Positions 1-64,000 of a stretch of DNA of 64,000 bases are shown piece by piece. Source of the stretch: Shouchella clausii (GTDB lineage Bacteria > Bacillota > Bacilli > Bacillales > Bacillaceae_D); the NCBI RefSeq assembly GCF_001598215.1, contig NZ_BCXJ01000001.1, positions 558,001 to 622,000 of the forward strand, written 5' to 3'. The notes under the pieces were generated by a model. That model searched no databases. It was given only the letters and a program-made list of their open reading frames with translations, and was not told the DNA's origin. Both the position numbers and the translations under genes were made by a program. Position 1 is the stretch's first letter. Each line of letters opens with the position of its first letter.

Positions 1-1
1 G

Positions 2-577
2 ATGAAAGATACCGGATTAGACTCAAGTATTTCTCCTACTCTGTCTGTTGGAGTAGCAATTGTACATATGATAGAACCATTAGAAGACTCGTTAAATATG
101 GCACGGCTAGCGGAGAAATTGGCGAAAGAACGCCGTAATGAGTTAGCGATCCACTTTCAGAGGAGAGGCGGCAGTGAAGAGATGCGTATCAGTGTGCCAT
201 TTGATGCAGATCCAGTGAAAAACATAATGAAATTACAACATTTATACCGAAGCGGATACATTTCTTCTTCCTTTGCTTATAATTTGAGGGCAATGTACCT
301 TGAGTATGTGCGAATGGAAGAAAAAGGAGTTAATTTTTCGGTAGAACAGTGGATTCCCGTACTTGAGCTTGAGATTCGTCGACTGCTTTTAAAGAAGCGG
401 CAGGAGCATATCCCTAATGAAAAGTTGTCAGGAGAAGTGCTTGACGAACTTTTGTCTATATTTCACTGTAAAGGATCTACCAGATTACAGAAACCCCTTG
501 AGTTATTAAAGCTTCTGGCTGAGCAGTGCATTATAGCAATTACACTGGAGAAAGTAGGGGATATGCATGAAGCATGA
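2..577 (+). CDS. cas10: Cas10/Cmr2, C-terminal part (type III-B effector), cut by window edge
   Basis: This is the last 191 residues of a larger protein; the reading frame is already open at the window edge. The segment SVGVAIVHMIEPL followed by a helix rich in Ala, Glu and Lys matches the end of the second palm domain of Cas10, and the remainder is the helical C-terminal domain. In the family, Cas10 makes cyclic oligoadenylates and carries the HD nuclease, but the HD and GGDD motifs would lie upstream of this window, so activity cannot be judged. The stop overlaps the start of cmr3 by 11 nt. Identification rests mainly on the order of the following cmr genes plus the palm-like segment. A cmr1 gene is not visible and may lie upstream. 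Confidence 0.85.
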   Translation: MKDTGLDSSISPTLSVGVAIVHMIEPLEDSLNMARLAEKLAKERRNELAIHFQRRGGSEEMRISVPFDADPVKNIMKLQHLYRSGYISSSFAYNLRAMYLEYVRMEEKGVNFSVEQWIPVLELEIRRLLLKKRQEHIPNEKLSGEVLDELLSIFHCKGSTRLQKPLELLKLLAEQCIIAITLEKVGDMHEA

Positions 578-1901
578 ACGTACAATTCGAATTACACCAC
601 TTGATCCGCTTATGATTCGGGATGGGCGGCCATTTGGTATCAGTCCAGGTATTCGGGCGCGTAGTTTGAGGATTGTTACATCGAGTGTAGTTGCTGGAAC
701 CCTTCGTACATTATTAAGAAAGAGTTTGGGAGGCACAGTTATAGAGAATGATACGAACAAAATTTCTTCCAAACAGGTTGCTAAAGTAGATGTTCGTGGA
801 CCTTTATATGTAAAAGGAAATAATGTATTTTTTCCGATGCCTCAAGATGTTGGCTTCTATGAGGGGCAGGCAGTCGTAGAATCTTCGACTACCAGACAAT
901 CTGAAGGCAAAATCATGGCATCCATAAGAAGACCAATGTACAGAGAAGAACGGAACCAGGTAGATTCAGGATTCTTAGGTACAGGTGTAACAGGTCTCCA
1001 TGAAGACAAGCTGTGGCCGGTAGCTATGCCTGACTCAATAATGAAACCACTACAAGCTACTCCGGCTTGTATCTCATCTAGTCTAATGATTGAGTGGTTA
1101 TGCGATAAATTAGATAATCGCACGTGGAGTAGATATATCGGTCAGTGGAAATCAGATCAGGCTGAAGAGGAGGAGCCAAAAGATAACTCGAATAACATAG
1201 ATGATTATTTCCTTACGGCTTTTCCAAAGGAGGTCCGAACACATACAGCCATAGACGAGGAAACAAATACAGCCAAAAATCAACATTTATTCTCTACCGA
1301 GTCAATTGTTTTACCAACCGACGTATCTCTGATTGCCAAAATAAATACTTCTAATATTGAACAATTAGAAAATGTACAGCGGCCTATTGACCGGCTTCAT
1401 TCATTTGGCGGCAAACGCCGATTGGCGCATTTTACTGAGCTAGGTATAACTGGTGATACGGAATCTATTTGGACATGTCCTGATAAAATATTAGAAACAA
1501 TACAAAAGCATCCCAAGTTTCTACGTATGATTTTGACGACGCCAGCTTTCTTTTCCAAAGGGTGGATACCCGGTTGGTTGGATGAACATCTCAGGTCTAC
1601 AGATAAACTGTATGAGCGCATTAGAATGAGTAACCCTGTAAAGTTACAACTACGTTGGGCGTGTGTTCCCCGCTGGGAGGCGATTTCAGGGTGGAGTTAT
1701 GGTGAAGCAAAACCAAAGGCAGTAAGAAGAATGGTTTCAGCGGGTAGCGTTTATTTCTTTGAAGTACTGGATGGGGATCCCGTTGAATTTGTTGAAAAGT
1801 TTTGGTTACAGTCTCTTTCTGATCGTGATAGGAGGAAAGCCTTTTTTGACAGGGAAGACGGGTATGGAATTGCCACATGGGGAATATGGAAACCACAATA
1901 A
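567..1901 (+). CDS. cmr3: Cmr3, type III-B RAMP protein
   Basis: The protein has 444 residues. Its N-terminus, ITPLDPLMIRDGRPFG, is the hallmark of Cmr3 (consensus PLDPLxxRDGRPF). Cmr3 pairs with Cas10 at the foot of the Cmr complex and grips the 5' handle of the crRNA. It starts inside the end of cas10 (ATG at 567), which implies translational coupling. A later segment, FSKGWIPGW, is also typical of the family. A 22-nt gap separates it from cmr4. No anomaly is seen. Function is inferred from family knowledge; the assignment itself is firm. Confidence 0.93.
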   Translation: MKHERTIRITPLDPLMIRDGRPFGISPGIRARSLRIVTSSVVAGTLRTLLRKSLGGTVIENDTNKISSKQVAKVDVRGPLYVKGNNVFFPMPQDVGFYEGQAVVESSTTRQSEGKIMASIRRPMYREERNQVDSGFLGTGVTGLHEDKLWPVAMPDSIMKPLQATPACISSSLMIEWLCDKLDNRTWSRYIGQWKSDQAEEEEPKDNSNNIDDYFLTAFPKEVRTHTAIDEETNTAKNQHLFSTESIVLPTDVSLIAKINTSNIEQLENVQRPIDRLHSFGGKRRLAHFTELGITGDTESIWTCPDKILETIQKHPKFLRMILTTPAFFSKGWIPGWLDEHLRSTDKLYERIRMSNPVKLQLRWACVPRWEAISGWSYGEAKPKAVRRMVSAGSVYFFEVLDGDPVEFVEKFWLQSLSDRDRRKAFFDREDGYGIATWGIWKPQ

Positions 1902-1923
1902 ATTTATAGGGAGTTCGTAAACC

Positions 1924-2889
1924 ATGAACATAGATAATATGATCTACATTCTTCACTGTATGTCTCCTGTACACGTTGGTGCTGGGCAAGGTGTAGGAGC
2001 GATTGACATGCCGATGATTAGAGAGAAAGTCACACAATGGCCCTATATCCCAGGTTCAAGCGTAAAAGGGGTGCACCGAGAGTACTTTCGCAGCCGCAAT
2101 TACGATCACAAATGGATGGGGACAGCCTTCGGGATCCCAGGGGGATCAGGATATGGAGGTACGGAAATCGTAAGCGAAGGAAGCGACTTTAATGGAAACG
2201 CTGGTGCACTCGTGATGTCAGATGCACGAATGCTAGCTTTTCCGGTTGCCAGTGGTCATGGAACGTTTGCATATGTGACTTGTCCTCTGGTGTTAAAGCG
2301 ACTGTATCGAGACCTGCAAGCGACAACAGTATTTGATAAAACTCAGAAAGTGTTCGACGTAATTGCAAAGATAGCAGATATGAAACTTCAGAATGATTGT
2401 GGATTGGTTTATTACGAGAGCATAATTTGGAAGAATAACAAGGATTTTAAAAAAGTTATACTAGAAGAATTTGATGTTAATGTAGAACATAAACAAGATT
2501 TTTCTAATTTGGTCGATTGGATAGCTAAGATTTCTTTTCCACAAGACGAAATATCTCAAACAATGTTTAAAGAAAGAGTCATTCTTGTAAGTGACAATGC
2601 CTTTCAATATTTTGTAACGATGTGCAGTGAAGTTGTTCCTCGTATCCGAATTAAAGAGGGTGTAAAGATTGTTGAACAAGGAGCGTTGTGGAATGAGGAG
2701 TATCTTCCTGCAGAATCCATTTTATACGGCATTATATGGTGCGACCCATCACCAAACTTATCCAAACAGGAAGTACACAAAAGACTGATGAAACCACTCA
2801 GTAATCAAATATTTTTACAAATCGGCGGAAATGCAACAGTCGGAAAAGGAAGAGTCAGGTGCTCATATGTTCAGGAGGAGAGCCAATGA
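1924..2889 (+). CDS. cmr4: Cmr4, backbone and target-RNA nuclease subunit
   Basis: The protein has 321 residues. It begins with a RAMP signature (SPVHVGAGQGVGAIDMPMIRE, quoted in part as VHVGAGQGVGAIDMPMIRE) followed by PYIPGSSVKGVHRE, a standard RAMP motif. Cmr4 forms the helical backbone and cleaves target RNA with a conserved Asp in the loop that corresponds to D28 here (AIDMP), so the slicing residue appears present. A glycine-rich C-terminal stretch (GGNATVGKGRVR) matches the RAMP G-loop. An in-frame ATGA overlap joins it to cmr5. The start ATG at 1924 follows GGGAGT with good spacing. Confidence 0.93.
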   Translation: MNIDNMIYILHCMSPVHVGAGQGVGAIDMPMIREKVTQWPYIPGSSVKGVHREYFRSRNYDHKWMGTAFGIPGGSGYGGTEIVSEGSDFNGNAGALVMSDARMLAFPVASGHGTFAYVTCPLVLKRLYRDLQATTVFDKTQKVFDVIAKIADMKLQNDCGLVYYESIIWKNNKDFKKVILEEFDVNVEHKQDFSNLVDWIAKISFPQDEISQTMFKERVILVSDNAFQYFVTMCSEVVPRIRIKEGVKIVEQGALWNEEYLPAESILYGIIWCDPSPNLSKQEVHKRLMKPLSNQIFLQIGGNATVGKGRVRCSYVQEESQ

Positions 2890-3275
2890 AATCTATTGCT
2901 CATACCTACGCAATTCAGGCGTTAAACAGTATTCAGTCGGTACAAGATAAAGAGGACGAAAATTACAGCAAGGATTACGGGAGGTTGTGCCTTGTATTTC
3001 CCTCTATGGTACAGGTAAATGGCTTAAAACTAACGTTTGCTTTCTTAGAAAGTAAAGCGGCTCAGGATAAACATACAGGTAGTAGAGGCACCTCCTGTTA
3101 TAAGAGATTTATAGAAGACCTTTGCCGAACTATAGAATTTCCTTATCAAACAATTAAAGACTTTCCATCAGAAATTAGCCAGTGCATGGATCTAACACGT
3201 AAGGCAATAAGTGCTTCCGTCTGGTTCAAACGTTATGCCGAGGCCATTTTAAAAGTAGAAGCAATAAACGAATAA
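2886..3275 (+). CDS. cmr5: Cmr5, small subunit
   Basis: The protein has 129 residues from the ATG at 2886, which overlaps the cmr4 stop as ATGA and has a strong GGAGGAG site just upstream. An earlier in-frame start at 2859 lies inside cmr4 and has no better signal. The sequence is mostly helical (YAIQALNSIQSVQD at the start and a closing segment RKAISASVWFKRYAEAIL), as expected for the small subunit that lines the target RNA groove. Similarity between Cmr5 proteins is low, so position between cmr4 and cmr6 carries much of the call. Confidence 0.88.
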   Translation: MKSIAHTYAIQALNSIQSVQDKEDENYSKDYGRLCLVFPSMVQVNGLKLTFAFLESKAAQDKHTGSRGTSCYKRFIEDLCRTIEFPYQTIKDFPSEISQCMDLTRKAISASVWFKRYAEAILKVEAINE

Positions 3276-3293
3276 TTGGTGGGAGGTGTAGCA

Positions 3294-4136
3294 ATGAATG
3301 CGCATCTATCGTTAACGAAAAGAGTTGACCTGGTTCTCTTTCCTTCTGATAGTTTTAACAGTAACAAAACAGATCAATCCGAGGCTAAGAAAAGTGAATT
3401 TTATCATAAGATGATTAATCAATTTAATTCAAAGTGGAATAGTGAAGTTGAGAATAAATGGTATAAGCACCGCTTTGATTTTTTTGAACAGAACTTACGG
3501 ACAAGTCTAGCTTCAAAAGGGAGAATTGTGTCTACAGTGTTAGAGAGCATTTCCCCTATGATCATCGGGAGTGGTGACACATCGGTTTTAGAAACTTCGT
3601 TGGTGTTACATCGTATCTACGGAGTGCCCTACATCCCGGGTACGGCCATAAAGGGATTAACCTCTCATTATTGTCATCTAGTATTGGGTAAACAGGATGA
3701 AATGTATCAGATAGGTGGTAAATATCATACAGCAATTTTTGGTTCCCAAACCCAGGCTGGAGTGGTTGAATTTCATGATGCTTGGATTACGCCAGATTCG
3801 TTAGCCAATTCTTTGATGCTTGATGTAATGACGCCCCACCATCAGGAGTATAATTCAATCCAGGTGGGGAATACTTCGGAAAAGAAAGCAGGGCTGATAG
3901 CTCCGCGTGATGATGACGATCCAGTACCGATACCTTTTATTTCGGTACAAGGTAATTTTCGGTTTATTGTAACATGCTCTCATCCAGGGGTAGAGGATCA
4001 ATACGCAAAACAATGGCTGAGGATAGCAAGAGAAATATTAGTTGAGGCACTGAAGCACGAAGGTGTTGGAGGTAAAACGAATGCTGGTTATGGAAGAATG
4101 AAAATAAAGGAGGCTAATTTTAGTGAAAACAGATAA
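3294..4136 (+). CDS. cmr6: Cmr6, RAMP cap subunit
   Basis: The protein has 280 residues starting at ATG 3294, seven bases after GGGAGG. RAMP motifs are clear: SPMIIGSGDTSVLETSL, then YGVPYIPGTAIKGLTSHYC, and near the end GVGGKTNAGYGRM, the glycine-rich loop. Cmr6 sits with Cmr1 at the head of the complex near the crRNA 3' end. The last codons overlap the next gene by 14 nt. No damage is visible. The alternative of another RAMP (Cmr1) is less likely, given the size and its position after cmr5. Confidence 0.92.
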   Translation: MNAHLSLTKRVDLVLFPSDSFNSNKTDQSEAKKSEFYHKMINQFNSKWNSEVENKWYKHRFDFFEQNLRTSLASKGRIVSTVLESISPMIIGSGDTSVLETSLVLHRIYGVPYIPGTAIKGLTSHYCHLVLGKQDEMYQIGGKYHTAIFGSQTQAGVVEFHDAWITPDSLANSLMLDVMTPHHQEYNSIQVGNTSEKKAGLIAPRDDDDPVPIPFISVQGNFRFIVTCSHPGVEDQYAKQWLRIAREILVEALKHEGVGGKTNAGYGRMKIKEANFSENR

Positions 4137-5127
4137 TACTGACTTAGCGGGATCAAGTATGGAGCAGCATAAACAAGAAGAAAGAGAAATTATTAATGAG
4201 ATTGGTCTAAACTACATAAGACTAGAAGAAAGTATTACAAGTCAATTAAAAATGAGCGTAAAAAAACATCACGTTACTAGTGGAACGTTTAGAGAAGATA
4301 TTTGGAAAGGGCTGTTTGAGCAAATCATTCCCCGTAAATTTTCTATTGAACAATCAATATTTATTATTGATTCACAAGGGCGTGTATCTAAGGAAGTAGA
4401 TCTAGCAATCTTTGATGAGCAGTATACACCTTACATTTTTCGTCATGGTCGGATTAAGTATATTCCAATTGAGGCGGTTGCCGTTGTGATTCAATGTAAA
4501 AGTGATAATGTAAATGGTACAAAGAATCAGGAAAATCTTGCAGATTGGAGCCAAAGCATTTCTGATCTAAAGACATCATTAAAATCGATTTCGAGGTTAT
4601 ATGGAGGAATGGCATTAGGTGAATATGAGTATGAGTGGGATGAAAAGAACGAAGCCTTAAAGTCTCCTGACAAAAAGAAATTAGCTCAAACATCAACTCG
4701 CCCCATTCAAATACTTTGTCATACGAATAAAAGCATTAGTAGCTTTATAAAACCTTTTGATATTAATATTTCACCTGATAAGAATGAGAAGCGCTTAAAG
4801 GTAAACATATCTCCAAAATTTCGAGAGCTTCCTGATTGGTATAAGGCTTTAAATCATGTAGACGATTCGCGTTATAAAAATTTACAGGGAGAGTTCGAAA
4901 TTAAAAATGAGTCAAAGGACTTTAAAAAAGCATTAGGCATTGAGAACTATAGAATATTTCATACGAGTGAAGAATCGACTGAAGAAATTTCCTTATTGTC
5001 TTTAATTTTTCAATTAAATCAATTGCTTATGTTAATTAATAACCCAATTTTGTTTCCGCATATGGCTTATGTTGAGATGTTTAATAGGAGTATGCAAAAA
5101 ACAGGTGTGAACTCTAAACACACATAA
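4123..5127 (+). CDS. DUF6602-like putative PD-(D/E)XK nuclease in the cmr operon
   Basis: The protein has 334 residues and starts at a GTG with AAAGGAGG upstream, inside the end of cmr6. It has no signal peptide or membrane segment. Residues about 45-130 resemble the DUF6602 family: a conserved start (HHVTSGTFRED, then EQIIPRKFSIEQ), a strand SKEVDLAIFD with Asp93, Glu117 in PIEAVAVV, and Gln124-x-Lys126 in VVIQCKS. Spacing of Asp, Gln/Glu and Lys fits the catalytic core of a PD-(D/E)XK nuclease, with Gln in place of the usual Glu. No CARF or SAVED sensor domain is visible. The rest is mixed and charged with a helical end. A role as a CRISPR-associated nuclease or DNA-binding accessory is inference from its operon position. 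Confidence 0.6.
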   Translation: MKTDNTDLAGSSMEQHKQEEREIINEIGLNYIRLEESITSQLKMSVKKHHVTSGTFREDIWKGLFEQIIPRKFSIEQSIFIIDSQGRVSKEVDLAIFDEQYTPYIFRHGRIKYIPIEAVAVVIQCKSDNVNGTKNQENLADWSQSISDLKTSLKSISRLYGGMALGEYEYEWDEKNEALKSPDKKKLAQTSTRPIQILCHTNKSISSFIKPFDINISPDKNEKRLKVNISPKFRELPDWYKALNHVDDSRYKNLQGEFEIKNESKDFKKALGIENYRIFHTSEESTEEISLLSLIFQLNQLLMLINNPILFPHMAYVEMFNRSMQKTGVNSKHT

Positions 5128-5181
5128 ACCCAAAGAGAACTGCAATAAAATGGAATAAATTTCAGGAAAAATAGAGTCAAT

Positions 5182-5238
5182 GAAAATCTCCTAATTTGAG
5201 CCTTAATTTTTCTTATACTGGGTTATTGGGAGATTTTC
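5182..5238 (+). terminator. Inverted repeat after the cmr operon, possible terminator
   Basis: GAAAATCTCC (5182-5191) is repeated as GGAGATTTTC (5229-5238), 37 nt apart. The loop is long and A+T-rich, and no clean T-run follows, so this may be a weak terminator or simply a chance inverted repeat. The surrounding 267-bp gap between the putative nuclease and the next gene shows nothing else. Confidence 0.35.
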
Positions 5239-5394
5239 GCTATCCTTATACGAACTTGATTTTATTTTATTTACTATATCACTGGTTTTAAACATAGAGC
5301 CTTTATGATTCACTCGATTACCGATCACCAATCGACTAAAGTACTAAACCTAAAATAAATTATCAAGTTTTGCATTGACATCGCATAGTAAGTA

Positions 5395-5592
5395 TTACTC
5401 ACTTCTCTTTTTTCGAAAACCTCTCCAAAATAAGACCCAAGCAAAAATAACTGTTAAAAAAATTAGCAATGTCTGGTTAAACTTCCCCACATATAAATTA
5501 TGGCCCACTGAAAAGATAAGCATTAAACCGACTAGAATGAGTAAACCGTTCAACAATTGCATTTTAATAGAGTTTTTTGATTTAGCGCTCAT
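5395..5592 (-). CDS. Small two-helix membrane protein
   Basis: The product has 65 residues with two hydrophobic segments (LLNGLLILVGLMLIFSVG and TLLIFLTVIFAWVLFW), a short link and a basic end (RGFRKKRSE). A good site, AGGAGGGAG, precedes the ATG on the minus strand. It matches no family I recognise and is not in an operon: the cmr operon ends on one side and the divergent secreted-protein gene begins on the other. Translation looks real because of the RBS and clean topology. Confidence 0.6.
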   Translation of the reverse strand: MSAKSKNSIKMQLLNGLLILVGLMLIFSVGHNLYVGKFNQTLLIFLTVIFAWVLFWRGFRKKRSE

Positions 5593-5812
5593 AACTCCCT
5601 CCTATATTCCCCTTTCATCTAGGACCATCATTATCTAATTTTTCTTATTTCCGTTTAGTTATTTTTTAAACGGATCAAGTTGTAGCAACTCCAAGGGACA
5701 ACCCAAGTAGGGATAAACCCCTTAAAAAAACACTACCAGATCTTAATGCAACAGGAATATCTACACCTTTGCTTGACGCTATAATGGGTAGACATATGAG
5801 AGGAGGAGTTAA

Positions 5813-7609
5813 ATGAAATCTCTGTTGAAAGCGCTTACTGTTTCGGTGATTTTATTGTTGGCCGGTCTGGTTCTGAGCGATGATCGTATGGAGGCTCATG
5901 AGTTGCCGTTGTTTCATTTTGAAAAAACGCTTATTGAGCCGAGTGAGATGCGGTATAATCCAACGGGAGAAGTTGATTTTCCGACGGTTATTCGGGCGGC
6001 TGATTATTTTGAGAATCCTCTTGGAACGTATTACATGTATTATGGTCCCCACGATGCTCCAGGGGGGATCGCGCTTGCGTATGCGGATTCGATAACTGGA
6101 CCTTGGACGGAATACGCCTCGAATCCTGTGATCTCAAGAAACTGGCAGCCCCACTACAATGTTTCACATGTTGCTTCTGCTCATCCGATTTGGAATGAAG
6201 AGGAGAATAAGTTGTTTTTGTATTTTCACGGGGAAAACTCAGTGACTCGTCTTGCTTCTTCTGAAGACGGCATTCATTTTGATTATGAACAGGTCGTGAT
6301 TGACACGTCTGATTTTACAGATATAAGTGAGGCCTCTTATGCGCGTGTATTCGAGCATGAGCTTGACGGAAAGGACAATCGCTATGTGATGATGTTAATG
6401 GGGAACAATAATGGGACGCGGCGGATTTATTTAGCTTGGTCAGCTGATGGGCGGGAGTGGGAGACGCAACAAGAACCGCTCATTTCCCCGCAGCCTGGGC
6501 AAGGAGGGAATTTGTCAGGAGCTTACTACTTTCCTTACAATGGCCATCATTATGTTACTGTGCACGGGGGATCAGGAAATCAGTATGTGGTGGATGTTGG
6601 CGAGAACTTTGACCAGGAAATTCATTTAGGATCTTATTATCAGCCGTCAGCCGTTGCTCCAGAAAACGGACGTGCGGCGTCGCGGTCTTATATTTATTCG
6701 GAAGATGAGCTATACATGGTGTATGAAGCCGGGCAACGGGGATCAACGAAAATTGCCCTTGCTCGGGCGATTGTTGGCGATGAGCGAGTGGAAATGGCGT
6801 CAGCCTCTTTGCGATTGCCAAGTCGAGTTGTTTCAACCGACCGTGAAATTGATTTTGATGTTCTTGCTCATCGTTACGATGGAACAACGATTGCGCAAAA
6901 GGAGCTTTCGTTTTCCCTGTTTTCAAGTGATCCGTCAGTTGTGAGGGTGGACGGTCAGCGCCTTTATTCTGGTGTAGAAGGAATCGCAGAAGTACGAGCA
7001 GAAGTTTCTTATCAAGGAAAAGTTATAACAACTGAATCGCTTTCGCTAGAGGTGCGCGATGGGGAGGTGTGGAATGTCATTGACGAACGCTTTGACGATT
7101 ACACAAGACGGTGGCAGATTGCCAAAGGCAGCGCTGCGCAAGGAACGATTGAGCAAGGTGCTGGGTTCGTTGACATTATTGAAAACCGCAGAAGTGGAGG
7201 CGCTTTCCATTACTTGACGTATGATGGGTTTTCCTTGCCAGATTCGCTTTATACTTTAGAGGCGGAGCTGTCGGTCTTTGCTCCGAGCCAGGGCAATGAA
7301 ATCAGCATCCGAGAAGGCAACCGTCAAAAGTCTCTATTCATCACGTATGACGGTAACCAAGGGTTCATTCAAGATCGGCTTCTCCAACCTACTGTCGCGG
7401 TTGAGATTGATCCAACGGAGCGAGCGCGTTATCAATTGGTGTCAACGGGACAAACCACGTACGACGTTTATCGAAATGATGAGTTTTTGTTTCGGTCGAC
7501 GTCGATTTCCCAAGCTGGGCAAAATTTAGTGAAGGTGGGAGCTGACTCACAAGGAAGTGCGGCCTTGAGAGTGGATGCATTGCGGATTCAGACGAATACA
7601 GCGCCATAA
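5813..7609 (+). CDS. Secreted beta-propeller glycosidase-like protein with Ig-like and lectin-like C-terminal domains
   Basis: The protein has 598 residues. Residues 1-28 form a signal peptide (hydrophobic core VSVILLLAGLVL) without a lipobox. Residues about 35-325 resemble the five-bladed propeller fold of GH43/GH32-type enzymes, with repeated segments such as YYMYYGPHDAPGGIALAYAD, GPWTEY, NKLFLYFHGE and DELYMVYEAGQ. Residues about 330-410 look like a bacterial Ig-like domain. Residues about 415-595 look like a concanavalin-type jelly roll beginning DERFDDYTRRW. No catalytic triad can be assigned with confidence, so it may be a lyase, hydrolase or binding protein. It is the first gene of a co-directional set with a two-component system and a sugar importer, suggesting extracellular attack on a polysaccharide. 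Confidence 0.65.
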   Translation: MKSLLKALTVSVILLLAGLVLSDDRMEAHELPLFHFEKTLIEPSEMRYNPTGEVDFPTVIRAADYFENPLGTYYMYYGPHDAPGGIALAYADSITGPWTEYASNPVISRNWQPHYNVSHVASAHPIWNEEENKLFLYFHGENSVTRLASSEDGIHFDYEQVVIDTSDFTDISEASYARVFEHELDGKDNRYVMMLMGNNNGTRRIYLAWSADGREWETQQEPLISPQPGQGGNLSGAYYFPYNGHHYVTVHGGSGNQYVVDVGENFDQEIHLGSYYQPSAVAPENGRAASRSYIYSEDELYMVYEAGQRGSTKIALARAIVGDERVEMASASLRLPSRVVSTDREIDFDVLAHRYDGTTIAQKELSFSLFSSDPSVVRVDGQRLYSGVEGIAEVRAEVSYQGKVITTESLSLEVRDGEVWNVIDERFDDYTRRWQIAKGSAAQGTIEQGAGFVDIIENRRSGGAFHYLTYDGFSLPDSLYTLEAELSVFAPSQGNEISIREGNRQKSLFITYDGNQGFIQDRLLQPTVAVEIDPTERARYQLVSTGQTTYDVYRNDEFLFRSTSISQAGQNLVKVGADSQGSAALRVDALRIQTNTAP

Positions 7610-7665
7610 AGAATGGAGGGACCTTCTGTTAAATGAAGGTTCTTTTCTTTAAAGGGGGAGCAGAA

Positions 7666-8382
7666 ATGTACAAAGTTGTCATTGCGGAAGACGAAAAGAT
7701 GATTCGAAAAGGGCTGGTGACGATCGTCGATCAGCTTGTCACTGACTTTACTGTTATTGGCGAAGCCGATAATGGGGAGCGGGCGCTGGAGTTGCTTGCC
7801 CATGATTGTCCTGATGTTTTATTAACCGATATTCGGATGCCAAAGCGTGATGGGTTATCGCTTATTCGAGAAGCGCGGAGCTATCATCCCCATGTAAAAA
7901 TAGTGATTGTTAGCGGGCATGAAGAGTTTACGTATGCTCAACAGGCCATCCAACATGGTGTGAGTCGTTATTTATTGAAGCCCATTGACCGGACCGAAGT
8001 GGTGCTTGCTTTTGATGAGATAAAGAGAGGTCTCGTTGAGCCAGAACAAGAGGATCATGAAAACCATTTAATTCAACAAGTGGATTCGTATATTAAAACG
8101 CATATTGATCAAGATATTACCCTTCAGGCTGTAGCGAAGCTCGTTCATTTGCATCCTACTTATTTCAGTCAATGGTTTAAAAATGAAACCGGTCAAAATT
8201 TTTCAACCTATGTCACGCAAAAACGGCTGGAACGGGCTGAAACGTTGCTCCATCAAACGAACCTCCGTGTGTATGAGGTAGCGAGAATGTCGGGCTATCA
8301 GAGTGAAAAGCACTTTATGAAACTATTTAAAAAAGAAAAACGGTGTACACCTACCCAGTATAGGCAAAGAGCCTTATTGTAA
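7666..8382 (+). CDS. AraC-family response regulator (YesN type)
   Basis: The protein has 238 residues from ATG 7666, preceded by AAAGGGGGAG; an upstream in-frame ATG at 7633 has a poorer context. The N-terminal receiver domain begins YKVVIAEDEK and has the phospho-acceptor Asp in DVLLTDIRMP and a Lys in LLKPIDR. The C-terminal 100 residues carry two AraC helix-turn-helix motifs (VAKLVHLHPTYFSQWFKNET and VARMSGYQSEKHFMKLFKK). It is shorter than many YesN proteins because the linker is brief. It pairs with the sensor kinase 20 nt downstream and probably activates the adjacent sugar importer genes. Confidence 0.92.
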   Translation: MYKVVIAEDEKMIRKGLVTIVDQLVTDFTVIGEADNGERALELLAHDCPDVLLTDIRMPKRDGLSLIREARSYHPHVKIVIVSGHEEFTYAQQAIQHGVSRYLLKPIDRTEVVLAFDEIKRGLVEPEQEDHENHLIQQVDSYIKTHIDQDITLQAVAKLVHLHPTYFSQWFKNETGQNFSTYVTQKRLERAETLLHQTNLRVYEVARMSGYQSEKHFMKLFKKEKRCTPTQYRQRALL

Positions 8383-8402
8383 CGGAGCGGAGGGGACGTA
8401 AG

Positions 8403-10136
8403 GTGTCGTTACGGCCAAAGATTATTTTGTTGTTTTTATCGATTGTTTTAGTACCGTTAAATCTTTTAGGGATGATCACATATGCTTACTTTTCGAAAAC
8501 GCTTGAAGACCAAACCTACCATTATACGGTTCAAGTGATTGGGCAAGTGAATCAAAACGTGAATGCCTATATTGAGGAGATGCACCGTTTGTCGCTGTTG
8601 CCGTTATATGACAGAGAGATTTTAGCGATTCTTAAAAACCGGTCCGACGTCCATCATTCCTATTATCCACAGACTGAGGAGTTCGAACGAATGAGCTCGT
8701 TTTTATCGACACTCTCTTATAATCGGCAAGAGCTTTCTGGTATTCATATCATTACGCGAGACGGGAGTTTGTTTAGTGATCTTGGCTCACCTCGCACGGT
8801 GCATCGTTTAGCCGAAGGGACGTCTGATTGGCAAGAGGCGATTGAAGCAGGGAATGGCGCGTCTCTGTTACTGCCAACCCATTCTCCGTCCTACGTGCTA
8901 GGAGCAGAAAAGTCTGTTTTTTCCGTTGGGCGATTGCTCCGTGACCCTGATGGCTTTCGTCCCCTTGGCATGATGAAAGTCGACATTGAATTAAGCTTCA
9001 TTGAATCCCTTCTAGAGGATGTTGATTTATCAGAAGATGCATCGATTACGATGATTGATAGAAATGGGGAACCGATTTACGAAACGGGGAAAGCCATTTA
9101 CCCCCTCTTAAAAGCGAAAGGAGAGGATGTTTGGCAGCTTGCTGAGCGTGAGAGTATCACGGTAGATGGGGTGGATTACTTGCCTGTTATTCGAAATGAT
9201 TCGAGTGGAGACGTGCAAACGATCGTCTTCTTGCCTGAGCATCATATTGTCGGGGCATCACAATCGTTGCGCTTGTTCACAATCGGACTGATGCTGGCTG
9301 TCTCAGGAGTTGTGATAATGCTTGCCCTTGTAGCTGAACGTTCTTTAACAAAGCCAATTTTTGAGCTTCGCCAAGTAATGGCGCTAGCAGAAAAAGGAGA
9401 GTTTCATCATCGAATGAATCGAAACACGAAGGATGAACTGGGGCAATTAGCGATTGGATTTAATCATATGATGAAGCAGATTAATGAATTAATTGAAAAA
9501 GTGTATCAAACGGAGATTAGAGAAAAAGATGCAGAAATTAAAGCACTCCAAACGCAAATGAACCCACACTTTATTTACAATACATTGGAACATATTAATA
9601 TGATGGCGATTACAAAACAAGCGTACGAGCTTTCCGACATGGTCGCCTCACTCGGGCGCCTGATCCGCTACAGCATTGATCAAAAAACACGCTTTGTCCC
9701 GCTAAGAGAAGAGTTGGCTTTCGTTGAGTCGTATATAACAATCCAACAGAAACGATTAGAAGGAAAAGTGACTTTTTCGATCGCTGTTCCAGAAGCGATG
9801 CGCTCCCTTTCCATTCCGAAACTTATCTTGCAACCGTTAATTGAAAATGCAATCGAACACGGGCATCAGCATGGGGAATGGCGTGGGGAAATTTCCATAA
9901 AAGGCTGGCAAGATGACGCCTATTCGTACATTGAAGTTCGGGACAGTGGCCAAGGGATGAAGCAAGAAACGATTGAACGAATGAAAGTAGAACCTGAATG
10001 TGGCGTAGGGAATCAAGTTGCCCTTGGAAATATATCAGAACGACTTCTCTTGCTTTTAGGGGAACAGGCACAACTCATGATCGAGAGTGAGCTGGGACGA
10101 GGGACAAAGGTGACCGTCCGGTTACCGAAAACCTGA
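8403..10136 (+). CDS. Sensor histidine kinase (YesM type)
   Basis: The protein has 577 residues and starts at GTG 8403, after GGAGGGG. It has a membrane segment at about 8-28, an extracellular sensor region to about 295, a second membrane segment (LFTIGLMLAVSGVVIMLALV), a HAMP linker, and a His_kinase domain with the phospho-acceptor His in MNPHFIYNTLEHI. The ATPase domain shows the N-box LQPLIENAIEHG and the G-box DSGQGM. It is the partner of the AraC-type regulator just upstream. The likely signal is an oligosaccharide brought in or released by the neighbouring products; that part is inference. Confidence 0.93.
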   Translation: MSLRPKIILLFLSIVLVPLNLLGMITYAYFSKTLEDQTYHYTVQVIGQVNQNVNAYIEEMHRLSLLPLYDREILAILKNRSDVHHSYYPQTEEFERMSSFLSTLSYNRQELSGIHIITRDGSLFSDLGSPRTVHRLAEGTSDWQEAIEAGNGASLLLPTHSPSYVLGAEKSVFSVGRLLRDPDGFRPLGMMKVDIELSFIESLLEDVDLSEDASITMIDRNGEPIYETGKAIYPLLKAKGEDVWQLAERESITVDGVDYLPVIRNDSSGDVQTIVFLPEHHIVGASQSLRLFTIGLMLAVSGVVIMLALVAERSLTKPIFELRQVMALAEKGEFHHRMNRNTKDELGQLAIGFNHMMKQINELIEKVYQTEIREKDAEIKALQTQMNPHFIYNTLEHINMMAITKQAYELSDMVASLGRLIRYSIDQKTRFVPLREELAFVESYITIQQKRLEGKVTFSIAVPEAMRSLSIPKLILQPLIENAIEHGHQHGEWRGEISIKGWQDDAYSYIEVRDSGQGMKQETIERMKVEPECGVGNQVALGNISERLLLLLGEQAQLMIESELGRGTKVTVRLPKT

Positions 10137-10175
10137 GAAAAGGATACCAAATCGAAAACGAACACCCTCTTAAAC

Positions 10176-10189
10176 TGTAAGCGCTTTAT
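10176..10189 (+). promoter_or_regulatory. cre-like catabolite control site
   Basis: TGTAAGCGCTTTAT matches the CcpA consensus TGWAANCGNTNWCA at 12 of 14 positions (the final CA is AT). It lies between the sensor kinase stop and the sugar-binding lipoprotein start, a plausible place for glucose repression of the importer genes. Confidence 0.55.
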
Positions 10190-10226
10190 TTAAACTGAAG
10201 GTAGAACAAAGGGGGGGGAATTTAAA

Positions 10227-11492
10227 GTGAAGAGATGGAGCATAAGTGCGGGCCTGTTGCTCGTTGTGGCGGGTTGTTCATCGCCTGGTGGATCAACGGA
10301 TGCAAATGGAGAAGAACAAATTGAATTAACGTTCTCAACTTGGGGCAACGAAAACCATATTGCCGTTTATGAAGAATTACTAGAAGCGTATTACGTGGAT
10401 CATCCGCATGTACATGTAACGATCCAAACGACGCCTTTTCCTGACTATCAGCAAAACATGACGGTGCTTGCAGCGGGGCAAGAGCTGCCGGATATCGGAT
10501 GGGCGGCTGAGCGAATGGTGCCTCAATTTATTGAAAACAACATACTCGCTGATTTATCTGCACTCCGTGAAGATGAGTCGTTTCACTTTGAGGACATTTT
10601 GCCAGGGACGATTACGCAATATGAAGTGGGAGAAGCTCTTTACGGTGTGCCGTTCTCAAGCCCACCTCATATTATTTTCTACAATAAAACCTTATTTGAA
10701 AAAAATGGACTAGAAACGCCACAAGAATTGGAAAGCCGAGGCGAGTGGACATGGGAAGCTTTTGAAGAAGCCGCAGCTGTAATCGCTGAGGAGGAAGGCG
10801 TATATGGGGCAAATTTCTTTAGAGCTTGGGAAACATGGGAGAATCTTTTAGCACATACGCGAGCAGAAGGGGGCGACCTCTTTAACGAAGACACGACTGA
10901 GTTTACTTGGAATAGCGATGCCGGAATCTCGACGTTGGAAATGCTTGATCGCATGATGTTCGAGGACCGCTCACATCCTCGTGCAGGGGACCAAGTCGCA
11001 TTCGAAGCTGGGAACGTCGGTATGTTTTTTGATGTCTACAGTTATGTTTCAACGGCTCGGGGGATCGAAGATTTTGAATGGGATATCGCCCCTGTTCCTC
11101 TTGGCTCACAAGGAAGATCGCCTATTCTCGGGCAAGCAGGCTATGTCATGTTTGAAGGGACGGAGCATCCTGAAGAAGCACTCGATCTGATTCGCTACTT
11201 TGCGAGCGAAACAGGGATGGAAGCGACCTCGACGTACTTCGCGCCACCACGGGCGTCGGTACTTGAATCAGATGCTTTTATTGAACAACCAGGCAATCCG
11301 CCGAGAGCGAGCATGGAGTCGACGATTTTAAACTTAAGCGAAGAATCACGTGTGTTACCGATTCATCCAGAATGGCAGAACATCGACAACCACATCCTCC
11401 AAGGCTTTGACCATTTATTCGGCCAAACGGCAGAACCAGCTGACATTCTTGAGCAAATGGAAGCAAGCATCAATCCATTGGTGCAAGAATGA
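10227..11492 (+). CDS. Sugar ABC transporter substrate-binding lipoprotein
   Basis: The protein has 421 residues and starts at GTG after a strong GGGGGGG(A) purine stretch. The N-terminus is a lipoprotein signal peptide with lipobox VAGC at about residue 17, so it is anchored outside the membrane. The body is a family-1 extracellular solute-binding protein (FSTWGNENHIAVYEELL at the mature start and VPFSSPPHIIFYNKTLFEKNG). It captures an oligosaccharide for the two permeases that follow. No ATPase gene is present in the set; such CUT1 importers often share a common MsmX-type ATPase encoded elsewhere. Confidence 0.93.
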   Translation: MKRWSISAGLLLVVAGCSSPGGSTDANGEEQIELTFSTWGNENHIAVYEELLEAYYVDHPHVHVTIQTTPFPDYQQNMTVLAAGQELPDIGWAAERMVPQFIENNILADLSALREDESFHFEDILPGTITQYEVGEALYGVPFSSPPHIIFYNKTLFEKNGLETPQELESRGEWTWEAFEEAAAVIAEEEGVYGANFFRAWETWENLLAHTRAEGGDLFNEDTTEFTWNSDAGISTLEMLDRMMFEDRSHPRAGDQVAFEAGNVGMFFDVYSYVSTARGIEDFEWDIAPVPLGSQGRSPILGQAGYVMFEGTEHPEEALDLIRYFASETGMEATSTYFAPPRASVLESDAFIEQPGNPPRASMESTILNLSEESRVLPIHPEWQNIDNHILQGFDHLFGQTAEPADILEQMEASINPLVQE

Positions 11493-11511
11493 GCTTCGAG
11501 GTGGATAAGAA

Positions 11512-12441
11512 ATGAATGCAGATGTTCAGGCAGAATGGAGACAAAAAAAGAAAAGACCTCGAAAACCGATGTTTAAACGAGATGAGCTAGCTGGTTGGCT
11601 CTTTATAAGCCCGATGTTAATCGGATTTACGATCTTTATGTTTGTTCCCATTGGCTTTGCTTTCTATATGAGCTTCACCGACTGGCCCTTACTCGGCCAG
11701 TCGGAATTTATCGGAACGGCCAATTATCAAGCGATCGTGCAAGACCCTGAATTTCAACAAGTGATGAAAAATACGATTTTATTTACCGCGGGCTTAGTTC
11801 CCTTCAATATCATTCTCGCTCTAGGGCTAGCCTTGCTTTTACGACATCCATTACCAGGAATGGGCCTATTCCGCACGATTGTTTTTGTGCCAGTGGTCAC
11901 AACGCTTGTCGTCTGGGCGATTGTCTGGCGCTATATGTTTGCGACTGACTTTGGTTTCATTAACTCGATTCTTGCATGGTTTGGCATTGAGCCACAAGCG
12001 TGGTTGTATAACAAAAATTTAGCGATGCCTGTTGTTATTTTAACTAGTGTCTTAAAAAACGTCGGGCTAAACATGGTGCTGTTTTTAGCCGCCTTGCAAA
12101 TGGTCCCGAAAAACTTATACGAAGCTGCTCGAATTGATGGTGCTGGAAGCTGGCGCCAATTCAAAAACATCACGCTCCCAATCATTTCGCCTACCGTCTT
12201 TTTAGCGACGATTATTACGATTATTGGAGCGATGAAGATCTTTGCGCAAATCTTTGTTATGACAAAAGGTGGTCCAGAGAGCAGTACAAAAGTCATTGTC
12301 TATTATATTTGGGAAAAAGCATTTCGGTTGTTTGATATGGGTTACGCCTCTGCGGCAGCGTTTATTTTATTCTTTGTCATTTTTGTATTCACATTGATTC
12401 AGTGGTGGCTTCGAAAAAGGTGGGTCTACAATGAAGATTAA
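11512..12441 (+). CDS. Sugar ABC transporter permease, first subunit (MalF/LplB type)
   Basis: The protein has 309 residues with six predicted membrane segments and a basic cytoplasmic N-terminus (QKKKRPRKPMFKRDE). The coupling-helix EAA motif is visible as YEAARIDGAGSWRQFKNITLP. It forms the membrane channel with the next gene product, whose start lies 11 nt inside its end. It follows the binding-protein gene by 19 nt, so all three are likely one transcript. The substrate is not identifiable from sequence. Confidence 0.93.
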   Translation: MNADVQAEWRQKKKRPRKPMFKRDELAGWLFISPMLIGFTIFMFVPIGFAFYMSFTDWPLLGQSEFIGTANYQAIVQDPEFQQVMKNTILFTAGLVPFNIILALGLALLLRHPLPGMGLFRTIVFVPVVTTLVVWAIVWRYMFATDFGFINSILAWFGIEPQAWLYNKNLAMPVVILTSVLKNVGLNMVLFLAALQMVPKNLYEAARIDGAGSWRQFKNITLPIISPTVFLATIITIIGAMKIFAQIFVMTKGGPESSTKVIVYYIWEKAFRLFDMGYASAAAFILFFVIFVFTLIQWWLRKRWVYNED

Positions 12442-13264
12442 CTCGGTTTCTACAGTCGTTCGTTATGGTTTATTAACCATCATTTCAGCGATTATGCTGT
12501 TGCCGTTTATTTGGATGGTCACGACGTCTTTAAAAGACCCTAACCAAATTTTCGCGTTGCCACCAACCTTTATCCCAAACCCAATTCAGTGGGATAGCTA
12601 TCTCAATGTTCTTAGTAGCACCCACTTTCTTAGGCAAATGTTTAACAGTATTTACATTGGGGCCGCGGTGACAATCGGAACGGTATTGCTCGCTTCGCTT
12701 GCGGGGTATGCCTTCGCCCGGATTCCATTTAAAGGGCGAAATGTCATCTTCCTTGCTTTTCTAAGTGTGATGATGATCCCCGGCGAAGTAACGATCATCC
12801 CGCTCTTTCTTTTTATGAGGGAACTCGGCTGGATTGATACCCATTTGCCCTTAATTATCATCCCCATTTTTGGCGCAGGCGGAGCGTTTGGCATCTTTGT
12901 GATGAGGCAGTTTTTTAAACAAGTCCCAGCTGAACTTGAAGATGCCGCCCGAATTGACGGCTGCTCTCGTTTCCGCATCTTTGTTCAAATTATGCTGCCT
13001 CTATCAAAGCCGGCACTTGCGACGGTGACGATCTTTACCTTTTTAACGAATTGGAATGAGTTTCTCGAACCTTTAATTTTTATCAATTCAAGAGAATTAA
13101 TGACCTTGCCGCTGGCTCTGTCTCTCTTTACCGACGAGGCTGGAACCGATTGGAGTTCATTGATGAGCGCGTCTGTCCTAGCAACACTGCCAGTTCTAAC
13201 AGTCTTCTTCTTTGCCCAGAAGCAGTTTATTGAGAGCCTAGCAATGTCTGGATCAAAGGAATAA
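12431..13264 (+). CDS. Sugar ABC transporter permease, second subunit (MalG/LacG type)
   Basis: The protein has 277 residues with six membrane segments. The EAA loop reads LEDAARIDGCSRFRIFVQIMLP, quoted here in part as ARIDGCSRFRIFVQIMLP. It overlaps the previous permease gene by 11 nt, which indicates coupled translation of an obligate heterodimer. The protein ends in a short polar tail. The gene is followed by the FAD-dependent oxidoreductase after 26 nt. Confidence 0.93.
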   Translation: MKINSVSTVVRYGLLTIISAIMLLPFIWMVTTSLKDPNQIFALPPTFIPNPIQWDSYLNVLSSTHFLRQMFNSIYIGAAVTIGTVLLASLAGYAFARIPFKGRNVIFLAFLSVMMIPGEVTIIPLFLFMRELGWIDTHLPLIIIPIFGAGGAFGIFVMRQFFKQVPAELEDAARIDGCSRFRIFVQIMLPLSKPALATVTIFTFLTNWNEFLEPLIFINSRELMTLPLALSLFTDEAGTDWSSLMSASVLATLPVLTVFFFAQKQFIESLAMSGSKE

Positions 13265-13290
13265 AACGTATGAGTCGGAGGAATAAACAG

Positions 13291-14655
13291 ATGAGACAAG
13301 TAACGGAAGTAGAAAAACAAGTACGTGTACGCGCGGAAGCCGATGTGGTCGTTTGTGGAGGGGGACCAGCAGGGATTGGCGCTGCCTTAAGCGCGGCCCG
13401 AAACGGCGCCAAAACGATTCTCCTCGAAGCGCACGGCTTTCTCGGAGGGATGGGGACAGCTGGAATGGTGACTTCTTTTGCCTACGGTTATCATGATAAG
13501 GAGCGCTTTATTACCGGAGGCATCTTTCAAGAGATTCGTCAAAAGCTCTATGCGAGAGGCGGGCTGATCATGACCGATCGCAAAGGCTGGGAGCCGTTTA
13601 ATGCCGAACAATACAAGATTCTCGCGTTTGAATTATTGGCAGAAGCAGGTGTCGAGCTCCTTTGCCATACAACGGTTGTCGATACGATCACAAAAGCAGG
13701 CACGATTGAAGCGATCATTATTGAAAGCAAAGCAGGCAGAGAAGCTTTGCTTGCGACGCACGTCATTGATGCGACGGGAGATGGAGATGTCGCTGAACGA
13801 GCCGGTGCGCTCTGCAAAATCGGCAGAGACAAAGACGGAGGCACGCAGCCTTCCTCGCTCATGTATGTACTTGGCAATGTCGATACAGCAGCACTTGGCG
13901 AAAAGCTCGACCAAGAAGGGCGACGTGGCTACTGGAAAACAGAAGACGGGTATAGGTACGTAAACGCAACCGGTTTCGCGGATGAAATCGAACAGGCGAA
14001 GCGCGACGGTTTCTTAACAAAAGTGAACCGAGACCATGTCGCTGCCATCTTCACGGTGCCATGGATGGACAATGTCGTAGGCATTAACTTTGGACGCATT
14101 CAAGGCAAAAACGCCCTCGACCCACAAGACTTAACGGATGCGGAAGTCATCGGGCGAGAACAAGTGCTAGATGGAATCGCTTTTCTGAAAGAATACGTGC
14201 CAGGGTTCAAGCGAGCAGAGCTCCTTCAAACAGCCCCGCAAATCGGGATTCGGGAAACAAGACGTGTCATCGGCGACTACGTCATCACACAAGAAGACAT
14301 TGTCGAATTAAAGCAATTTGACGACTGCATTGCTCAATCCTGTTACATGATTGACATTCACTCGCCAGACTCGTCAACGACGGAAATTTACAAACTGCCA
14401 AAAGGCACCCATTATGACATCCCGTACCGCTCCCTCCTGCCACAAGGGCTAAACAACTTGCTCGTCGCTGGCCGCTGCATCTCAGCGACGCACGAAGCAT
14501 TAGGCTCCTTCCGCGTCCAAGCCATTTGCCTTGCAATCGGAGAAGCCGCCGGAGCTGCCGCTGCCATCGCCACAAAAGAAAAGTGCCTCCCGCGAGAAAT
14601 TGATGTGAAGCACTTGCAAGACACGTTGGTGAATCAAGGGGCGATATTGAGCTGA
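13291..14655 (+). CDS. FAD-dependent oxidoreductase (FAD_oxidored family)
   Basis: The protein has 454 residues starting at ATG 13291, after CGGAGGA; an ATG at 13270 is also in frame but has no clear RBS. The N-terminal Rossmann motif ADVVVCGGGPAGIGAALSA binds FAD, followed by LEAHGFLGGMGTAGMV. A second signature near the C-terminus (LLVAGRCISATHEALGSFR) is typical of the FAD_oxidored group. The physiological reaction in this family is mostly unknown. As last gene of the sugar importer set it may oxidise or epimerise the imported sugar; that is inference. Confidence 0.85.
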   Translation: MRQVTEVEKQVRVRAEADVVVCGGGPAGIGAALSAARNGAKTILLEAHGFLGGMGTAGMVTSFAYGYHDKERFITGGIFQEIRQKLYARGGLIMTDRKGWEPFNAEQYKILAFELLAEAGVELLCHTTVVDTITKAGTIEAIIIESKAGREALLATHVIDATGDGDVAERAGALCKIGRDKDGGTQPSSLMYVLGNVDTAALGEKLDQEGRRGYWKTEDGYRYVNATGFADEIEQAKRDGFLTKVNRDHVAAIFTVPWMDNVVGINFGRIQGKNALDPQDLTDAEVIGREQVLDGIAFLKEYVPGFKRAELLQTAPQIGIRETRRVIGDYVITQEDIVELKQFDDCIAQSCYMIDIHSPDSSTTEIYKLPKGTHYDIPYRSLLPQGLNNLLVAGRCISATHEALGSFRVQAICLAIGEAAGAAAAIATKEKCLPREIDVKHLQDTLVNQGAILS

Positions 14656-14889
14656 CATTTTCGAATAAAGAGGTCGAGCAATTAGTTAGAGAAGACCTGG
14701 AATACCTTTAAAAATAAAACGAACAAGAAACTCCAAACATTGGGTTTTGGAGTTTCTTGCTTATTAGAAGGATATTTGGGAGCAATTGTTTAATATGATC
14801 AGCTTAAAGAAATTTGTCATTGAACATTAACGGCGTTGAAGTAAAAGTTGCAGGAAAAGATTTATTCAGACAAACGGCTTAAATCAGAC
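14656..14889 (+). other. Gap with a hairpin and two short open fragments
   Basis: CAAGAAACTCCAAA (14724-14737) and TTTGGAGTTTCTTG (14746-14759) form a 14-bp stem that probably ends the sugar operon, although no long T-run follows. Two short open stretches without convincing starts end at about 14711 (...VEQLVREDLEYL) and at about 14881 (...NGVEVKVAGKDLFRQTA). They could be gene remnants, but I do not recognise them. Confidence 0.4.
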
Positions 14890-15069
14890 GGTGCGAACCC
14901 CAAGCGCACATAAAATCACTAGCTCACCCGCACCAAAAAAGAGTGAGAATGTGAGTAAATGTGTATCAAAATGTGAAAATATTGTTCGTGTTCCATGATA
15001 TGATGAAGGAAAAGAGCGACTTTCCCTATTGTCTGTGGTTTTATTTCCAACAAATAGGGGAATTTCGCT
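14890..15069 (+). promoter_or_regulatory. CRISPR leader of array 1
   Basis: This 180-bp stretch is closely similar to the segments in front of the other three arrays. It begins GGTGCGAACCCCAAGCGCAC and soon reads CACCCGCACCAAAAAA, so GGTGCG and CGCACC can pair. It contains the shared promoter-like block TTGTTCGTG...ATGATATGATG and ends GGAATTTCGCTG directly against the first repeat. Confidence 0.8.
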
Positions 15070-15302
15070 GTCGCACTCTATGTGAGTGCGTGGATTGAAA
15101 TCTGGTACTTTTCGATTTTTTCTACAAGTTCGGCTGGTCGCACTCTATGTGAGTGCGTGGATTGAAATTCATTTGGCCGAAAGGGTTACACGGGTTGAGG
15201 AATCGTCGCACTCTATGTGAGTTCGTGGATGGAAATGTCGTTTTAAGATCGTTGTACGGTGTGGCTGTGTTTCGCACTTCTTATAAGTGCGCCAATTAAA
15301 AT
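15070..15302 (+). CRISPR. CRISPR array 1: 4 repeats, 3 spacers
   Basis: Repeats of 32 nt start at 15070, 15137, 15205 and 15271; spacers are 35, 36 and 34 nt. The repeat begins GTCGCACTC, has the loop TATGT, and continues GAGTGCG then TGGATTGAAAT. The stem CGCACTC/GAGTGCG is the type I-C pattern. Copies 1 and 2 are perfect, copy 3 has two changes, and copy 4 is strongly degenerate. Decay at the right end together with a leader on the left sets the transcribed strand as plus. The loop sequence TATGT is unique to this array. Confidence 0.93.
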
Positions 15303-15417
15303 CCACATGAACTGACTTTCGCTTACGACAGCAACTAATATGTAAAAAAAGTCTGGTAAACCAAATAAGCAATATGAGCGCACCTACGCCCATATTGCTT
15401 ATTTTCGTCTTTGTTGC

Positions 15418-18353
<2,936 letters not shown>

Positions 18354-18392
18354 AAGCAAAACTCCTTTGTGTGATCTACAATTTAACTGTAA

Positions 18393-18406
18393 AGGCAGCG
18401 CTTTCA
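18393..18406 (-). promoter_or_regulatory. cre-like site upstream of the maltose PTS gene
   Basis: Read on the minus strand, TGAAAGCGCTGCCT matches the cre consensus at 12 of 14 positions. It lies 40-53 bp upstream of the PTS start, where CcpA binding would repress the maltose genes. Confidence 0.5.
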
Positions 18407-18458
18407 AAACCCAATAGGTTTGACGCATTTAGAAATCAAGTTGTACCATTAGATTATA

Positions 18459-18490
18459 TTTTCACAGAAGGAAAATATTTTCATAGAAGG
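18459..18490 (+). promoter_or_regulatory. Repeat pair in front of the RpiR regulator gene
   Basis: TTTTCACAGAAGG (18459-18471) and TTTTCATAGAAGG (18478-18490) are direct repeats 19 bp apart. Between and across them is the palindrome GAAAATATTTTC (18471-18482). The second copy runs into the ribosome binding site. It may be an autoregulatory operator for the RpiR protein; this is inference. Confidence 0.35.
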
Positions 18491-18498
18491 TGAGCGAT

Positions 18499-19257
18499 AT
18501 GATTCTGGACAAGTTAGTAAATAAGCATTTTGAATCACTTAGCGAGAATGACTTGCATATCATTAAGACGATTTATGACCATATTGATGAGATGAAGACG
18601 ATGAAAATTCAGGATCTCGCTGCTTATGCCCACACTTCTATCTCTTCCATCCACCGTCTCACGAAAAAAATTGGTTTAGACGGCTACAGCGACTTAAAAT
18701 CTTATATTAAATTGAACAATTTTACGGAAGGTACGAGCCAAGATTTAATGGCACTGCTTGATCAGGATATCCACCAGACGAGGAAATACATGGAGCAACT
18801 AGACTTTTGTCAATTAAATCAACTGATTGACCGCGCCCCATATATTTATATTTATGGCACGGGAGCTGCGCAGTTGGATTTGGCGAATGATGTTCAGCGG
18901 CAGTTATGGGCACTGCACAAGAAATCTCAAGTCATACGAAGTGAACGGGATTTTACAAATGGACTCGGAAAAATGGGCGAAGATGATCTTTTGTTTATTA
19001 TTTCTTTATCCGGCGAATCGGAAAACCTCGATGAAATTATTCACGCGATTAAAACAAGAAAGATTAAATGTGTCAGCCTGACCACATTAAGAAATAATTT
19101 ACTCGCCCAAAATGCGATGTTTAATATCTATGTAAACAGTACTCCTTTTTATTTGTATAACAAAGTCGACAACTCTAGCTTTTTGCCGTTTTACATTGTT
19201 GTTGATATTATTGTGAGGAAATTCAGTGAGTGGAAAATGGAACAGTGGGAGAAATAA
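18499..19257 (+). CDS. glvR: RpiR-family transcriptional regulator of maltose genes
   Basis: The protein has 252 residues from ATG 18499, which follows AAGGTGAG with suitable spacing; the GTG at 18490 lies inside that site. The N-terminal helix-turn-helix (KIQDLAAYAHTSISSIHRLT) is typical of RpiR, and the C-terminal SIS sugar-phosphate binding domain spans about 100-245 (APYIYIYGTGAAQLDLANDV, DLLFIISLSGESENLDEII). It is divergent from the EIICB and GH4 genes and probably activates them when maltose-6'-phosphate is present, as GlvR does in B. subtilis. Confidence 0.9.
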   Translation: MILDKLVNKHFESLSENDLHIIKTIYDHIDEMKTMKIQDLAAYAHTSISSIHRLTKKIGLDGYSDLKSYIKLNNFTEGTSQDLMALLDQDIHQTRKYMEQLDFCQLNQLIDRAPYIYIYGTGAAQLDLANDVQRQLWALHKKSQVIRSERDFTNGLGKMGEDDLLFIISLSGESENLDEIIHAIKTRKIKCVSLTTLRNNLLAQNAMFNIYVNSTPFYLYNKVDNSSFLPFYIVVDIIVRKFSEWKMEQWEK

Positions 19258-19513
19258 TAAGGGTGAGTCGGCTATGTCTTGAAACTTGTCGGCTGCATAA
19301 AGCAGTGGCTGAAATGATAGAAACATTATAGACTAGTCTAGCGCTTATTCGCCCTCCTTGTTTTCTTCTTCTTTTTTAGGGCAATCTTCTTCCTCTACAC
19401 TATACTAAACGTCTCGATCCTTTTTTGTTTGTCTTAAAAGGCAAATAAATCACCTAATCTTGTATAATGTAGTCACCATCAATATGAAACCATATTAGAA
19501 AGGCACTTGATAA
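19258..19513 (+). other. Gap with a palindrome and a promoter-like -10 box
   Basis: TAGACTAGTCTA at 19329-19340 is a perfect 12-bp palindrome. TATAAT at 19463-19468 is a good -10 element for the following gene, but no matching -35 element is visible. Nothing else is recognised. Confidence 0.35.
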
Positions 19514-19987
19514 ATGAAAGCAATTTCTTATCGAAAATCCGTGGCATGGGGCAAAGCGCTAGGCAGTTTAGTGTTTGTGCTAGTTTGTCTGTTTCTGCTG
19601 TACGGGGCTTTTTTTATGGATACTACATGGATTCGTAAATTTTTTTGTATTACATCCGCTATCATAGGGATTCCGTTTTTTGGTGGATATTTAGTGGTTT
19701 GCTTGCCACGGGCATTGAAATCAAACACGCCGTTACTCACTTATGACCAACAGGCTATTTCAGACGGTAAACAAACAGTAGCGTGGGCAGACATTGCAAA
19801 CATCAGCTACAGCGGCCCTTCTATTCAAAAATGGCTGTTTCCGCAGTTTCCTAAACTGATTTTCCACTTGAAGAACAGAGAGACTTGGACTGTAAGCACT
19901 TATTATTTGCTAACAGACTCCGACATTCAGTTAGTCCTGAAACTTTTGCGCGGGCTGATTAGCCGCAACGGTAAGGAAGTAACGTAG
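19514..19987 (+). CDS. STM3941-like membrane protein
   Basis: The protein has 157 residues. Two membrane segments near the N-terminus (LGSLVFVLVCLFLLYGAFFM and FFCITSAIIGIPFFGGYLVV) are followed by a soluble PH-like domain with LLTYDQQAISDGKQTVAWAD and IANISYSGP. This layout matches the STM3941 family, whose function is unknown. It has the RBS GAAAGG at its start and is followed 68 nt later by a SMI1/KNR4 gene. Members of both families are often found near contact-toxin immunity genes, but no toxin gene is visible here. Confidence 0.6.
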   Translation: MKAISYRKSVAWGKALGSLVFVLVCLFLLYGAFFMDTTWIRKFFCITSAIIGIPFFGGYLVVCLPRALKSNTPLLTYDQQAISDGKQTVAWADIANISYSGPSIQKWLFPQFPKLIFHLKNRETWTVSTYYLLTDSDIQLVLKLLRGLISRNGKEVT

Positions 19988-20055
19988 TTCCAGTAGATTT
20001 ATATTGTTATAAGGCTAAGGCAGTCTACAATTAACAGAAAGGAAGGCGTACAATC

Positions 20056-20793
20056 ATGAAAGCGAGCATCGAAAACCTCCTTCGTCTATTGGGAGACCAG
20101 CACGAGCCGCATCACGGGATTCCAGAGAGTGAGATCGAGGCGAAGGAACGAGAGCTTGGTTTTTCCTTGCCGCTGGTGCTACGGAATTACTACAAAGCGT
20201 TGGGACGGTCTCCACGCATCACCCAAGGGTGCAACAATCAATACGAGCCGCTGCTGCTGGAAAAGCTGTTTATTCCTAATAGCACTTTTTTCACGACAGA
20301 CAAAGCATTTTTGATTTTCTACCAAGTGGAAGAATCTGTGATCTACTGTGGGATCCGATTGGACGATTTGGAGAAGGAAGACCCGCCAGTTTATCTATGC
20401 GCTTGGAGCTTCGCTGACTGGCAGTTAGAGAATCAGTCACTAAGCCGTTTTCTCGTTGGCAAAGCGCTAGTTCAACTGGGCGTTGAAGATCGGCTGCCGT
20501 ATTGGGCGATTTTTGATGAGAGCATGTGGGACTTGTCCGACTATCGCGACTGGATGCGTCTAGATGACCGAGAAGATGAGATAGAAGAAGGTTCCAAGCT
20601 CAATACGTGGAAAATCTTTGTGAAAGATGATGTGCTGATCGTGTTTGAACTTTCTGGTGCGGAAGAAGAAGGGGAAGCCCCGTTGGCGGTATACCTTGCT
20701 TCTTTTAAGCGAACGAATTTGGAGGGTCTGTTGAACGAGCTGGAAAAGGCAGCGAACTTGCCCCCGTTTCGGACCAATTTGTTTGAACATTAA
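20056..20793 (+). CDS. SMI1/KNR4-family protein, possible orphan immunity protein
   Basis: The protein has 245 residues and no signal peptide. Residues about 20-130 show the SUKH pattern: GIPESEIEAKERELGFSLPL, LVLRNYYKALG, then YEPLLLEKLFIPN. In bacteria many SUKH proteins neutralise polymorphic toxins, while others have unknown roles. The C-terminal half is acidic (DDREDEIEEGS). No toxin, WXG100 or T7SS gene is next to it, so if it is an immunity protein it is an orphan in this window. An RBS, AAAGGAAGG, sits a little far from the ATG. Confidence 0.7.
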   Translation: MKASIENLLRLLGDQHEPHHGIPESEIEAKERELGFSLPLVLRNYYKALGRSPRITQGCNNQYEPLLLEKLFIPNSTFFTTDKAFLIFYQVEESVIYCGIRLDDLEKEDPPVYLCAWSFADWQLENQSLSRFLVGKALVQLGVEDRLPYWAIFDESMWDLSDYRDWMRLDDREDEIEEGSKLNTWKIFVKDDVLIVFELSGAEEEGEAPLAVYLASFKRTNLEGLLNELEKAANLPPFRTNLFEH

Positions 20794-20835
20794 TGGCGTG
20801 GGGACACATGTTCTCATAAGAAAGGGGTCGTTCCT

Positions 20836-21369
20836 GTGATCGAAGCATTGAATCAATCGGTCTCGATTCCATCACTCATTTGGTTATTTTTGGCGTTTTT
20901 TATGATTCATGATTTTGAGGAAATTATTTTTGTCGAAGGATGGGCAAAAAAACGCTACGGTTCGGTCTATCAAACGATCCCCTCTTTTTATAGACCAATA
21001 TTTCGTCTATTTAACGGAATGACTAGTTCGCAATTTGCTTTTGCCGTATTTATTGAGTTTATTGTATTTATCCCTGTTACCTATTTAGCGGCAGAACAGC
21101 AAATGTTTACCTGGTTCCTCGGTTTTAACGTTATCGTTTTTTTGCATGTATTTACGCATGCAGGGCAAGCACTGCTACTGAGAATGTATACACCAGGCGT
21201 CATTACCGCCATTACCGTGACCCTTCCATATTCACTATATTTGTTTTACCGGTTAGAAGCGGAATATAATATTCGGGTTCTTGACCTTATTGCCAGTATC
21301 CCATATGGATTGACCATTATCCCAATCGTGGCTTTCGGTCATCTACTAGCTAAAAAAGTGGTTCGTTAA
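20836..21369 (+). CDS. HXXEE-domain membrane protein
   Basis: The protein has 177 residues and starts at GTG 20836 after AAAGGGG. It has about five hydrophobic segments. The first holds the family signature His-Asp-Phe-Glu-Glu (MIHDFEEIIFVEGWAKKR), which defines the HXXEE family; a later HVFTHAGQALLL carries further His residues. Such proteins are suspected metal-binding membrane enzymes, but no activity is proven. It ends 60 bp before the leader of CRISPR array 2. Confidence 0.75.
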   Translation: MIEALNQSVSIPSLIWLFLAFFMIHDFEEIIFVEGWAKKRYGSVYQTIPSFYRPIFRLFNGMTSSQFAFAVFIEFIVFIPVTYLAAEQQMFTWFLGFNVIVFLHVFTHAGQALLLRMYTPGVITAITVTLPYSLYLFYRLEAEYNIRVLDLIASIPYGLTIIPIVAFGHLLAKKVVR

Positions 21370-21428
21370 AAAAATGTGGAAATGGATCGTTTTCAGTTTT
21401 AACTTCAATAACAAACAACTACTATTTT

Positions 21429-21609
21429 GGTGCGAACCCCAAGCGCACATAAAATTACTAGATCACCCGCACCAAAAAAGCACTTAAATATGGATGAATG
21501 TGTGAAAAAGTGTTGAAATGTTGTTCGTGTCCCGTGGTATTATATAGGAAAAGAGCGGCTTTTCTCTATGATTCATCAATTTATTTCCAATAAATAGGGG
21601 GATTTCGCT
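21429..21609 (+). promoter_or_regulatory. CRISPR leader of array 2
   Basis: The sequence is closely similar to the other leaders: it starts GGTGCGAACCCCAAGCGCAC, then CACCCGCACCAAAAAA, then the block TTGTTCGTGTCCCGTGGTAT and TATTATATAGG, a likely -10 region. It ends ATTTCGCTG at the first repeat. Confidence 0.8.
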
Positions 21610-22062
21610 GTCGCACTCTTTGTGAGTGCGTGGATTGAAATTTGGATTTCTTCTGTGCACCATCTATCTCGACCTTCGTCGCACTCTTTGTGAGTGCGTG
21701 GATTGAAATATGAGCGCATATAAAGTCTCGCTCTTTTGCTTTTGTCGCACTCTTTGTGAGTGCGTGGATTGAAATGATCAACGTTAAGATCGCCTTTGCG
21801 TAGTCCTGAGTCGCACTCTTCGTGAGTGCGTGGATTGAAATCCAGCTGAACTAGCAGCTTTTTTCAGTGCCGAAGTCGCACTCTTTGTGAGTGTGTGGAT
21901 TGAAATCATTTAAATTGTACCGTGTCGCCTTCTTTCACGGGTCGCACTCTTCGTGTCAATCATTTGCCGCACTCCTTGCGAGTGCTTTGACTCAAATGGG
22001 GCGGAGAGCAGGCCCCTCGCGCTGCTCCCTTGTCACACTCTTTACGAGTGCATCGCTAAAAT
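21610..22062 (+). CRISPR. CRISPR array 2: 5 intact and 3 decayed repeats
   Basis: Intact or near-intact repeats start at 21610, 21678, 21744, 21810 and 21875, with spacers of 33-36 nt. Most have the loop TTTGT; copy 4 has TTCGT. Copy 6 (21941) is broken after 15 nt, and copies 7 (21966) and 8 (22032) are heavily mutated. Decay increases away from the leader, as expected for the old end of an array. The truncated copy 6 suggests a deletion that removed half a repeat and its spacer. Confidence 0.93.
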
Positions 22063-22217
22063 TCTACCTATCGAATTCCGCTACCGATTCCCGTTTGCAA
22101 AAAATCCCCTTTTCTTGTAATCTCCCAATTCCCCGTACCTCGCAAAGTGTAGCTACCGTATTTATTGTTGTCATTCGTGTTAATATAGAAAAAGACTAGC
22201 TACAGGAGGAAGCGAAA

Positions 22218-22691
22218 TTGGAAATTCGTACAGTGAAAGGCTCTGACTACTATGTCATTTCCCCACTAATTAATAAGTGGTGGGGTGGAAGAAAGATGTC
22301 GGATAAGTTACCGAAATTATTTTTCGACCATTTTTCCAATACAAGTTTTGTTGCTGAAAGGGATGGAATACTTATCGGCTTCCTAATCGGATTCTTTTCT
22401 CAATCCCATCAAAAAGTAGCCTATATACATTTCGTTGGCGTCCACCCTGATTATAGAAAGCAAAGCGTTGGCAACCAATTATACAATCGATTTTTTCATG
22501 TGGTTCAGCAAAACGGACGAAATATTGTTCGCTGTGTAACTTCTCCTGTCAATCAAACTTCCATTGCCTTTCATACGAAGATGGGATTTTCTATTGAAGA
22601 GGGCGATAAAACGATTGACGGTGTTTTTGTCAGCACCGACTATGATGGACCACACCAAGACAGAGTTTTGTTTGAGAAACATTTAATATAA
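22218..22691 (+). CDS. GNAT-family N-acetyltransferase
   Basis: The protein has 157 residues and starts at TTG 22218 behind a strong AGGAGGA. The acetyl-CoA loop is visible in FVGVHPDYRKQSVGNQLYNRF (motif Q/RxxGxG/A region, quoted from VGVHPDYRKQSVGNQLYNRF), followed by a helix and SIAFHTKMGFSIEEGD, the usual C-terminal GNAT element. The substrate is unknown. It stands alone between CRISPR array 2 and a convergent kinase gene. Confidence 0.85.
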   Translation: MEIRTVKGSDYYVISPLINKWWGGRKMSDKLPKLFFDHFSNTSFVAERDGILIGFLIGFFSQSHQKVAYIHFVGVHPDYRKQSVGNQLYNRFFHVVQQNGRNIVRCVTSPVNQTSIAFHTKMGFSIEEGDKTIDGVFVSTDYDGPHQDRVLFEKHLI

Positions 22692-22779
22692 TGCAATGTC
22701 ATGATTTCCTTCTCCCATTTCCATTAGGCCACACGACAGCTTCCCTCTTGTGTATCGAAGATAGTGTCCACATAAAATG

Positions 22780-22806
22780 AGAGCCAGGGGTTTTCTTCCT
22801 GGCTCT
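22780..22806 (+). terminator. Hairpin between convergent genes
   Basis: AGAGCCAGG (22780-22788) pairs with CCTGGCTCT (22798-22806) around a 9-nt loop. It lies between the acetyltransferase and the convergent PfkB gene and may serve both. Confidence 0.6.
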
Positions 22807-22865
22807 GTCTGCTTCAAGAAAGCACAAACTCCCTTGGCTTTGCTAAATCATTATTAAATGCACGA

Positions 22866-23807
22866 CTAAACGGCTGATATCCGTTCGATATGGATCTTTT
22901 GCTCATACTGTTTGGCTTGTGAAAAATCAATTGTTGGCAGCCAGTGGAGGCAGTTTGCCAATGACAGGGAGCTGCCTGCTAAGAGAGCTGCTTTTACATC
23001 GTTCGTTTTTCTCCACTCGCGCATAAAGGTGCCGAGAAAAATATCGCCGGAGGCGGTGGCATTTGTTACGTGAATCGTTGGGAGCGTGACACGCCAAATG
23101 TCTCCGTTGATTTTGGCGACTGTTCCTTCGCCGCCTAATGTAACGATGCAGTTCGGGTAAGGGCTGTTTTTTAAACATTCTTCGATTTGCTGCTGTCTGT
23201 TTGCGGCTTCCTCTTTTATCCCCATTAAGTCTAAAAATTCCTCCCCGTTGATCTTTATTAGCCATGGTTTTGCCTCTGCTCCGTATGCTAGTGCATCGCC
23301 GCTGCTATCGAGAATGGTCTGGACGCCGCGGTTTTCTGCTTGGGCAATGATGTCCCGGTAAAAAGTGATGGGCGTCCCTTTTGGGAGTGATCCTGAAAGC
23401 ACGAGATGGTCGCCTGCTTTTAGTGAGTGAAATAGCGATTGCAAAAACTGTTGTTGTTCTTTCTCTGTGATGGAAGGTCCTTGTTCATTGATCAGTGCTG
23501 CTTCTTGCTTCGATTCGTTTACGAGAATGGTACAGTATCGGTTACCGCCTTCAATGAATGTTGTCTCACCTGCCAGTTGGGCTTTTTTCATCATCTGTGC
23601 TAATTGTTCTCCTACGGGCCCACCGAAAAATGTGTGCATGTGAATCGTTTTTTGCTCATTTGTGACAATAAAAGGAAGGGCGACATTGAATCCTTTCCCG
23701 CCAAGGCCTTCATGGGAGGCGCTCGAACGGGTTACGCCATTTGGATAAAAAGCTTGAACGTAAATGGTTCGGTCAAGGGCTGGATTGGCACATAAAATAT
23801 GGATCAT
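22866..23807 (-). CDS. PfkB-family kinase, probable tagatose-6-phosphate kinase
   Basis: The protein has 313 residues from ATG 23807, with AGAGGTGT upstream; further in-frame codons upstream lack support. It carries the PfkB signatures EGLGGKGFNVALPF and NATASGDIFLGTFMRE, where the Asp of SGD is the catalytic base. It is most like 1-phosphofructokinase/LacC. It is divergent from a galactitol operon that lacks its own kinase, so the natural substrate is tagatose-6-phosphate, giving tagatose-1,6-bisphosphate for the aldolase. Fructose-1-phosphate remains an alternative. A shared palindromic operator lies between the two units. Confidence 0.85.
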   Translation of the reverse strand: MIHILCANPALDRTIYVQAFYPNGVTRSSASHEGLGGKGFNVALPFIVTNEQKTIHMHTFFGGPVGEQLAQMMKKAQLAGETTFIEGGNRYCTILVNESKQEAALINEQGPSITEKEQQQFLQSLFHSLKAGDHLVLSGSLPKGTPITFYRDIIAQAENRGVQTILDSSGDALAYGAEAKPWLIKINGEEFLDLMGIKEEAANRQQQIEECLKNSPYPNCIVTLGGEGTVAKINGDIWRVTLPTIHVTNATASGDIFLGTFMREWRKTNDVKAALLAGSSLSLANCLHWLPTIDFSQAKQYEQKIHIERISAV

Positions 23808-23898
23808 TGAGTACACACCTCTATTTGCATTGGTTTGCATTTTGAGTTAATCATATAATAAAAACCAAGTATTGCAAAGATATTATTGGGTTAATGCA

Positions 23899-23929
23899 AA
23901 ATAAAGCAAAAATAATATTTGCTTTATTT
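23899..23929 (+). promoter_or_regulatory. Perfect palindromic operator between kinase and galactitol operon
   Basis: AAATAAAGCAAA (23899-23910) and TTTGCTTTATTT (23918-23929) are perfect 12-bp arms separated by AATAATA. It sits in the divergent control region next to the DeoR-type regulator gene. It is probably the binding site of that regulator for both directions. Confidence 0.7.
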
Positions 23930-23989
23930 GGCTTTATCACTTATAATCCAAGGTAAGCGATTTCAGTAATAGGGGAAGGGGATGATTCT

Positions 23990-24778
23990 TTGCTTCCACA
24001 GGAAAGACAAGATTTGATCATGAAGGAATTGTATGAATATCATTCTGTGAAAATTTCCGAGCTTAGCTCAAAACTAGATGTGACGCGAGAAACGATTCGC
24101 AAAGATTTATACGAACTAGAAGAAAAAGGGCTCATTCGCAAAGTGCACGGGGGAGCGGTGTTAAACAAGGCAAATCTTGAGACGAACTATAGCTCGAGAA
24201 AAATTGTCAATGAGTGGGAAAAGCGGGCGATTGCGAAAAAGGCAGTTGAGTTTGTCTTTGATAACGATACGATTTATATCGATTATGGGACGACCGCCCT
24301 TTATTTTGCTCGTGAGCTTATTTTGAAAAAAACGGGGCTGACGATTGTAACCAATTCGCTTTCCTTGGCCAATGAGCTTGTGGAGCACTCGAATTTCTCG
24401 ATTATTATCATTGGCGGCAACGTTCGAAAAAATGAGCGTTCCTTGTATGGGCCAGTTGCCAACCAAACGATTGCCAATTTGTATGTCGATATCGGCTTTT
24501 TCGGCATTGGTGCTTTGCATCCAGAAGTAGGCTATACGAACATCCATATGGGGGAAGCTGAAGTATCGCGCCTTATGGTGCAACATTCGAAAAGGCGCGT
24601 GATGATGGCTGACTACTCAAAATTCGGCTCCATCCATATGAATAAAGTTGCTGCAATTGAAGAAGTTGATACACTCATTACGGATTCCAAGGCCGATGCA
24701 GAGATGTTGAAGGCGATTCAAGAGAAAGCACGAAATGTCATCGTTGTTGAAGCTGAAGGGGGTGAGGGAGATGAGTAA
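23990..24778 (+). CDS. gatR: DeoR-family repressor of galactitol genes
   Basis: The protein has 262 residues and starts at TTG 23990, after GGGGAAGGGG. The N-terminal winged helix shows the DeoR signature (ELSSKLDVTRETIRKDLYEL, then GLIRKVHGGAV), and the C-terminal DeoRC sugar-phosphate sensor domain includes DNDTIYIDYGTTALYFAREL. It is the first gene of the galactitol operon and overlaps the EIIA gene by 8 nt. It likely represses the operon and the divergent kinase until a phosphorylated intermediate binds. Confidence 0.9.
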   Translation: MLPQERQDLIMKELYEYHSVKISELSSKLDVTRETIRKDLYELEEKGLIRKVHGGAVLNKANLETNYSSRKIVNEWEKRAIAKKAVEFVFDNDTIYIDYGTTALYFARELILKKTGLTIVTNSLSLANELVEHSNFSIIIIGGNVRKNERSLYGPVANQTIANLYVDIGFFGIGALHPEVGYTNIHMGEAEVSRLMVQHSKRRVMMADYSKFGSIHMNKVAAIEEVDTLITDSKADAEMLKAIQEKARNVIVVEAEGGEGDE

Positions 24779-25250
24779 TGCTTTACTTGATCGAGACTTG
24801 ATTTTGTTAAACCAAACATGCCAAACGGTTGAAGAGGTGTTAGAGACGATAGCGGCGCCGATGCAAGCTAAACAGTTTGCGAAAGAGACGTACGCTGACG
24901 GTTTAAAAGAGCGAGAGCAGTCGTTTGCGACAGGGATACCAACCGAGCCGTTTGGTGTTGCGATTCCTCATACCGATGCCAGCTATGTTCTGGAAAGCAA
25001 AATCGGATTGCTGACGTTAAATGAGCCTGTCTCGTTTGGTGTAATGGGGTCGGAAAACGATCGAGTCGATGTAAACGTTGTATTGTTGCTCGGCCTAGCT
25101 GATGGTGCAGCTCATTTGAAAGCGCTGCAAACAATTGTGGAACGCATTCAAGATGCTCATTTTGTAAAGAAGTTGGCTTCTGTGCAAGAAAAAGACGAGG
25201 CGTTAGCCCTATTGGACGCTTCCATTACTAAACAACTCGAGGGGGAATAA
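24771..25250 (+). CDS. gatA: PTS galactitol EIIA component
   Basis: The protein has 159 residues from ATG 24771, which overlaps the regulator stop and follows GGGGGTGAGGGAG. It has the EIIA type-2 (fructose/mannitol) fold, with the phospho-His in FGVAIPHTDASYV. It passes phosphate from HPr to the EIIB protein encoded two bases downstream. The separate EIIA, EIIB and EIIC genes are the standard arrangement of galactitol PTS. Confidence 0.9.
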   Translation: MSNALLDRDLILLNQTCQTVEEVLETIAAPMQAKQFAKETYADGLKEREQSFATGIPTEPFGVAIPHTDASYVLESKIGLLTLNEPVSFGVMGSENDRVDVNVVLLLGLADGAAHLKALQTIVERIQDAHFVKKLASVQEKDEALALLDASITKQLEGE

Positions 25251-25252
25251 AC

Positions 25253-25528
25253 ATGAAAAAAGTATTAGTCGCATGTGGTGGAGCTGTTGCTACGTCTACT
25301 GTAGCTGCAAATAAAGTGAAAGCGATTTTGAAAGAAAACAATATCCAAGCGGACGTCACTCAATGTCGTGTCAGCGAACTTAGTTCAAAATCACAAGGCG
25401 CTGATTTGATCATCTCAACGGCAAAAGTCGATCGTGATTATGGGGTTCCTGTGATCCATGGGTTGCCTTTCATTTCAGGCGTTGGCCTTGATAAAACGAA
25501 ACAAGAAATTTTGGATATTTTAAAATAA
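25253..25528 (+). CDS. gatB: PTS galactitol EIIB component
   Basis: The protein has 91 residues, the usual size. The phospho-Cys is Cys8 in KKVLVACGGAVATSTVAANK, within the P-loop-like signature of the lactose/galactitol EIIB group. It sits between EIIA and EIIC with short spacers and receives phosphate from EIIA for transfer to the sugar during transport. Confidence 0.92.
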   Translation: MKKVLVACGGAVATSTVAANKVKAILKENNIQADVTQCRVSELSSKSQGADLIISTAKVDRDYGVPVIHGLPFISGVGLDKTKQEILDILK

Positions 25529-25553
25529 CCTATTGCTGATAGGGGGAGACATC

Positions 25554-26900
25554 ATGAACGTGCTGCAATATATATTGGATTTAGGGCCTGCTGTCATGCT
25601 TCCGGCGGTGATCTTTGTCCTTGGCCTGTTGTTGCGCCAAGGAATTGGGAAATCGTTAAGATCAGGGATCACGATTGGGGTCGGATTTGTGGGCATTACT
25701 CTGGTTATTAGCTTACTGACAGATAACTTAGGGCCAGCCGCACAAGAAATGGCAGAACGGTTTAATCTTGGTTTATCGATTGTTGATGTTGGTTGGCCAG
25801 GAGCTTCTCCGATGGCGTGGGCTTCTAATATAGGAACGGTCGCCATTCCTGTTGCTATTCTTGTCAATGTCGTCATGTTGTTGTTGAAATGGACCCGTGT
25901 TGTAAACGTTGACATTTGGAATATCTGGCACATGGCATTTGCCGGTGCGATTGTCTCAACCGCATCAGGAAGCTTTTGGCTTGGTGTTCTTGGCGTAGTC
26001 ATCTATGCGGCATTTGCTTATAAGCTAGGAGATTGGTTTGCGCCGATCATTCATAAATACAACGGCTTAGAAGGAATTTCAATTCCACATGGCACAGGGG
26101 CGATAATGGCGCCAATCGCTGTTGTCACTGACGCAATTATAGAAAAAATTCCTGGTTTGAAAAAGGTGAATATTAACTCAGATAAGATTGAAAACCGACT
26201 CGGACCAATCGGAGAACCTGCCATTATTGGTGCCCTTCTCGGGACGGTCATCGGTGCCTTGGCAGGTTACGAGGTATCAGCCATTTTGCAATTGGGCATT
26301 CAAATGGCGGCGGTAATGCTGTTAATGCCTACCGTTGTCAAGTTTATTATGGAAGGATTAATGCCAATTGCCGAAGCCGCAAGGGAAATGCTCGATAAAC
26401 GATTCTCAGGGCAAGACTATTATATTGGTCTAGATCCTGCACTCTTGCTCGGAAATTCACAAGTGGTAGCGGCAAGCCTCATTTTTGTCCCACTTACACT
26501 TGTGATTGCGATTCTTATTCCTGGAAACGAAGTTCTGCCGTTCGGTGACTTAGCCACAATTGGCTTTTTCATCTCGATTGCAGTCGGCATCCACGGCGGA
26601 AACTTGTTTAGAACGTTGATCTCTGGAACGCTCATTATGACGATGACGATTTGGATTGCAAACATGATGGTCGGCGTCCATACGTCACTTGCACTCAACA
26701 CAGGAACGATTTCCGGTGGGCAAGTGGCATCCCTTGACCAAGGCGGCAGCCCACTTCAATTCATCATGACCGAACTAGTAACATGGCAAAATCTACTTCC
26801 ACTTATTGTCGTGACAGCGATTTATGGATTCTGTGTCGTATTTACGATTGTTCAGCATAAACGGGGCAAATTACTCCCAGCAGAGACAGATAAAAATTAA
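25554..26900 (+). CDS. gatC: PTS galactitol EIIC permease
   Basis: The protein has 448 residues from ATG 25554, with GGGGAG upstream. It has about ten to twelve hydrophobic segments and matches EIIC-GatC: start NVLQYILDLGPAVMLPAVIF, then LNLG/VDVGWPGASPMAWAS and a long loop with IEKIPGLKKVNINSDKIENR. It brings galactitol in as galactitol-1-phosphate. Related permeases handle other polyols, so the exact substrate rests on the neighbouring dehydrogenase. Confidence 0.9.
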   Translation: MNVLQYILDLGPAVMLPAVIFVLGLLLRQGIGKSLRSGITIGVGFVGITLVISLLTDNLGPAAQEMAERFNLGLSIVDVGWPGASPMAWASNIGTVAIPVAILVNVVMLLLKWTRVVNVDIWNIWHMAFAGAIVSTASGSFWLGVLGVVIYAAFAYKLGDWFAPIIHKYNGLEGISIPHGTGAIMAPIAVVTDAIIEKIPGLKKVNINSDKIENRLGPIGEPAIIGALLGTVIGALAGYEVSAILQLGIQMAAVMLLMPTVVKFIMEGLMPIAEAAREMLDKRFSGQDYYIGLDPALLLGNSQVVAASLIFVPLTLVIAILIPGNEVLPFGDLATIGFFISIAVGIHGGNLFRTLISGTLIMTMTIWIANMMVGVHTSLALNTGTISGGQVASLDQGGSPLQFIMTELVTWQNLLPLIVVTAIYGFCVVFTIVQHKRGKLLPAETDKN

Positions 26901-26920
26901 ATGAGTCAGGAGTGGAGATC

Positions 26921-27979
26921 ATGAAAGCGCTCGTTCTCGAAGCGAATCAATCATTTACCATAAAGGACATTGAAACACCTGTCCCTAAAGAGGATGAGGC
27001 ATTAATCAAGGTTGCCTATTGCGGCATTTGCGGCTCTGATTTGGCACGGTACTTCGATGGCAAAGTCCACAATTACCCCATTGTTCTCGGACATGAATTT
27101 TCTGGAACGGTAGAGGCCGTCGGCGCAAGCGTCGAATCTGTAGCGGTTGGTGACCGTGTGGTCGTCGCCCCCCTTTTGCCAAATAAAGAGGATGCCTTTA
27201 TGCAAAAGGGAAGCCCAGCTTTAAGTAGCTCATACAGTTTTCTTGGTTCCCGGGAAAATGGGGCAATGGCCGAATACGTAGTCGTAAAAGCGGAAAATCT
27301 CCTCGTTTTGCCGGAAACGGTAACGTTGGAGGAGGCCGCGCTAATCGAACCATTAACGGTCGCGATCCACGGAATTGAGCGAATTGTGCTACCTGCAGGC
27401 GAACACGTCTATGTTCTAGGAGCTGGTACGATTGGTATTATGACCATTCTCGCCTTAAAAGCGCGCGGGGCAGGGAAAGTAACAGCGATTGATATCAACG
27501 ACGAGAAACTAGCATTTGCCAAAAAAATCGGCGCAGACGACACGATTAACTCTTTAAAAGAGGACCCGGTTCAATACGCCAGCAAACATGGCAAGCCCGG
27601 CGCTGTTATCGAAACAGCAGGCGTGCCGAGCGCCCAAGAGCAAGCGGTCGCTTTAGTGGAGAAAAAAGGGAAGATTGTGTTTGTTGGAACGGCGTCAGGG
27701 GATGTGACGTTTCCAGCAGCGACGTTTGAAAAAATTTTACGTGAAGAACTGGAAATCACAGGTTCCTGGATGAGCTATTCTGGACCATTCCCAGGGTATG
27801 AATGGCAGGCTGCAATTGATTACATCGCGTCTGGCAAAATCAATGTCAAGCCTCTGATCCATGACGTGTTTAAACTGGAAGATGGCGACAAGCCATTTCA
27901 AGCAATGAAAGACCCAGACAATTATTCGATTAAACTACTATATCAAATCGCAGAAAACGAAGGGCAGGTGGGCAAATAA
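26921..27979 (+). CDS. gatD: Galactitol-1-phosphate 5-dehydrogenase
   Basis: The protein has 352 residues from ATG 26921, behind GGAGTGGAG. It is a zinc-type medium-chain dehydrogenase: catalytic zinc ligands in YCGICGSDLARYFDG and VLGHEFSGTVEAVG, and the Rossmann motif VYVLGAGTIGIMTILALK. The usual four-Cys structural zinc loop is absent, as in several GatD-type proteins; the loop reads LLPNKEDAFMQKG. It oxidises galactitol-1-phosphate to tagatose-6-phosphate. Its stop is directly followed by the aldolase start. Confidence 0.87.
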   Translation: MKALVLEANQSFTIKDIETPVPKEDEALIKVAYCGICGSDLARYFDGKVHNYPIVLGHEFSGTVEAVGASVESVAVGDRVVVAPLLPNKEDAFMQKGSPALSSSYSFLGSRENGAMAEYVVVKAENLLVLPETVTLEEAALIEPLTVAIHGIERIVLPAGEHVYVLGAGTIGIMTILALKARGAGKVTAIDINDEKLAFAKKIGADDTINSLKEDPVQYASKHGKPGAVIETAGVPSAQEQAVALVEKKGKIVFVGTASGDVTFPAATFEKILREELEITGSWMSYSGPFPGYEWQAAIDYIASGKINVKPLIHDVFKLEDGDKPFQAMKDPDNYSIKLLYQIAENEGQVGK

Positions 27980-28849
27980 ATGGGATTACAGTCAACGACA
28001 CCGATGCTAAAGAAAGCAAAAGCCAACAAACACGGAATTGTCGCGTTTAATGTCCATTCATTTGACAGCATTTTTTGGGTGCTCGAAGCAGCAGCAGAAT
28101 TGAAGTCTCCTGTGATCCTGCAAACGACAGTCGGGACGGTCAAGTCACTCGGTGCAAAAAACATTGTTGAAGTGGCCAAGGCCGCAGCGGAACATTACCA
28201 AATGCCAACAGGCTTGCACTTAGATCACTGTACAGACTTTGAGGTAATCAAAGACGCGATCCGCGCTGGCTATACATCCGTGATGATGGATGCTTCCATG
28301 CATCCATTCGCAGAAAACGTCGCTCGGACGAAAGAGGTCGTCGCCCTTGCCTCGTCCCTTGGCGTCAACGTGGAAGCAGAGCTCGGCAAAGTCGGCGGCG
28401 TGGAAGACGACATCGTCGTAGACGAAGCCGACGCCCAAAAAGCGATTCCAGAAGAGTGCCGCCAATTTGTCGAGGAAACAGGCGTGCCGACACTTGCCCC
28501 TGCGATTGGAACTGCCCATGGAATTTACAAAGGCAAGCCAGAGATTGACTTTGAGCGAATCGCCAAAATCGCCGAAATGGTCGACGTACCCCTTGTCCTC
28601 CACGGCGGCTCGGCCGTGCCAGAAGACGACGTGCGCCGTTGTGTCGCCCTCGGAATGGCAAAAGTCAATGTGTCAACAGAACTAAAAAATGCCTACTCCG
28701 AAGCGATTCGCGACCACTTTGCGAGCGAACCAGACAGCCTCGATCCACGAGCATATTTGCAAACAGCAAAAGAAGCAGCGAAAGAAATGGCGAAATCAAA
28801 AATCCGCATGGTTGGCAGTGAAAACACGGTAGTGCCAGCATTTGCGTGA
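27980..28849 (+). CDS. gatY: Class II tagatose-1,6-bisphosphate aldolase
   Basis: The protein has 289 residues. Zinc ligands and catalytic residues of class II aldolases are visible: LHLDHCTDFEVI, the segment VNVEAELGKVGG, TAHGIYKGKP and LVLHGGSAVPEDD. It splits tagatose-1,6-bisphosphate to dihydroxyacetone phosphate and glyceraldehyde-3-phosphate, completing the pathway. Fructose-bisphosphate aldolase activity cannot be excluded from sequence; context favours tagatose. It is the last gene before a strong terminator. Confidence 0.88.
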   Translation: MGLQSTTPMLKKAKANKHGIVAFNVHSFDSIFWVLEAAAELKSPVILQTTVGTVKSLGAKNIVEVAKAAAEHYQMPTGLHLDHCTDFEVIKDAIRAGYTSVMMDASMHPFAENVARTKEVVALASSLGVNVEAELGKVGGVEDDIVVDEADAQKAIPEECRQFVEETGVPTLAPAIGTAHGIYKGKPEIDFERIAKIAEMVDVPLVLHGGSAVPEDDVRRCVALGMAKVNVSTELKNAYSEAIRDHFASEPDSLDPRAYLQTAKEAAKEMAKSKIRMVGSENTVVPAFA

Positions 28850-28871
28850 AAAGCGTAAGCCCGGAGTCCTT

Positions 28872-28918
28872 CACCTCCGCTAGTTAGCCCCATAGCCTAA
28901 CTAGCGGAGGTGTTTTTT
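28872..28918 (+). terminator. Rho-independent terminator of the galactitol operon
   Basis: CACCTCCGCTAGTTAG (28872-28887) and CTAACTAGCGGAGGTG (28897-28912) form a perfect 16-bp stem with a 9-nt loop, followed by TTTTTT. Confidence 0.95.
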
Positions 28919-29104
28919 CATTAATTGGGAAGGGGAGAGAAGAACCCAATCGAATAGGTGTATAAGCAAGGAACTTTCCTTACGCCAACAAGAGTTTTCT
29001 TATCAAATATAGTAAAATAGACAGTAGTAGAGACAGACACAATTGACCAGGGAGATGAACATTTACAATTATTCATTTTAGTATTTTGAGCCTGTGATTC
29101 TTTA

Positions 29105-29284
29105 GTGCGAACCCCAAGCGCACATAAAATCCCCAGATCACCCGCACCAAAAAAAAGCTTGAATATGTGTTAATGTGTGAAACAGTGGTGAAATGTTGTT
29201 GGCGTCACATGGTATTATAGAGGAGAAGAGCAGTTTTCCTCTATTATTCATTAATTGCTTTCCAATAAATAGGGGAATTTCGCT
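29105..29284 (+). promoter_or_regulatory. CRISPR leader of array 3
   Basis: It begins GTGCGAACCCCAAGCGCAC and continues CACCCGCACCAAAAAAAA, then a promoter-like block ending TGGTATTATAGAGG, and GGGGAATTTCGCTG against the first repeat. It matches the leaders of the other arrays along its length. Confidence 0.8.
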
Positions 29285-30178
29285 GTCGCACTCCTTGTGA
29301 GTGCGTGGATTGAAATATACGTATAGATAACTGCGCCACCTCTTTGCGCATGTCGCACTCTTCGTGAGTGCGTGGATTGAAATATACCCATCAGCAAGCA
29401 ATGCTTGTTCGACTGCGTCGCACTCTTCGTGAGTGCGTGGATTGAAATGTACCTCTCTTGTATTTCCGGCCTCCGCGTGGTCCGTCGCACTCTTCGTGAG
29501 TGCGTGGATTGAAATAATCATAGCTTCATCAGACAATGCTTTAAACGCGTCGCACTCTTCGTGAGTGCGTGGATTGAAATCTCAGTGGCCGTTTTGACTG
29601 ACCGACCGTCAAAGGTCGCACTCTTCGTGAGTGCGTGGATTGAAATCCATTCGCTCTGAATAGATTCCCTGGCTTTCTGTTGGTCGCACTCTTCGTGAGT
29701 GCGTGGATTGAAATAATCAGCGCGGCTATAACTTCGTCGACTCCCTCGTCGCACTCTTCGTGAGTGCGTGGATTGAAATGTTGGAGAAATGTCTCCACAA
29801 GTTATCAGCTTGCGTCGCACTCTTCGTGAGTGCGTGGATTGAAATGTGTGTTCTGTCAAGATTCCATTGCACAAATGCTGTCGCACTCTTCGTGAGTGCG
29901 TGGATTGAAATACAGTCATTCGGGCTGTTAAAATGGCAAATTTCCGTCGCACTCTTCGTGAGTGCGTGGATTGAAATATTGCTGGTCATCTCCTAACGTA
30001 TTTTGGAATAGTGTCGCACTCTTCGTGAGTGCGTGGATTGAAATATCATACACTTTTATATTCCGTCTTTTCCGTTGCGTCGCACTCTTCGTGAGTGCGT
30101 GGATTAAAATTTTTTAATTTCTCGCTCTACTACAACGTCCTGGATAGTCGCACTCTTCGTGACTGCATGGATTGCACC
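29285..30178 (+). CRISPR. CRISPR array 3: 14 repeats, 13 spacers
   Basis: Repeats start at 29285, 29352, 29417, 29484, 29549, 29615, 29683, 29748, 29814, 29880, 29946, 30013, 30079 and 30147. Spacers are 33-36 nt. Copies 2-12 share the loop TTCGT exactly; the leader-proximal copy has CTTGT, copy 13 has one change near its end and copy 14 is degenerate. It is the longest array in the window and the most uniform, which suggests recent growth. No spacer is repeated within it. Confidence 0.97.
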
Positions 30179-30389
30179 CTCACCACCACTGCTCCTGAAG
30201 GAAATGCACAGTTGTAGAGGTACTGGAAAAATAAGGTCTTCGTGGTGATGGTAGAACAACAGCCCAAAGCTTTGACAATTAGTCTACCTTAAGAGCGATT
30301 ATGAAGATGACTTCCAAATATTCACCATTGGTTCGTCTGGGACGGCGAATGCCGAAAATCTATTTAAGTTGTTGGAGGGATTAGTCAGC
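30179..30389 (+). other. Gap with a possible gene remnant
   Basis: Just before the MmcQ gene an open stretch in the same frame, from about 30279, reads LKSDYEDDFQIF, then TIGSSGTANAENLFKLLEGL. It has no start codon and is closed upstream by a stop. It looks like the last part of another protein, perhaps truncated when array 3 arose or grew, but I cannot name the family. Confidence 0.3.
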
Positions 30390-30746
30390 ATGTTAACAAG
30401 GGAAGATATCTTTAAGCACGTCAAAGAAAAATTCCGTACATCGCCTGATTATCCATTTCAAAAATTTCCAACCTATGCCGCTTTGAGACATGGATCGAAT
30501 GGAAAATGGTATGGTCTTGTAATGAATGTTCTTCCAGAAAAATTAGGGTTGGATGGTAATGACGAAATAGACATTCTGAATTTAAAATGTCTTCCTGAAA
30601 TAAGTGGCAGTTTAAGAAATGGAAAGAGTATTTTACCTGGATACCATATGGATAAGGAAAATTGGATATCAATTGTTTTGGAACGTATCGATTCAGAAGA
30701 GGACGTTTATCACTTAATTGAGCAAAGCTTTAGTTTAACCAAGTAA
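30390..30746 (+). CDS. MmcQ/YjbR-family protein
   Basis: The protein has 118 residues from ATG 30390, with GGAGGGA upstream. It matches the MmcQ/YjbR family, a small CyaY-like DNA-binding fold: MLTREDIFKHVKEKF, YPFQKFPTYAALRHGSNGKW, KCLPEISGSLR and YHMDKENWISIVL. Function in the family is not established. It is followed by a terminator shared with the convergent folE2 gene. Confidence 0.85.
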   Translation: MLTREDIFKHVKEKFRTSPDYPFQKFPTYAALRHGSNGKWYGLVMNVLPEKLGLDGNDEIDILNLKCLPEISGSLRNGKSILPGYHMDKENWISIVLERIDSEEDVYHLIEQSFSLTK

Positions 30747-30762
30747 ATCGCGATATTCATAC

Positions 30763-30812
30763 AAAAAAAGGACGGACCCACGAAATCAACGTCGGGTACC
30801 GTTCTTTTTCTA
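30763..30812 (+). terminator. Bidirectional terminator between MmcQ and folE2
   Basis: AAAAAGGACGGACCC and, after about 14 nt, GGGTACCGTTCTTTTT form an interrupted stem with A and T runs on the two flanks, as expected for a terminator used from both sides. Confidence 0.75.
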
Positions 30813-30843
30813 GTTTACTCAGGCTCTTTTTTTATACAAATTG

Positions 30844-31752
30844 TTATTTTTGATAAGAAACTTTGGCGATGGCATCATGGAGATGAATCGATTCCTCATT
30901 ACGGCATTCCACAGTAAATCCTTTCACAAATTCCATCTCATAAAGATCGGCAGCAATTAACCGAACCATGTCTTCCACGAATCGAGGGTTTTCGTAGGCT
31001 TTTTCAGTTACAAATTTCTCATCTGGTCGTTTGAGTACGGGATGAATCATAGCGCTGGCATTTGACTCTGCTGCGTGCAACAGAGTTGCTTTCCAATCCT
31101 TTTCACAATGTAAAGGATCGTATAATTCGATTGCCATGGTCACGAAACCACGCTGATTATGAGCGCTGTATTCACTAATCTCTTTAGAACAAGGGCACAA
31201 GGTGGTGACGCCAACCGATAATTGAGCTTCATGTGAAAAGCCGTTTTTGTTATCACAACGGACTTTGATCGAACCCATTGCTTTCATTAATCCTGTTTTA
31301 TCACTTTTAGGAGCGTTCCTCTCAAAAAACCAGGGGAAGCTGACCTCAACTTCGGCTGTAAGCTGGTCCATTCGTTCTGTAAGCTCTTTAGTGAATATAT
31401 AAAGATTTTGAAAATCGACGGTCCACCCTTCCCGATAATAGTGATCCAATTGTTCCGTTAATCGACTCATATTAATGCCTTTAGCATTGCTATTCAAACT
31501 AGTAGTCATCTTAAATGTACCGATTGTGTTCTGAGTTTTTGGTGAATGTGAAGATTGAAGTGTAATTGGATGCTGAACATTACAAATTCCTACACTCTGT
31601 AAATCAAATAAGAAATCATCTGGAGTATTTTGCAAGTCTATCATTTCATCTTTGTTGCATGGTTTAACGCCTATTATAGGTGGAACAGAACCAAAACGCC
31701 GGTGCCTTTCCTTTTTATCTGGTAGGTTTAAATTTCTTAAGTTATTTTTCAT
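30844..31752 (-). CDS. folE2: GTP cyclohydrolase FolE2 (type IB)
   Basis: The protein has 302 residues. It carries the FolE2 hallmarks: TTLCPCSKEISEYSAHNQRG with the metal-binding Cys, VEVSFPWFFERNAPKSDKTG (quoted from the core) and a C-terminal GFTVECRNEESIHLHDA. It converts GTP to dihydroneopterin triphosphate, the first step toward folate. Unlike FolE it does not need zinc, and in B. subtilis its gene is switched on by zinc starvation through Zur. A good GGGGGAGAG site precedes the ATG, and a Zur-like box lies just upstream. Confidence 0.93.
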   Translation of the reverse strand: MKNNLRNLNLPDKKERHRRFGSVPPIIGVKPCNKDEMIDLQNTPDDFLFDLQSVGICNVQHPITLQSSHSPKTQNTIGTFKMTTSLNSNAKGINMSRLTEQLDHYYREGWTVDFQNLYIFTKELTERMDQLTAEVEVSFPWFFERNAPKSDKTGLMKAMGSIKVRCDNKNGFSHEAQLSVGVTTLCPCSKEISEYSAHNQRGFVTMAIELYDPLHCEKDWKATLLHAAESNASAMIHPVLKRPDEKFVTEKAYENPRFVEDMVRLIAADLYEMEFVKGFTVECRNEESIHLHDAIAKVSYQK

Positions 31753-31779
31753 ATACTCTCCCCCAAAAAATCAAACGAT

Positions 31780-31800
31780 AAATCAAAATCATTCTTATTT
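31780..31800 (-). promoter_or_regulatory. Zur-box-like site upstream of folE2
   Basis: A 21-bp sequence with the arms AAATC and ATTT and the centre AATCATT matches the B. subtilis Zur consensus (AAATCGTAATNATTACGATTT style) at about 16 positions, the inner CG pairs being lost. It starts 28 bp upstream of the folE2 start, where repressor binding would block transcription. Confidence 0.5.
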
Positions 31801-32011
31801 ACACTTCAATTTACAGCAATGGATCAACGTAATCAAGTTTAAACTAATCAACTTGTAGGCGGAATTAATGCGTGACTTGGTTATCGGTAAATGTCTCTCG
31901 ATTTTCATCACGATCAGAAATCCCCATATTTGCGACTTACTAATGCCTCAATTTCTTAGAGGAAAGTGAATCGCTTGATTGACTAGAAGTATGAAATACA
32001 ACAATAATTTA

Positions 32012-32039
32012 TTGATAAACGATAAATTTATGGTAAAAT
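32012..32039 (+). promoter_or_regulatory. Sigma-A type promoter for the DUF2975 gene
   Basis: TTGATA (32012-32017) and TAAAAT (32034-32039) are 16 bp apart and lie 33 bp before the start codon at 32073. The rest of the gap from 31801 to 32011 shows no gene. Confidence 0.5.
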
Positions 32040-32072
32040 CAGATGGATAATCAATGAATAGAGGTGTTTTTC

Positions 32073-32549
32073 ATGAAACGAGGTTCTACGCTTTTTTTAA
32101 AGATAGCGGTGATGCTTATGGGAAGTCCTGTTCTTGCTTTGTGTATCTTTGGGTTGGTATGGTTACCTAGTCATCCGGTAGATCCACATTATGACCATAT
32201 CCTATATCCTATTTTTATCGGTGTGTTTTTAACAGTGATACCATTTTTTGTTGCATTGTCTCAGGCTTTTAAACTTTTGAGTTACATTGACAAGAATCAA
32301 TCGTTCTCTGAACTGTCTACGAGAGCGTTGAAAAATATTAAATATTGCGCAGTCATCATCAGTGGTTTGTATGTAGCTATTATGCCATTCTTTTACTTGC
32401 TAGCAGATCGAGATGATGCCCCTGGTCTCCTATTTATGGGAGTAGTCCCTCTCTTTGCTTCAACGGTAATCGCAGTATTCGCTGCTGTTCTTCAAAGACT
32501 TTTCCAAGAAGCGATTGATATCAAATCTGAAAATGATTTAACGGTTTGA
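32073..32549 (+). CDS. DUF2975 membrane protein
   Basis: The protein has 158 residues from ATG 32073, behind GAGGTG. It has four membrane segments: FLKIAVMLMGSPVLALCIFG, IFIGVFLTVIPFFVALSQAF, CAVIISGLYVAIMPFFYLLA and a final one ending in AAVLQRLFQEAI. This matches DUF2975, which is regularly paired with a small Xre-type regulator, here 10 nt downstream. The pair resembles YoaS/YozG of B. subtilis. The role is unknown. Confidence 0.85.
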   Translation: MKRGSTLFLKIAVMLMGSPVLALCIFGLVWLPSHPVDPHYDHILYPIFIGVFLTVIPFFVALSQAFKLLSYIDKNQSFSELSTRALKNIKYCAVIISGLYVAIMPFFYLLADRDDAPGLLFMGVVPLFASTVIAVFAAVLQRLFQEAIDIKSENDLTV

Positions 32550-32559
32550 GGTGAAAACC

Positions 32560-32784
32560 ATGGCAATTATAATCAATGTTGATGTGATGCTAGCAAAAAG
32601 GAAAATGAGCGTTACCGAACTTTCCGAACGAGTTGGGATAACGATGGCGAATCTCTCTATATTGAAGAATGGAAAGGCAAAAGCGATTCGACTATCCACG
32701 TTAGATGCGATTTGCAAAGCCTTAGATTGTCAACCTGGAGATCTTTTAGAGTACCAAAGTGATGAAAACCTCCATGATGAATGA
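32560..32784 (+). CDS. Small YozG-type HTH regulator
   Basis: The protein has 74 residues from ATG 32560, with GAGGTG seven bases upstream overlapping the end of the preceding gene. It is a single Xre helix-turn-helix domain (MLAKRKMSVTELSERVGITM, LSILKNGKAKAIRLSTLDAI, CKALDCQPGDLLEY). It is probably cotranscribed with the DUF2975 gene and likely controls that operon. Confidence 0.88.
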   Translation: MAIIINVDVMLAKRKMSVTELSERVGITMANLSILKNGKAKAIRLSTLDAICKALDCQPGDLLEYQSDENLHDE

Positions 32785-32829
32785 AGGTGGAAGGAAAAGA
32801 TAGACTTATTCAAATTGGAGGCATTAATT

Positions 32830-33621
32830 ATGAGGCCATTAAAACAACTCGTTCGTTTTGGCTGGGAGCAAGCCCTTTCCTGCTTGTTTCCTGTCGTTAT
32901 ATTTGCTTCTTTGGCAATTACACAGTTCGTGCCACTTCCCTTTTTGCCAAGGTATGATTGGCTGCTTATCATTTGTCTTTTTATGCAGTGGTGGATGGTG
33001 CGTTCTGGGCTTGAAACATGGGACGAATTAAAAGTCATTACATTGTTTCACCTTATTGGGCTGGCTCTTGAACTTTTTAAAGTACACATGGGCTCCTGGT
33101 CCTACCCAGAGGAAGGGTATTCCAAGGTATTTGGCGTCCCTTTGTATAGCGGATTTATGTATGCAAGCGTAGCAAGTTATCTTTGCCAGGCATGGAGGCG
33201 ATTAAAGATAGAATTGGTGAAGTGGCCGTCGCTGTTACTGGTTGTCCCTCTTGCCGCTGCGATTTACTTAAATTTTTTTACTCATCACTTTTGGATTGAC
33301 ATCCGTTTTTGGTTAGCGGGGCTTGTCATCATCGTCTTTTGGCAATCATGGGTTACATATGAGGTGAATGGAACTCGTTACCGGATGCCACTTGCACTCT
33401 CTTTTGTGCTCATCGGATTTTTTATATGGATAGCCGAAAATATTGCAACGTTCTTTGGGGCTTGGGAATATCCGAACCAAACCGAAGCATGGAGTCTCGT
33501 TCACTTGGGGAAGGTGAGTTCATGGCTTTTATTAGTAATTGTTAGTTTCCTGATTGTTGCGACGTTAAAACAGGTGAAAGGGAAAAGATCCACTGGTGTA
33601 GATGCTAGTCAGTCTTTATAA
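32830..33621 (+). CDS. DUF817 integral membrane protein
   Basis: The protein has 263 residues from ATG 32830, with TGGAGG eight bases upstream. About eight hydrophobic segments are visible. The conserved DUF817 segments are ELFKVHMGSWSYPEEGYSKV and FGVPLYSGFMYASVASYLCQ, plus ENIATFFGAWEYPNQTEAWS and VHLGKVSSWLLLV. The family has no established function. It follows the HTH gene by 45 nt and may belong to the same transcript. Confidence 0.88.
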   Translation: MRPLKQLVRFGWEQALSCLFPVVIFASLAITQFVPLPFLPRYDWLLIICLFMQWWMVRSGLETWDELKVITLFHLIGLALELFKVHMGSWSYPEEGYSKVFGVPLYSGFMYASVASYLCQAWRRLKIELVKWPSLLLVVPLAAAIYLNFFTHHFWIDIRFWLAGLVIIVFWQSWVTYEVNGTRYRMPLALSFVLIGFFIWIAENIATFFGAWEYPNQTEAWSLVHLGKVSSWLLLVIVSFLIVATLKQVKGKRSTGVDASQSL

Positions 33622-33796
33622 AAAAAGCAGTGAGTGCTTTGTTATACGGAAGAAACAGCCATTCTTCCTGTTTATTATAAAAGAAACATAGGTTGTATGA
33701 AGGCCAATAGATCGAAAAGAACGATATTAGAGAACAACATCAACAGGTTGTCTTCCTAATATTTAAAGAAACAGGGAACAAAGAAGCCGCATTTTT

Positions 33797-33976
33797 GGTG
33801 CGAACCCCAAGCGCACATAAAATCACTAGATCACCCGCACCAAAAAAGAGCCTAACTACGAAAAAATATGTGTTAAAATGGTAAAATGTTGTATATGTCC
33901 CATGGTATGATAGAGGGAAGAGCAACTTTTTCCTATTATTGATTGTCTTTCTTCCAATAATTAGGAAAATTTTGCT
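33797..33976 (+). promoter_or_regulatory. CRISPR leader of array 4
   Basis: It starts GGTGCGAACCCCAAGCGCAC, then CACCCGCACCAAAAAA, later TTGTATATGTCCCATGGTAT and GATAGAGGG, and ends AAAATTTTGCTG at the first repeat. It is the most divergent of the four leaders near the repeat (TTTTGCTG instead of TTTCGCTG). Confidence 0.8.
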
Positions 33977-34539
33977 GTCGCACTCTTAGTGAGTGCGTGG
34001 ATTGAAATAGGGCTACCGTAGAAATGCTGTCTGGGTCATGAATGTCGCACTCTTAGTGAGTGCGTGGATTGAAATCTTACCAATGATTTTTCCTGCTTGA
34101 TCCTGGTCAAGTCGCACTCTTAGTGAGTGCGTGGATTGAAATGTCCTGCTTTCCCTCTACTCCCTTTAGGCAGCTAGTCGCACTCTTTGTGAGTGCGTGG
34201 ATTGAAATGCAAAAATGGAGCTGCAGTAAATCCAAAGTCAGGTCGCACTCTTTGTGAGTGCGTGGATTGAAATTTTAATGTCTCTGCCTCGATTGCGAGT
34301 AAGTATTTGTCGCACTCTTTGTGAGTGCGTGGATTGAAATAAGGCGTCGAGCAGGGCCGTCAATTGGTCGAGGTTAGTCGCACTCTTTGTGAGTGCGTGG
34401 ATTGAAATCTTTATCGAAATTGTAAATCGGTTTAATGCGTCGTCGCACTCTTAGTGAGTGCGTGGATTGAAATATGCGAAAAACACTGTCTTTCTCGGCT
34501 TTAGTTGGTCGCACTCTTAGTGAGTGCGTCGATTGAACT
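33977..34539 (+). CRISPR. CRISPR array 4: 9 repeats, 8 spacers
   Basis: Repeats start at 33977, 34044, 34111, 34177, 34242, 34309, 34377, 34442 and 34508, with spacers of 33-36 nt. Two loop variants occur in blocks: TTAGT in copies 1-3 and 8-9, TTTGT in copies 4-7. The last copy has two changes near its end. The stem CGCACTC/GAGTGCG is unchanged in all copies. Confidence 0.97.
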
Positions 34540-34564
34540 AACCGCCTATTGGATAACATGAAAG

Positions 34565-34621
34565 AAGCTGTTCCAGGTGAGGGAATGGACGCGGATAACG
34601 CCTGTTCCTGGAACAGCTTTT
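34565..34621 (-). terminator. Hairpin between array 4 and the GntR gene
   Basis: AAGCTGTTCCAGG (34565-34577) and CCTGGAACAGCTT (34607-34619) form a perfect 13-bp stem with a 29-nt loop. It lies between the array and the convergent GntR gene and can serve either. Confidence 0.6.
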
Positions 34622-34651
34622 GCTAGCTAGTTGGTGTTTGGTTTCGTTCGT

Positions 34652-35359
34652 TTATTTTTTTCTGAACTGGTGTTTAAAGCGGTTAAACGGGGTGAAGTAT
34701 GAAACTGCGTAGTCTAAGTTAATGAGCTCGCTGTATTCAAAGACGCGTCCGTCGTTAAGAATGCCGCGATTGACAATTTTCATGGCTGCGATGCCTTTTT
34801 TGCAATTTAACAAATTGGCTTGTTCTCTTGTCACGTTGACGGCACTGTAAGTGGTAATAAAGTGGGAGATGTCATAGCCGCATTGTTGGACATATTCATG
34901 GACGGAACCGGCGGCAATTTCTTCTGTTAGATCAGGGAAATAGGAGCAGGGAAGCTGTGTCGTTTCAATTTGGACCTTTTGGTAATCGACGATCCGTACG
35001 CGTGTAAACTCCCATACAAAGTCGTTTTTCATATCAAATATATTTTCTATTTCGGGTGTCATGTTTTTCTTTTGCATTGTAATGATCGTTGATTGAATGT
35101 CTTTAAATTTCTTTTCGGTTAATGAGTTATAAATAAGAGGGCTTTCCCTAATTGTTTTTGTGACAAAAATGCCAGAGCCTTGCACAACTTGTACACTGCC
35201 GATGTTTATTAATTTTTTGATTGCTTTTCGGATGGTGTAACGAGAGACTTGATAGTGTGTGGCAAGGGCTCTCTCCGTTGGCAGTTTTTCGCCAGGGGCA
35301 TATTTATTTTGATAAATTTTGCTTAGCAAGTCATCGGCGACAAATTGTCTTTTCTTCAT
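34652..35359 (-). CDS. GntR/HutC-family regulator with UTRA domain
   Basis: The protein has 235 residues from ATG 35359, behind GGGGAG; the frame extends 12 codons further without a good site. It has an N-terminal winged helix (PGEKLPTERALATHYQVSRY, TIRKAIKKLINIG) and a UTRA effector domain from about 90 (VWEFTRVRIVDYQKVQIETT, GIAAMKIVNRGIL). The layout matches YidP/TreR-type regulators of PTS genes. It follows the dehydratase gene and is divergent from the PTS gene further right, so it probably controls both with a sugar phosphate as effector. Confidence 0.88.
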   Translation of the reverse strand: MKKRQFVADDLLSKIYQNKYAPGEKLPTERALATHYQVSRYTIRKAIKKLINIGSVQVVQGSGIFVTKTIRESPLIYNSLTEKKFKDIQSTIITMQKKNMTPEIENIFDMKNDFVWEFTRVRIVDYQKVQIETTQLPCSYFPDLTEEIAAGSVHEYVQQCGYDISHFITTYSAVNVTREQANLLNCKKGIAAMKIVNRGILNDGRVFEYSELINLDYAVSYFTPFNRFKHQFRKK

Positions 35360-35400
35360 GTTTCTCCCCTCATAAAAATGCAGAAATCGTTTCATTTAGT

Positions 35401-35439
35401 ATAAAAGCCCTGTTTGCACACTGCAAGCAAGGCTTTTAT
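35401..35439 (-). terminator. Hairpin between dehydratase and GntR genes
   Basis: ATAAAAGCCCTGTTTGC and GCAAGCAAGGCTTTTAT pair over about 17 bp with one mismatch and one wobble, loop ACACT. On the minus strand it follows the dehydratase stop and precedes the GntR gene, so it may partly terminate transcription there. Confidence 0.65.
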
Positions 35440-35441
35440 CG

Positions 35442-36641
35442 TTATGGCGTATGAATGGCGCCGTTTGGCAGGCGGGCCTGTGTCCACTCATGTTTTCGGT
35501 ACACAACTGGGTAGTCTTGCGCCAACGTTTCGTCAAATGACACACCAATGCCAACTTCATCAATCGGGTAAATGTAGCCTTGCTTGACTTGGACCGAACC
35601 AGGAAACATTTCCTCAATGATGGCTTCCGGTTCTTGAATTTCTTGAATGGCAGCCTGGTGGAGGTGAATGTTCAAGTGTGTGTTGACCGCTACGCCGATG
35701 GGCGTCATATCCGACGGGCCATGCCAGGCTATTTTCACGCCGAACTGGCTGCATAACGCACCGAGTTTTAATGCGGGTGTAATCCCGCCTATTTGTGAAA
35801 CGTGGCATCGAATGTAATCGATTTGCCGGTTGGCAATTAAGTGCTTCCACTCCATTGGGTTATTAAACAATTCGCCTGTGGCGATTGGCGTTGTGCACTG
35901 AGCGCGTAGTTGGGCGAGCCATTCATTTTGGTCAGGGGGCAAAACGTCCTCTAAAAAATATGGCTTATACGGTTCCAACTCTTTGGCAAGCTGGATCGCT
36001 TGGATCGGCGAAAGCCGTTCGTGGACATCGTGAAGAAAATGGAGGCTATAGCCGTATTTTTCACGGAGTGCTTTAAACATCCGCACAACATCCCTCATGT
36101 AAATATCAGGATCGTAATATTCCCCTTCTAGTTGCTCTTCTGGTAAGTGCATGTCTTGGTTTTTGCCGCCATATTTGCCAAGTTGGCAACGAATATGTTT
36201 AAAGCCACGCTTGATTAGTCCATCCACGTTTTCGAACAATTCTTCCAAAGTAAGCCCGTCTGCATGGGCATATGCAGCAATCGCACTTTTCGATTTTCCG
36301 CCAAATAATTGGTAAAGCGGCATGTTTGCAAGCTTTGCCTTCATATCCCACAACGCCATGTCGATGCCGGCAATGGCGTTGTTCATAATTGGGCCATTGC
36401 GCCAGTACGCGTTCACCATCATCATTTGCCATAAATCTTCAATATCGTGGGCGTCACGCCCAATCAAAAGCGGGGTTAAGTATTGGTCTACGACCATTTT
36501 GACGGGAAGCGGGCGCTGTTGGAACGTGGCGCATCCATAGCCAGTAAGGCCTAGGTTTGTCTCGACTTTTACTACGACAAAATTATGGCGATGGGGGTTG
36601 GTCACAAATGCTTCGATCGATGTAATGATGTTTGGTTCCAC
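35442..36641 (-). CDS. Enolase-superfamily dehydratase, ManD/RspA subgroup
   Basis: The protein has 399 residues if it starts at the GTG at 36641, eight bases after AGAAGGAG; a GTG at 36650 sits too close to that site. It has the capping domain ([20 protein letters not shown]) and the barrel with metal ligands in [25 protein letters not shown] and IATGELFNN, which are characteristic of D-mannonate/D-gluconate dehydratase-like RspA proteins. Many members of this subgroup have low or unknown activity, so the sugar acid is not assigned. It is encoded with a GntR regulator and opposite a PTS gene. Confidence 0.85.
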
Positions 36642-36851
36642 GGGATGCACTCCTTCTCATTGATTCCTTTTTATAGAACGGCATGAGGCCATAGTTTCTA
36701 CCTGTTTTCCTGTTGATTAAAGCATATGGAAATCAAGGGGTCAATTTGGTTAGAAATGCATTGGGGAAAACGAGTATTTCCCATACCAATTTTGGGTGAA
36801 TGTTTGTGTAAGTACTGATAAATAAGGATTTTCCGTTTCTATTGGTGTTTT

Positions 36852-36865
36852 TTGAAACGTTTTCA
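36852..36865 (+). promoter_or_regulatory. cre-like site upstream of the PTS EIIBC gene
   Basis: TTGAAACGTTTTCA matches the cre consensus at 12 of 14 positions and lies 72 bp before the start codon of the PTS gene. Confidence 0.5.
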
Positions 36866-36936
36866 GCTTGGGGCTCTTATGCTACGATATGCCTGTCGAT
36901 GATCATCAAATTCGAAAGTGAAGGAAGGCTGCTTTT

Positions 36937-38295
36937 ATGAAAGACAACGAACTTATCCCTCTTATCATTGAATACGTAGGCGGTAAAAACAACATTAAAC
37001 AAGTATGGCATTGTATGACCAGACTTCGGTTTGATTTGCATGATTTCTCAAAAATAGAACGTGATCAAATAAAAGAATTACAGGGCATATTAGGAGATCA
37101 GCTGACCAATGACCAATACCAAATCGTCATTGGCACGCATGTGCAAAAAGTCCATGCAGCCTTGACAGAAGAGCTAGGGCTTGATGCAGGGGCCAAAAGC
37201 GGTTCAGAGCCTGCGAAGAAAAAGGGCTTTTTTGGGGCGAAGTTAGACGTTGTTTCTGGTGTGTTTGGCCCGATCGTGCCTGCGATTGCAGGAGCGGGGA
37301 TGATCAAAGGAATTTTGGCGGGGCTCATTGCATTGGATGTGCTATCGGATGAGAGTGATGCCGTCATTATTCTTGATCTCGTGGCGAGCTCCGTATTTTA
37401 TTTCTTGCCTTTCTTCTTGGCAGCTTCGGCAGCAAAGATATTTAAAACGAATCCGTATTTAGCCTTGGCGATCGCAGGTGGATTTATGTATCCATCGCTA
37501 TTGGATGCAGCGAAACTAGGTGAAGTGACCCAATTTAGTTTTATTGGACTGCCTGTGCCTGTCATAAATTATAGTGCAACGGTCATTCCGATTATCCTGT
37601 CTGTTTGGGCGTTAAGCTATATTAACAAATATGTCGATAAATATATGCCAAATGTGCTGCGGACGGTATTTACACCGACGTTAACGCTGTTTATTGCGAT
37701 TCCATTTGCGCTAATTGCCACAGGTCCGCTAGGTGCGTATGTTGGCAGTTTGCTTGCTTCGTTTATTGAACTGTTGTTTAATCTTTCGCCTATTTTAGCG
37801 GGCGTAGTAGTTGGCGGCATTCGTCCAATTGCGATTGTGTTTGGCATGCACCATGCGATGACACCCATTGCCTTGCAGAATTTCGCTGATAACGGGTTTG
37901 ATATGATGATGCCGATGTTCTTAATGACAAACATGGCGATTGCAGGGGCAACGTTTGCGGTCTTTTTCAAATCAAAAAGCAAAAAGGAAAAATCGGTGAT
38001 TTTGTCGGCTGGAGTATCTGCTGTGCTCGGCATCACGGAACCTGCTTTGTTTGGGGTGTTAATTAAATACAAAAAAGCGTTTATTGCTTGTACGATTGCC
38101 AGCATGGCTGGGGCGACATTCTTTGCGCTTCTTGGTGTCCGTATTTACGGGTACATTCTTTCAAGTATTGTTAGTCTTGTCGCTTATGTCGGGCCGTACT
38201 TCTGGTTTGCGATTCTTGGCATTGTCTTATCAGTTGGAATAGGGTTTGCAGTGACCTATTTCACACTAAAAAGCAAAGAAGTGAACAGCCATTAA
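36937..38295 (+). CDS. PTS EIIBC transporter, glucose/beta-glucoside family
   Basis: The protein has 452 residues. The EIIB domain comes first, with the phospho-Cys in QVWHCMTRLRFDL (the usual NCATRLR is altered to HCMTRLR). The EIIC domain follows from about 95 (FFGAKLDVVSGVFGPIVPAI, AGAGMIKGILAGL) and holds GITEPALFGV. No EIIA domain is fused, although many beta-glucoside transporters have one at the end, so it must borrow EIIA. The sugar is unknown; the divergent dehydratase and GntR gene suggest a common pathway. The RBS GTGAAGGAAGG supports the start. Confidence 0.9.
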   Translation: MKDNELIPLIIEYVGGKNNIKQVWHCMTRLRFDLHDFSKIERDQIKELQGILGDQLTNDQYQIVIGTHVQKVHAALTEELGLDAGAKSGSEPAKKKGFFGAKLDVVSGVFGPIVPAIAGAGMIKGILAGLIALDVLSDESDAVIILDLVASSVFYFLPFFLAASAAKIFKTNPYLALAIAGGFMYPSLLDAAKLGEVTQFSFIGLPVPVINYSATVIPIILSVWALSYINKYVDKYMPNVLRTVFTPTLTLFIAIPFALIATGPLGAYVGSLLASFIELLFNLSPILAGVVVGGIRPIAIVFGMHHAMTPIALQNFADNGFDMMMPMFLMTNMAIAGATFAVFFKSKSKKEKSVILSAGVSAVLGITEPALFGVLIKYKKAFIACTIASMAGATFFALLGVRIYGYILSSIVSLVAYVGPYFWFAILGIVLSVGIGFAVTYFTLKSKEVNSH

Positions 38296-38304
38296 TGTGA
38301 AAAA

Positions 38305-38481
38305 ATGAGCAAATTCGCGAGAGTAGAGGAACGAAGCCATCGCCGTTGTCCAACTAAGATGGGAACACAAGAAGCGATTCAACACGTCTCTTCCCATAGA
38401 TTTATCGTAGCAAAAGAAGGAGGTTGGCCCCTGGAAAAAGAAGATAAGCGAAACGAATGGAGCATAGCATGTAGCAAATGA
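38305..38481 (+). CDS. Doubtful short ORF after the PTS gene
   Basis: An open frame of 58 codons begins MSKFARVEERSHRRC and ends RNEWSIACSK. It has no clear ribosome binding site (TTAATGTGAAAA upstream) and no recognisable domain. It is listed because it fills most of the gap before the lipoprotein gene. Confidence 0.2.
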   Translation: MSKFARVEERSHRRCPTKMGTQEAIQHVSSHRFIVAKEGGWPLEKEDKRNEWSIACSK

Positions 38482-38522
38482 ATGTTAGACGCTAAAAAAA
38501 CCATTCAAGGAGCGATAGAGGG

Positions 38523-39020
38523 ATGGCTAAAAAGATGGGAATGGTTTTTCTCTTTGTATGGCTGAGCGCTGCTTTAGCTGGGTGCGGAATGTTTGCAGCG
38601 GGAGGACAAGAAATAGAAGAAAAACCGAAACTTGAAGCCGGTGTTAACGAGCCTCCTATTCCAACGATGACAATCGGCAACAAACCATTTCAACCAGCGC
38701 TTGGCGCTTATTCTTGGGAATTTGAAAATAGCGATGGCACCATGACGAGGGCTGAAGTTGACATGGCTCCTCCTCATGAGCAGGCAAAGCATATGGATTC
38801 GATTGCTGTGGCTGGGGAAGACGATCTTGAAATTGATTTTGGTTCAGTCAATCCGCCAAAGCCGATGGATTATTATATTTGGGAAGACGGAAAACGACGT
38901 TTTGTCGACGGTGACATTCTGTTAACTGATTATAAAGGGATGGATTCAGTTATTGTTGAGTTGTATGGCGAATGGCACGAGGGGCATGCTAGCTACGTGT
39001 TTGTATTAGAAGTACAGTGA
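38523..39020 (+). CDS. Small lipoprotein
   Basis: The protein has 165 residues. It has a short lipoprotein signal peptide with lipobox LAGC (Cys21). The mature part begins with a charged linker (GGQEIEEKPKLEAGV) and continues with a beta-rich domain (GNKPFQPALGAYSWEFENSD) that recalls small uncharacterised Bacillus lipoproteins. I do not recognise a function. It is alone between the PTS gene and a bidirectional terminator. Confidence 0.75.
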   Translation: MAKKMGMVFLFVWLSAALAGCGMFAAGGQEIEEKPKLEAGVNEPPIPTMTIGNKPFQPALGAYSWEFENSDGTMTRAEVDMAPPHEQAKHMDSIAVAGEDDLEIDFGSVNPPKPMDYYIWEDGKRRFVDGDILLTDYKGMDSVIVELYGEWHEGHASYVFVLEVQ

Positions 39021-39125
39021 TGTCGTATGCTGCATAAAATGAAACGAACCGGCTAGGAAATTAACTCATAGGCTTGTCAGCTTGTCGCCCCGTGCAGCCA
39101 GGCGAAGCTACTGGAAAACAGAAGC

Positions 39126-39167
39126 GGCCATAGCATAAGAACGATTCTTGTGCTACGGCCATTTTTT
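39126..39167 (+). terminator. Bidirectional terminator
   Basis: GGCCATAGCATAAGAA and TTCTTGTGCTACGGCC pair with two mismatches around the loop CGA, followed by TTTTTT. It serves the lipoprotein gene and the convergent kinase gene. Confidence 0.85.
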
Positions 39168-39168
39168 G

Positions 39169-42131
39169 TTACCGAAGGGGCGCTGTAAAGGAAACGGTCG
39201 TGCCTTTGCCAATTTCGCTAGAAACGGAAAGGCCGTTTCCTAGTTGTTTTTGGAGCCGTAAGTTTGTATTGGCAAGGCCAATGCTTTTTTTCGTTGTTTT
39301 GGTTTGTGTGAAGAGTGTATTCAGTGTGTCTTGGTCCATGCCGACTCCGTCGTCTTTAATGGCGATGTGCGCTTTTTCGTCTTTTTTGTACACATGCACT
39401 TCTAATGTTCCACCTGCTTCTTGCTTTAAAATGCCATGAAGGATGGCATTTTCGGCAAGGGGCTGGATGGAAAGGGGCGGCACCAGGCAATCAACATGCT
39501 CGTCAATCGCCCATTTGACTTGCAGGCGCTCGCCAAATCGTTCTTGTTCGATGTAAAGATAGGAGCGGAGCAAGTCGAGTTCTTCACTTAGCGGGATGAC
39601 AGGAGACAGGTTTTTTCGTTAAAGCTGGCGCGCAAATAGCGGCCAAATTCAGCGATTAAATCGAGCATCCTATCTGTGTCAACAGTGCTAAGGGAGGCGA
39701 TCGTGTTTAGCGTATTAAATAAAAAATGTGGTTCAATTTGCGCTTGCAGCCAAGCTGCTTCGAGGCGCAACTGCTCTTCAATCGCTTGCTTTAAGGCAAG
39801 CATGGCCTCAATCCGTGTTTGTAGTTCAAGCAAATCGACTGGTTTGCCAATATAATCGTTTGCCCCTGCACGAAAGCCTGCATAAATGTCTTCTGGTTGT
39901 GTCCGGGCTGTAACAAGCAAAATCGGCAACTCGGAAACGGAATAGGTTTGGCGGATGTGCTTGACGAGCTCAAGGCCTGACATTTCCGGCATCATCACAT
40001 CAGCGATCACTAAATCCCAGTGCTCTTCTGCTACTTTTCGCAGCGTTGCTTTAGGAGACGTTTCTGTCACCAACTGGTATGGCTTTGTCGACAAGGCATG
40101 GCGCAACACTTTTAAGTTGACGGGATCGTCGTCAACGGCCAGTATCCGAAATGGTGCTTCCCTTTGAGTCTGTTGTGGCGCTTGGGCGGCGGCAGCATCG
40201 CTTGGTTGTTCAGTTGCTAGCACGGTGGCGACTGCTGGTTGGTTTGTGCTGTTTGCCAGCGGCAATGTAAAGGAAAAGCTTGTGCCTTGGCCAGGTGACG
40301 AGACGACGTTGATTTGACCGCCATGCATTTCGACTAGCTCTTTGCAAATCGCCAGTCCAAGCCCTAACCCTTCGTTGTCAGCGTTTGCCCCTTGTTCGTA
40401 TGGTTCAAAAATGCGTGCCTTTGTGCTATTGTCCATCCCTTTTCCTGTGTCGGTAACGCGGATCGTTGCTAGCTTCCCTGAATGTGAAGCGGCAATCGTG
40501 ATCGTGCCTTCGTTCGTGAACTTGCCAGCATTGTGAAGCAAGTTAAACAAAATTTGGCTTACGCGATTGGCGTCGGCAAACACAAGCGGGAAATCTTTCG
40601 GGATAGCGACAACGAAACGGGTTTTTTCATTATCGATTAAAAAGTTCAATGTATCCACAGTCCGGCGAATAATTGGCTCAAGTTGGGTTGCTTCTTGTTG
40701 CAATGTCAACTTTCGCTCTTTAAATACAGCTAGGTCGATTAAATCATTGAGCAAGTAAGACATGCGACGGCCAATTGAAACGAGCAACTCTAAACTCTGT
40801 TGGCTTTTTTGGTCAAGAACTTGTTTGTTTTCTGCTGCGACGGTTTGGGCGATGTTCATCATCCCATGTAGTGGGTTGCGCATTTCATGGGAAGTGGAGG
40901 CAAGAAATTGGTCTTTCTGTTTATGTTCTTGTTGCAGCTTCTCCAACAATTTTACGTTTTCGTCTTCAGACTGGAAAAAGCGCAAAAACCAGAAGCTTGA
41001 AAAACATAGAAACGCAACTGTTAAATCAACAGGGTAAAACATTAGTGTTGGCGTAGCAATACGATCGGCGTACCCGTATAGGATGGTCCATTGGACATTG
41101 GAGGCAACAGCCAGCGCCGCCAAGTAGAGGAGCAATGCCCCTTTTACTCGGGCGAGCATCACTTTCAACATGATCACAGCAATCATGGTAAATGTAACCC
41201 CAAGAGCAATCGACAACAAAAAGCTTGTTTTATAAAAATAAGAGAGCGGCGCAAACAATAGATAAGCAAAATACATGCCAAACAGTGTGGTAGCCACAAT
41301 GGCTGTCCGTTTGTAAGAAGGAGCAAATGTGCGCAAGACGAACAACAAAAACGAGAACGAGAGTCCGGCGTACAAAAAGTACGTCAACCGCTTATCCCAT
41401 TCACTGTTTAACGCAATAAAGTAACCGAGCACTTTGTTGTCTGATAACAAGACGGCCGCCGCCGCAAAGAAAGCGGCCGACGCAAAGAAGAGAATCCCCT
41501 TTTTTGAAGGTTTGATGATCTTTAAAATACAAGCATATACGCCATGAATGAGCATGATGGCGGCTACCGTCATTTGCAAAAGCGACTCAATTGCATTTTT
41601 CCCAACGATGTTTTTACTTGGGCCAAAATAAAGCGACCGTGGAGTCGGAAACTTAGAATAAAGCGCCACCTCCTCCATTTGAAGCGTCAGGCGGATGAGC
41701 CCGTTCTCGTCCGGTTGAAGGGAGGAAAGGACCACCGGTGACATATCCCGGTTTTCCGCCGAAGTTTGATACAAGCGTTGCCCATTTGCTGACACTGAAA
41801 AAATCCCGTGTGGCAAATGGATGTAGAGCCCATAAAAGCTCTCAGTGTCCTGCACATGCAAATCGAGCTGGTACGTGCCCTCTGTTTCCCGTTTGGATGG
41901 TGCTAGAAGTGTTTTAATCGTCTTTTCTTCTTCGTTTAATGGTGTAAACTGCCATTCCCCTTCCAGTGACACATAACCAGGTTGGGAAAAAACAAAGTCG
42001 TTTAAGTCGAGAACACCGTTTTTAGCTGTTGGTTGATCTGGCAAACCTGTCATCGCGTTCCAAGCTAAACGAATAATAAGCAGAGTAAGTAAAAACACAC
42101 ATACAATAAGAAGCTGTTTTTTAGTGGACAT
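39169..42131 (-). pseudogene. Hybrid sensor histidine kinase, split by a one-base frameshift
   Basis: Start ATG 42131 follows GAAGGAG. Domains in order: membrane anchor, extracellular beta-sandwich (about 35-180), seven hydrophobic segments (about 185-385, 7TMR-DISM-like), HisKA with His415 in ASTSHEMRNPLHG, ATPase (VSQILFNLLHNAGKFTNEGT), receiver with Asp711 in LVIADVMMPEMSG, then a LytS-type His_kinase (LQAQIEPHFLFNTL). The frame stops at 39588 after RASFNEKTCLLSSR. The remaining ATPase domain (IQPLAENAILHGILKQEAGG) continues in another frame to 39169. One extra A in a six-A run near 39616 would restore FNEKNLSPVIPLSEELDLL, the sequence expected. Only the second kinase unit is affected; the first could still work. 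Confidence 0.85.
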
Positions 42132-42215
42132 AGGCGACTCCTTCAAAATCCAAGCAACTTTCACTTTCTGAAAGAAAGTAGGTGCGCCTGTTCATTTGCG
42201 ATGGTGTAGGGATGA

Positions 42216-43334
42216 TTATTCATTCAATTGTTTTCTGCATTCGTCACGTAGTTTGATAAGTTCAGGGGAGGGGTCAATGGCAAATTCTTCATCAAGCATG
42301 TGGACCAGTTTGTTATATTGCCTTTCGAAATAAAAAGGCTCGTTTAACGCTGCGTAAATTTTCATGAGCATACAATAGCTTTCCTCCAGAAATGGGTACA
42401 TTTCTTGGATTTTTTGGCCTAGCCTAGCAGCCTGCTCGTATTGGCCTCGCTCGAAAAGGTAGTTCGCCACGGCAGTCGCTGTTTCGCGCCACAGGTTTTT
42501 TAAATGTTCACGTTTGTTCTCGGCCCAAAGATAATCTTCTTCGCGTAAATAATCACCTCGGTATTCATCCAGTAATGTAAGGTAAGCAGAAAGTGTACTG
42601 TCCGAAAGCGCTGGAAGTTGGCTCCATTTCTTTTCCCATTCCAAATAATCGATGTGGATGTCGCCTACTTCTAATGTGTAGCTCTGTTCAAAGTTGTCAA
42701 TTCGAATGGAAGGAAATACGCTAGTAAGCGTTTTTCGGATCAAATAGACAGAAGAATATAGTTGCGCATAGGCTTTTTTGTAATCGCTGTCTGGCCAAAA
42801 AGTCTCGATAATCACGTCTTTGCGGACATGGTGTCCAAGATGGTGTAGTAAAAATAAAAACAACCCTTTCGCTTTGGAGGTTCGCCAATGAATATGAATC
42901 GGTTTTTCTCCAGAAAAGAATTGTAACGAAGGGAGGCAACATATCGTTGTTTTTTCAGCAGGGACACTTTCCTGCTGTTTTTTTGTTTGCAGGCGTTCCA
43001 GTGTCTTTTTTAATCTATTCTTGCTGATTGGTTTCATGATGTAATCGACAGCATTTAATTCAAATGCTTTGACTGCATATTCTTGATAGGCTGTGACAAA
43101 CACAATCTGAATATCAGGGTGTTTGCTTAAAATTGTTTCGGCAAGTTCCATGCCGTTTACATTGGCAATTTCAATATCTAAAAACAACAAGTCAGGCGGT
43201 GTACTCAGCACCCATTCGAGCGCTGTAGAAGCAGAAGTAAATGATCCAGCGATTTCAACCTCTCCAACCCCAAGCAACTGGTTTTCCAAGAAAGTCAGTG
43301 CATGAGGTTCATCATCCACGAGCACAGCTTTCAT
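42216..43334 (-). CDS. Response regulator with receiver, winged-helix and BTAD domains
   Basis: The protein has 372 residues from ATG 43334, after AAGGGGG. The receiver (MKAVLVDDEPHALTFLENQL) has the phospho-Asp in LLFLDIEIANVNGMEL and the Lys in DYIMKPISKNRLKK. An OmpR-like winged helix (about 140-230, QLYSSVYLIRKTLTSVFPSI) and a bacterial activator domain of helical repeats (WRETATAVANYLFERGQYEQ) follow, as in SARP-type regulators. It is upstream of the hybrid kinase on the same strand and is the likely partner. It is divergent from the giant adhesin gene, which may be its target; that is inference. Confidence 0.9.
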   Translation of the reverse strand: MKAVLVDDEPHALTFLENQLLGVGEVEIAGSFTSASTALEWVLSTPPDLLFLDIEIANVNGMELAETILSKHPDIQIVFVTAYQEYAVKAFELNAVDYIMKPISKNRLKKTLERLQTKKQQESVPAEKTTICCLPSLQFFSGEKPIHIHWRTSKAKGLFLFLLHHLGHHVRKDVIIETFWPDSDYKKAYAQLYSSVYLIRKTLTSVFPSIRIDNFEQSYTLEVGDIHIDYLEWEKKWSQLPALSDSTLSAYLTLLDEYRGDYLREEDYLWAENKREHLKNLWRETATAVANYLFERGQYEQAARLGQKIQEMYPFLEESYCMLMKIYAALNEPFYFERQYNKLVHMLDEEFAIDPSPELIKLRDECRKQLNE

Positions 43335-43536
43335 ACGGAGAACCCCCTTTTCAATGTTTTTCTTCATTATAGCAACTTCTTCCCAGATAACCTACTGAAA
43401 TTTGAAAAAACTAGTAATAAATTCGGTGTAGAGGACTATATAGTTTTTGTGGAGATGGGTTTGATACATTTCGTTAGGCTGATCAATGCCTAAAAAGGTG
43501 TTTTTTGGTGAAAATGCAAAAAGGGAGGGGACAAGA

Positions 43537-46500
43537 ATGAAGAACAAAGCTACTGCGATATTGCTTATTTTTGTTTTGCTGGTGCAAACATTTATTGCCC
43601 AGTTAGCAGGAGCGGTGCAAGTGTATGCACAAGAGCCGGAGGCCAGCACGTTTGAAGCTTTGGCTAGCCTTGTTGATGAAAACGGGGAGCCATTAACAGA
43701 AGAGGCCACACTAGCAGCGGAAGACCAAGTGCATGTGAAGATTGACTGGTCGTTAACCGGACACACACAACAAGAGACATACCACATAAAGTTGCCAGAG
43801 CAATGGCAGCCAGACAAGATTGAATGGAAAGAAGAAGGACATGGAGACGAGATGGTTACATACTCGCTAAATGGAACAGAATTAGCCATGTCTTTCCCTG
43901 AGCAAGAGGAAGCTGCACAGGCAAGCGGTACGGTTGAACTTTCTGCTTATTTTTCGCAAGACGCAATCGGTGAAACCGCCAAAGCCGATCTTGTGTTTCT
44001 AGTTGGAGACACAGCACAAGTCATTCCAGTGTCTTTTCAGGTAAAGGAAGAACTTGAACAAGAGCCAGTTCAAGAAGAGGCGCCAGCGTCCAGCGAAGAG
44101 GAACAAGTGAACGAGGAAGGCGACACGCCTGAATCGAAAGAGCAAGCGCCTGAAACTGAAAAAGAAATGGAAACGCCAGAGGCAGACGAGGAAGAAGTCG
44201 CTACTGAAGAAGAGCAAGAAGAAGCAAGTAAGGAAGAGCAAGAAGAAGCAAATAAGGAAGAGCAAGAAGAAGCAAGTAAGGAAAATAAAGAAGACGCAGA
44301 GGCGACTGATCTAGAGGCGGAAGCTGGAGAAGCAGCGGAAGCGAATGTAGTGAGCCAGGCAGTTGTCGGGGAAATCGAGAAAAATATTATTACGGGCATC
44401 GTCCTTAGGGATGGGGACGGCAATTTGATCAACGCTGATGAAAATCCAGGAAACAAGCCAGCGCTCGGTGACGATGTTCAAATCGAAATCACCTGGGAGC
44501 TTCCAAATGGCCATGGCTATGGAAGCGGTTCGACATTTACGTTTTCATTGCCAGACATTTTCCACGTTTATAATGACGTGAATGGTGAGCTCACATTTGG
44601 AGATACGACAATCGGTTCTTTTACGTTAAAGGAAGACGGCACGGTTGTCATGACATTCAACGAACAAATTGAGGAATTATCGAATGTCCATGGGCTGCTA
44701 AACTTTCGGACGATTATTCGTGAGGACCTTGTAGGCGACGTCGATCGTGAAGTCGTGTTTGACGTCAAAGATGAAGTGGTGGCCAACATCCCGATTTCGC
44801 TCCAACCGAAAGAAGGATCGGACATCGATAAACGGGGACAAGTGAACCGTGCCTACAATGCAACAGAAATTGAGTGGACTGTCGATTTTAACAAACAGTT
44901 AAAGACGATCAATCAAGCTGTGCTGAAAGATCCGATTCAACTGCACCAAGCATTGAAAAAGGATTCAATTGAAGTCTATAAACTTGATGTCCAGCTTGAT
45001 GGCAGTGTCAAGCAAGGCGAGAGGGTAGATCCGAGCGAGTATACGATCACAGAAGAACCGTTTGAAATTCAGTTTGGCGATATTTCTTCTGCTTATCGGG
45101 TCGTGTTTTCCACAGAAATTACCGATGAAGACGGCACGAACTATGCCAATAAAGCGACGTTAACAGGCAAGGATAGCGAGGATCTGTCGGCAGAAGCAAG
45201 CGTGACAACAAAGCGCGGCGAAGCGCTAGCAAAGCGCAATGCCCACTATGATCCAGCTACACAAACGATTACGTGGGAAATCCACTACAACTACAACGAA
45301 AAATCGATTAAACAAGCAGACGCTGTGTTGGTCGATTCGTTTAGCGAGAGCCACGATTTGATTGCCGATTCAATTAAAGTGGAGCGCATTACCCTTGATG
45401 AAAACGGCAACGAAAAAGAAGCAACAAACGCAGATAATTATGAAGTAACGCCAGGGCAACACGGTTTTGAGTTGAAATTTACGGAAGACATCAACGATGC
45501 CTACAAGATTACGTACAAGACGAAAGCGAATGAACGGGTCTTGGAAGACGGCAAGATTGATAACAATGTCAAATCAGGTGGAAGAGAAGCAAATGGAAGC
45601 CAAGGCACGAGCCAGCAAGTGCTTCATAAAGGCCATTCCAACATCAACTATAAAGACAAAACAGTCCAATGGCACATCGACTTTAACCGCGATGGGTATG
45701 AAATGAAAGACGTGTTCTTTACCGATACGTTTACGAACGGCGGACTAGAGCTAGTAAGAGATTCGTTTAAAGTGTTGCGGGGAGGGACAGAAGTCGACCC
45801 ATCGGAATATACGTTGGAACAGACGGATGAAGGCTTTACGCTCCGCTTTCATGAACCGATCTCCGAACCACATCGGATTGTGTATACAACGAAGTTCCAT
45901 TATGACGAGCTGAAAGGCGACCAATTCCGAAACCATGTTCATATGAAGTGGACAACGGAAGACGGAAAAACGTGGGAGAAAGAGGCAGCTTCAGGTTTCA
46001 AGCCGGACACATATACAACGAACAACGGCTTTAAAAATGGTTCTTACAATGCAGTGACAAAAGAAATCACGTGGACGGTCGGCATTAACTACGACTTAAA
46101 GAACTTGATGGTGATGAATGTCACAGATTACATCAAAGGAAAGCAAACGCTTGTCGAAGGGTCGATCGAAGTGTATCGAGCTGAATTGACCGGTGGCAGC
46201 AATGGCATTAAAAAAGGCGAGAAACTGGATCCGAGCGAATACGAACTAGAATTGCTTTCCGATGAGAAGCCTGGTTTCCATGTAAGTTTTCCAGGAGAAC
46301 GGGATGAAGCTTATATCATTGAATACAAAACAAGTGTGGAAGGCGAGTTGATCGTCGACCGCTATGACAACACAGCTACCCTTAGCAGCGAAGGGCGAGA
46401 GCCAGTTGATTTGAACGCCCATGTGACCGTTCAACACGGCGGCAGCTACGTTGAAAAAGCAGGCAAACAAAATGGCAAAGTCATTGATTGGAACGTCGCC

Positions 46501-49500
46501 ATTAACGCTGGCCAGTCAAAAGTTTCCGATGCAAAAGTCATTGACCAGCAGCAAGCGAACCAAATCTTGCTTGAAGACTCATTCCGCCTGTATGCGACCA
46601 CGGTCAGCAATAATGGGCAGTTTGCAAAAGCGGAAGAACTGGAGCGCGACAAAGATTATACGCTTGAAATCAACACGGCTGATGACGGATCGCAAACGTT
46701 TGTCCTCTCCTTCTTAGAGGATATCAGCAGGCCGTATATCCTCGAATACCAGTCGTATATCAATGCAAGCGATGGCGAGGAAATCAGCAATACGATTAAA
46801 TTTGAAGGCAAACAAATCACAACTGAAAGAACAGACTCGAGTGAAACGATCAAAGTCCGTCTCACTGACGGTGGTGGCAGTGGCTCAGGGGAACGCGGCA
46901 GTCTAGAAGTCATCAAAGTCGACGCCAACAGCAAAGAAGTGTTGCCAGGTGCACGCTTTACGCTGTATGACAAAGAAGGCAAAATTGCCTTGCGGACAGT
47001 TGTGACAGATGAAGACGGCAAAGCGATATTCAGGAACTTGCGCTACGACGATTACTTGTTAAAAGAAGACAGCGCCCCTGACGGCTATGTTGTCGGCATC
47101 GATGCTGAAACTGTAAAGGTAGACAGCGAAACGACAACGATCACGGTGGAAAACAAGAAAATCATCCGTGACGTTGCGTTGACCAAAATCGATGAAGACA
47201 CAAAACAAGCGCTAGCTGGCGCGGAGTTTGCATTAGAGAAAAAAGCAGGCGACAATTGGGAGCAATTGAAAGAAGGGCTCGTTACGAACGAAGACGGGCA
47301 ACTTGTATTAACCGAACTGGAACCTGGCGACTATCGGTTTGTGGAAACAAAAGCGCCTGCCGGTTATGAACTTGACAATCAGCCAATCGATTTCACGATT
47401 GACGACAAACAGACAGAACGAATCCTTTTAACAAAAGAGAATGTCATCATCAAAGGCAGCGCTGTTTTGAAAAAAGTCGATGCAGCCACGGGTGAACCAC
47501 TTGAAGGAGTGTCCTTTAAGCTCGTTCAAGACGGAAAGACGATTAAAGAGGATCTTGTCAGTGACAAAGATGGCTTCGTAAAAGTAAGCGGCCTTCGCCC
47601 AGGAGCCTATGAACTGATCGAAACAACAGCGTTAGAAAATTATAAGCTAGACCCAACGCCGATTCCGTTTGAAATCGAAGCGGGCCAAGAGAAAGAACTG
47701 TTTATTGGCGAGCAGGAGAACGCCCTTGTCACAGGCGGCATACGTTTGACAAAAGTCGATGCCGATGACAATCGCATTGCCCTGCAAGGAGCAGTGTTTG
47801 CCCTGCTTGATGAAGAAGGCAATGTCTTAAGGGAAGGGCTGGAAACAGATGAATCTGGCCATTTGACGATTGAGCAGCTTGCTCCTGGCAATTACCAGCT
47901 TGTCGAAACGAAAGCGCCTGTTGATTATAAACTCGATGACACGCCAATTCCTTTTACAATCGAGAAAAGCCAACAGGAAACCATTCAAGTTGAAAGAAAG
48001 GTCGAAAACCACTTACTCACAGGAGCAGTCGAACTGAAAAAACAAGATAGCAAAGACGGCTCAGCTTTAGAAGGAGCAGAGTTCTCCCTCTATACAGAAG
48101 ACGGTGAACTTGTGGAAGAAGGCCTCGTTACCGGTGAGGACGGGACAGTGTTTGTCGAAGGCTTGAAGCCAGGCAAGTATTACTTTGTCGAGACACAAGC
48201 ACCTGCCCATTATCAAGCTGACGATACAAAGCGTCCTTTTACAATTGAACGGAGCCAGCTTGAAAAAGTAGAGCTAATCGTCGAAAACGTGCTCACACCA
48301 GGTGCGGCCACGTTAATCAAAGTCGATGAAGACAATGAAAATGTCCGTCTAGAGGGTGCCGTTTATACCCTTGAAGATGAAGACGGAACGGTCATTGAAG
48401 AAGGGTTAACCACGGATGAAGAAGGGCGAATTGTCGTCACTGACTTGCCTCCTGGCGTTTACTATTTTATTGAGACGAAAGCGCCTGAGCATTATCAGTT
48501 AGACAATACGCCAATCAAAGTTGAGATCGAAAAGGGCCAACAAGAGGCGATTCAAGTTAAAGCGGTGAATAAACTCGTCACAGGCAGCGTGGTGCTTGAA
48601 AAGCATGACAGCGAAAGCGATGCGCTGTTGTTAGAAGGGGCCGAGTTCTCGCTTGTTGACGAAAATGGCAACACGGTCAAAGAGGGGCTCACAACAGATG
48701 CAAGCGGCCGTATTGTCGTTGAAGGATTAAAACCAGGCAAATATGCATTTGTGGAAACAAAAGCGCCTGCCGATTATGAGCTGGACGAAAAGCCAATTCC
48801 GTTCGAAATTGTTCGCAGCCAAAAAGAAGCACTGGTTGTGGAAAAGAGCAACACGTTAATACCAGGTGCCGTAGAATTGGTGAAAGTCAATCAACACGAT
48901 ACAGCCGAGACATTAGCGGGTGCTGAATTTACGTTGCTTGATGGAGAAGGGAATGTCTTAGAAGAAGGGCTAACCACAGACGAAGAAGGCAAGCTGCGCG
49001 TTGAACAACTTGCCCCAGGCACGTATCAGTTTATCGAAACGAAAGCGCCACAAGGCTTTGAATTGTCAAGTGAACCGTTGCCGTTTGTCATTGAACGGAG
49101 CCAGCAAGAAACGCTAAAAGTGACTGCGTTCAACAAGTTGGTGCGCGGTGAAATCGAGTTGAGCAAGGTTGACCGTGACAATGACACAATCGCTTTAAAA
49201 GGGGCCGAGTTTGAACTGCGGACCAAAACAGGCGATGTCATTGCTTCTGGCACAACCAATGATGCAGGCAAACTTGTCTTAAGTGACATTTTGCCAGGGG
49301 ACTATGTGCTTGTCGAAACGAAAGCACCTTTTGGCTATCAACTTGATGCCACACCGATCGATGTAACCGTTGAACGTGACCAAAAAACAGCCGTTTCTGT
49401 CACAAAAGAAAACACGCTTATTCCTGGTTCGGTCATTGTTGAAAAAGTTGACGCAGCTGACCAACAGTTGTTCTTAGAAGGAGCTGTGTTTAGCTTGTTG

Positions 49501-50301
49501 GATGAAGCGGGGAATGTATTGGAAGAGAACCTTGTTACTGACCAACATGGAAGGCTAGAGATAAACAACCTGCCGCCAGGGGATTATCAACTTGTGGAAA
49601 CAAAAGCGCCTGAGCATTATCAGTTAGATGCCACGCCGATTGTGTTCACGATTGAGAAAGGCCAGACTGCTGCTCCAGTCATAACAGTTGAAAATACGCT
49701 CACGCCAGGAAGCGTTGAAATCGTGAAGATTGACAGTAGCGATAGTACGCGTTTGGAAGGGGCCGTCTTTACAGTATTAACAGAGGATGGCGACATGGTT
49801 GAAGAAGGGCTGACAACCGATGAATCAGGCAGCGTACAGCTTGATGGCTTAGCGCCAGGCATGTACCAGCTTGTTGAAACAAAGGCGCCAGCTGACTACC
49901 AGCTAAACGACACGCCGATTCCGTTTGAAATTAGCAAGGGCCAAACAGAACGGCTTGTGCTAACAGTTGAAAATACGTTGATTCCGCCAGGTGAGGAGCC
50001 AAAAGAACCACAACCGCCTAGCGAGCCAAAGCAGCCACCGACAGAACCAGGCGATGGCCAAACGCCAACTGATCCACAAAACAATAACGGCGGCACAGGA
50101 ACAGGCAAGACAGGGCAACCAAAAGCAGGTGGCGGTGAACCAAGTCCGCTGCTTTCAAAAGGAGCACAGCCTGCTTCAGGGGGACAATTGCCACAAACAG
50201 GCGAAACAGAAATGTTCGTGTTTATGGTTGCCGGATTGTTGCTGATGGCGATTGGCGCTCTTACATTAGTGAACGGACGTTTAGCAAGGAAAAGGGGATA
50301 G
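43537..50301 (+). CDS. Giant LPQTG surface adhesin with collagen-binding-like and 11 Cna-B domains
   Basis: The protein has 2254 residues from ATG 43537, six bases after GGGAGGGG. Residues 1-31 are a signal peptide ending VQVYA. A first beta domain (to about 195) is followed by an acidic linker (about 195-280). Then come an adhesin head domain (about 290-425) and five collagen-binding-like units, each with a motif such as YDPATQTITWEIHYNYNE. Residues about 1118-2149 are 11 Cna-B repeats of about 94 residues, each with a Lys in KVD, a Glu in VETKAP and a closing Asn, the residues that form isopeptide bonds. A Pro/Gly-rich wall-spanning region and LPQTGE at 2218, a membrane segment and a basic tail complete it. 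The next gene encodes a sortase. Confidence 0.94.
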   Translation: MKNKATAILLIFVLLVQTFIAQLAGAVQVYAQEPEASTFEALASLVDENGEPLTEEATLAAEDQVHVKIDWSLTGHTQQETYHIKLPEQWQPDKIEWKEEGHGDEMVTYSLNGTELAMSFPEQEEAAQASGTVELSAYFSQDAIGETAKADLVFLVGDTAQVIPVSFQVKEELEQEPVQEEAPASSEEEQVNEEGDTPESKEQAPETEKEMETPEADEEEVATEEEQEEASKEEQEEANKEEQEEASKENKEDAEATDLEAEAGEAAEANVVSQAVVGEIEKNIITGIVLRDGDGNLINADENPGNKPALGDDVQIEITWELPNGHGYGSGSTFTFSLPDIFHVYNDVNGELTFGDTTIGSFTLKEDGTVVMTFNEQIEELSNVHGLLNFRTIIREDLVGDVDREVVFDVKDEVVANIPISLQPKEGSDIDKRGQVNRAYNATEIEWTVDFNKQLKTINQAVLKDPIQLHQALKKDSIEVYKLDVQLDGSVKQGERVDPSEYTITEEPFEIQFGDISSAYRVVFSTEITDEDGTNYANKATLTGKDSEDLSAEASVTTKRGEALAKRNAHYDPATQTITWEIHYNYNEKSIKQADAVLVDSFSESHDLIADSIKVERITLDENGNEKEATNADNYEVTPGQHGFELKFTEDINDAYKITYKTKANERVLEDGKIDNNVKSGGREANGSQGTSQQVLHKGHSNINYKDKTVQWHIDFNRDGYEMKDVFFTDTFTNGGLELVRDSFKVLRGGTEVDPSEYTLEQTDEGFTLRFHEPISEPHRIVYTTKFHYDELKGDQFRNHVHMKWTTEDGKTWEKEAASGFKPDTYTTNNGFKNGSYNAVTKEITWTVGINYDLKNLMVMNVTDYIKGKQTLVEGSIEVYRAELTGGSNGIKKGEKLDPSEYELELLSDEKPGFHVSFPGERDEAYIIEYKTSVEGELIVDRYDNTATLSSEGREPVDLNAHVTVQHGGSYVEKAGKQNGKVIDWNVAINAGQSKVSDAKVIDQQQANQILLEDSFRLYATTVSNNGQFAKAEELERDKDYTLEINTADDGSQTFVLSFLEDISRPYILEYQSYINASDGEEISNTIKFEGKQITTERTDSSETIKVRLTDGGGSGSGERGSLEVIKVDANSKEVLPGARFTLYDKEGKIALRTVVTDEDGKAIFRNLRYDDYLLKEDSAPDGYVVGIDAETVKVDSETTTITVENKKIIRDVALTKIDEDTKQALAGAEFALEKKAGDNWEQLKEGLVTNEDGQLVLTELEPGDYRFVETKAPAGYELDNQPIDFTIDDKQTERILLTKENVIIKGSAVLKKVDAATGEPLEGVSFKLVQDGKTIKEDLVSDKDGFVKVSGLRPGAYELIETTALENYKLDPTPIPFEIEAGQEKELFIGEQENALVTGGIRLTKVDADDNRIALQGAVFALLDEEGNVLREGLETDESGHLTIEQLAPGNYQLVETKAPVDYKLDDTPIPFTIEKSQQETIQVERKVENHLLTGAVELKKQDSKDGSALEGAEFSLYTEDGELVEEGLVTGEDGTVFVEGLKPGKYYFVETQAPAHYQADDTKRPFTIERSQLEKVELIVENVLTPGAATLIKVDEDNENVRLEGAVYTLEDEDGTVIEEGLTTDEEGRIVVTDLPPGVYYFIETKAPEHYQLDNTPIKVEIEKGQQEAIQVKAVNKLVTGSVVLEKHDSESDALLLEGAEFSLVDENGNTVKEGLTTDASGRIVVEGLKPGKYAFVETKAPADYELDEKPIPFEIVRSQKEALVVEKSNTLIPGAVELVKVNQHDTAETLAGAEFTLLDGEGNVLEEGLTTDEEGKLRVEQLAPGTYQFIETKAPQGFELSSEPLPFVIERSQQETLKVTAFNKLVRGEIELSKVDRDNDTIALKGAEFELRTKTGDVIASGTTNDAGKLVLSDILPGDYVLVETKAPFGYQLDATPIDVTVERDQKTAVSVTKENTLIPGSVIVEKVDAADQQLFLEGAVFSLLDEAGNVLEENLVTDQHGRLEINNLPPGDYQLVETKAPEHYQLDATPIVFTIEKGQTAAPVITVENTLTPGSVEIVKIDSSDSTRLEGAVFTVLTEDGDMVEEGLTTDESGSVQLDGLAPGMYQLVETKAPADYQLNDTPIPFEISKGQTERLVLTVENTLIPPGEEPKEPQPPSEPKQPPTEPGDGQTPTDPQNNNGGTGTGKTGQPKAGGGEPSPLLSKGAQPASGGQLPQTGETEMFVFMVAGLLLMAIGALTLVNGRLARKRG
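44209..44280 (+). repeat. Three 24-bp tandem repeats in the acidic linker
   Basis: Three copies of a 24-bp unit encode EEQEEASK, EEQEEANK and EEQEEASK. The copies differ by one base (agt/aat). Such a tract can vary in copy number by slippage without breaking the frame. Confidence 0.8.
46888..49983 (+). repeat. Eleven tandem Cna-B (SpaA-type) repeats
   Basis: Each unit is about 280 bp. Typical elements are L.GA.F.L..., GL.T.E.G, L.PG.Y..VETKAP..Y.LD and ..VEN.L. The units are diverged from each other except in the VETKAP region, so they are old duplications. Unit 1 has LLKEDSAP and unit 3 has LIETTALE in place of ETKAP. Confidence 0.9.
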
Positions 50302-50317
50302 AAAGAAGGGACATTTC

Positions 50318-50932
50318 TTGCGAAAAAGGACATTTATAGGAATGTTGCTCATCATTGCGGGACTGGCGCTTGTTGCCGTCCCGCTATCACAAGAGTGGCA
50401 GCAGGCAAATGGAGTCGCTCAACTAGAAAAAGCGCTGGCTGCTGTCCAAACGGGAGAGACCATTGAAGAGACGGATGGAGAAGAGACCACTGAAGTGACC
50501 GATGATTCACCATCCCCTTGGACAAAAGAACAGTTAGAAGCAGTGATGGAACTAGAAATCCCTGCGATTGACTTAAAGCAGTATATACTTGACGAAACAA
50601 CGGATGAAAACTTGGCCTTGACGCTCACGCAAATAAAGCAAGAACAAGTGCCAGGAGAAGGAAACTTTGCTGTCGCTGGACATCGTGGCTACCGAGGCGA
50701 CAGGCATTTCCGGCAATTGCCAAATGTGCAAAAAGGCGATGAAATTCGCCTTCATGCCGATGATGGCAAAACGTATGTTTATGTGGTCAAGAGCACGGAA
50801 ATTATTGAACCGACTGACGTGGACGTGTTAGAAGATGGAGAGCAACCGGAAATTACATTAATTACGTGTACGTTATCGGGCCAGCAGCGTGTGGCGGTGA
50901 AAGGTGACTTGATTGATGTGATCGAAGCGTAG
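50318..50932 (+). CDS. Sortase transpeptidase
   Basis: The protein has 204 residues and starts at TTG 50318 after AGAAGGGA. An N-terminal membrane anchor (FIGMLLIIAGLALVAVPLS) is followed by an acidic linker and the catalytic domain: His122 in FAVAGHRGYRGDRHFRQL, Cys184 in EITLITCTLSGQQRV and Arg191. It cleaves LPxTG-type signals and links the protein to the cell wall. It lies 16 bp after the adhesin gene, so the adhesin is its obvious substrate. Class A is most likely, class D is possible; no pilin genes are next to it. Confidence 0.92.
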   Translation: MRKRTFIGMLLIIAGLALVAVPLSQEWQQANGVAQLEKALAAVQTGETIEETDGEETTEVTDDSPSPWTKEQLEAVMELEIPAIDLKQYILDETTDENLALTLTQIKQEQVPGEGNFAVAGHRGYRGDRHFRQLPNVQKGDEIRLHADDGKTYVYVVKSTEIIEPTDVDVLEDGEQPEITLITCTLSGQQRVAVKGDLIDVIEA

Positions 50933-50951
50933 AGAAATAGAGAATCAAGCA

Positions 50952-50995
50952 GACGAGCGACGGTTAGTGCCAACCGTCGCTCGTCTTATTTTTTT
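50952..50995 (+). terminator. Strong bidirectional terminator
   Basis: GACGAGCGACGGTT (50952-50965) and AACCGTCGCTCGTC (50972-50985) form a perfect 14-bp stem with a 6-nt loop, followed by TTATTTTTTT. It ends the adhesin-sortase unit. The start of the stem is close to the stop of the small minus-strand gene. Confidence 0.93.
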
Positions 50996-51117
50996 AACTC
51001 ACGTTTAAAATAGCGAACGCCGAGAATAAGAAAATAACCACCAAGCCCAAAGAAGCCGAACAAGAACACGAATGCCAAAATCTGATAAAGGGCCGTTCCG
51101 ATTGAAAATGGATCCAA
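50986..51117 (-). CDS. Small single-span membrane protein (43 residues)
   Basis: On the minus strand a TTG at 51117 follows AAAGGAAG by seven bases and opens 43 codons: MDPFSIGTALYQILAFVF, then a hydrophobic stretch LFGFFGLGGYFLILG and a basic end RYFKRELKK. It is short but has a proper RBS, one clean membrane segment and a positive tail, the usual form of real Bacillus small membrane proteins. Function unknown. Confidence 0.55.
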   Translation of the reverse strand: MDPFSIGTALYQILAFVFLFGFFGLGGYFLILGVRYFKRELKK

Positions 51118-51242
51118 TGGTAAACTTCCTTTCCTGTTATTTTAAGGAGCAGCTAACAGACAGGCGTTGCTCGGAAACGCGGTAGCCTGCTTATTACTGA
51201 TAAACGAGCTGTTAAGCGCTTTCTATCCGTACTGAGTGGACA

Positions 51243-51581
51243 TTAATCGCCTTTTTTCTTTTTTAGCCTGCGAAACAATTCAAGCTGTTCACCTAAAAAT
51301 TCTTTTTCTTCCTCATCTAAATTCGTGAACGTATAAGAAGAGCCGTTTTCTTTTACTTTGTCAGACGGAGCGGTTTTGATATCCGTTTCTCCAGCAATAT
51401 ACGCAATGGAAACATTATATTTTTCGGCGAGCTGCTTTAATTTGGCAATCGAAGGTTCGTTGCGCCCTTGTTCATAAAAGCCGTATGCACTTTCCGTAAT
51501 GCCAAGGAACGAAGCGACTTCTTGTTGCGTTAGCTGGTGTGCTTTTCGCAGCTCTCGTAAGCGGTCATTCAGTTCAGCCAT
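51243..51581 (-). CDS. Xre-family transcriptional regulator
   Basis: The protein has 112 residues from ATG 51581, after GGAAGGA. The N-terminal Xre helix-turn-helix (LRELRKAHQLTQQEVASFLG, YGFYEQGRNEPSIAKLKQLA) resembles phage-type and ICE repressors, with an acidic/basic C-terminal tail. It is divergent from a small unknown gene. Two copies of GTTGGGTAAA in the shared control region may be its operators. Confidence 0.88.
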   Translation of the reverse strand: MAELNDRLRELRKAHQLTQQEVASFLGITESAYGFYEQGRNEPSIAKLKQLAEKYNVSIAYIAGETDIKTAPSDKVKENGSSYTFTNLDEEEKEFLGEQLELFRRLKKKKGD

Positions 51582-51627
51582 AAACAAATCCTTCCTATTT
51601 GTTATTGTCACAATTATACAACTAAAA

Positions 51628-51708
51628 GTTGGGTAAAGGAACAAAACGAACATGAACACTCTGTAAAATTGGGAAAAATGCTTGACTCCCTAATTTACGT
51701 TGGGTAAA
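51628..51708 (+). promoter_or_regulatory. Direct repeats GTTGGGTAAA in the Xre control region
   Basis: GTTGGGTAAA occurs exactly at 51628-51637 and 51699-51708, with a weaker ATTGGGAAAA at about 51668. They lie between the divergent Xre gene and the small gene at 51871 and may be repressor sites. Confidence 0.4.
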
Positions 51709-51718
51709 CTGACTACAA

Positions 51719-51830
51719 ATGGGAGCGCCTTCCTACATAATCCCATGACTTGCACGGGCTATTGAGGGAAAAGTTCATTCGGTACGGCTACTGCCGTGTA
51801 TCCTCTTACCCACTGAAAGGGCGCCTCATT
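51719..51830 (+). ncRNA. Possible structured 5' leader RNA
   Basis: ATGGGA (51719-51724) can pair with TCCCAT (51741-51746), ACGGC with GCCGT (51784-51797), and CGCCTT (51726-51731) with AAGGGCG (51817-51823). The last pairing competes with the first. The region leads into a gene with a strong RBS. No known riboswitch class is recognised, so it is only a candidate. Confidence 0.25.
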
Positions 51831-51870
51831 TTGAAAAGACTGATTTTATTGACAAGGAGGAGGTGAAGAA

Positions 51871-52125
51871 GTGGCGGATATTCCCTACAGCGTCTGTTCC
51901 TGTTTATACACGGGCATCCGAAAAAGCATTGCTTTTCTGACAATGGAAGCCAATGCCGTGCAAGCATCAAAGGAGTGTGTATGGAAAAGATATGACGACC
52001 GGCTGTATCACGAAGTAAAAGAAGCGTTGCAATGGCACCGCCAACATTGTATGGCTGACACGAGCCATTTAGAAGAAGCGTTGCGTGTATTTGAAAACGC
52101 CTATAACCAAATACGTGATAAATAA
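51871..52125 (+). CDS. Small Cys-containing protein of unknown function
   Basis: The product has 84 residues and starts at GTG 51871, after AAGGAGGAGGTGA, a near-perfect ribosome binding site. It has three to four Cys (VCSCLYTG, KECVWKR, QHCMADTS) and a mainly helical, amphipathic C-terminal half (HLEEALRVFENAYNQIRDK). It matches no family I recognise. It is preceded by a possibly structured leader and lies opposite an Xre regulator gene. Confidence 0.65.
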   Translation: MADIPYSVCSCLYTGIRKSIAFLTMEANAVQASKECVWKRYDDRLYHEVKEALQWHRQHCMADTSHLEEALRVFENAYNQIRDK

Positions 52126-52310
52126 CATTAGACGTCTTCCTCTGTAAGCAGTGGAAGATGAATGTTCGTTATGTGTACAACTATTTATCAATAAAAACGT
52201 TTACAATCAATCAACAGCTAGCAAAAGTGGCGATTGCCACAAAAGCCCCACTTCAAGCAATCCGAGTGTAGCAAGCAGTGGGTCGTTCACTTGTGAAAGA
52301 GGGGTTGACT

Positions 52311-53870
52311 ATGAAATATGCATATCTCATTTTAGCGGTTTTAGGATTGGTGTTGTCCGGCTGCGGCGGCGGGGCGGCGGAAGAGGAGCCGATTGCCTTG
52401 GATGAAGGGGCTGCGTCTGTGGATGAAAACAATAAAACGTTAACGATTGCCCTCGGCACCGACATCGTCACATTTGATATCCATGACCACAACAATACGT
52501 CAACAGAAGCCGTGCATGACAACATGTTTAACTACTTATTCAAACGTGACGAAAACAATGTCATCCAGCCAGAGCTTGTTGATACATTTACGCAAATCGA
52601 TGATGTTACCGTCGAAATGACATTAAAAGAAGGGGTAACTTTCCACAATGGCGATACACTTACATCAGAAGACGTGAAATTTACGCTTGAACGTGTCGCC
52701 ACAGACGAAACGCTGCAAGAATATCCGAATTATCGGCAAATTAAGGAAGTCGACATCATCGATGAACGGACTTTCCGGGTCATCACCCACGAGCCTGAGC
52801 CCTCTTTGTTGCACCGTTTGTCAAGACTTGGGTCAGGCATCCTGCCGAAACGCTACATTGAAGAAGAAGGGTGGGACCATTTTCTCGCCCATCCAATTGG
52901 GACAGGGCCGTATGAATGTAAAGAATGGGTCCGTGATTCACGGATTGTGTTGACGCCATATGACGATTACTTTGAAGGGGCGGTAGAAGAGTGGGATGAA
53001 GTCATCTTCCGCATTATTCCCGAAAATTCAACCCGTGTATCGGAGCTGCTGACAGGCGGAGTCGATATCGCCGTAAACATTCCGCCTGCTGATTGGGACC
53101 GGGTCAATGGCAATGCAGGGACAGCGATGAAATCAGAGACGTCCAACCGGACAATGATGCTGATTCTCCGGGCGACAGAGGGGTACCCGACTGCCGATGT
53201 TCGCGTCCGCAAAGCGCTTAATTTGGCAATTGACAATGGAGCGATTACGGAAAGCGCATTGCGCGGGGCAGGGACGCCGACTAAAACACGTGTGGCGCCA
53301 GGCAATTTTGGCGCAGAAGAATCTCTGTATGATACGTATGACTACGACCTTGAAGAAGCAAAGCGTCTGCTTGAAGAAGCTGGTTATGGCGATGGATTTG
53401 AAATGACGCTCCATTCCCCGAGGGGGCGCTATTTGCAAGATGCTGAAATTGCCGAGCTGATTGGCGGCATGCTGCAAGCGATCAATGTCAGTGTCGATAT
53501 CGAGCTGATGGAATGGAGCAATTTCGTCGAGATGCGCCAAGCAGGCACCAATAAAGATGCTTACTTGATCGGATTAGGAAATTCAATGTTTGACGGCGCT
53601 TATAGTGTCGACTGGTACCGCTCGGATCGTTTTGTCGGCCAAACCGACTATAAGAATGAAGAAATAGATGCGCTGCTCGAAGCTTCGGCTGTCAATATGG
53701 ATCAAACCGAACGTGCTGAGCAACTGAAAGAAATCCAGCGCATTGCCGATGAAGAGCTACCCCATATTATGCTTCATCAAGAGACCGTCAATTATGGCGT
53801 CAATGATCGGATTGATTTTGTTCCGAAAATGGACGAAATGATCTATGCGCCTGAGATTAAGAGAAAATAA
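52311..53870 (+). CDS. Peptide ABC transporter substrate-binding lipoprotein
   Basis: The protein has 519 residues from ATG 52311, preceded by GAGGGG. The lipobox is LSGC at about residue 18. The mature protein is a family-5 solute-binding protein: TLTIALGTDIVTFDIHDHNN, VTFHNGDTLTSEDVKFTLER, PIGTGPYECKEW and a C-terminal HIMLHQETVNYGV. It is of the DppA/OppA/GsiB size. The operon encodes both permeases, both ATPases and a peptidase, so uptake and breakdown of a short peptide or gamma-glutamyl compound is likely. Confidence 0.93.
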   Translation: MKYAYLILAVLGLVLSGCGGGAAEEEPIALDEGAASVDENNKTLTIALGTDIVTFDIHDHNNTSTEAVHDNMFNYLFKRDENNVIQPELVDTFTQIDDVTVEMTLKEGVTFHNGDTLTSEDVKFTLERVATDETLQEYPNYRQIKEVDIIDERTFRVITHEPEPSLLHRLSRLGSGILPKRYIEEEGWDHFLAHPIGTGPYECKEWVRDSRIVLTPYDDYFEGAVEEWDEVIFRIIPENSTRVSELLTGGVDIAVNIPPADWDRVNGNAGTAMKSETSNRTMMLILRATEGYPTADVRVRKALNLAIDNGAITESALRGAGTPTKTRVAPGNFGAEESLYDTYDYDLEEAKRLLEEAGYGDGFEMTLHSPRGRYLQDAEIAELIGGMLQAINVSVDIELMEWSNFVEMRQAGTNKDAYLIGLGNSMFDGAYSVDWYRSDRFVGQTDYKNEEIDALLEASAVNMDQTERAEQLKEIQRIADEELPHIMLHQETVNYGVNDRIDFVPKMDEMIYAPEIKRK

Positions 53871-53915
53871 AAACGAAGGCCGGGGGTACCTGGCCTTTGC
53901 AAAGGAGGCGAGCCA

Positions 53916-54833
53916 ATGGGCCCTTTTTTACTAAAGCGCTTGGCACAAATGATTCCAGTGCTATTCATTATTTCGTTTGTCATCTTCGCGCTCGTTTACA
54001 TAGCCGGAAACCCCGTAGCGCTCATGTTGCCGGATGACGCTTCCCAAGAGGAGATTGACCAATTGACGGCCTCGCTTGGTTTAGATAGGCCATTTATTGT
54101 CCAGTACGGCAACTATCTCCTTCATCTTGTTCAAGGGGACTTTGGTGATTCATTCCGCTACAACACAAGCGCTTTGCCCCTTGTGCTTGAGCGGCTTCCA
54201 GCCACATTGGAACTAGCTGTGGCCGCTTTAACGCTAGCTGTATGTGTGGCGATTCCACTGGGAATTTGGTCAGCGACAAAGCAAAACTCACCGTTAGACT
54301 TGATAGCAGCCGGTGGGGCAGTGCTTGGCAAAGCGATGCCCAATTTTTGGCTTGGCATCATGTTGATCTTGCTCTTTTCCGTTACACTCGGCTGGTTGCC
54401 TGTTTCGGGCAGAGGGACGTTCGCCCATTTGCTGCTGCCTGCCATCACACTGGCAACAGGGATAGCGGCAGAAATGACGAGGCTGCTCCGTTCGAACATG
54501 ATTGAAATTTTAAGCCAAGATTATATTCGCACCGCCAGAAGCAAAGGAATCCGTGAAACGTTGGTCGTTTATAAGCATGCCCTTCGCAACTCGCTCATTC
54601 CACTTGTCACGATCACTGCTTTGCAAACATCGACTGTGGTCGGCGGGACGTTGATTACAGAAACGGTCTTCTCGTGGCCAGGGATCGGGCAGTTGCTCAT
54701 CCAAGCTGTCAATACGAGAGACATGGCGATTGTACAAGCATGCGTGTTCGTGATCGCCCTTCTCGTGATCGCGATGAATTTGCTTGCAGACGTGCTTTAC
54801 CGGTTCCTTGATCCACGGATTAAATACGACTAG
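53916..54833 (+). CDS. Peptide ABC transporter permease (DppB type)
   Basis: The protein has 305 residues with six membrane segments. It has the usual N-terminus (LLKRLAQMIPVLFIISFVIF) and the EAA-like loop DYIRTARSKGIRETLVVYKH. It is preceded by AAAGGAGG. It forms a pair with the DppC-type protein of the next gene, and the ATG of the latter follows its stop by 16 nt. Confidence 0.94.
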   Translation: MGPFLLKRLAQMIPVLFIISFVIFALVYIAGNPVALMLPDDASQEEIDQLTASLGLDRPFIVQYGNYLLHLVQGDFGDSFRYNTSALPLVLERLPATLELAVAALTLAVCVAIPLGIWSATKQNSPLDLIAAGGAVLGKAMPNFWLGIMLILLFSVTLGWLPVSGRGTFAHLLLPAITLATGIAAEMTRLLRSNMIEILSQDYIRTARSKGIRETLVVYKHALRNSLIPLVTITALQTSTVVGGTLITETVFSWPGIGQLLIQAVNTRDMAIVQACVFVIALLVIAMNLLADVLYRFLDPRIKYD

Positions 54834-54849
54834 GAGGGAAATCAAACCG

Positions 54850-55761
54850 ATGGCATTGCAATTGGAACGGCTCCCGAGAAGCGAGAAACGAAATCCCCAT
54901 CGCGCCTTAAAACGGTGGGCACGGCTCCTGTTCCGCAGCAAAACCGGGACGGTCGGATTGGCGATTGTGGTCGCTATTATTGTTATGGCCGTATTTGCTA
55001 GCCTCTTGGCGCCCTTCGATCCCAACGAAATGAACCCGGCCAACATGCTTCAGCCCCCTGTTTGGGTTGATGGGGGAACAGCTGTCCATATTCTTGGGAC
55101 TGATAATTTAGGACGCGATATTTTAAGCCGCGTCATTTACGGTTCGCAAATTTCGCTTCTTGTCGGGATTGCCGCTGTCGCCGTTGCTGGTTTAATTGGT
55201 GTGACGATTGGCATCGTTTCCGGCTATTATGGCGGCTGGGTTGATTCGTTTTTTATGCGTCTTGTCGATTCGTTTTTGTCTATTCCGAACATCTTATTTG
55301 CCCTTGTCATTTTAAGCGTGTTCGGTCCCAGTGTGTGGACATTGATTATCGTCCTTGGCGTCACCAATTGGGTGAACTATGCCCGCCTTGTCCGCGGGGA
55401 AGTGTTGTCGTTAAAAGAAAGAGAATTTGTGAAAGCCGCCCGTTCGATTGGCGTTAAAAATGGCATGCTCATGTTTCGCCATTTGTTGCCGAATGTGCTG
55501 CCCGCCTTCATTGTCATTTCGACGCTCAGTGTAGCGACGACGATTATTCTTGAAGCATCGCTCAGTTTTTTAGGACTTGGCATCCAACCGCCTGACTTGT
55601 CTTGGGGCGGAATTTTGAGCGACGGGCGCGATTATTTGGCAACAAGCTGGTGGTTGGCCACTTTTCCAGGCTTAGCGATCACGATTACAGTGCTTGGCAT
55701 TATTTTCTTAGGTGATTGGTTGCGTGATGTGCTCGATCCACGTAGCCAGAGCCGGCGGTAA
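54850..55761 (+). CDS. Peptide ABC transporter permease (DppC type)
   Basis: The protein has 303 residues from ATG 54850, behind AGGAGGGA; the upstream extension to 54784 overlaps the previous gene and has no site. It shows the DppC features: a long N-terminal cytoplasmic part, HILGTDNLGRDILSRVIYGS and the loop EFVKAARSIGVKNGMLMFRH. It is followed by the first ATPase gene after 12 nt. Confidence 0.94.
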   Translation: MALQLERLPRSEKRNPHRALKRWARLLFRSKTGTVGLAIVVAIIVMAVFASLLAPFDPNEMNPANMLQPPVWVDGGTAVHILGTDNLGRDILSRVIYGSQISLLVGIAAVAVAGLIGVTIGIVSGYYGGWVDSFFMRLVDSFLSIPNILFALVILSVFGPSVWTLIIVLGVTNWVNYARLVRGEVLSLKEREFVKAARSIGVKNGMLMFRHLLPNVLPAFIVISTLSVATTIILEASLSFLGLGIQPPDLSWGGILSDGRDYLATSWWLATFPGLAITITVLGIIFLGDWLRDVLDPRSQSRR

Positions 55762-55773
55762 GGAGAGGATCAG

Positions 55774-56763
55774 ATGGAAAAAGAAGCGCTCTTGTCAGTG
55801 ACAGGGCTTAGGACCGAATTTTATACAGAACATGGCGCCATCCCGTCGGTAAATGGCGTTACATTCTCCATCGGACGAGGGGAAACAGTGGCAGTCGTCG
55901 GCGAGTCGGGCTGCGGAAAAAGCGTGACATCGCTCTCAATCATGGGGCTCATTAGCGCTCCAGGAAAAGTCGTCGCCGGCGAAATTCAATTTAACGGCAA
56001 CGACTTGACAGCGATCAGCGACAGTGAGTACCGCAAGTTGCGTGGGAATGAGCTGTCTATGATTTTCCAAGAGCCCCTTACATCATTAAACCCGTTATTT
56101 ACAATCGGCAACCAACTGTCGGAAGTAATTTTGCTTCACCAAAACGTAACGAAAGCAGAGGCCAAGCAACAAAGCATCGAGATGCTCAAAAAAGTTGGTA
56201 TTCCTAGAGCGGAACAAGTCTATCGTTCCTATCCCCATGCTTTAAGCGGCGGCATGCGCCAACGTGTGATGATCGCAATCGCCTTAGCTTGCAGCCCAAA
56301 ACTGCTCATTGCCGATGAACCGACGACTGCCCTCGATGTCACGATTCAAGCACAAATCTTGCAATTGCTGCGGACGCTTGTGAAGGAAAACGGTACAGCG
56401 ATTTTGTTGATTACCCATGACCTTGGCGTCGTTGCTGAAATGGCCGACACAGTGATCGTCATGTACGCTGGTCAAGTAGTCGAACAAACCGATGTCATCA
56501 CGCTTTTTGAACAGCCAGCACATCCGTATACGGTCGGGCTGTTAGCAAGCACGCCGAAAATCACTGAACACCAACAAACGTTGCCCTCGATCGAAGGCAC
56601 AGTGCCGACACCAGACACGATGCCAACAGGCTGTCGCTTCTCACCCCGTTGCCCAAAGGCGATGGCTCGCTGTAAACAGGAAGCCCCTCCGATGTTCGAA
56701 ACAACAAAGGGCCACTATGTCCGCTGCTGGTTGTTTGAGGAGAAGGGAGGGGCGGCTATATGA
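55774..56763 (+). CDS. Peptide ABC transporter ATPase (DppD/OppD type)
   Basis: The protein has 329 residues. Walker A is [18 protein letters not shown], the signature motif is [16 protein letters not shown] and Walker B is [13 protein letters not shown]. The C-terminal oligopeptide-transporter extension carries the Cys cluster [14 protein letters not shown], typical of the family. It overlaps the next ATPase gene by ATGA. Confidence 0.95.
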
Positions 56764-57797
56764 GCGATGTATTATTGGAAGCAAAGGGAATTACGAAGCA
56801 TTTTCCGGTTAGCGAAGGCGTCCTCAAACGCAAAAAAGCGCTGCTCCGTGCGGTGGATGGCGTTGATTTAACCATTTATTCAGGGGAAACACTCGGTATT
56901 GTTGGTGAATCTGGCTGTGGCAAGTCCACATTAGGGAATGTCTTGATGCGGTTGCTTGAACCAACAAGCGGCGAACTGACATTTGACGGTAGCCCGTTTT
57001 TAACGTTAAGGGGAGAAGCATTGCGGCAAAAGCGCGCCGATATGCAAATGGTATTCCAAGACCCGTTCTCTTCTTTAAACCCACGTATGAAAGTAATGGA
57101 TATCATTGCTGAACCGTTAAAGACACATAAAAAAGCACATGGCAAACAATTGGTTGAACGTGTTTATGAATTGCTTGACGTTGTCGGTTTGGATCGTTCC
57201 TACGCTGGGCGCTATCCTCATGAATTTAGCGGCGGACAGCGCCAGCGAATTGGCATCGCCCGAGCGATCGCCTTGAAGCCGAAACTGGTGATTTGCGATG
57301 AGCCCGTGTCGGCACTGGATGTCTCGATCCAAGCGCAAATTTTAAATTTGCTTGCGCGGTTGCAAAAAGAATTTCAATTAACGTTTCTGTTTATTGCCCA
57401 TGGTCTCCCGGCAATTAAGCATATTAGTGACCGCATCGCTGTTATGTATTTAGGCAAAGTCGTCGAGCTTGCCGACAAAGAGGATTTATTTAACCAGCCG
57501 CTCCACCCATATACGGCAGGCTTAATTAGCGCCGTGCCGGTCACTGACCCGCGAAAGCGCCATCAACCACAGCGAATCATTCCTGAAGGCGATATGCCAA
57601 GCCCCGTTCGTCCACCGAGCGGCTGCCGCTTTCATACACGCTGCCCGTATGCCCAAGAGCGTTGCGCTGTCGAGGAACCTGCATTGGTTGAAAAAGCAGC
57701 CGGCCATCAAGTCGCTTGCCATTTTCCATTATTAAAAGGGCCAGGAGGTGCGCCAGATGAACATCATTGGCAAAACGGACATGCTCCGCTTGCTTGA
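56760..57797 (+). CDS. Peptide ABC transporter ATPase (DppF/OppF type)
   Basis: The protein has 345 residues. Walker A is [20 protein letters not shown], the signature motif FSGGQRQRIGIARAIA, Walker B VICDEPVSALDV. The switch region reads LFIAHGLPAIKHIS, where most homologues have AHDL; the Asp to Gly change next to the switch His is unusual. A C-terminal CRFHTRCPYAQERC cluster is present. The end overlaps the peptidase gene by 41 nt. Confidence 0.94.
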   Translation: MSDVLLEAKGITKHFPVSEGVLKRKKALLRAVDGVDLTIYSGETLGIVGESGCGKSTLGNVLMRLLEPTSGELTFDGSPFLTLRGEALRQKRADMQMVFQDPFSSLNPRMKVMDIIAEPLKTHKKAHGKQLVERVYELLDVVGLDRSYAGRYPHEFSGGQRQRIGIARAIALKPKLVICDEPVSALDVSIQAQILNLLARLQKEFQLTFLFIAHGLPAIKHISDRIAVMYLGKVVELADKEDLFNQPLHPYTAGLISAVPVTDPRKRHQPQRIIPEGDMPSPVRPPSGCRFHTRCPYAQERCAVEEPALVEKAAGHQVACHFPLLKGPGGAPDEHHWQNGHAPLA

Positions 57798-58890
57798 AAC
57801 ACTTGTAAACATCGATAGCGGCTCGTACCATAAAACAGGGGTGGACGCTCTCGGTAAAGAATTAATCGGCGCTTATGAACCGTTAGGGTTTAAAGCAGCT
57901 ATATTCAAACAGTCAATCTATGGAAACCACATCCTGGTACAACATACGGAAGCAAAGCAACCAACGATTTTGCTATTGGCCCACATGGATACCGTCTATC
58001 CGGTAGGCACCGTCAAAAAAAGGCCGTTTTCCGTGAAAGGAGAACGGGCGTATGGGCCAGGGGTGATTGACATGAAAGGCAGCCACGTCACGGCTTTCGC
58101 AGCAATAAAGGCATTGTGTAGCGCCAACCCTCAAGCAGCGAAAAACGTCGCCCTTTTGCTGACGAGTGATGAAGAAATCGGCGCTCCTACAGGCAGGCCG
58201 CTGATTGAAGAACACGGAAAAGGGAAAAGAGCCGTGCTCGTCATGGAACCAGCGAGAAAAGATGGCTCCCTTGTTACCGCAAGGCGAGGCGGCGGGCGGT
58301 TTACATTAGATGTCAGCGGCAAAGCAGCCCATGCCGGTGTTGAGCCGGAAAAAGGCCGCAGCGCCATTGCTGAGTTAGCCGCTAAAATTATAAAACTACA
58401 CGCCCTCTCTGACCACGACGCAGGCATCAGTATTAACGCTGGCCTCATTGAAGGCGGCACATCCGTCAACACCGTTGCCAGCCGTGCAAAAGCGCAAATC
58501 GATGTCCGCATTTCGAAGCTGAACCAAGCAGAACCGTTGGAGAAGCGCATTCGCGCCATTTGCCAACAACCATGGCTTGACGGCACCACCATTACAGTAA
58601 CAGGCGGAGTAACACGGCCACCAATGGAACGGAATCGCGACACGATGGAACTCATTTCCCTCATAAAAGCCATTGGCACATCAATGGGCTTACATGTAAC
58701 AGAAACAGCAACAGGCGGCAGTTCCGACGCTTCCTTCACATCGGCCCTCGGCATTCCGACCATTGACGGCATGGGCCCAGTCGGGGGAAACCAACATAGC
58801 GAAGAAGAATATTTGGAAATCGAATCGCTCGAAGAACGTGCCCTGCTGTTGGCTTACACAATCGAAGCGTTGTTAGCTAAAACGAAATAG
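57757..58890 (+). CDS. M20-family metallopeptidase (carboxypeptidase G2-like)
   Basis: The protein has 377 residues from ATG 57757, after AGGAGGTG. Metal ligands and catalytic residues are all visible: His and Asp in LLLAHMDTVYPVG, Asp in GPGVIDMKGS, the Glu pair in TSDEEIGAPTG, Glu in LVMEPARKDG, and His in GGNQHSEEEY. The dimerisation domain is inserted at about 175-285. It is closest to glutamate carboxypeptidase-type members and probably releases amino acids from the peptide or conjugate brought in by the transporter encoded in the same operon. It is cytoplasmic, without a signal peptide. Confidence 0.9.
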   Translation: MNIIGKTDMLRLLETLVNIDSGSYHKTGVDALGKELIGAYEPLGFKAAIFKQSIYGNHILVQHTEAKQPTILLLAHMDTVYPVGTVKKRPFSVKGERAYGPGVIDMKGSHVTAFAAIKALCSANPQAAKNVALLLTSDEEIGAPTGRPLIEEHGKGKRAVLVMEPARKDGSLVTARRGGGRFTLDVSGKAAHAGVEPEKGRSAIAELAAKIIKLHALSDHDAGISINAGLIEGGTSVNTVASRAKAQIDVRISKLNQAEPLEKRIRAICQQPWLDGTTITVTGGVTRPPMERNRDTMELISLIKAIGTSMGLHVTETATGGSSDASFTSALGIPTIDGMGPVGGNQHSEEEYLEIESLEERALLLAYTIEALLAKTK

Positions 58891-58901
58891 GAACAGCAAA
58901 T

Positions 58902-58940
58902 AACGCAAGCGTCACAGCCATTGCGACGTTTGCGTTTTAC
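58902..58940 (+). terminator. Terminator of the peptide operon
   Basis: AACGCAAGCGTC (58902-58913) and GACGTTTGCGTT (58925-58936) form a 12-bp stem with one wobble pair, followed by TTACTATTT. Confidence 0.8.
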
Positions 58941-59021
58941 TATTTCATGTTCTCGTCAAAAAAGAGAGAAACCAGACAGCATGATGCTGCTCATCCGTAG
59001 GACTGCGCGAAAAATGAAAGG

Positions 59022-59048
59022 GAGCTGACCAATAAGTCAGCTCATTTT
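59022..59048 (+). terminator. Second hairpin downstream
   Basis: GAGCTGAC (59022-59029) and GTCAGCTC (59036-59043) form a perfect 8-bp stem with a 6-nt loop, followed by ATTTTAT. It lies between the peptidase gene and the convergent small membrane protein gene. Confidence 0.7.
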
Positions 59049-59094
59049 ATAGTAGGTTATCGTCTATATCTTCAAGCTCAATAGGTTAGCTATT

Positions 59095-59325
59095 CTAAGC
59101 TTGAATGAACAAAGCGATAATCAACAGGATAGAGAAAAGCAGAAAGGCGCCATTTAAAATGAGCCCAATCATTTTGACAGATGGTTTGGCGGCTTTCAAC
59201 GCGAACAAGATTCCAACAATAGAGAGCAATGTCCACAAGCCAATCGTATATGTCGGCTCAAATTGAAAAAGAGTGCTTACATAATACAAAAGAACGCTTA
59301 AACAAAACAAGATAATGGATAACAC
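59095..59325 (-). CDS. Small three-span membrane protein beside the lantibiotic genes
   Basis: The protein has 76 residues and starts at GTG; the upstream purine stretch AAAGGAAAG is about 15 bases away, so the start is not certain. Hydrophobic segments are LSIILFCLSVLLYYVSTL, IGLWTLLSIVGILFAL and LILNGAFLLFSILLIIALFI. It resembles small Bacillus membrane proteins of no known role. It follows the ABC exporter gene on the same strand, so a part in lantibiotic self-protection can be considered, but nothing in the sequence shows it. Confidence 0.6.
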   Translation of the reverse strand: MLSIILFCLSVLLYYVSTLFQFEPTYTIGLWTLLSIVGILFALKAAKPSVKMIGLILNGAFLLFSILLIIALFIQA

Positions 59326-59365
59326 AAATCTTCACTACTTTCCTTTAAAAGTCTAGCGTGCTCTT

Positions 59366-61150
59366 TTAGTTGATCAACTCGGGAGATTCTTTCTTATATA
59401 ATTGGCGATCGACAAGTTCACGATAAAATTGGTGGTGCTCGATTAACTCATCGTGTGTTCCTTCGCCTGTTATTTCCCCGCTCTGGACAACGACCAATTT
59501 GTCTGCATGCTGCACGGTCGACAATCGATGGGCGATTACTAGCGTTGTCCTAGAAAGCATGAGTTGATTGAGCGCTTCTTGTACTAAAAATTCCGAATGG
59601 CTGTCAAGATGGGCGGTGGCCTCGTCTAACAATAAAATTTGCGGATTTCGTAAAATGGCCCGAGCGATTGCAAGCCTTTGTCTTTGCCCGCCAGATACTA
59701 AAATGCCCCTTTCACCCACTTCTGTTTCTAAGCCGTCTGGCAAAGAGGCAATAAACGAAGATAAATTTGCTTTTTCTAAGGCTACGTGAATGTCGGCATC
59801 GCTGCTTTTTTCAGCATGGCCATACGTAAGATTGTAGCGAATCGTACCCGCCATTAGCGGAGAATCTTGGGCAACATAGGCAATGTTTTGTCTCCAATCA
59901 TGGACATCAAAGTCATTGATTGGTTGATTATCGTACTCTATCGTCCCTTCGCTTGGTGGATAAAATCGTTCAATTAATGAAAATAAGGTGGTTTTGCCTG
60001 CACCGCTAGGCCCGACAATTGCCGTTACTTCACCGGCATTGGCGGTGAAACTTACATTTTTCAGGATATGGTTGCCATTCGGATAGGAGAAAGACACATT
60101 GGCAAATCGAATGCCGTTTACGCGGGCAACTGTTTCTTGATTGTGTGTATAAGATACACCTGACACCGATTGAGATTCCAATTCCTCCTCCATAATATAC
60201 GTGATCCGTTCTGTTGCGCCTTTTGCTTTTTGCAATTGCGTAAAAAAGTGGCCCATTTGTGAGATTGGAGGGATAATCTGGAACATGTAAAAAACAATCG
60301 CAACTAATGTGCCGGCCGATAAGACCCCATTGGCAACTTGTATCCCCCCGTAACCAAAGACGACGACTAATACTAACAAGGTAATGGTTGTCATCAATGG
60401 AGAAATGATCGCCATTATTTTCCCAGTATCTAATCCATGTTTTAACAGTTTATCGATTCTGTTGTTGCCCTGAGACGTTTCCGGGTCTTCCGCTATAGAC
60501 GATTTGACTAACCTGATATCCGACAACACACGCCCTAAATCCCCTTGAAATGAAGCTGTCTCATCTTGCAACGCTTTCGACACTTTGTATGTTTTTCTAC
60601 CTAGTGGTTTTAATACAGCTAGCGACACAGGGACAATCAATAATAAGAGAAGCGTAATGCTCCAATTTAATGCAAACAGGATAATAATCGAACCAAGTAT
60701 TTTAATCGTTCCCGATAAAAAAGGAATCAATTGGTCGGTAAAAAAATTTTTAATAACATTTGTGTCATGGGTAATTCTGCTCATTGTTTCTCCAGAGCTA
60801 TTCTGGTCATAAAATGAGACTGGCAATCGTAACACTTTGTGCCAAAGATCTTTACGTAATTTTGCCACCATTATCTGGCCAATGTAGATCATCATATACA
60901 TAGAGATGCCTGACAGAATGATTTGCACGATAAAGACGCCTGCGATTAGGGCAGCGGTTGTGCCGCTGAAATTTGATTCAACGGTTATGTCCACAAGGTT
61001 CATTGTTAATAGGGGGACAGCAAGAGATAGCGCCGTCTCCATCAGGACTAAGAACAGAGCTAGCCCAAGTAGCCATAGTGAGGGGCGGTAAAGATGCATC
61101 AGGGAAACGAACTCTTTTAATTGAACCTGTCGTTCAGTTGTAGAACCCAT
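59366..61150 (-). CDS. ABC exporter, membrane plus ATPase, candidate lantibiotic transporter (LanT-like)
   Basis: The protein has 594 residues from ATG 61150, behind AAAGGAAG. An N-terminal six-span membrane domain is followed by the ATPase domain: Walker A AIVGPSGAGKTTLFSLIERF, signature ILVSGGQRQRLAIARAILRN, Walker B ILLLDEATAHLDSHSE. There is no N-terminal C39 peptidase, as expected for the LanT of class I lantibiotics, which use a separate protease. It closely resembles BmrA/LmrA multidrug exporters too. The start overlaps the regulator gene by 17 nt, so the two are one unit on the minus strand. Assignment as clausin exporter is inference from context. Confidence 0.8.
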   Translation of the reverse strand: MGSTTERQVQLKEFVSLMHLYRPSLWLLGLALFLVLMETALSLAVPLLTMNLVDITVESNFSGTTAALIAGVFIVQIILSGISMYMMIYIGQIMVAKLRKDLWHKVLRLPVSFYDQNSSGETMSRITHDTNVIKNFFTDQLIPFLSGTIKILGSIIILFALNWSITLLLLLIVPVSLAVLKPLGRKTYKVSKALQDETASFQGDLGRVLSDIRLVKSSIAEDPETSQGNNRIDKLLKHGLDTGKIMAIISPLMTTITLLVLVVVFGYGGIQVANGVLSAGTLVAIVFYMFQIIPPISQMGHFFTQLQKAKGATERITYIMEEELESQSVSGVSYTHNQETVARVNGIRFANVSFSYPNGNHILKNVSFTANAGEVTAIVGPSGAGKTTLFSLIERFYPPSEGTIEYDNQPINDFDVHDWRQNIAYVAQDSPLMAGTIRYNLTYGHAEKSSDADIHVALEKANLSSFIASLPDGLETEVGERGILVSGGQRQRLAIARAILRNPQILLLDEATAHLDSHSEFLVQEALNQLMLSRTTLVIAHRLSTVQHADKLVVVQSGEITGEGTHDELIEHHQFYRELVDRQLYKKESPELIN

Positions 61151-62048
61151 ATGATTCTTCCTTTCTGACCGAGAGTTTGTCTGATAGCAGTTTTTTGAAA
61201 GGCAAATTATTTGTAAAGCTAGCAAAAAAATGGGCTTCCTGGTAGTGCTTTAAAATGTTTTTGAAGGGAACGCCTTTTTTTTCTAAACAAAGACCTTTAT
61301 AATAAAGAAATTGCCCGACATACGCCGTACAAGCATAATTCCTGGATAATTGCAGGCCTTGTCCTATATCTTTTAAAGCAGCATCATAGTGATGGTAGTT
61401 CAGTTCAATGATTGCTTTTTGGTACAAAATATAGATTTTTAAGTTTTTTTTGTGCAAATAGGTGTTCTTTCCTTTAATTCCTTCAACGGATGCAAGGCTT
61501 TTTTGTAAGTAGTCTAACGTTTCGCTATATGAATATTTTTTCATGTGGGAATGGATAATGCCTAAATATAAATGGAACTTTGTTTGAATAGACTGTTCAA
61601 ATGGCAAACAGCCAGCCATGCATTTTAATTTCTTTAATGTGGTCTTAGCATCCTTTTTCTTGCATTGGAATTCAGAGAATAGATGATGGATCCTTATATA
61701 ATCCTTAAACCAATTAGGGAATTCCACCGCCTCGCCACAGTCAATTAATTGTGCAGTTAGCCTGTTCAGTTCCTCGTACTCTTCATTTAACGAGAGTTGC
61801 TCAATCATTTCATAAGTGGTTTCGATGTATTCACTATTGTAGCACGTGGTGAGCGTTAAAAAATGGTCGACAGGCACCCCTAGCTTAGAAGCAATGGCTT
61901 CAAGCACGTGTAAGTTTGGGACGTACTTTCCATTTTCAATTTTGCTTATTGCCGATTGGCTGACAACGCTAGAGCTAATATTTTCTTGCGACATGCCAAG
62001 TTTCTTTCTTAAGTTCCGGATCTCCATGCCAATTCGATTATCCATCAT
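61134..62048 (-). CDS. TPR-type transcriptional regulator (RRNPP/Rgg-like)
   Basis: The protein has 304 residues from ATG 62048, six bases after AAGGAAG (other ATG codons lie just up- and downstream). The N-terminal Xre helix-turn-helix (EIRNLRKKLGMSQENISSSV, SQSAISKIENGKYVPNLHVL) is followed by about 230 residues of helical repeats (FEQSIQTKFHLYLGIIHSHM, YSETLDYLQKSLASVEGI, YHHYDAALKDIGQGLQLSRN). This is the layout of peptide-sensing regulators such as PlcR and Rgg. It is divergent from the lantibiotic gene and cotranscribed with the exporter, so it is probably the regulator of the cluster. The sensed signal is not known. Confidence 0.85.
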   Translation of the reverse strand: MMDNRIGMEIRNLRKKLGMSQENISSSVVSQSAISKIENGKYVPNLHVLEAIASKLGVPVDHFLTLTTCYNSEYIETTYEMIEQLSLNEEYEELNRLTAQLIDCGEAVEFPNWFKDYIRIHHLFSEFQCKKKDAKTTLKKLKCMAGCLPFEQSIQTKFHLYLGIIHSHMKKYSYSETLDYLQKSLASVEGIKGKNTYLHKKNLKIYILYQKAIIELNYHHYDAALKDIGQGLQLSRNYACTAYVGQFLYYKGLCLEKKGVPFKNILKHYQEAHFFASFTNNLPFKKLLSDKLSVRKEESYGFYN

Positions 62049-62101
62049 ATGCATCTTCCTTATCATAACCTGTATTAGTTGGTTTTTTTAAGTGAGGATG
62101 T

Positions 62102-62140
62102 TATCGAAAGATTATCAGGCATTTATCAGAAATATATCAG
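62102..62140 (+). promoter_or_regulatory. Four 11-bp-spaced TATC(A)G repeats, likely regulator binding site
   Basis: TATCAG occurs at 62113-62118, 62124-62129 and 62135-62140, exactly 11 bp apart, and TATCGA at 62102-62107 extends the same phase. One helical turn per repeat puts all copies on one face of the DNA. The array lies between the divergent regulator gene and the lantibiotic gene. A -10-like TATAGT follows at 62183-62188, with only a weak -35, as expected for an activated promoter. Confidence 0.65.
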
Positions 62141-62391
62141 ATTAACCAAATCTCAACATTTATTTTCCAAAAAAATGGGGTCTATAGTAATGACATTTTC
62201 AAAAAACAAACAAAGTTATTCTAATTGTCATAATTTATAAGAGATACTGTCAAAAAACAAGCTCAACCTTGGCATTGTTCATTTTAAGCGAATTAATGAC
62301 TGAAAACGATGTTTCCATTTTGCTAAAATGTTTTTTACAGTTAATTTGCGCCGGGGTTTCCCTGGCAAAAAAAATAGGGGAGGAATATCAA

Positions 62392-62526
62392 ATGGAAAAA
62401 GCATTTGACTTGGATTTGGAAGTAGTACACACGAAAGCGAAGGATGTAGAACCAGATTTCACAAGCGTTAGTTTCTGTACTCCTGGTTGCGGGGAAACAG
62501 GTAGCTTTAATAGCTTCTGCTGCTAA
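62392..62526 (+). CDS. lanA: Clausin-type lantibiotic prepeptide (LanA, class I)
   Basis: The product has 44 residues from ATG 62392, after AGGGGAGGA; a longer frame beginning with TTG at 62269 has no RBS. The leader (about residues 1-22) carries FDLDLE, the FxLD-type recognition box of class I lantibiotics. The core (23-44) begins FTSVSFCTPGCGETG and ends SFNSFCC, which has the ring pattern of epidermin and mutacin 1140: Ser3-Cys7, Thr8-Cys11, Ser16-Cys21 and a C-terminal Ser19-Cys22 pair for an aminovinyl-cysteine ring. From memory it equals clausin of B. clausii. Such peptides bind lipid II. The leader ends EPD, not the usual PR. A decarboxylase LanD is expected beyond the window. Confidence 0.93.
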   Translation: MEKAFDLDLEVVHTKAKDVEPDFTSVSFCTPGCGETGSFNSFCC

Positions 62527-62553
62527 GAAAAAAGGCTTTTGATCATTTACATG

Positions 62554-62631
62554 GGATTGCCCCTCAAAAATCTTGTATTTTTCTAAAATACAGATTTATA
62601 AAATTGAGCAAGGGCAATCCTGTTTGTTTTT
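62554..62631 (+). terminator. Long hairpin between lanA and lanB (partial terminator)
   Basis: GGATTGCCC (62554-62562) and GGGCAATCC (62612-62620) form a perfect outer stem, continued by CTCAA/TTGAG and by an inner AATCTTGTATTTT against AAAATACAGATT. TGTTTGTTTTTC follows. It probably lets only part of transcription continue into lanB. Confidence 0.8.
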
Positions 62632-62655
62632 CATTTGAAAGGGGAGTTCATGGCG

Positions 62656-63999
62656 ATGAGAAAAAGCGAACAATTATTATATGAGCCTGTAGACACAATC
62701 ATGTTGAGAGCACCGATTTTGTCATTATCGCATGACCATCAAAACGCGTCAAAAGACGATATTATCCCCATTTTGAAAGAATACATAGAACGGCCTGAAA
62801 TAAAAGAGGCACTAGCAGTCGCCAGCCCTAATTTATTTCAGTCTTTAGAGAAAATTCATGGCGATCCCCGTTCCAAAAAAACGAGGAACGCTGTTTCCAG
62901 CTTGTTAAAGTTTTTAATAAGGATGTCTAGCCGTCCAACTCCTTTTGGTTTGTTTTCAGGCATAGCTATAGGCGAACTTGGCGATAAGACAGTGGGATCT
63001 TTATCTGACACGAAGCAACACCAAAAGAGAGCGCGTCCAGATATGGAGTGGTTGCTTGGTGTAGTTAGCAAAATAGAAAAAAACCAAACGATCGCTAGAA
63101 AGCTTAATGTTTTTTTTAATGATGCTGTGTATGAGACGGACGATCGAGTCTACCTTCATTATTTTTCTAACTGTGGGCAGTTAAGAAGCAGTGTAAATCA
63201 AGAGCGCAAAGACAATATTTCCATCAGAAAAACGGTGGTGGTAGAGTTTGTCCAATCAGTAGCGAAAAAACCGATTTCAATTTCTGAATTAATGAACCAG
63301 CTTCAATTAACATATACGAGCGCCTCTATAGACGAAATTGAATCGTTTGTTTGGAATTTATTCCAACAAGAATTTCTTATCAGTGAATTAAGGCCGCCAA
63401 TCGTTAACTGCGCGCCTTTATCCTATATCATACAGATCCTTGAGTCCATCCCCGAAGCGAAGGGAATAGGGGCGATGTTAAAAGGAATTGAAGGCGATAT
63501 AGAAACGTATAACCAATTGCCTATCGGACAGGGATTGGATTTCTTTCAAGCGCTAACGGCTAAAATGCAAGACATTCATCCTAGCAAACAGCCGTTGCAA
63601 GTGGACCTGAGCTTAACATGTACAGAAAAGGTTAAGATAAATCGTTCAATTGGCGAACAAGCGGCCAATGCGGCAGAGTGGCTGTGGAGGCTTTCAAAAA
63701 ATGAGACTGGAATCGCCCATTTACGGGAATACCATGTTGAATTTCTTGAGAAATATGGGATAAATCGAGAAATTCCTCTGCTAGACTTGTTAAGCGATGA
63801 GAAAGGTTTAGGGGCACCGCCAACCTATAAATACCCACCTTCAACAAAAAGTGTTAAACCGCCTCAAACGAAGAGCACTCATCGTTTGTTAATGGAAAAA
63901 TACATCCAGTGTTTAAGGGAGAATGCGAAGGAAATATCATTGACCGCCTCTGACCTGCAAAAGCTAATGGATAACGACACAGATGACGTTTTTGCTCCG
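62656..63999 (+). CDS. lanB: Lantibiotic dehydratase LanB, N-terminal 448 residues, runs off the window
   Basis: The reading frame is open to the window end. The ATG at 62656 is nine bases after GGGGAG; the ATG at 62650 is in frame but too close. The segment FLIRMSSRPTPFGLFSGIAI (RxSSRPTPFGLFxG) is the hallmark of LanB glutamylating dehydratases, and VYLHYFSNCG and other N-lobe segments agree. LanB transfers Glu from glutamyl-tRNA to Ser/Thr of the core peptide, after which the elimination lobe makes Dha/Dhb. Only about half of the usual 1000 residues is present. LanC, LanP and LanD would follow. Confidence 0.93.
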   Translation, partial: MRKSEQLLYEPVDTIMLRAPILSLSHDHQNASKDDIIPILKEYIERPEIKEALAVASPNLFQSLEKIHGDPRSKKTRNAVSSLLKFLIRMSSRPTPFGLFSGIAIGELGDKTVGSLSDTKQHQKRARPDMEWLLGVVSKIEKNQTIARKLNVFFNDAVYETDDRVYLHYFSNCGQLRSSVNQERKDNISIRKTVVVEFVQSVAKKPISISELMNQLQLTYTSASIDEIESFVWNLFQQEFLISELRPPIVNCAPLSYIIQILESIPEAKGIGAMLKGIEGDIETYNQLPIGQGLDFFQALTAKMQDIHPSKQPLQVDLSLTCTEKVKINRSIGEQAANAAEWLWRLSKNETGIAHLREYHVEFLEKYGINREIPLLDLLSDEKGLGAPPTYKYPPSTKSVKPPQTKSTHRLLMEKYIQCLRENAKEISLTASDLQKLMDNDTDDVFAP

Positions 64000-64000
64000 A

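Follow-up and report, generated by a model that had tools for sequence, protein, structure and literature searches.

A phased CTGAT repeat array in the clausin locus of Shouchella clausii is a predicted operator for ClsR, the response regulator of the same cluster

The spa-box of subtilin consists of TTGAT-type pentamers with six-base spacing. Lantibiotic autoinduction through a LanRK pair is described for nisin (PMC10257480) and subtilin (PMC8991943). For PhoB, PMC4415409 describes head-to-tail binding to two 11-nt direct repeats, which is the PHO-box arrangement. A lantibiotic can also be controlled by a PlcR-type regulator together with a peptide, the example being TprA/PhrA (PMC5436883). 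Here we compare these systems with the clausin locus of Shouchella clausii, which lies at the end of a window of 64,000 nucleotides, the whole stretch of DNA that was analysed (assembly GCF_001598215.1, contig NZ_BCXJ01000001.1, positions 558,001 to 622,000). The genes of the window that belong to the argument are as follows.

59366..61150, minus strand: MsbA-type ABC exporter, overlapping the end of the regulator gene
61134..62048, minus strand: PlcR-like regulator (RNPP family), leading the operon at which the repeat array points
62392..62526, plus strand: clsA, gallidermin-type prepeptide
62650..64000, plus strand: clsB, lantibiotic dehydratase, running off the end of the window

The initial annotation of this DNA, made from the letters alone, had flanked the intergenic region with a divergent HTH+TPR regulator (61134-62048) and a prepeptide gene, and it was right about both. 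An in-frame start of the regulator at 62066 is also possible. The core encoded by clsA is presumably clausin. The next stretch of the contig carries the rest of clsB, followed by clsC, D, F, E, G, R and K. The product of clsR (224 aa) matches OmpR/PhoB-type response regulators and the adjoining clsK encodes a histidine kinase; both genes follow clsFEG and lie beyond the window end, hence outside the view of the initial annotation. As in the SpaRK and NisRK systems, a cognate OmpR-type response regulator and kinase thus stand within the cluster as a dedicated LanRK pair at its end, alongside an FEG immunity operon. Among the papers listed by a literature search on clausin, no account of its regulation was found.

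Between the divergent genes, TATCGA at 62102 and TATCAG at 62113, 62124 and 62135 succeed each other in steps of exactly 11, 11 and 11 bp. The minus strand reads CTGAT-N6-CTGAT-N6-CTGAT-N6-TCGAT, in full CTGATATATTTCTGATAAATGCCTGATAATCTTTCGATAACAT, with four half-sites.

62136..62140, minus strand: half-site R1, CTGAT (TATCAG at 62135 on the plus strand)
62125..62129, minus strand: half-site R2, CTGAT
62114..62118, minus strand: half-site R3, CTGAT
62103..62107, minus strand: half-site R4, TCGAT, degenerate, touching the second candidate -10

The number of repeats and their exact spacing had been claimed before and were borne out; of the proposed TATC(A/G)G type, three copies are TATCAG, and the first, TATCGA, fits TATC(A/G) only. 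The arrangement is non-random. The 345-bp region was shuffled 2000 times with dinucleotides preserved; counting periods of 8-25 and k-mers made up of at least three different letters, no shuffle had a 4-mer in four copies at one period, and 0.2% had a 6-mer in three copies. It is also unique in the 4.66-Mb genome (14 contigs), where TATCRG-N5-TATCAG-N5-TATCAG has a single match (reversed control, 0) and YTGAT-N6-YTGAT-N6-YTGAT likewise has one.

Comparison of the intergenic region among relatives, which the initial annotation had proposed as a check on the repeats, covered three further genomes besides that of the window, and the array is kept in all of them, S. rhizosphaerae included. The 353-bp region is identical in two; the S. 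rhizosphaerae version has 92.7% identity over 355 columns, with all four pentamers intact and a single spacer change inside the array. The clausin locus was found in only 4 of 13 genomes of the genus, three of which are identical in this region. A genome scan for orthologs of the PlcR-like regulator returned near relatives only, so that there is no independent instance of the array outside clausin loci. The plasmid search for this regulator and the viral scan gave no match, and the search of plasmids with ClsR covered 4622 records, every one under 60% identity. The same 4 of the 13 genus genomes carry near-identical copies of both clsR and the PlcR-like gene, and their co-occurrence therefore cannot separate the two as rival regulators of the array.

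A pair of pentamers 11 bp apart was first seen on aligning the lanF upstreams of G000, G110 and G048. A first, narrow motif, YTGAY, did no better than chance (one of 18 distant lanF upstreams, against 1.8 in shuffles), and a wider pentamer, [CT]T[GT]A[GTC], was chosen after inspecting those 18 sequences plus those of G110 and G048. With this choice, which makes the counts of lanF pairs and of -10 offsets post hoc, the pair at 11 bp was present upstream of lanF in ten of 20 related loci and absent from the other ten; the clausin locus was left out of the 20, G048 (a match) and G110 (no match) were taken in, and not all loci are independent, as some come from one genus. Base-shuffles averaged 0.56 loci and never exceeded 4 in 1000 runs, and the other spacings from 8 to 15 gave 0-3 loci, so that 11 stands out. 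Of the 12 aligned boxes, 11 have a TANNNT -10 beginning 15 bases downstream of the first base of the second pentamer, whereas any of 15 other offsets accounts for at most one of the 12. These boxes are the lanF upstreams of L104, L106, L110, L111, L113-L116, L119, L121, L124 and L126, two of which (L124, and L106, which is G110) were added by eye from outside the matching ten.

Written as the strict layout YTKAK-N6-YTKAK-N10-TANNNT, the arrangement has three matches on both strands of 80.9 kb: one inside the exporter gene and two in the array, facing the regulator-exporter operon, the latter two not being independent of the repetition since the TA of both -10s lies within the repeat. A relaxed layout admitting the clsF box has six matches in the same 80.9 kb. 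Candidate promoters of the intergenic region are listed below.

62109..62114, minus strand: candidate -10 TAATCT, at offset 15 from the R2 start; retained in S. rhizosphaerae
62098..62103, minus strand: candidate -10 TAACAT, at offset 15 from the R3 start; lost in S. rhizosphaerae (TAACCA)
62091-62062: possible alternative regulator promoter TTAAAA-18-TATGAT, one of those offered by the consensus scan
62300..62329, plus strand: possible clsA promoter CTGAAA-18-TAAAAT preceded by TG, a consensus match from a scan not clearly above shuffles

The array accordingly combines pentamer direct repeats of 11-bp period with the -10 distance expected of a LanR-type operator, a distance rule that was derived here and that S. 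rhizosphaerae satisfies at R1-R2 only. Five sites came out of the general promoter scan, where shuffles give 2.7 (sd 1.9); one of the five falls within the array, but its -10 misses the layout position by two bases. Upstream of clsF the box reads TTGAT-N6-CTGAC, and GATAAT follows at offset 15; both CTGAC and GATAAT depart from the strict rule. In S. rhizosphaerae the box is TTGAT-N6-CTGAT. A pair as CTGAT-like as that of clsF occurs in 7.5% of shuffled clsF upstreams (P about 0.075, weak), and it is therefore the layout that carries the weight.

Direct repeats one turn apart are shared with the SpaRK and NisRK systems. The clausin array differs from them in having four half-sites, not two, and in pointing away from clsA, toward the PlcR-like regulator-exporter operon; a further difference is that no good LanR box was found at clsA, where the plus-strand search for a ClsR promoter gave one poor candidate with three mismatches. 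Taken from sequence comparison, our prediction is that the array is probably a tandem operator for ClsR, a SpaR/NisR-like regulator, because clsRK lies in the cluster, a layout exists upstream of lanFEG and the array matches it. The initial annotation had suggested cooperative binding of the HTH+TPR regulator on one DNA face: the half-sites do fit head-to-tail cooperativity, but the choice of binder is unsupported, given clsR and clsK in the cluster and given that the array agrees with the lanFEG-upstream layout in sequence, phasing and -10 position.

Gallidermin-family peptides were matched in 6 of 397 genomes of the order, and a script scan of the five such loci outside the window found neither a three-copy 5-mer at 11 bp nor the strict layout; the lanthipeptide cluster of G004 gave no match to the layout either. 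The G110 peptide is the most like clausin among those compared, and its cluster, from another genus, has an imperfect lanF box (TTGAT-N6-TTGGG), with no match to the relaxed layout in its 19.9 kb. That cluster keeps FEG-RK, has a LuxR-type response regulator with a kinase where the divergent regulator would stand, and differs from the clausin locus in the DNA before lanA. Two TTTGCGGTA units stand before this lanA (L106, 6561-6800); we take them to resemble ComA boxes. In G048 (L104, 5322-8424, minus strand) FEG-RK occurs without lanA or lanB in 19.9 kb and is perhaps a resistance module. Since FEG-RK is kept in G110 and stands alone in G048, it looks like a module.

The alternative that survives best overlaps with the ClsR prediction: ClsR would occupy the array and the PlcR-like protein a site elsewhere between the array and clsA. 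In conserved length the array is surpassed by a 55-bp block nearer clsA, 62196-62250, which is fully invariant against S. rhizosphaerae; an invariant block outside the array speaks for a second binder, as does the want of a good ClsR box for clsA. Against it, the longest dyad between the array and clsA, 62190-62231, has its left arm altered in S. rhizosphaerae, and nothing in this interval could be assigned to the PlcR-like protein as its site. We regard such joint control as a real possibility that falls short of being probable.

It is unlikely that the PlcR-like regulator itself binds the repeats, autoregulating its own operon and controlling clsA, as the initial annotation proposed. This regulator is the nearest DNA-binding protein and is divergent to clsA; it matches HTH_3 (6.8e-14) and Pfam RNPP_C (5.6e-16), that is, an HTH plus the RNPP C-terminal TPR domain, and PlcR (1.2e-15) is the one solved protein that matches it over the full length at E up to 1. 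That G110 differs in both its divergent regulator and the DNA before lanA also favours this assignment. Palindromic sites are, however, expected for the PlcR-like regulator family, and palindromes were seen by eye in the upstreams of several relatives. Three YTGAT at 11 bp were found in none of 29 loci of relatives, among the matches listed, a wider repeat scan of 28 relatives' upstreams gave one weak AT-rich 12-bp match, and the array fits the lanF-type promoter layout. A short hydrophobic frame antisense to the start of the regulator gene (61993-62091, plus strand), with no obvious ribosome site, is probably a by-product of the coding strand.

Quorum control of clausin through this regulator had also been put forward; density control as such is plausible, whereas peptide sensing of the PapR kind by the HTH+TPR regulator is, judged from its residues and neighbourhood, unlikely. 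According to PMC6568020, Lys89, Gln237 and Tyr275 of PlcR contact PapR. One of these three contacts is retained here, Lys89 being replaced by Glu and Tyr275 by Phe while Gln237 is kept; the position of Lys89 is variable among relatives too. Asn159, Asn201 and Lys204 of PlcR, which we take to be peptide-binding residues, have become His, Gln and Ile in this regulator, although 23, 25 and 25 of the 27 relatives that have a residue at the position retain them. In 18 of 28 PlcR-like relatives from the order (L042-L070), a small divergent gene encodes a peptide ending in a DLP-type motif; none was found beside the regulator at the clausin locus. A DLPxE-type search of its own genome gave 16 matches and no convincing propeptide, and the match nearest to PapR, located in L097, is a short frame that ends in DFPYET and lacks a clear start. 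It is because of the changed contact residues and the lack of an adjoining DLP-type gene that we think PapR-kind sensing unlikely; the regulator may have another ligand or another type of peptide. The locus thus resembles PlcR/PapR in full-length similarity of the regulator and differs from it in having Glu and Phe at the positions of PlcR Lys89 and Tyr275 and in that no DLP-type gene was found. With TprA/PhrA of Streptococcus pneumoniae it shares a PlcR-family regulator beside lantibiotic genes (PMC5436883); it differs in its LanRK pair and in that no cognate peptide gene was found next to the regulator.

Binding of the repeats by another OmpR-family regulator, for example PhoP or WalR, is very improbable. 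TTATCA presumably resembles the B. subtilis PhoP repeat, which we counted in favour, but the genome has this array only once, which is not what a global regulon would show, and the array agrees with lanF-type promoters. In PMC4415409, 11-nt tandem repeats occur in the OmpR family, and the PHO box of PhoB/PhoP shares 11-nt direct units with the clausin array while differing from it in sequence and regulon. Least probable of all is a functionless local duplication, which the narrow occurrence of the locus and its three identical copies would allow, but which the shuffles, the persistence of the array in S. rhizosphaerae with one spacer change and its fit to the promoter layout oppose.

The second gene of the operon facing the array bears on export. 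There is no LanT-type exporter among frames of at least 90 aa in the clsB-clsK stretch, so the divergent MsbA-type exporter is a candidate clausin exporter with a putative LanT role. It shares 44% identity with the exporter in a different lanthipeptide cluster of Shouchella and 29% with the one in the G110 cluster, values that are weak as support since exporters of this MsbA kind are present in all 13 genus genomes. Just past the exporter lies a 76-aa hydrophobic open frame without a Pfam match (59095-59325, minus strand), for which an immunity role is a guess.

Returning to ClsR as the predicted binder of the array, we propose that extracellular clausin, or a related signal, would activate the kinase ClsK. 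Phosphorylated ClsR would then bind the CTGAT half-sites head to tail, one helical turn apart, and would activate the promoter whose -10 begins at offset 15, counted from the second half-site's first base. Through the array the PlcR-like regulator-exporter operon would be switched on, and through the two-site box clsFEG immunity, a scheme that follows the logic of nisin (PMC10257480) and subtilin (PMC8991943). Transcription of clsA may depend on the PlcR-like regulator or start from a promoter of its own. Any action of ClsR on clsA, whether direct or by way of the PlcR-like regulator, is conjecture. A full two-tier circuit, in which ClsK-ClsR would switch on, through the four-site operator, a pocket-less, pheromone-free PlcR-family regulator that in turn drives clsABCD, with ClsR driving immunity directly, is a speculative extension that we consider rather doubtful.

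The analysis makes the wiring of clausin control testable in a probiotic species group, at the level of regulator, DNA and operon. The layout YTKAK-N6-YTKAK-N10-TANNNT, found upstream of many of the related lanFEG immunity operons that were compared, could be used to predict the targets of LanR where a cluster is still unstudied. Should the PlcR-like protein no longer sense a peptide, the clausin locus would exemplify a quorum regulator that has come under the control of a different sensor.
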